NCBI GenBank assembly: GCA_001464165.1
Contig: LNEX01000268.1
Location: 1 to 20,349 of the forward strand
DNA length: 20,349 nucleotides
From: a bacterium Ga0077546
GTDB lineage: Bacteria; Cyanobacteriota; Vampirovibrionia; Obscuribacterales; Obscuribacteraceae
Direction of reading: 5' to 3'
Position numbers and translations under genes: made by a program. The notes beneath the pieces are model-generated. The model was given only the letters and a program-made list of their open reading frames with translations. It did no database searches and had not been told where the DNA came from. This document shows, piece after piece, positions 1 through 20,349 of this stretch. Every line of letters begins with the position of its first letter. The stretch's first letter is position 1.

Positions 1-206
1 GATCTATATTCTGCACAAAGGGCAAGACCACTCTCTGCCTTTATATTCCAATCAAGTATGACCAAGTCGTAGTCATAAATAAAAAGTCTCTGCAAACCCT
101 CTGGAGCGGAGTCAACCCACTCCACGGTATAATTCGCGAACTCAAGGGCATCGGTTATAGCCTCAGCGGTGTCAGCTTCGTCTTCAATCAAAAGAATTTT
201 GGCCAT
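1..206 (-). CDS. Response regulator receiver domain, partial (C-terminus outside window)
   Basis: Reading the minus strand from the ATG at 206 gives 68 residues beginning MAKILLIEDE and running off the window edge. This is the start of a CheY-like receiver domain. The acidic pair is E8/D9, and the likely phospho-acceptor is D52 in VILDWN, the same position as in the complete regulator at 5981-6667. The output domain is not visible, so the type (OmpR-like or other) cannot be fixed. Only 44 bases separate this start from the GTG start of the histidine kinase on the plus strand, so the two are divergently transcribed from a very compact control region. They are probably partners, which is inferred from adjacency only. 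The ribosome binding site is weak (GAGAG two bases before ATG). Confidence 0.88.
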   Translation of the reverse strand, partial: MAKILLIEDEADTAEAITDALEFANYTVEWVDSAPEGLQRLFIYDYDLVILDWNIKAESGLALCAEYR

Positions 207-250
207 AACTCTCGAGGGCTCAGAAAAGCTAATAACGGTGCAGGAAACCA

Positions 251-2101
251 GTGCGAAGCCTCAATTTATCACACAAAGCCTTTGTTCTCATACTTGTTCC
301 TCTATTTTTTGAGGTTCTCTTCCTTACTGCCACAAACATAAGCCTAGCTCAGCTTGACAAGGCTTATGAATTAGAAAATCAGACGCGCGGTGTTCTACAA
401 ATAGTTAACTTGCAGACAAGAATATACCCCGATGCCGCCGCTGCGCTAGGTCTAGCAGCAGCCAATCGCGATATTAGCCAGCTGAACAAGATGCACAGAT
501 CTCTGGCAAAACTAAAAAAAGATAGAGCACTATTGCTCAGTCAAGGCGACCTCGATACTCGTATTTTGCGTCAGTTTAATACCAGCGTAGAAAAAATAAT
601 TGCCGCTCTTGAAGAAGGCGAGGTAGCGGCTAAAAGAGCCGACCAATCTGCCTTTATGCGCTGCTTAGAGAAGCTACAGGTACTTATCGGCGAATGCAAC
701 GATGAAGGCGACCGAGTTTCGGCAATTCAAATCAAGAAAGCCTTAGAGCAGCGTGCAGAGCAAGAGCGATTGAGAGGTGATGTGCAGGCATTTTCTACAG
801 CAGCAGTCGTGATCAGTATTTTTATTTCGATTTTACTGGTAATAATCTTCAACCGCAGCATTGCCAACCGTCTTAAAATTATTAGCAAAAACGCCATAGA
901 CTTTGCTAACGATAAGCCAATTGCACCAGTGCTCAAAGGCAACGACGAAATCGCTCAGCTAGATCGCATTTTTCACGATATGGCTTTTCACATGAACGAT
1001 TTAAGACGTAGAGAAAAAGCACTGACCGAAAATGCTTCAGAAATCATCTGTTCTATCGACCCATACTTTGAGTTTGAGTCAGTTAACAAGGCAATTACGA
1101 CCATTCTAGGCTATCTTCCAGAAGAAGTTATAGAGAAGCCACTGGCATCAATTTGCAGCGATGACACGCAGAAAATTCGCTCTACTTTCAAAGAAATTGC
1201 TGAGAAAAAAGAAAATAAAGAAAACAAACCATTTCTACTGACAATGAAAACAAAAGCAGGTGAGCTCCGCGAAATCATGTGGTCTGCTGTTTTCGACAAA
1301 GACGAACAGTCATATTTTTGCGTTGCTCACGATGTCACGGAAATAAACAAGACCGCTAGACTGAAGCGCGAACTTACAGCCATGGCTACTCACGACCTAC
1401 GTGCACCATTAGCATCACTGCAATTGACTCTCGATCTCTTCTGCAAGAACACTTATGGCGAACTGACTGAGCGAGGCAAACATAGAGCCACTCAAAGTGC
1501 CGCTACGATTGGTAGATTAGTGCAGTTAATCAACTCATTTCTCGAAATCGACAAACTAGAATCGGGAACAATTGAGTTGAATCTGGGCGAAGAAATGGTA
1601 TCAGACTTGATAAGGCGGGCCAGCTTGGCTGTGCAAGGCAAGGCCGAAGCGAAAGCACTGACTTTTCAAATGGAAGACAGCAATCTAGCGGTGGAATGCG
1701 ATGGCAGTCGCATAGTTGATGTATTTCAAAACCTACTCGACAACGCCATCAAATACTCACCCGAAAACGGGGCCGTAAAAGTAGTGGCAGAGCAAGAAAA
1801 AAATATGGTGCGTATTTCGATTATGGATCAAGGCCCTGGGGTACCAGAAGAAAAAGCAGCAGTAATTTTTGAAAAGTTCAAACAAGGCAATGTCAATACC
1901 GCCACAGAGAAGCAAGGCACCGGCCTCGGCTTAGCCATCTGCAAAGCAATTGTGCAAGCCCATGGCGGCGATATTGGCGTATCGAATATAGGCGGAACAA
2001 ATATTGGCCCATCGAATATTGGCCCAACCGGCGGCACCAACGCACCTGTTTCGGGCAGCGTTTTTTGGCTGACATTGCCAGTATGCAAAAGTCAAAGCTA
2101 G
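251..2101 (+). CDS. Membrane sensor histidine kinase (HAMP-PAS-HisKA-HATPase)
   Basis: This is a 616-residue hybrid-free sensor kinase that autophosphorylates on His and passes phosphate to a response regulator. It starts at GTG with AGGA about seven bases upstream. The order is: first membrane helix about 10-32; an extracytoplasmic helical sensor of about 150 residues; second helix about 183-201; a HAMP-like linker to about 255; a PAS domain about 258-365; HisKA with phospho-acceptor H381 in THDLRAP; and HATPase_c with N-box N498, DQGPG 526-530 and GTGLG 556-560. All catalytic motifs are present. The sensor region has no motif that names a ligand. The extreme C-terminus carries a short pentapeptide expansion (see the repeat at 1967-2026) in a loop that is normally compact. 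Its likely partner is the divergent receiver protein at 1-206. No N-terminal signal peptide beyond the first anchor helix is seen. Confidence 0.93.
   Translation: MRSLNLSHKAFVLILVPLFFEVLFLTATNISLAQLDKAYELENQTRGVLQIVNLQTRIYPDAAAALGLAAANRDISQLNKMHRSLAKLKKDRALLLSQGDLDTRILRQFNTSVEKIIAALEEGEVAAKRADQSAFMRCLEKLQVLIGECNDEGDRVSAIQIKKALEQRAEQERLRGDVQAFSTAAVVISIFISILLVIIFNRSIANRLKIISKNAIDFANDKPIAPVLKGNDEIAQLDRIFHDMAFHMNDLRRREKALTENASEIICSIDPYFEFESVNKAITTILGYLPEEVIEKPLASICSDDTQKIRSTFKEIAEKKENKENKPFLLTMKTKAGELREIMWSAVFDKDEQSYFCVAHDVTEINKTARLKRELTAMATHDLRAPLASLQLTLDLFCKNTYGELTERGKHRATQSAATIGRLVQLINSFLEIDKLESGTIELNLGEEMVSDLIRRASLAVQGKAEAKALTFQMEDSNLAVECDGSRIVDVFQNLLDNAIKYSPENGAVKVVAEQEKNMVRISIMDQGPGVPEEKAAVIFEKFKQGNVNTATEKQGTGLGLAICKAIVQAHGGDIGVSNIGGTNIGPSNIGPTGGTNAPVSGSVFWLTLPVCKSQS
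1967..2026 (+). repeat. 15-bp tandem repeat coding a pentapeptide expansion in the kinase C-terminus
   Basis: There are four adjacent 15-base units at 1967, 1982, 1997 and 2012, each centred on ATATTGGC or a one-base variant. They encode GDIGV, SNIGG, TNIGP and SNIGP. The first unit is the normal end of the ATPase domain (HGGDIGV) and the other three look like duplicated copies inserted before the final beta strand. The reading frame is kept because the unit is 15 bases. Confidence 0.75.
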
Positions 2102-2148
2102 CGATCTAGCGCAGACTATCGCATTCGAAGCCATACTTAGGGCTCGCT

Positions 2149-2781
2149 TCATGGTTTGGATGGTGGATATATTTTGTAGCGAGCAGTGCCTTCATACGTT
2201 TGGTGATTAGTGCAAAAAACTGGAATGTCCAAAACTGCTTGACTCAAAGCAATACGGTTTTCTCCTCCATCATCGGGCGCGAAGGTTATCCTCAGGGCCG
2301 GCTGCTCAGTGCTGCCAGTCTCGAGGCTAATCTCTTCGGCCCGCTGTAAAAGTTGTGTTTGTTTATTCGCTGGTAGTTGCTGCGCATACTTGAGCAAAGC
2401 ATTCCCCGCAGCCATACTTGTGCGGTACGAAAACTCATTTCTTGAGTCGGCCAACATCTCATTAAACTTTCGTGCCACTTGCTCTAAATTCTCGTCTTTC
2501 AACGGCTCGCTTTGTGGCACGAGATCAGGCTTTGCTGAAAAAACTCTAGTGTCTTGGAAAAGACCGTCGTTTATGTAGACTTCAAGACCATTGTCTGCAC
2601 TCTCCTTTGAGTATACATCGGGAGCAGCAGTGGCTTTCGTCGCTGCCCCCAAATCTTTCACGAGGTTTCTAAAATCACTAGGCTCAAGCTCAAGATAGTC
2701 ATCAGCAAGTCTATTTGTTACTTCAAGATTATTGCCGCGTTGCAAGTCGATTGCAATTTCTTCTGCAGAATGTTTAGCCAT
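2149..2781 (-). CDS. Hypothetical soluble protein, 210 aa
   Basis: I do not recognise this protein. It starts at ATG (MAKHSAEEIA) behind a strong GGAAGGA site about nine bases upstream, which supports both start and coding status. It has no signal peptide and no membrane segment. The composition is acidic and helical in the N-terminal two thirds. The C-terminal part, with ALRITFAPDD, a single Cys in DIPVFCTNH and the tail YKIYPPSKP, looks more strand-like. It lies 106 bases downstream of the double histidine kinase on the same strand, so it may be the last gene of that transcript. Its 3' end is convergent with the PAS kinase at 251-2101, 47 bases apart. No function is proposed. Confidence 0.75.
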   Translation of the reverse strand: MAKHSAEEIAIDLQRGNNLEVTNRLADDYLELEPSDFRNLVKDLGAATKATAAPDVYSKESADNGLEVYINDGLFQDTRVFSAKPDLVPQSEPLKDENLEQVARKFNEMLADSRNEFSYRTSMAAGNALLKYAQQLPANKQTQLLQRAEEISLETGSTEQPALRITFAPDDGGENRIALSQAVLDIPVFCTNHQTYEGTARYKIYPPSKP

Positions 2782-2887
2782 GTTTGATCATCCTTCCAAG
2801 AATTCACGGGACAGCGCCCTTTGTTGCGAAGATCTTATGGCAGGCAGCGTAAGAAAGAAGTAAGAGAATTAGGGGAGAGAAAAGAGC

Positions 2888-5800
2888 TCAAATCGGCAAT
2901 TGCATAGCGAAAGTTGTGCCTTGGGTGCCCGTTGAGCTTACGTAAAGCACCCCGCCGTGGGCAGCTACAACGAACTGAGCGCTGGCGAGACCGAGGCCAA
3001 ACCCTTTACTCTTCTGGGCACTGTCACCTTGATAGAAAGGTTCAAACAGTTTCTCTTGTTCCAAACCAGCGAGGCCGGGCCCCTGGTCTTTGACGGCAAT
3101 TGCCAACATGCCGCTACCGCCATGCTGCTGTGCCGCCACGCGAATAAGAACAGTAGAAGCAGAAGGTGAAAACTTAATGGCATTACCGACAAGATTAATA
3201 AGAGCCTGCAATAGTTTTTTGCGATCACCAGAGATGTTCACGTGAGCACTATCATCGTCAACATAATCACAGACCAAACTTACGCCACGCCCCTCAGCCA
3301 TCCCAGAAAGAACATCACAGACATCATCGACCAGAGTCGATGCGCTAAATTTAGTTCGAACTAAAGTCAATGCAGTCGGCTCAAGATTCTGCATAGAATC
3401 GAGACAGTCTAAATCTTCGATTAGAAGAAGCACAAGGCGCAGACTCTGTCGTGCCCGATTTAGACGCAACCGGGTCATATCAGAAATTGTCTTTGCATCT
3501 GCCAGCTCACTGCGCAATACAGCAATAAATGCCTTTCGATATTCGCTATTATCACGAATTCGCAGCATAGCTAATTCGACAGCTCGCTCAAGCACTGAGA
3601 GTTCGTCATTGCTAAAAATACCTTGAGACTTTTCAACATCCCCTTCGTCATTGTGCGCTGTTCGCCGCTCTTGTTCACGGCCTAGTTCTAAGCCTGAAAT
3701 GTCTACCAGACTAGCCTCTAGCTGCCGATAACGCCTAGAGAAATAGATCCTAAAAGAAATGACCAATACTAATAGAAAGACAAGGTCAGCAAAAGCCAAA
3801 GAGCCGAGCACATTAAAGGAGCCCTTGTACTCTCGCAGAGCCACCAATTGCTGAGCTAAGAGTTTCTGCTCCTGTTCAATAGAGCTACGCACATCAGAAC
3901 CAATCCTCTTCGCCTTAGCATTTAACTGCTCGGCTCTAGAGAAAAAATCTATCAACCCATCACCACTGTATGCCATCATCAACTCAGCCTGAGCAGCATT
4001 AACGCGCAAGACTTCAGCGATTAAGTCACTGACTCCCTTCAGTCTGCCCAGCTCAACAAGGTTGTCGTTAATGAACTCTTCCGTGATATGCAAAGCTTGC
4101 AAAGCTTGTTTCTTCTTCGTCTCACTGCCCATTAAACTTGCAGCGAATGTACCCCCAGCCACCCTCATACTGAGCAGTTCAAGCTCGTTTAAGAGTAATG
4201 TCGAATGCATTTTCAACTGCGTATCACGCAAGAGATTACCCGCTTCTCTTACTTGTTGCTGGACACCAAAGAAGACAACTGTAAGAAGGAGACAGGGGAG
4301 CGCCAGCACGCACATAAAACTGGCAAGCCAAGGTCTTGTTCTAGTACCTTTCAATAAGCCAGCCTCAACAAAGCGCTGGCTTCGCCGCTCGGCAGAAACA
4401 GAAGCACTAACAGCAGGCTTACCAGCGAAGTTATAGTGCTCCAAAATCAGGCGGCCGCAAATATCAGTATTTGAAGTTTCATAGCGCAATCTAGCGTCAA
4501 GATTGCCAACATGATACAAAGCCGGATGAAATTTGATTGTTCGAGCAGTCAAATTGGCTAATGGCCCCGCATCAATGTCTTCTTCAAGGTCAAGCAGGCA
4601 CTGCGAATTCGCCAATTGAGTCTTAACAGTAAAAATTATGCGCCAGAAACTCTGCTTCTGAATTTCGCAGCCCACAATAATTTGATCGCCCTTACTTAAG
4701 GTAGCTAGCAAATACCCGAGAATTAGGGTGAGAGCAGCAGCCAACTCAGCTGATTCTACCTCAATTACCTGAGAGCCTAATCGAAATTCCAGATCAATAC
4801 CCAACCGAGCAGCATTTTTTGCAAGGTCACCGAGTTCGGTATCACAGAAATCTTCGAGTAAAATTTCCTCAATTTGTCCTTCTCCGACATTCGATTGTGT
4901 TTTTTCAATTTGCAAAAGATCGTCAATGAAAGGAAGAACTCGTTCAATTTCATCAACAGCCTCAGAAATTGCAGGGGAGCGCGGCTCCTCACCGGCAGCC
5001 AACTCTAAGCTTATGGTTGCGGCAGCAAGGGGCGAACGCATATCGTGCGCCAGCATGCATAATAAGAATGTGCGCGCCTCACTAGACTCACGAAGTTTGA
5101 CCACCACCTTCTCGAGAATGCGATTAAGTCGACTGAATTCATCATTACTAGCAAAGGGCTCTAACTGGGGTGTCGTATCAGCTAGTCGCAAAGCATTTAC
5201 AGCAAGTTTTTCAAGTCTTCTACGAATACCAAAATAAAAGGTACGCAAGAAAAAAATTGAGCCAGTGAGAGCAGCTGCAAATCCGAGAATACATAAGGCA
5301 ATCTGCGAAGTAAGCGAGTTCTCAGCCGCTCGGCTAGCTCTTTCCTGCTCGGCAAGCTGAATTTTTAGGGCTTCTAACGAATCTTCAACAACCTCTAACA
5401 ACAACTTGAGGAAAATTGGTGCACTTCTGAAAATATCGCGAAACTGAGCCGACTTGAGCACTCCACCTCGGCCGTGGTCACCTTCCACTAGACGCTCAAT
5501 TCTTGAAAAAGTCGCTTCCACTCGATCAAGAAGGTGCAAACGCATAGTGACTGTGCCCGATACGTCAGTCTGCGCCTGAATGGACGAGCGTAGCTGTGCA
5601 CACTGGTCGTGCAAGCGACGTTTTTCCACTGGCCCATTGTCAAGCCACTTCAACTTGCTCTGCAAACCGTAGCTTATTGTAACCCCGCAATAATTGGAAA
5701 TCTGCCCACAAAGATTGCTTACTTGAATAAAATAGCGAAGGTAGTCAGCCTCTTGCGACGCCAGCTCAATGGCCCGTGAGCGCTGCCAACCAAGAAAGGC

Positions 5801-5890
5801 CAGACAGCAAACCGCTGACAAGCAGGTTGCCAGCACCACGGCAATTCCCGTATCAACGAAGCAAAACTGACTTCTTCGAAACTGACCCAC
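2888..5890 (-). CDS. Tandem (double) membrane histidine kinase with complementary degenerate modules
   Basis: This 1000-residue protein is built from two sensor-kinase modules in one chain. It starts at GTG with GAGG four bases upstream. Module 1: membrane helix about 13-35; periplasmic helical region; helix about 196-216; HAMP-like linker; HisKA with H282 in AHDMRSPL. The following region (about 345-490) looks like a decayed ATPase domain: no N-box asparagine, no DxGxG and no GxGLG. Module 2: helix about 520-542; helical sensor; helix about 697-717; a HisKA-like helix pair in which the H-E-L position reads S794-E-L, so the phospho-acceptor is absent. It then has a full ATPase domain with N903, DQGPG 935-939 and GFGLGLA 963-969. 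Each module therefore lacks what the other keeps. It diverges from the OmpR-type regulator at 5981, its probable target. One active kinase made from both halves, acting in cis or across a dimer, is inference. Confidence 0.9.
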   Translation of the reverse strand: MGQFRRSQFCFVDTGIAVVLATCLSAVCCLAFLGWQRSRAIELASQEADYLRYFIQVSNLCGQISNYCGVTISYGLQSKLKWLDNGPVEKRRLHDQCAQLRSSIQAQTDVSGTVTMRLHLLDRVEATFSRIERLVEGDHGRGGVLKSAQFRDIFRSAPIFLKLLLEVVEDSLEALKIQLAEQERASRAAENSLTSQIALCILGFAAALTGSIFFLRTFYFGIRRRLEKLAVNALRLADTTPQLEPFASNDEFSRLNRILEKVVVKLRESSEARTFLLCMLAHDMRSPLAAATISLELAAGEEPRSPAISEAVDEIERVLPFIDDLLQIEKTQSNVGEGQIEEILLEDFCDTELGDLAKNAARLGIDLEFRLGSQVIEVESAELAAALTLILGYLLATLSKGDQIIVGCEIQKQSFWRIIFTVKTQLANSQCLLDLEEDIDAGPLANLTARTIKFHPALYHVGNLDARLRYETSNTDICGRLILEHYNFAGKPAVSASVSAERRSQRFVEAGLLKGTRTRPWLASFMCVLALPCLLLTVVFFGVQQQVREAGNLLRDTQLKMHSTLLLNELELLSMRVAGGTFAASLMGSETKKKQALQALHITEEFINDNLVELGRLKGVSDLIAEVLRVNAAQAELMMAYSGDGLIDFFSRAEQLNAKAKRIGSDVRSSIEQEQKLLAQQLVALREYKGSFNVLGSLAFADLVFLLVLVISFRIYFSRRYRQLEASLVDISGLELGREQERRTAHNDEGDVEKSQGIFSNDELSVLERAVELAMLRIRDNSEYRKAFIAVLRSELADAKTISDMTRLRLNRARQSLRLVLLLIEDLDCLDSMQNLEPTALTLVRTKFSASTLVDDVCDVLSGMAEGRGVSLVCDYVDDDSAHVNISGDRKKLLQALINLVGNAIKFSPSASTVLIRVAAQQHGGSGMLAIAVKDQGPGLAGLEQEKLFEPFYQGDSAQKSKGFGLGLASAQFVVAAHGGVLYVSSTGTQGTTFAMQLPI

Positions 5891-5931
5891 TTAACCTCTG
5901 ACGCGATAAACTACATGCTGATACGAATGTG

Positions 5932-5952
5932 TTGGTTATAATAATTGGTTAT
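5932..5952 (+). promoter_or_regulatory. Direct repeat TTGGTTAT with embedded -10-like TATAAT
   Basis: Two exact copies of TTGGTTAT (5932-5939 and 5945-5952) lie 13 bases apart in the 90-base divergent region between the double kinase and the response regulator. A perfect TATAAT overlaps them at 5937-5942. No good -35 box is seen 16-18 bases upstream, as is common for activator-dependent promoters. Repeats placed like this could be a tandem site for an OmpR-family regulator, perhaps the adjacent one (inference). Confidence 0.4.
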
Positions 5953-5980
5953 CATGCCTTTAGAGCAGGAACATACGTAA

Positions 5981-6667
5981 ATGGCTAAGATTCTTCTTGT
6001 CGACGACGATCAAAATCTTGTAGCTTCACTAAAAGATTTGCTCGCAGCTGAAAATTACGAAACAGAGACAGCCTATCTCGGCAAAGACGCCTTACAACTG
6101 CTGCAAAACTTCGCTTTCGACTTAATCGTACTAGACTGGGGTCTACCAGACTTAAGCGGCATCGACGTTCTCAAAGAATTCAGAAAATCAGGTGGTGCCA
6201 CACCGATTATCATTTTGACAGGTCAAAATGACATACTCGATAAAATGGAAGGTCTCGGCTCCGGAGCCGACGACTATGTCACAAAACCGTTTCATACCCG
6301 CGAACTGGTGGCTCGAATCAGAGCAGTTCTGCGCCGTCCCGGCGCAATCCTCCCGACCACCAAGTCAACCGGCAACGTCACTATGATTGAAGGCAACAGA
6401 ACTATAACTGTTGACGGAAAGCCTGTTAATCTGGGGCGGCGCGAATTTTCAGTGCTTGAGTATCTCTTTTCTCATCCAAATCGCGCGCACAGCGCCAAAG
6501 AATTGATGAAAGCAATCTGGCCAAGCGAAGCTGAGGCCAGTGAAGATGCAGTGAGAGTTTGTGTTAATTCGCTGCGCAAAAAAATAACGTCTGCAGACGG
6601 CAATTGTGTTGTCAAAACCATTCTTGGCTCCGGCTATATCATAGAAACAAACCAGTCTCATCAATAA
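5981..6667 (+). CDS. OmpR/PhoB-type response regulator (REC + winged helix)
   Basis: This 228-residue DNA-binding response regulator has a receiver domain at 1-118 with acidic residues at 8-10, phospho-acceptor D52 in VLDWGLPD, T80 in IILTGQ and K102 in VTKPF. After a short linker comes a winged-helix Trans_reg_C domain, about 130-225, ending in the typical LGSGYIIE hairpin. The length is normal for the family and all phosphorylation residues are present. AGGA lies about ten bases before ATG, which is rather far. It diverges from the double histidine kinase at 5890, which is its likely cognate sensor. The repeats in the shared upstream region may be its own binding sites. A strong terminator overlaps its stop codon, so it is transcribed alone. 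Confidence 0.94.
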   Translation: MAKILLVDDDQNLVASLKDLLAAENYETETAYLGKDALQLLQNFAFDLIVLDWGLPDLSGIDVLKEFRKSGGATPIIILTGQNDILDKMEGLGSGADDYVTKPFHTRELVARIRAVLRRPGAILPTTKSTGNVTMIEGNRTITVDGKPVNLGRREFSVLEYLFSHPNRAHSAKELMKAIWPSEAEASEDAVRVCVNSLRKKITSADGNCVVKTILGSGYIIETNQSHQ

Positions 6668-6699
6668 AGGCCAGAGCCATATATTAGCTCTGGCCTTTA
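6665..6699. terminator. Bidirectional rho-independent-type hairpin
   Basis: A perfect 13-bp inverted repeat (6665-6677 with 6687-6699, nine-base loop) begins in the stop codon of the response regulator. It is flanked by AAA on one side and TTT on the other, so it can serve the plus-strand regulator and the convergent minus-strand gene at 6723-7307. Confidence 0.85.
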
Positions 6700-6722
6700 C
6701 TGAATTAGGCATAGATTATTAC

Positions 6723-7307
6723 TTAGTTACCCAGTTTCTTAGCGTCTCGCTTATCTAGATACTGGCCATACTCTTGATCAATCTTACTGCTCGGTGGCAA
6801 ATGTTCACGCCCAAGCGGCACTGTCCTTGAACCACCTTCACCACGTTGGGGCAGCTGCTCATTGAGATGATTTGTGCGGCGCTCATCACTTGTTTGGTGA
6901 TTGGGATAACCTTTGATTTCAACATTGAAATCAAGACACATGTCTTTCTTCTTATGGTCGCTCTCTGTGTCCTTTTTATTGTTCTTGTCTAGGTCTTTAT
7001 TCTTGTCTTTGCTGAAATCGTCAACAGACAATCTCTTATCTAGAACCGAACCTGATTCAAGGGCATCCGATTTTCCTGAGGCATCTTTGCTCATTTCCTT
7101 AGTAGTAGCACCACCCGCAGCTGCTGCAGCTCCGCCGCCCAGTTTAGCTCGGGCACCGCCAGCCACGCCCTCAGAAGCACACTTGCTCTTGCTAGCAAAT
7201 TTGTCCATGCAATCATAGGCCTCACTAGACAGTGAATTGCTTGAAGCCCGATTGTCATTGCCGGCTCTAAAAGTGCTAGATTCAGTCACTAAGTCTGGTT
7301 TAGCCAT
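6723..7307 (-). CDS. Hypothetical low-complexity, charged protein, 194 aa
   Basis: I do not recognise this protein. The start is set at the ATG at 7307 (MAKPDLVTES) because AAGGAG stands nine bases before it; an upstream in-frame start 11 codons earlier lacks such a site. No signal peptide or membrane helix is present. The first third is Ser/Asn-rich with three Cys. The middle has a Gly/Ala run (GGGAAAAAGG) followed by a Lys/Asp-rich stretch of KDKNKDLDKN type. The C-terminal third contains NEQLPQRGEG and PLGREHLPPS. It is probably intrinsically disordered, at least in part. It converges with the response regulator and shares its terminator. No function is proposed. Confidence 0.7.
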   Translation of the reverse strand: MAKPDLVTESSTFRAGNDNRASSNSLSSEAYDCMDKFASKSKCASEGVAGGARAKLGGGAAAAAGGATTKEMSKDASGKSDALESGSVLDKRLSVDDFSKDKNKDLDKNNKKDTESDHKKKDMCLDFNVEIKGYPNHQTSDERRTNHLNEQLPQRGEGGSRTVPLGREHLPPSSKIDQEYGQYLDKRDAKKLGN

Positions 7308-7568
7308 GGTAAATAACTCCTTGCACGGTGTCTTATGCAAACATTATGCCTAGGCAAGTAGACATGAAATAGACAGCCGCCTTTGGCTTCACCAACAAAT
7401 CGCCCCAACGACTCCGCCACCATCTTGGCGTTGGGAAAATGGTGCGGGGTAATTGGTTCTTTATATATATGTAAAGGCGACCGAGAGAAAACTGACTGAA
7501 AAAAACTAACGTTTGGTCTAGTTATGATGTTTGCTCAAAGAGCTCAGGGAGATAGACATGAATACTCT

Positions 7569-8148
7569 CTATCGAGTGGCTTGTACTAGCGCTTGCCAAG
7601 CCGGGTGCAGCTCGATCTGACGCAGAGACTGGTGCAAAAGTGAAACTCCCGGCTCCTTCTTAAACCATGTAGAGGCCCCTGAAGGATGAGGCAGTGGTAT
7701 CACATCACAATCTACGCCGAACAAGGTTCTTTCAAACTTCTGGCCAATTACATCAACCAACTGACATTTTCCCAAAGACTGCTCAATAGCCAATTTCCCC
7801 ACAGGAATAACTAACTGTGGCTGCAAGATTCTAAATTCGGACGCGATCCCCTCCGCTTAACGCCTTGCCAGGAAAACAGCGGCAAACAGCAGCCATATAC
7901 GCAAGCGACCGAAACTGTTCTTCACTTAAGCCGATAGTTGAGTACCATTTAAAAAGAGTCTTTCCTGCTGTCCATGCAAAAGGCTTGCCAAATGCACCTT
8001 CATGCGGACCTGGCGCCTGGCCAATCATATATACCTTGGACAAAAGCGGATGATGACTAACCACCGGACCCACCATCAATGGGCAAAGCGTGCAGCTCTT
8101 GAGAGCGGCTACGTGGTGTTCGATTGCAACCTGTGGCTTCATGGGCAC
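7569..8148 (-). pseudogene. Uracil-DNA glycosylase (family 4/5, Fe-S type), internally deleted and frameshifted
   Basis: Two minus-strand frames together make one uracil-DNA glycosylase of the COG1573 type, which removes uracil from DNA. The first part (GTG at 8148 or ATG at 8142, to 7834) has the cluster motif C-T-L-C, the catalytic-pocket motif GQAPGPHEGAFGKPF and C-R-C-F-P-G, then GGDRV followed by a TAG at 7831-7833. The second part continues one frame over with EFRIL-QPQLVIPVG, then the conserved LPHPSGAS and a normal end at 7569. Compared with family members as I remember them, about 15 residues between GDRV and EFRIL are absent, including the segment that usually supplies the last Fe-S cysteine. 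The missing length must be 2 modulo 3. Both flanks are well conserved, so the break is recent or an assembly fault. Confidence 0.8.
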
Positions 8149-9166
8149 TATCGCCTAAAAGCCTAATAATACTGCTAAAGTTGCCGGCCAGACTTATGAT
8201 TTCGCCAGATTGTTATTTCGCTAGCAGGTCATTTCAGCAGTCTAGCTAGTAGCAATAACTTTGATTACCACAATTACAGCCATTTACACATCTATTGGTG
8301 GCACCAGCGGTGCAATAGTGATGGTATTTTGAGGCACTTATACTTGCAACAATGATCCAATATCAACTTGCCACAAAAAAAAGTTGCTTGAAGAATTTTG
8401 GTAGCCAACAGGCCTCAAATTGCCTTTCCCAGGCGAATAATGACCGGCTCCTTGACCACTAAGGCCATCGGCTCTCTCTCTTCAGCAAGCCGAGTAAGAG
8501 CTACCAAAGCAAATCGCTAAAACCTATATGCAGAAACTTTAGGCCTGATACTTTGCAGCCAAAGATAAAATGTGGTCTAATCTCTGCGACATTTGCCACG
8601 CTATCGCAACCAGCTGTTGCGTTAGTGCAAATGCTGTCATTCAGTATTGAGAATAAGTGCAAAAGAAATCGCTGCCAGTAGTAAGCAAAAGCACCTAAAG
8701 GGCACCTACTGAAGCTCAATCGTCCTCCCTAGAAGCAAGAGCAGAGCCGCATACAGCTACTAACGACAAGAACAGAAAGGGTCTCCTCAGAAGGAGAAAG
8801 CCACCAAGGGCGAAGGCATAAAAGCCAAGAGAATGCGACGGGGCCAATTTAGGCACAATCCAGCAGAACCCTTACAGAGAAAGCGATTCGGGGATCCAAA
8901 TCAACATTCCAGACTTTGAGAATGAATGTCAATCTTCACATAATGGTGAGAGTTAAGACCTACCTGCCACAAAGGCTCTAATTGTGGGAAAATCACAGAG
9001 GAGACCATCGATGATGCGATTATCTGGCCACACTTTCAATCCCACTATTATTTACGGGCGGCCTACAGGCTACGCCTCACTAAAGTAGGGGTCGTTAATG
9101 GGAAAAGAAAGATAGGGCTCGTCAGCGAACCACTTGTCTCTGACAGCGATAACTAAGGAGAGCGAA
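8149..9166. other. About 1 kb with no convincing gene
   Basis: All six frames between the glycosylase and the ferredoxin are broken into short runs. The longest, 72 codons on the minus strand at 8501-8719, has no ribosome site, no recognisable motif and an odd composition. A 6-bp hairpin with a four-base loop lies at 8782-8797 (TCTCCT/AGGAGA). A small ORF with a good ribosome site lies at 9011-9088 and is listed separately. No tRNA, tmRNA, RNase P or 6S signature was recognised. The stretch could be a decayed gene or hold an unknown RNA. Confidence 0.6.
9011..9088 (+). CDS. Possible 25-aa small protein or leader peptide
   Basis: ATG at 9011 follows a good GAGGAG site with seven bases of spacing and opens a 25-codon frame beginning MMRLSGHTFN and ending GYASLK before TAG. 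It lies 78 bases upstream of the ferredoxin start on the same strand, so it could be a leader or an independent small protein. The peptide has no hydrophobic segment. The only support is the ribosome site, and it may equally be a remnant of a longer gene. Confidence 0.25.
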   Translation: MMRLSGHTFNPTIIYGRPTGYASLK

Positions 9167-9388
9167 ATGTCATATACCATCGTGAGCGATATCTGTGAAG
9201 GCGTAGGCGACTGCATACCAGTTTGCCCAGTTGAGTGTATTCACTGGACAGAAAAAACCAACACCAAAGGTCACAAATATCCGATTATTGACGACAGTAC
9301 CTGCATCGACTGCGGCGCTTGCCTATCAGCCTGCCCTGTAGAAGGCGCTATTCTCGACGATTGGCAACCTGAACTACAGAAGCCATAG
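9167..9388 (+). CDS. Dicluster (7Fe/8Fe) ferredoxin
   Basis: This 73-residue cytoplasmic electron carrier has two iron-sulphur sites. The start is the ATG at 9167, seven bases after AAGGAG; an earlier in-frame start 11 codons upstream has no such site. The first site is C10, C16, C20-P and C24. The second is a standard C46-x2-C49-x2-C52-x3-C56-P. The wide C10-C16 spacing matches ferredoxins in which the first site can hold a 3Fe-4S cluster, so either 7Fe or 8Fe is possible. The loop between the sites (about 25-45) contains HWTEKTNTKGHKYPIID. There is no partner oxidoreductase beside it, so its electron donor and acceptor are unknown. A terminator follows at 9463-9490, so it is probably monocistronic. 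Confidence 0.92.
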   Translation: MSYTIVSDICEGVGDCIPVCPVECIHWTEKTNTKGHKYPIIDDSTCIDCGACLSACPVEGAILDDWQPELQKP

Positions 9389-9462
9389 TCAAGAGTCATT
9401 ACAGCCAAAAGTCTGCCTTACGAAGGGCATGTTTTTGAGCGGTGGGCACTGTTACTATAACG

Positions 9463-9490
9463 ATGCCGGGGAGTTAATCCTCGGCATTTT
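9463..9490 (+). terminator. Rho-independent terminator after the ferredoxin
   Basis: A nine-bp stem with one G-T pair (9463-9471 with 9479-9487, seven-base loop) is followed by TTT and a T-rich stretch. It lies 75 bases after the ferredoxin stop. Confidence 0.75.
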
Positions 9491-9540
9491 GTATTAGCAT
9501 GCAACAAGACCACACCCATACAAAAATATGGTCCCGGTAT

Positions 9541-9876
9541 TTAGGCAGATATTTCAGCCAAAATTGTCGAAGCCAAACGGCTTCTGCTATGAGCAGCCAT
9601 ACCCTCGGTATAGTGCACAGCAAAAACCACCGTGGTGTTGGCTGGAGCTGCCCCAATTTCAAGCATCGCAGAGGCTCTAACGCTTACAGTTTGATAGAGA
9701 TTGAGCAGTTGTAGTGAATCGGCCTTAAAAATAGCAATCAGACCAGGGGCGTCATCCACTTCAAGAGAAGACTTATATGGCCCCAAAAAAGGCTCATTCC
9801 CCATGACGAAAGGCTGATTGACGACATCGTCTAAGTCAGGAAAACTTTTGAATTGCGCTTTCGCAATAGTCAGCAT
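9541..9876 (-). CDS. Hypothetical protein, about 111 aa
   Basis: I do not recognise this protein. The preferred start is the ATG at 9876 (MLTIAKAQFK); an upstream TTG at 9912 would add 12 residues and has no better ribosome site (AGGGG lies about 12 bases before the ATG). It has no signal peptide or membrane helix. Short hydrophobic strands (APGLIAIFKA, NTTVVFAVHY) alternate with charged helices, suggesting a small alpha/beta domain. It diverges from the kinase-LRR gene at 10007 and is convergent with the ferredoxin. The coding call rests on frame length and plausible composition, with no family match in my recall. Confidence 0.5.
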   Translation of the reverse strand: MLTIAKAQFKSFPDLDDVVNQPFVMGNEPFLGPYKSSLEVDDAPGLIAIFKADSLQLLNLYQTVSVRASAMLEIGAAPANTTVVFAVHYTEGMAAHSRSRLASTILAEISA

Positions 9877-10006
9877 ATTTTCTTTCGACCCCTGAGTAAG
9901 CAAAAACTGCAATCAACACAAGGGATAATAATACCCATAGCTCAAAGGTTATACTTCTTACACAATACCTTTATGTTGTGATTTGTGAAAAGGACGAGGG
10001 CCCATT

Positions 10007-12139
10007 TTGAGCACTCCTGAAGATCAAATTAGCGGCGAAAATAAAACAATTGTATTCACCACCCCGGCGAACACCACCCTTGAATATGCAATCGGAGATG
10101 TCGTTGGCGAAAGTTACATTTTGCTCTCACTTTTAGCTCGCGGTGGCATGGGAGTGCTCTTTAAGGCAAGACACCTCCAATTAGACCGCATTTTTGCCCT
10201 AAAGCTGTTACCCCCAAATCAAGTAAGCGAAACCAACTGGCGACGGTTTGAAATAGAAGGCCGGGCCTTGGCCAAACTGAACCATCCGAATATCGTGCAA
10301 ATTTACAATATGGGCGTCGACAAAAAAGGTTGCCCCTTCTATGTAATGGAATTGCTCGACGGGCAGTCAATGGCTGAGTATCTTGAAGAGCAGACCATGC
10401 CCCTTGAGCAATTTGTGCAGTCATTCAAAGACGTCTGTGCCGCTCTGCAGCTTACCCATAGAAAAGGAATTGTGCACCGCGATATCAAACCATCAAATCT
10501 GTTCATGCTGCAGCCTAGCTCTAGCCCTAGTTCAAATATCAGAAGCACAAAAGTTGTTGACTTTGGCATAGCTCGCTTGAATGCCAGCGAAGGACACAAC
10601 TTGCAAGGCCTAACACGACCTGGCGAAGTCTTTGGCAGTCCTGCTTATATGAGTCCAGAGCAAACAGAAGGAAAGCCAGTCACCCTAGCCTCAGATATCT
10701 ACTCCCTAGGCTGCACCATGTATGCAGCCCTAACTGGTCACGCACCGTTTAAAGGCGCGACTGCCATACAGACAATGATGGCCCATCAAACCGAGTTGGC
10801 ACCGCCAATCAATCGCCCTGATTTTAGCCGGCAGCAAAATGCTGCATGCAACGAAATAATTACTAAATGTATGGAGAAGGCTCCAGAAGATCGGCTAAGC
10901 AATGTAGAAGAGATTGCAGCATCGCTTAGTGATATGACACGAGAAAACTTATCTGCCCCCCTCGACGAGACAACAACAAATCACCTTCGAGCGCCGGCAA
11001 CGAATCAAAAAAAATGGTTGATCATTGCAGCAATTGCCACCATAAGTCTAACTGCCACTATGGTGGCAGGAACTTCAGCACTGAAATCAATTATTCTCAA
11101 ACCGAAGCACAAAAGTTTTTATCAAGATAGAGCAACAGAAGCAAACAGCTCGATGACAGATACGCTCACATCAGCGCAGATTCAAGAAGCTAGCACAAAG
11201 CTACTGCAAGAAAAGATGCCAGCCGTTTCAGATAAAATTGACTTAGAAGATTACTTCAGCAAGACCAATAAAGAGCTTTCTGAGGTAATTGAAATAGGAG
11301 GGAAGAAACATAGAGTTTTCAACTTCCCAACAAACCTGACAATCGGTAGAATTGCGCCAAATAGGACACGAGAAGAGCAGATCAAAGCCAGCAGCAGCTT
11401 AGGTAAAAGAGTGGATAAACCAGCACAAGGGAAGATACTCTGGCCTGACGCTGAACCCGTGAACTTCATAGCTGGCTTCAAAGTAAGTAAAATACCAGAA
11501 GTTTACGAGCACTTCGACGACCAAGCCATAGCTAGCCTCACGCTGAAATCCCCAGAAAGACTTCCACGCATTGAGACCCTAGCCGATTGGTCAAACCTCC
11601 AAATCCTAAATTTACAGGACTGCGCTCTTGATACGGCCTATACGAAGGGCCTAGAAAAACTGCAGCACTTAGAATCACTTACTCTTGACCATACGAAATT
11701 TGATCTAGAAGCACTAACCAGCATAAGCATGCTTACAAGACTAAGCTCTCTGCAGCTAGATTGCATCGAAGATCACTCAACAATTTTACGCTCGCTAGAA
11801 TATGTTAGAAGCCTAACTTATCTTGAACTGCGAACCTTGATCTTGAACGAAAGCAATATGATTTCGCTGACCAAACTGCACAATTTAAAACAATTAGATC
11901 TACGCTATTCAACTCTGCCAGATACAGCAATGAAAGAGCTAAGCAAGTGTCCGGCTCTACAAATCTTAGATCTAGATCGCACAATCTACAACTCTAAATC
12001 AATCTACGATCTTGCGGCAAGCAAAAGCATGCGTATTTTGTATGTGGAAAAAGATAAACCCAGTGAGCAGATATTAACAGAGTTCAAAAAACGTTGTCCA
12101 AACGTTCAGGTGATCAGAAAAGCAACCAAAAGCATTTAA
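10007..12139 (+). CDS. Hanks-type Ser/Thr protein kinase with membrane helix and LRR ectodomain
   Basis: This 710-residue receptor-like kinase starts at TTG with GAGGG six bases upstream. The kinase domain spans about 36-310, with glycine loop ARGGMGVLFKA, ATP lysine K66, catalytic H157-R-D159, D185-F-G, and activation segment ending SPEQ. All key residues are present, so it should be active. A Ser-rich linker leads to a membrane helix at about 337-358. The outer part holds a conserved patch with VFNF at 437-440 and then five or six leucine-rich repeats of about 23-25 residues to the C-terminus, a likely protein-binding surface. Domain order and the VFNF patch match the second kinase at 15730-17829, so the two are paralogues. 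The ligand and substrates are unknown. The 3' end lies 16 bases from the convergent M13 peptidase stop. A -10-like TATACT at 9950-9955 may be its promoter. Confidence 0.94.
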   Translation: MSTPEDQISGENKTIVFTTPANTTLEYAIGDVVGESYILLSLLARGGMGVLFKARHLQLDRIFALKLLPPNQVSETNWRRFEIEGRALAKLNHPNIVQIYNMGVDKKGCPFYVMELLDGQSMAEYLEEQTMPLEQFVQSFKDVCAALQLTHRKGIVHRDIKPSNLFMLQPSSSPSSNIRSTKVVDFGIARLNASEGHNLQGLTRPGEVFGSPAYMSPEQTEGKPVTLASDIYSLGCTMYAALTGHAPFKGATAIQTMMAHQTELAPPINRPDFSRQQNAACNEIITKCMEKAPEDRLSNVEEIAASLSDMTRENLSAPLDETTTNHLRAPATNQKKWLIIAAIATISLTATMVAGTSALKSIILKPKHKSFYQDRATEANSSMTDTLTSAQIQEASTKLLQEKMPAVSDKIDLEDYFSKTNKELSEVIEIGGKKHRVFNFPTNLTIGRIAPNRTREEQIKASSSLGKRVDKPAQGKILWPDAEPVNFIAGFKVSKIPEVYEHFDDQAIASLTLKSPERLPRIETLADWSNLQILNLQDCALDTAYTKGLEKLQHLESLTLDHTKFDLEALTSISMLTRLSSLQLDCIEDHSTILRSLEYVRSLTYLELRTLILNESNMISLTKLHNLKQLDLRYSTLPDTAMKELSKCPALQILDLDRTIYNSKSIYDLAASKSMRILYVEKDKPSEQILTEFKKRCPNVQVIRKATKSI

Positions 12140-12155
12140 CTACAACTGAGACTAG

Positions 12156-14237
12156 TTACCAAATTTTTGCTCGTTTATCTTGCTCTCTCCACATTGCATC
12201 GCCAGGTTTGATACCAAAGGCATCATGGAATTCTTGGAAATTTACTAACGGTCCAACAGAGCGAAATGGTCCAGGAGAATGGGGATCGACCGTAATTAGT
12301 CGACGCTGCTCAGCTTCGCGAATATTGATACGCCAGAGTTGAGCAAATGACAAGAAAAATCTTTGCTCAGGAGTAAGACCGTCTATATTTTTACGTTTGC
12401 TTGGATCTTTCTTTAAAGCCCTCTGCAAAGCATCATAACCAATACTGACACCACCCAAATCGGCAATGTTCTCACCTAGGGTAAGCTTGCCATTAACATG
12501 CAGCCCAGGAAGCGCCTCAAAAGCATTGTATTCTTCTACTACTTTTTGCGCCCGTGCGTCAAATTGCTTAGTGTCAGTCTCAGTCCACCATTCAGTCAAA
12601 TTGCCATCCGCATCATAATGGCGACCTTCATCGTCGTAGCCATGTGTAATTTCATGACCGATTACAGCACCAATGCCACCGTAGTTGACAGCATCATCCA
12701 TGGTGATATCAAAGAAAGGTGGCTGTAGTATCCCAGCCGGAAAGACAATCTCATTCATGGTTGGATTGAAATAGGCATTAACTGTGGGCGGTGTCATCAT
12801 CCATTCACTACGATCAACAGCCTTACCAATTCGAGCGATTTGTCTTGCTACTTCAAAGGCATCAGCCCTGATGACATTGCCGAAATAATCATCTCTTTTG
12901 ATAACAACAGCCGAGTAATCACGAAACTTATCAGGGTGACCAATCTTTTGCACGAAGCGCTCAAACTTCACCATAGCTTTCTTGCGAGTAGCCTCACTCA
13001 TCCAATCAAGCTTTTGTAGATGCTCCGAAAACACTTCGCGAAGATTAATCACTAACTCTGCCATACGTTGCCTAGCGTCGGCCGTGAAATACTTCTCGAC
13101 ATAGAGCTGTCCTAAGGCCTCTCCAATCTCGTGGTCGATTACTTTAGCGACACGTTTCCATCTAGGCTCTTGTTGCTCTTGACCGCTTAGAGTTCTACCG
13201 AAGAAATTGAAGTTCTCAACCTCAACAGCATCGTGCAAAAATGGCGCCGCCTCGTGCAAAAGGTGCCAACGCAAATAGGTCTTCCATTCATCGATTGAAT
13301 GGGCTTTGACAATCTTGTTCAAGGCCTCAAAATACTCTGGCTGCCCGACCACGGCATAGGGCAGGTCGCGAATTCCCCGCTCATCTAAATAAACCTGCCA
13401 AGGCACGACCTTGCTACCCGAAACCAGATCGGCAGCTTTAACCTTATTGTAGTTCTTAATAGGATCGCGCAAATCGACTCTTGAGCGACTCTCTTGAGCT
13501 AATTCTTTCTCCAATTTGAAGACTGTATCGGCATCTTTAGCGGCCTCGGAGCTGCTCTCTCCAAGTAGGACAAACATCTTCTTGAGGTGCTCAATATATG
13601 CGGCCCGTTGGCTTGAAAAAGTCTCTTTAAGATAGTAGTCACGATCGGGCAAACTTAAGCCACCCTGCATCAACTGAAAGGCGTAAATGCTGCTGTCCTT
13701 AGCATCAGCGTCAACACCACTGGCAAAAACTCCGCCTAATCCCTGCTTGTGAAATTCAGCCAGCAATTTAAACATCTGCTCTAAGGTCTGCAAATTAGCG
13801 ATAGAGTCAAGTTCTGATTTTATCGGCTCAAAGCGTTTCTTCTCAATCAAAGCAGTGTCCATACCAGATGCGAAAAAATCTCCCACTTTCTGCCTGGCCG
13901 TTGTTGCTCCTGCATCATATTTCGCTTCACTAGCACTCTTCAAAATACCGTGAATGAGATAGTTATTGCGCTCAGCCAATTCACTAAAACTGCCCCAGCG
14001 AGCCTTGTCAGCAGGAACAGGGTTGTTCTTTATCCAGTTGCCGTTGGCGTAGCGATAGAAATCGCTCGAAGGTTTGACACTTTTGTCTATATAATCAACA
14101 GAAAAACGAGGAATTTTCGGCTCTGTAGCGCTATCCTTTGAACCAGTGAGCGCTATAGCGCTGCTAGCCAGAAGCAAACCGCTACATGACAATGCAGTTA
14201 TAATGCCTGTAAGATTTTTCAGAACAGCCCTTTTCAT
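12156..14237 (-). CDS. Exported M13 family zinc metallopeptidase (neprilysin/PepO-like)
   Basis: This 693-residue zinc endopeptidase of the neprilysin/endothelin-converting-enzyme family is likely periplasmic or cell-surface. The start is ATG 14237, because AGGGG sits five bases before it; an in-frame TTG eight codons upstream is less likely. An N-terminal signal peptide (about 1-30) ends near SSAIA; the LSC within it does not make a good lipobox. The M13 N-terminal domain follows (SSDFYRYANGNWI). The catalytic part holds the substrate-binding NAYF motif near 487, zinc ligands and general base in HEITH (528-532), and the third ligand E589 in GENIAD. The C-terminus is a Trp, as is usual in M13, but the Cys of the usual C-x-W ending is replaced (RAKIW). 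The length is standard and the enzyme looks intact. It diverges from the thioredoxin gene. Confidence 0.95.
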   Translation of the reverse strand: MKRAVLKNLTGIITALSCSGLLLASSAIALTGSKDSATEPKIPRFSVDYIDKSVKPSSDFYRYANGNWIKNNPVPADKARWGSFSELAERNNYLIHGILKSASEAKYDAGATTARQKVGDFFASGMDTALIEKKRFEPIKSELDSIANLQTLEQMFKLLAEFHKQGLGGVFASGVDADAKDSSIYAFQLMQGGLSLPDRDYYLKETFSSQRAAYIEHLKKMFVLLGESSSEAAKDADTVFKLEKELAQESRSRVDLRDPIKNYNKVKAADLVSGSKVVPWQVYLDERGIRDLPYAVVGQPEYFEALNKIVKAHSIDEWKTYLRWHLLHEAAPFLHDAVEVENFNFFGRTLSGQEQQEPRWKRVAKVIDHEIGEALGQLYVEKYFTADARQRMAELVINLREVFSEHLQKLDWMSEATRKKAMVKFERFVQKIGHPDKFRDYSAVVIKRDDYFGNVIRADAFEVARQIARIGKAVDRSEWMMTPPTVNAYFNPTMNEIVFPAGILQPPFFDITMDDAVNYGGIGAVIGHEITHGYDDEGRHYDADGNLTEWWTETDTKQFDARAQKVVEEYNAFEALPGLHVNGKLTLGENIADLGGVSIGYDALQRALKKDPSKRKNIDGLTPEQRFFLSFAQLWRINIREAEQRRLITVDPHSPGPFRSVGPLVNFQEFHDAFGIKPGDAMWREQDKRAKIW

Positions 14238-14249
14238 GAAAGCCCCTTT

Positions 14250-14268
14250 CAATATTGGCAATATTGCC
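14250..14268. promoter_or_regulatory. Nested palindromes CAATATTG x2 before the M13 peptidase
   Basis: CAATATTG, itself a palindrome, occurs twice with a nine-base period (14250-14257 and 14259-14266). The second copy lies inside a perfect 12-base palindrome, GGCAATATTGCC (14257-14268). The block lies 13-31 bases upstream of the peptidase ATG, between a possible -10 box and the ribosome site, where a bound repressor would block expression. The regulator is unknown. Confidence 0.4.
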
Positions 14269-14288
14269 AGAAGTGCAAGTAAGAAGTG

Positions 14289-14294
14289 ATTATA
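14289..14294 (-). promoter_or_regulatory. Possible -10 box (TATAAT) for the M13 peptidase
   Basis: The minus strand reads TATAAT here, 52 bases before the peptidase start. No clear TTGACA-like -35 is seen at the usual spacing, so the call rests on the -10 hexamer and its position in the divergent intergenic region. Confidence 0.3.
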
Positions 14295-14363
14295 GAAGAT
14301 TATTTCGGCCCTTCTTCATTTCACCATTTATCATAGGTTCGAATCGTTAGAACTGGAGGTTTT

Positions 14364-15086
14364 ATGCACCCCGCAAGCAAGATGAAAGCCCGCAAAAGCG
14401 AACCGAAACTGTACGTTCTGCTTTCGCTGGGCATAATGCTCCTTCAATTTAGCCCAATTGCCCCAGTTAATCTAATTGTTAGCCCAGCATTGGCCGCCCC
14501 TTCTTACGCGGAGGCCGAAAGCGATTACAAAAACGGCAAGTATGCCCAGGCTCTAGCTTCGTTTCAGAGCTTAAGTGCAGCCTACCCAAGCAATGTTCTC
14601 GTGCACTACTACCTGGCTCTCTGTCACCAGAACCTCGGCCACATGGGCCAAGCCAAAGCTGAGTACCAGTTAGTGGTTAATAGCAGACAGCCACAACTCG
14701 CGCCTCTGGCAGCGAAAGGCCTCGCGACCCTTGCTGGTGCACGCTCTGGTTCCGGTTCACCTAGCAGTTATAGCCCCTCAAGTAGTGACACAGGGGTCAA
14801 GGTGGCAACGGCCAAAGTGAAAAAGGTGCTCGAATTCTGGGCCGAGTGGTGAGGGCCTTGTAAAACATTTGCGCCCGTGTTTGGCGCAACCAAGTCTAAG
14901 TTTTCAGATATTCGATTCGAAGAGCTCAATGTAGATGATAGTTCGAGCAAAGAACTATCAGCCAAATATGGTGTCAGCGGCATACCTTGCGTGGTCTTCT
15001 TAGACGGCTCCGGTAACGTACTCTTCAAGGGCGGCCCAAGCAGAACCATAGAAGGGTTTAGCGCACAGATACAACAATTTCGCTAA
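14364..15086 (+). CDS. Putative selenoprotein: exported TPR-thioredoxin with U-G-P-C active site (in-frame TGA at 14850-14852)
   Basis: ATG 14364 follows a strong GGAGG five bases upstream. The frame runs 162 codons to a TGA, then 77 more codons to TAA, 240 residues in all if TGA is read as selenocysteine. Residues 16-45 form a hydrophobic signal or anchor ending ALA-AP; about 47-110 hold one or two TPR-like repeats; about 125-150 are a Ser/Gly-rich linker; 151-240 are a thioredoxin fold. The active site reads FWAEW-163-GPCK, where residue 163 is normally the attacking Cys and here is TGA. C166, LNVDD and the cis-Pro P208 (GIP) are conserved; residue 209 after the cis-Pro is Cys instead of the usual Thr. 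A SECIS-like hairpin follows the TGA. Bacterial Sec insertion at thioredoxin-fold active sites is known; this particular fusion I do not recall. The alternative is a Cys-to-stop mutation or base error. A thiol-disulphide redox role outside the cytoplasm is inferred. Confidence 0.78.
14857..14894 (+). promoter_or_regulatory. Bacterial SECIS-like hairpin downstream of the in-frame TGA
   Basis: The upper stem is a perfect 7 bp, TTGCGCC (14869-14875) with GGCGCAA (14883-14889), closing a seven-base loop CGTGTTT with G at the second loop position. A lower four-bp stem, CTTG (14857-14860) with CAAG (14891-14894), is possible. From the end of TGA to the loop is 23 nt. Published bacterial SECIS models call for a stem-loop just downstream of UGA, a small apical loop and a G among its first two bases, and this fits. 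Confidence 0.65.
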
Positions 15087-15199
15087 CAATAGAACGTATG
15101 TAACATAATAAGCTGCCCTTAAGGTGCCGTAGAAGAACCCTTTGCTAAAATGCTTGGCATCTATGCCTGCGGCCCAGCCTTAAGCCAGAGTGAACAACT

Positions 15200-15733
15200 G
15201 TGAGCAAAAACGTTAAAGTCAGAGAACAAGTAGTGGCACCAATCACGACACCAAATAAGGTGCCCGTTCTAGATTCAAATATAATCGCAAGTCAAAATTT
15301 GAAACATGGCACCCCAAGCAAAATCGTCAAAGCAAAAGAAACAATGAGCTTCGTCGCCACTACCATACCAGTGTTAGGCTTTGTCGGCACTTTAGCAGTT
15401 TGGGCCGCAACAAATTACTATGTTGGCGACGTTGTAGTAGAAACCAGCAAACCATTCACGACACTCACAGTTAAAGCTTTCGATAAAAAAGGTCAAGAAT
15501 CAACCTTTCACACTCCCCGCTTTCAACTCATGCCCGGCAGCTACCACTTAGAAATTCAAGCAGATAACTTCAAGCCTCAACACGCAGACGCTGAAGTGGT
15601 CTTTCAAAAAATAGCAACTGTGCCCGTTTCAATTACAGAAGAAAACAGCGCAGCAAGTAATCAGGCTGAAGATTCGACTAACAGCCAAAAGAAACGTCAC
15701 TGGTGGCAACTCTGGCGACGTTCTGAAAATTGA
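15200..15733 (+). CDS. Membrane-anchored PEGA-like protein, coupled to downstream kinase
   Basis: This 177-residue protein starts at GTG with only a weak ribosome site. Residues 1-47 are a polar, probably cytoplasmic tail. About 48-70 is a membrane helix (VATTIPVLGFVGTLAVWAA). About 75-145 is a beta-rich region with the layout of a PEGA domain, including the hallmark LMPGSYHLEIQADNFKP (the PG-Y-x-L pattern and a following aromatic turn). The C-terminus is charged and Trp-rich (KKRHWWQLWRR). PEGA domains are commonly fused to or encoded beside bacterial Ser/Thr kinases and face the outside of the membrane. Its TGA stop overlaps the TTG start of the kinase at 15730 (TTGA), implying translational coupling and a joint function, perhaps as a sensor or wall-contact subunit (inference). 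Confidence 0.75.
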   Translation: MSKNVKVREQVVAPITTPNKVPVLDSNIIASQNLKHGTPSKIVKAKETMSFVATTIPVLGFVGTLAVWAATNYYVGDVVVETSKPFTTLTVKAFDKKGQESTFHTPRFQLMPGSYHLEIQADNFKPQHADAEVVFQKIATVPVSITEENSAASNQAEDSTNSQKKRHWWQLWRRSEN

Positions 15734-17829
15734 GCGAGAAATTCAAGACAGGCTCATTGATTGCCGGCACGTATAGAGTCTTGGACTTTATTGGCGAAGG
15801 AGCAATGGGTTACGTATACAAAGTCGAGCATACCCTTCTCAATAAAACGCTAGCCTTCAAAGTCTTAAAAACAGAATCTCTTTCTGAAGCAATCTGGAAG
15901 CGCTTTCGCCTTGAGGGCCAAGCAATTGCTCGCCTTGATCACGTTAACATTGTCAAAATTTACGATATGAGCCAAACAGAAGATGGTCTGCCATTCTTCA
16001 CAATGGATCTACTTATTGGTCAATCGCTAGATGACTATCTTCAAGATTACGGAAGACTTTCAGTAGAAGAGGCCTTACCAATCTTTCGACAAGTTTGCGC
16101 TGGCCTTGCTTATGCAAACGATCACGGCATAATTCACCGTGATATCAAGCCTGGCAATATCATGTTGATTGATAGTAACGATGGATCAATAAGCAAGTGC
16201 ACAGTAAAGATTGTCGACTTCGGTATCGCTAAACTAGTCGATGATGGCAACACCTCCCAACAGGGTTTAACTAGGCCTGGTGAAGTTTTCGGCAGCCCGC
16301 TCTATATGAGCCCAGAACAGTGCATGGGGGCAAAGCTAGACCAACGCACCGACATGTACTCAGTTGGCGTCACTATGTTTCAGGCTCTAACAGGCAGGCC
16401 ACCACTTTTAGGAAAATCAGCGGTAGAAACAGCGGCTCTGCACCAAAGCCAAGAGCCGCCAATGCTTTGCGATGTAGCTAAAGATGTCGATTTCCCCATC
16501 GAACTCGAAGAAATAATTGCCACTATGTTGGCCAAGTCACCAGATGATCGTTATTCATCGCTAGCTGAGGTGGCTAACCTACTGTTGCAAATTGAAAAAG
16601 GCGAACACATTACTAGACCTAGCACCAGAGTAAGGGCGGAAAACCCAGCTGTTAGCCAGTCTTTACGGCAGTCACGCAATGAACAAGCAGGTGAACAAGA
16701 AGATCCACAAAAAGAGACTAACGAACAAAAGCAGCAAATTACAAAGTGGCAGATCTGGCTGATGGCATCGCTGACCATTATTTCACTGGCTACAGCACTT
16801 TTTCTAGCAGGCGTAAATATTTCACTGTTGTGGCAACAAAAAGACGTCTCAAAGCCTGCAATAAAACACCCCAAAACAGTAGCAACAGTAGACCAAGTAG
16901 ATTCACTAACGAATCTAGACTACGGTTTTGACGAAACTAAACTCAGCCCTAAAGATAGACAAGAGATAGAAGCTTTTAAAAAGGCAAAAACCGGCACCTA
17001 TACACGAATTACTAGAAAAAATGGCCAACCAATTAAAGTCTTCAACTTTTCAGAAAAATTCTCACTGGGAACTATCTCGTGGTCAACTAGAAAAGAACAA
17101 GGACAATTTTTTGCTCGCGGCACCAAAGAAATGCCTCTACTTAAAGGCGTAAAGCTTGACTCGGATCTCGCAATTCAAACCTATCCTGAACTGCTAACCA
17201 AATTTCGCCCGAACGATATTAATTGGTTAGTGATAGATGGTGTCAGACCACGAAACCCTTTGCTAGCAAAGAGCATCGTTCATCTATCTTCGCTGAACTA
17301 CCTTGAAATTAAAAACTCTGAAATAAACAATGCCGATCTAAAAACCCTAGAGCAACTCAAAAACTTGTCGTCGCTAAAGCTGAGTGGAACTAATCTAAAG
17401 GGCAGCGACTTAGCGCAGAGTAACCTGCTTAAGCAACTCGTGTTGATTCAAATTGAATCAATGAAAGAGCCATCACCTTTACTAGAATCACTACTGAAAC
17501 AAAACCGCCTTGACAATCTTGACATTAGGCACATGGTGCTGCAGCGAAAAGACTTTGTCACGATCTCGAAAATGTCGACCCTGCACCTTCTTACCATTAA
17601 GAGCACCAATGTCACTGACTTAGATTTGGAAGCCTTGACCAAGCTGACCAACTTAACGCAGCTAAATGTAGACTGCAGTAGCAAACTAACCATTCAATCT
17701 ATAGCTACCATTAGCAAATTCACAAAATTGAAAAACCTCATACTGCCAATTCATCTAAGAAATCAGCCAAACGAAAGCAAATTAAAAGAGCTGCTACCAA
17801 ATCTGACGATAAAAAACCCTGAAGACTAG
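15730..17829 (+). CDS. Hanks-type Ser/Thr protein kinase with membrane helix and LRR ectodomain (second copy)
   Basis: This 699-residue paralogue of the kinase at 10007-12139 has its TTG start inside the stop codon of the PEGA-like gene. The kinase domain covers about 12-290: glycine loop GEGAMGYVYK, ATP lysine K44, H136-R-D138, D163-F-G and SPEQ in the activation segment, all intact. A Gln/Glu-rich linker leads to a membrane helix at about 342-366. The outer part begins with a patch holding VFNF at 437-440, the same residue numbers as in the first copy, followed by leucine-rich repeats (NYLEIKNSEI, SSLKLSGTNL, HLLTIKSTNV) to the end. It is likely a receptor that senses an extracytoplasmic protein or wall ligand and phosphorylates cytoplasmic targets. 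The exonuclease gene follows after 28 bases and could be cotranscribed. Confidence 0.94.
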   Translation: MSEKFKTGSLIAGTYRVLDFIGEGAMGYVYKVEHTLLNKTLAFKVLKTESLSEAIWKRFRLEGQAIARLDHVNIVKIYDMSQTEDGLPFFTMDLLIGQSLDDYLQDYGRLSVEEALPIFRQVCAGLAYANDHGIIHRDIKPGNIMLIDSNDGSISKCTVKIVDFGIAKLVDDGNTSQQGLTRPGEVFGSPLYMSPEQCMGAKLDQRTDMYSVGVTMFQALTGRPPLLGKSAVETAALHQSQEPPMLCDVAKDVDFPIELEEIIATMLAKSPDDRYSSLAEVANLLLQIEKGEHITRPSTRVRAENPAVSQSLRQSRNEQAGEQEDPQKETNEQKQQITKWQIWLMASLTIISLATALFLAGVNISLLWQQKDVSKPAIKHPKTVATVDQVDSLTNLDYGFDETKLSPKDRQEIEAFKKAKTGTYTRITRKNGQPIKVFNFSEKFSLGTISWSTRKEQGQFFARGTKEMPLLKGVKLDSDLAIQTYPELLTKFRPNDINWLVIDGVRPRNPLLAKSIVHLSSLNYLEIKNSEINNADLKTLEQLKNLSSLKLSGTNLKGSDLAQSNLLKQLVLIQIESMKEPSPLLESLLKQNRLDNLDIRHMVLQRKDFVTISKMSTLHLLTIKSTNVTDLDLEALTKLTNLTQLNVDCSSKLTIQSIATISKFTKLKNLILPIHLRNQPNESKLKELLPNLTIKNPED

Positions 17830-17857
17830 CAACACAAACCGAAGACTGGAGGCAGAC

Positions 17858-18727
17858 TTGGATATATATTTAGTTGATGGCACCTACGAGCTCTATCGGC
17901 ACTTCTATGCCCTACCTGAAGCAACAGACGATCAGGGCCAAGAGATTGCCGCCGCAAGAGGTGTTGTCAACTCGTGCTTGACCATGTTAGAGCACGGAGC
18001 TACTCATCTCGGAGTGGCCACAGATCATGTAATCGAATCTTTCCGCAATGATCTCTATGATGGCTACAAAACTGGTGACGGCGTGCCACCAGAGATAATG
18101 TCACAAATTGCACTCGTATAAGAAGCACTAGGAGTGCTCGTTTGGCCGATGGTTGAGTTTGAAGCCGATGATGCCCTAGCGGCAGCTGCCGTCAAAGCAG
18201 CCGCCCGAGAAGACGTCAATCAAGTATTGATATGCACCCCAGACAAAGACTTATGCCAATGTGTCAGGGGCTCAAAAATAGTGCAACTAGATCGTCGGCG
18301 AGACAATGCTATTCGCAACGAAGAAGGCGTACTAGAAAAGTTTGGAGTCAAACCTCAATCAATTCCTGACTATCTAGCCTTAGTTGGGGATACAGCTGAC
18401 GGTTACCCAGGTCTGGCTGGTTGGGGAGAAAAGGGAGCTGCCACCATACTTTCTCACTATCATCATTTAGAAAACATCCCTAAAGACTTCTCGACGTGGC
18501 CAACGCTTCGGGGTGCTGCCAAACTCGCAACCACTCTATTTGCCCAATGGAATGATGCACTCTTGTATCGCGATCTGGCGACCCTAAGACTTGATGTACC
18601 GGTCTTTGACGATATAGATGAGCTAAAATGGCAAGGCCCAACAGACAGGTTTGAAGCTGTTTGCGAGCGACTAAAAGCCAAAAATACATTCAAACGAGTA
18701 CAGAAATTAATCTCTCATAAATTCTGA
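17858..18727 (+). pseudogene. 5'-3' exonuclease (FEN/PIN-like, H3TH) interrupted by in-frame TAA
   Basis: This is a stand-alone 5'-3' exonuclease of the type related to the N-terminal domain of DNA polymerase I; 290 codons including the normal stop is a usual size. It starts at TTG with GGAGG six bases upstream. Metal-site motifs are seen on both sides of the break: D7 in YLVDGTY, D104/D105 in FEADD, D129/D131 in TPDKD, and the helix-hairpin motif GDTADGYPG with D178 and D181. Codon 88 is TAA (18119-18121), where relatives usually have Glu in a sequence like L-x-E-E-A-L-x-x-LGV. The frame resumes at once with EALGVLVWPM, so one base change explains it. The first 87 residues alone would be inactive. 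A recent nonsense mutation or sequence error is the simplest reading; nothing suggests programmed recoding at TAA. Confidence 0.8.
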
Positions 18728-18745
18728 CTGACTGACTGACTGACT
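18724..18745 (+). repeat. Tetranucleotide microsatellite (CTGA)5
   Basis: Five exact CTGA units (18724-18743) plus CT overlap the last bases of the exonuclease gene; the gene's stop is the TGA of the first unit. Because the unit is four bases, TGA appears in all three frames within the tract. Confidence 0.9.
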
Positions 18746-18821
18746 AATTGACAGATAGATGCAAAAAACTCAGGGAAAATACTGACCCAACGCTAAAGAC
18801 CTTATGGTAGTGTCAAATCAT

Positions 18822-20349
18822 ATGCTCAATCGGCACACCTATCTGAAAGCAAAGCGACTGACAGAATTTAGACTGGCAGAATTGGTCAAGGTCGTAGTCG
18901 CCGCCAGTACAATCATCACTCCGCTGAGCCAGTGCTTGCCCTGCTGGGCCTCCCCCCAGAGCAGTTCGCCCCGTACTGTTTCACAGGGGCCGCCGACCCT
19001 AAATGCTAAAAGCAAGCCAGCTAAATTGGGGGACAAGATCATAACTAAATCGGTAATTGTCACCGGAGAAAAAGCAGCGCAGCAATCTTATGGTGAAAAA
19101 ATCAATCAAGCAAATCTAATTGTAAGCGCTGATTATCAAGAGAGCGGAAGTATCATCGTTAGACAAGTCTTGAAAGGCGACAAGAGATGGCTAGGCAAGA
19201 CCATTAAGCTAACAGATCCAATCAAAATGGGTTGCCGTCAACAATCTGTGCCTTCAATAAAGAACGCAGCCATATTGCTGCAAAGTAAGAGCAAAAAAGA
19301 ATTCAGCGTAGTTGAAATATATGACAGCCCAGATCAAATTTCATTCTTGCGTCTCTTTGTCCCTATCTATGCCAACAATTCATCAAAAACAGAGCGCCTT
19401 AAATTTACGGCACTAGGCAAACTATTTACAAGCACTAGTGGCAAAACCAGCGAATTTGAAGTCGATCCAACAGCAACTTTAAAAAAAGAATTTCTCTCTG
19501 CCCTAGGTACCATGAGGCAACCGGAAAATTTCGAACTTATAAAAGAGTTGTATTTGCGGAGCGATCTTTCAGCCAAAGATAAACTATCCTTGCAAGAATG
19601 GATGGCTAACACTGGCGACAAAAGAGTGATACCAGTTCTCTATCAAGCACTTAAGTCAAAGGACAAATTTATCAATAGTGATGCTGTTTCAAGACTAACC
19701 TATAACTATCAGAGCCCAGAAACAGACAAAGCCATTGCTGAAGCCTATAACTCACTACCTGATGGAAGCCAAGCAATGGCTGCCCGCTACTTGATCAAGC
19801 GAGGTGCCAGTAAACTAGTAAAATCACCGGGGCTAGTGCTCAATTCTGCGGCAGCGATTCCTACTCTTTTTCAGAAGGCTACTGAACTTGAACACCAAGG
19901 TAAAGTGAAAGAAGCACAAGCACTTTACCTATCGGTTTTAGAGTCGAAGGAAGACAACACTTATGCCGTTCCGCTAGCGATAAATAAAGTGCTAAACGGT
20001 GGGGACAGTCGCACTAAAGTTCTACAGTCAAGGTTGCTGTGGCTCAACAAATTTGCTGCCAATAGTAACTATTTAGAGGCCCAAGACGCTGCGTCAATTC
20101 TTCGGAGGCTACACAATGCTGACTGCTTCGAAGCACTGATGGCAATAATTCAAAAACAACAATCAATATTTTCAAAAGCTAACCAACAAGCCACTTTTGC
20201 TATAGTTGAGCTAGGTGCAAGTGCACGAAAAAAAGCGACAGCGATGCTCTTAACAGAAATTGAAAGTAATAAAGTGCTTGCTCACAAGCCTGATGAACAA
20301 ACACTATTGCTCCTAGAACTGGCCTGGATTCAAGAAATCAATGACAAAC
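18822..20349 (+). CDS. Large exported repeat protein, partial (C-terminus outside window)
   Basis: The frame is open from ATG 18822 to the window edge, at least 509 residues with no stop. An in-frame ATG at 18804 is an alternative start; neither has a clear ribosome site. The N-terminus has basic residues and then a hydrophobic stretch (VVVAASTIITPLSQCLP) ending near CWAS, a plausible signal peptide, so the product is likely exported. About 60-190 appears beta-rich (SADYQESGSIIVRQVLKG; EFSVVEIYDS). From about 220 on it is almost all helical, with HEAT-like and TPR-like segments such as KATELEHQGKVKEAQALYLS. No catalytic motif is seen. It probably acts as a scaffold or binding protein; I do not recognise the family. 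It follows the exonuclease by 94 bases. Confidence 0.8.
   Translation, partial: MLNRHTYLKAKRLTEFRLAELVKVVVAASTIITPLSQCLPCWASPQSSSPRTVSQGPPTLNAKSKPAKLGDKIITKSVIVTGEKAAQQSYGEKINQANLIVSADYQESGSIIVRQVLKGDKRWLGKTIKLTDPIKMGCRQQSVPSIKNAAILLQSKSKKEFSVVEIYDSPDQISFLRLFVPIYANNSSKTERLKFTALGKLFTSTSGKTSEFEVDPTATLKKEFLSALGTMRQPENFELIKELYLRSDLSAKDKLSLQEWMANTGDKRVIPVLYQALKSKDKFINSDAVSRLTYNYQSPETDKAIAEAYNSLPDGSQAMAARYLIKRGASKLVKSPGLVLNSAAAIPTLFQKATELEHQGKVKEAQALYLSVLESKEDNTYAVPLAINKVLNGGDSRTKVLQSRLLWLNKFAANSNYLEAQDAASILRRLHNADCFEALMAIIQKQQSIFSKANQQATFAIVELGASARKKATAMLLTEIESNKVLAHKPDEQTLLLLELAWIQEINDK

Follow-up and report, generated by a model that had tools for sequence, protein, structure and literature searches.

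Introduction

Thioredoxins in which selenocysteine (Sec) is the first residue of the CxxC motif (UxxC) are a known selenoprotein family and appear in the selenoprotein tables of two surveys (PMC9312934; PMC13188914). The Sec trait, for which selB together with selC has been given as the signature (PMC1273633), was not detected in Cyanobacteria according to one paper (PMC1794560), and in another these bacteria appeared to lack Sec (PMC9312934). A single Sec-containing protein, PWT95605.1, is noted for ‘Candidatus melainabacteria’ in PMC9529120 and may point to the same Sec trait as described below. The word ‘tetratricopeptide’ is absent from the main text of PMC13188914, and ‘TPR’ from that of PMC9312934. 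A search of the open-licence literature found no paper on selenocysteine in Obscuribacter or Obscuribacterales, or on a selenoprotein in Vampirovibrionia, and the titles and first lines of the abstracts of the open-licence Melainabacteria papers pointed to none on a TPR-thioredoxin selenoprotein family.

The gene described here lies in a window (the whole stretch of DNA analyzed, 20,349 nt) and shares with the Sec-containing thioredoxins the PF00085 domain and the position of Sec as the first residue of the CxxC motif. It is set apart from them, as far as their descriptions go, by what precedes this domain, namely a putative export signal followed by TPR repeats and a flexible linker. TPR repeats are likewise joined to a thioredoxin domain in the ‘putative thioredoxin’ proteins found among the matches P0039-P0051, which we take to be of the CnoX/YbbN kind. 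In CnoX/YbbN the thioredoxin domain comes first; the window protein differs in having it last, in looking exported and in its U-G-P-C active site. The C-terminal part of the selenoprotein TsoB (NF045694) also matches the thioredoxin domain of the window, but over positions 444-548 of 572 and with a score of just 33.6 bits, where the cut-off is 805. Other counterparts are the TPR-thioredoxins of the same order that carry Cys instead of Sec; they have the same architecture and are sometimes tandem neighbors of the Sec form. Hence, of the candidate ‘new selenoprotein’ of the preliminary description of this DNA, the novelty lies in the lineage and in a subfamily that is fused to TPR repeats and looks exported; the UxxC thioredoxin and its chemistry were already known.

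Results

A TPR-thioredoxin gene with TGA at the active-site codon

The translation of the gene (Table 1) reads KVKKVLEFWAEW, the TGA, GPCKTFAPVF and, further on, LNVDD, GIPCVVFLDG and QIQQFR, followed by the terminal TAA. The TGA at codon 163 was the one stop inside the 240-codon frame and, being placed between KVLEFWAEW and the GPC of the motif, it occupies the first Cys of W-C-G-P-C, just as had been described. The continuation of the frame, with LNVDD and C166, to a normal stop also held: when TGA was translated as U, the read-through product matched in Pfam both TPR families and, over residues 146-219, the Thioredoxin family PF00085. Since TGA was the ordinary terminator in 4 of the 12 window frames checked, the genetic code as a whole is unchanged.

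The conserved TGA, the hairpin that follows it, the selection acting beyond it and the sel machinery of the relatives, all presented below, lead us to conclude from sequence that this gene is very probably a genuine selenoprotein gene, with a U-G-P-C active site, decoding by SelB and the hairpin, and a product predicted to be exported.

Table 1. Features of the TPR-thioredoxin locus, in positions of the 20,349-nt window
Feature	Position	Strand	Description and basis
GGAGG ribosome-binding-like site	14355..14359	+	four bases upstream of the ATG; direct sequence reading
TPR-thioredoxin gene, very probably a selenoprotein gene	14364..15086	+	ATG to TAA, 240 residues including the predicted Sec163; translation, Pfam, homologues
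N-terminal export signal (putative)	14364..14495	+	hydrophobic stretch after a basic start, with a cleavage-like A-L-A (residues 42-44); by eye
TPR helices	14505..14744	+	residues 48-127; Pfam TPR, five helices, pLDDT mostly >90
Ser-rich flexible linker	14745..14819	+	residues 130-148, pLDDT <50
Thioredoxin domain, predicted active site U163-G-P-C166	14820..15083	+	PF00085 4.8e-16; best Foldseek matches thioredoxins
TGA, very probably read as selenocysteine	14850..14852	+	same codon in the window and at least 25 homologous genes
SECIS-like hairpin	14869..14889	+	stem 14869-14875 with 14883-14889, loop CGUGUUU 14876-14882

Conservation of the TGA and of the frame beyond it

The search covered 53 genomes from a single order, that of G001, the genome of locus L001; we take this order to be Obscuribacterales and guess that it is not photosynthetic. 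A scan of contigs gave four orthologous loci (L001-L004) with the TGA at this codon and the frame open beyond it, of which L003 is from ‘Cyanobacteria bacterium SZAS LIN-3’, a member of the unclassified Cyanobacteriota according to NCBI. Across the order, a TGA at the equivalent of codon 163, with no other stop, was present in at least 25 genes from at least 24 of the 53 genomes, the latter being a lower bound taken from the best matches listed; together with the window, 26 TGA genes were compared, and none of them had a stop elsewhere. Among the single-TGA matches listed, 25 of 26 had the TGA at the active-site codon, and the exception (G021:C32) failed a filter that required TGA, then two codons, then Cys. 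In none of the 25 homologous genes was the TGA replaced by TAA or TAG. The second Cys of the motif was kept in 26 of 26 genes; the filter required it for part of this set, and the translation of 20 TGA loci, read on the right strand, did not. The earlier argument that a random stop would hardly fall on this residue is thus borne out by its recurrence at the same codon. Three weaker stop-bearing matches in the order, with 30-35% identity (G012:C58 with TGA and TAA, G008:C10 with TAG and TAA, and the aforementioned G021:C32 with TGA), are, judging from their sequences, not the TPR-thioredoxin gene under study.

When the read-through product was used as the query of a protein search, 50 matches were obtained. 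As many as 26 of them, 146-173 residues long, stop right before the TGA position and end in W (FWAEW, FWATW, FYADW, FWASW); for most of these the protein alone was seen, as was the case for P0003, a protein from another assembly with 99% identity to the window product. The contigs bearing L001, L003 and L004 agree in length with those given for P0006, P0029 and P0021. Cys occupied the position in seven full-length proteins, W in one (P0002, also full length, in which the W is probably due to a gene call under code 4), and 16 were more general thioredoxins and disulfide isomerases. In the alignment of homologues the column therefore held TGA or Cys, as expected for Sec, and an in-frame UGA aligned with the Cys of homologues is a mark of bacterial selenoproteins. 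The annotation of the family is corrected by this result, the databases listing a conserved client gene of the Sec machinery as a truncated TPR protein in 26 of the 50 matches. Fourteen Cys homologues, unbroken through the TGA position, were used as controls; they were obtained with a pattern requiring Cys, run on 22 loci, and are a subset of the Cys homologues.

Selection on the thioredoxin half was estimated from ten gene pairs. The dN/dS ratio beyond the TGA was 0.08-0.14 in eight of them (0.13 for the window and G001); in the other two, the genes of G012/G013 differed in length and were not aligned past the gap, so that their dN/dS was dropped, and dS was saturated in G037/G038. These low values indicate that the half after the TGA is, on the evidence of its substitutions, a translated and constrained protein.

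An error of sequencing or assembly, or a decaying gene, in which TGA has been mistaken for a Cys codon, would find some backing in two other genes of the window that are broken where those of relatives are open. Against it stand the same TGA in at least 25 genes of at least 24 other genomes, the low dN/dS beyond it in eight of ten pairs and the 26 short protein clusters that end there, most of them seen as protein only. The probability that we assign to this explanation for the window is negligible, and for the TPR-thioredoxin family it is refuted.

The TGA could also be a functional stop, with a TPR-only protein as the product and the thioredoxin frame as a separate, re-initiated or remnant one. 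Gene callers do give exactly this TPR-only protein, and it may exist at low selenium. Nevertheless, the C-terminal frame is under selection, the Cys after the TGA is retained throughout (with the above filter acting on part of the set), TAA and TAG never replace the TGA in the 25 homologous genes and the Cys homologues run continuously through the codon, all of which makes a functional stop very improbable, leaving selenocysteine insertion as the preferred reading.

A SECIS-like hairpin downstream of the TGA

A hairpin resembling a bacterial SECIS element (bSECIS), absent from the preliminary description and added by the present analysis, follows the TGA; with the T of TGA as position 1, positions 20-26 pair with 34-40. 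The limits given for bSECIS elements in PMC13188914 are a loop of 3-9 nt having G within its first two positions, a stem of 4-16 bp, a spacing of 16-37 nt and an energy of -7.5 or lower. The hairpin of the window, with a perfect stem of 7 bp, the loop CGUGUUU, a spacing of 23 nt and -9.8 kcal/mol, falls within all of them. The same was true, with an unbroken stem, of 6 of the 26 TGA genes (window included), and 17 others, each with a single C.A mismatch, had a weaker stem that fell short of the energy limit. In the distant G020, G031 and G032, 3-4 of the seven named pairs were formed and the hairpin was shifted, with a loop CGUGU or GGUGU seen by eye at about the same place. At least six of the seven pairs were thus formed in 23 of the 26 TGA genes, whereas among the Cys-form TPR-thioredoxins this was the case in 1 of 14. 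One of these 14 (L176) lies mechanically within the bSECIS limits, at their edge. When 48 nt were folded freely with RNAfold, the named hairpin was clear in 6 of the 26 rows only.

Covariation was analyzed on 20 distinct rows of the 26, after leaving out G002, G004 and G042, duplicates over 45 nt, and the shifted G020, G031 and G032, whose addition would lower the paired percentage. Double-sided changes were observed at two pairs, from U-A to C-G in five rows and from G-C to C-G in four. The nine double-change cells, the covariation score (0.247) and the paired percentage (88.6%) were each reached by none of 500 shuffles; two further measures, the count of doubly changed pairs and that of pair types, did not exceed the shuffles, which reached them in 246 and 466 of 500, respectively. 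A shift of the partner by 1-3 columns lowered the pairing from 89% to 19-51%. At one position, 16 of these 20 rows have a C.A mismatch; the stem of most genes is therefore weaker than that of the window.

The codons of the loop region were also nearly fixed in the TGA genes, with Val as GTG in 26/26, Pro as CCC in 25/26 and Phe as TTT in 23/23, compared with 36, 24 and 37%, respectively, elsewhere in the same genes; in the Cys homologues they vary (GTG 1/5, CCC 4/12, TTT 7/9). Synonymous resampling, with the codon usage taken from outside the hairpin region, gave for the named pairs a mean z of 2.01 in the 26 TGA genes versus 0.25 in the 14 Cys genes, and for the energy -1.00 versus 0.11. Gene by gene the resampling signal was weak, 6-12% of the resamples pairing equally well in 23 genes. 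In eight gene pairs the silent differences within the 13 codons that directly follow the TGA, which hold only 9-10 silent sites per pair, were 0.00-0.11, against 0.16-0.74 in the rest of the frame (for instance 0.00 vs 0.55 in G001/G002 and 0.00 vs 0.74 in G041/G042); they were not low in G037/G038 (0.21) and G012/G013 (0.44).

Selenocysteine machinery in the order

The tRNA-Sec model (RF01852) was matched above its cut-off in 42 of the 53 genomes, with the best matches at 62-76 bits, and the seven tRNAs checked, plus four more, were tRNA-SeC with the anticodon TCA. SelA, SelB and SelD were above cut-off in 38, 40 and 45 genomes, respectively. With tRNA-Sec at this frequency, the Sec trait is widespread in an order of the Cyanobacteriota group, which extends its range beyond the lack of it reported in surveys.

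The 24 genomes with the TGA form contained tRNA-Sec in 22 cases, SelA in 20, SelB in 23 and SelD in 22. All four components were present in 18 of these genomes, three in four, two in G032 and one, SelD, in G042; incomplete bins may explain the missing components in these six. Of the remaining 29 genomes, for which no TGA form was listed, 13 had four components, six had three, three had two, two had one and five had none, and for these last five no TGA form was among the matches listed. The co-occurrence with the TGA form was significant for SelB (Fisher, p 0.003) and not for tRNA-Sec (0.09), SelA (0.13) or SelD (0.27), because tRNA-Sec also occurs in 20 of those 29 other genomes.

The sel genes and tRNA-Sec, whose presence in the same genome had been proposed as a check, were located in close relatives of the window. 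The window is collinear with L001, with 84% identity over 9.4 kb, and the genome of the latter, G001, has all four components, as do the collinear relatives G002 and G004; we infer from these relatives that the genome of the window would also carry sel genes. No tRNA gene was found in the 20,349-nt window itself.

In four genomes (G041:C1, G044:C14, G046:C39 and G048:C414), tRNA-Sec and the TGA gene share a contig, at a distance of approximately 11-18 kb, and in G041, G046 and G048 the tRNA gene is adjoined by a frame that by eye resembles a tyrosine recombinase. The genome G022, which has a normal tRNA-Sec, also contains L183 (G022:C17:124713-124808), a 100-nt tRNA-Cys(GCA) whose extra arm is long and that scores 54.9 bits with the tRNA-Sec model and that presumably resembles the selC-like tRNA-Cys genes reported earlier. 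In the wider class (382 genomes), 74 genomes beside the 42 of the order matched the tRNA-Sec model weakly, with 47.7-50.1 bits; these matches look like tRNA-Ser, as the three examined were all tRNA-Ser(TGA) by ARAGORN.

Alternatively, an altered code or a suppressor tRNA might place Cys or Trp at the TGA, without selenium. The W shown by P0002 would agree with this, were it not taken as a code-4 gene call, and so would the odd long-arm tRNA-Cys of G022, though its GCA anticodon does not read UGA. The termination at TGA of one third of the window frames checked, the tRNA-Sec with TCA, SelA, SelB and SelD of the relatives and the SECIS-like hairpin 3' of the TGA argue for selenocysteine instead and render a reading as Cys or Trp extremely unlikely.

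Protein architecture and proposed function

The structure was modeled with AlphaFold2 from 29 aligned sequences, with a mean pLDDT of 79.8. The model contains a low-confidence N-terminal helix (residues 17-26), the five TPR-type helices, the disordered linker and a thioredoxin domain at residues 153-240, in which the ten-residue means of pLDDT were 90-96. Residue 163, modeled as Cys, lies right before the helix 164-177, the place expected of the attacking residue. The best Foldseek matches extended over 86-104 columns, and, among solved structures, the best sequence matches fell inside residues 112-237 and were to thioredoxins and disulfide isomerases. A thioredoxin fold with UxxC, by which Sec-containing thioredoxins are defined, is therefore present. 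The protein reached 61.4 bits with the thioredoxin equivalog TIGR01068 of NCBIfam, whose cut-off is 96.8, and none of the 17 families listed for it in NCBIfam release 20.0 was above cut-off. As judged from its sequence, it would work like a thioredoxin while standing outside this equivalog.

According to the mechanism that we propose, SelB with Sec-tRNA(UCA) would recognize the hairpin, which begins after a spacing of 23 nt from the UGA, and selenocysteine would be inserted for the N-terminal attacking Cys of the thioredoxin active site, giving U-G-P-C. The protein, which is predicted to be exported, would use its short TPR block, probably to hold a partner or substrate or to guide the protein to it, and the selenol of Sec163, paired with Cys166, would reduce or exchange disulfides outside the cytoplasm. 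Under selenium shortage, translation would end at the UGA and yield a TPR-only product of 162 residues.

Exchange of Sec and Cys forms and other users of Sec

A tree of 40 rows needed seven changes between the Sec and Cys labels, at least two of them forced by well-supported branches, and 12 forks were open; a single origin of the Sec form was not supported by it. Given these changes, the two forms have, as read from the sequences, been interchanged. Two Sec forms stand in tandem in G008, and the Sec form adjoins stop-free copies in G041, G042, G044, G046 and G047, the copies of the first four having Cys. Such closely related Sec/Cys pairs, some of them in tandem, offer material for studying what favors the retention of selenium in the active site of a thioredoxin.

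Regarding other genes of the order, no TGA was found in SelD or in formate dehydrogenase-like genes among the matches listed, and no match reached the formate dehydrogenase cut-off. Two of the AhpC-TSA matches listed, which came from 13 of the 53 genomes, had one in-frame TGA each (G017:C4:630049-630258 and G004:C431:12095-12289) and are possible further selenoproteins. From this distribution, the TPR-thioredoxin gene may rank among the principal users of the Sec trait in the order. Taken jointly, the data could describe an unreported family of exported UxxC TPR-thioredoxins that is a main client of the Sec machinery of the order, in which Sec and Cys were swapped repeatedly, partly between tandem neighbors, and the hairpin was gained and lost together with the Sec codon; we consider the chances of this whole picture being right to be about even.

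Other genes of the window

Two further genes of the window are interrupted. The gene at 17858-18727 (+), for a 5'-3' exonuclease similar to the N-domain of PolI, has an in-frame TAA at 18119-18121 where the homologues of L001 and L002 are open, either a true lesion or an assembly error. The frame of a Uracil-DNA glycosylase-like gene at 7569-8148 (-) is broken near 7830, the copy of L001 being unbroken. The assembly or the genome is thus not flawless. Additionally, Ser/Thr protein kinase-like genes are found at 10007-12139 and 15730-17829 (+), close to the peptidase and thioredoxin genes of the window, and an additional kinase-like stretch lies directly 3' of the thioredoxin gene in L002 and L004.
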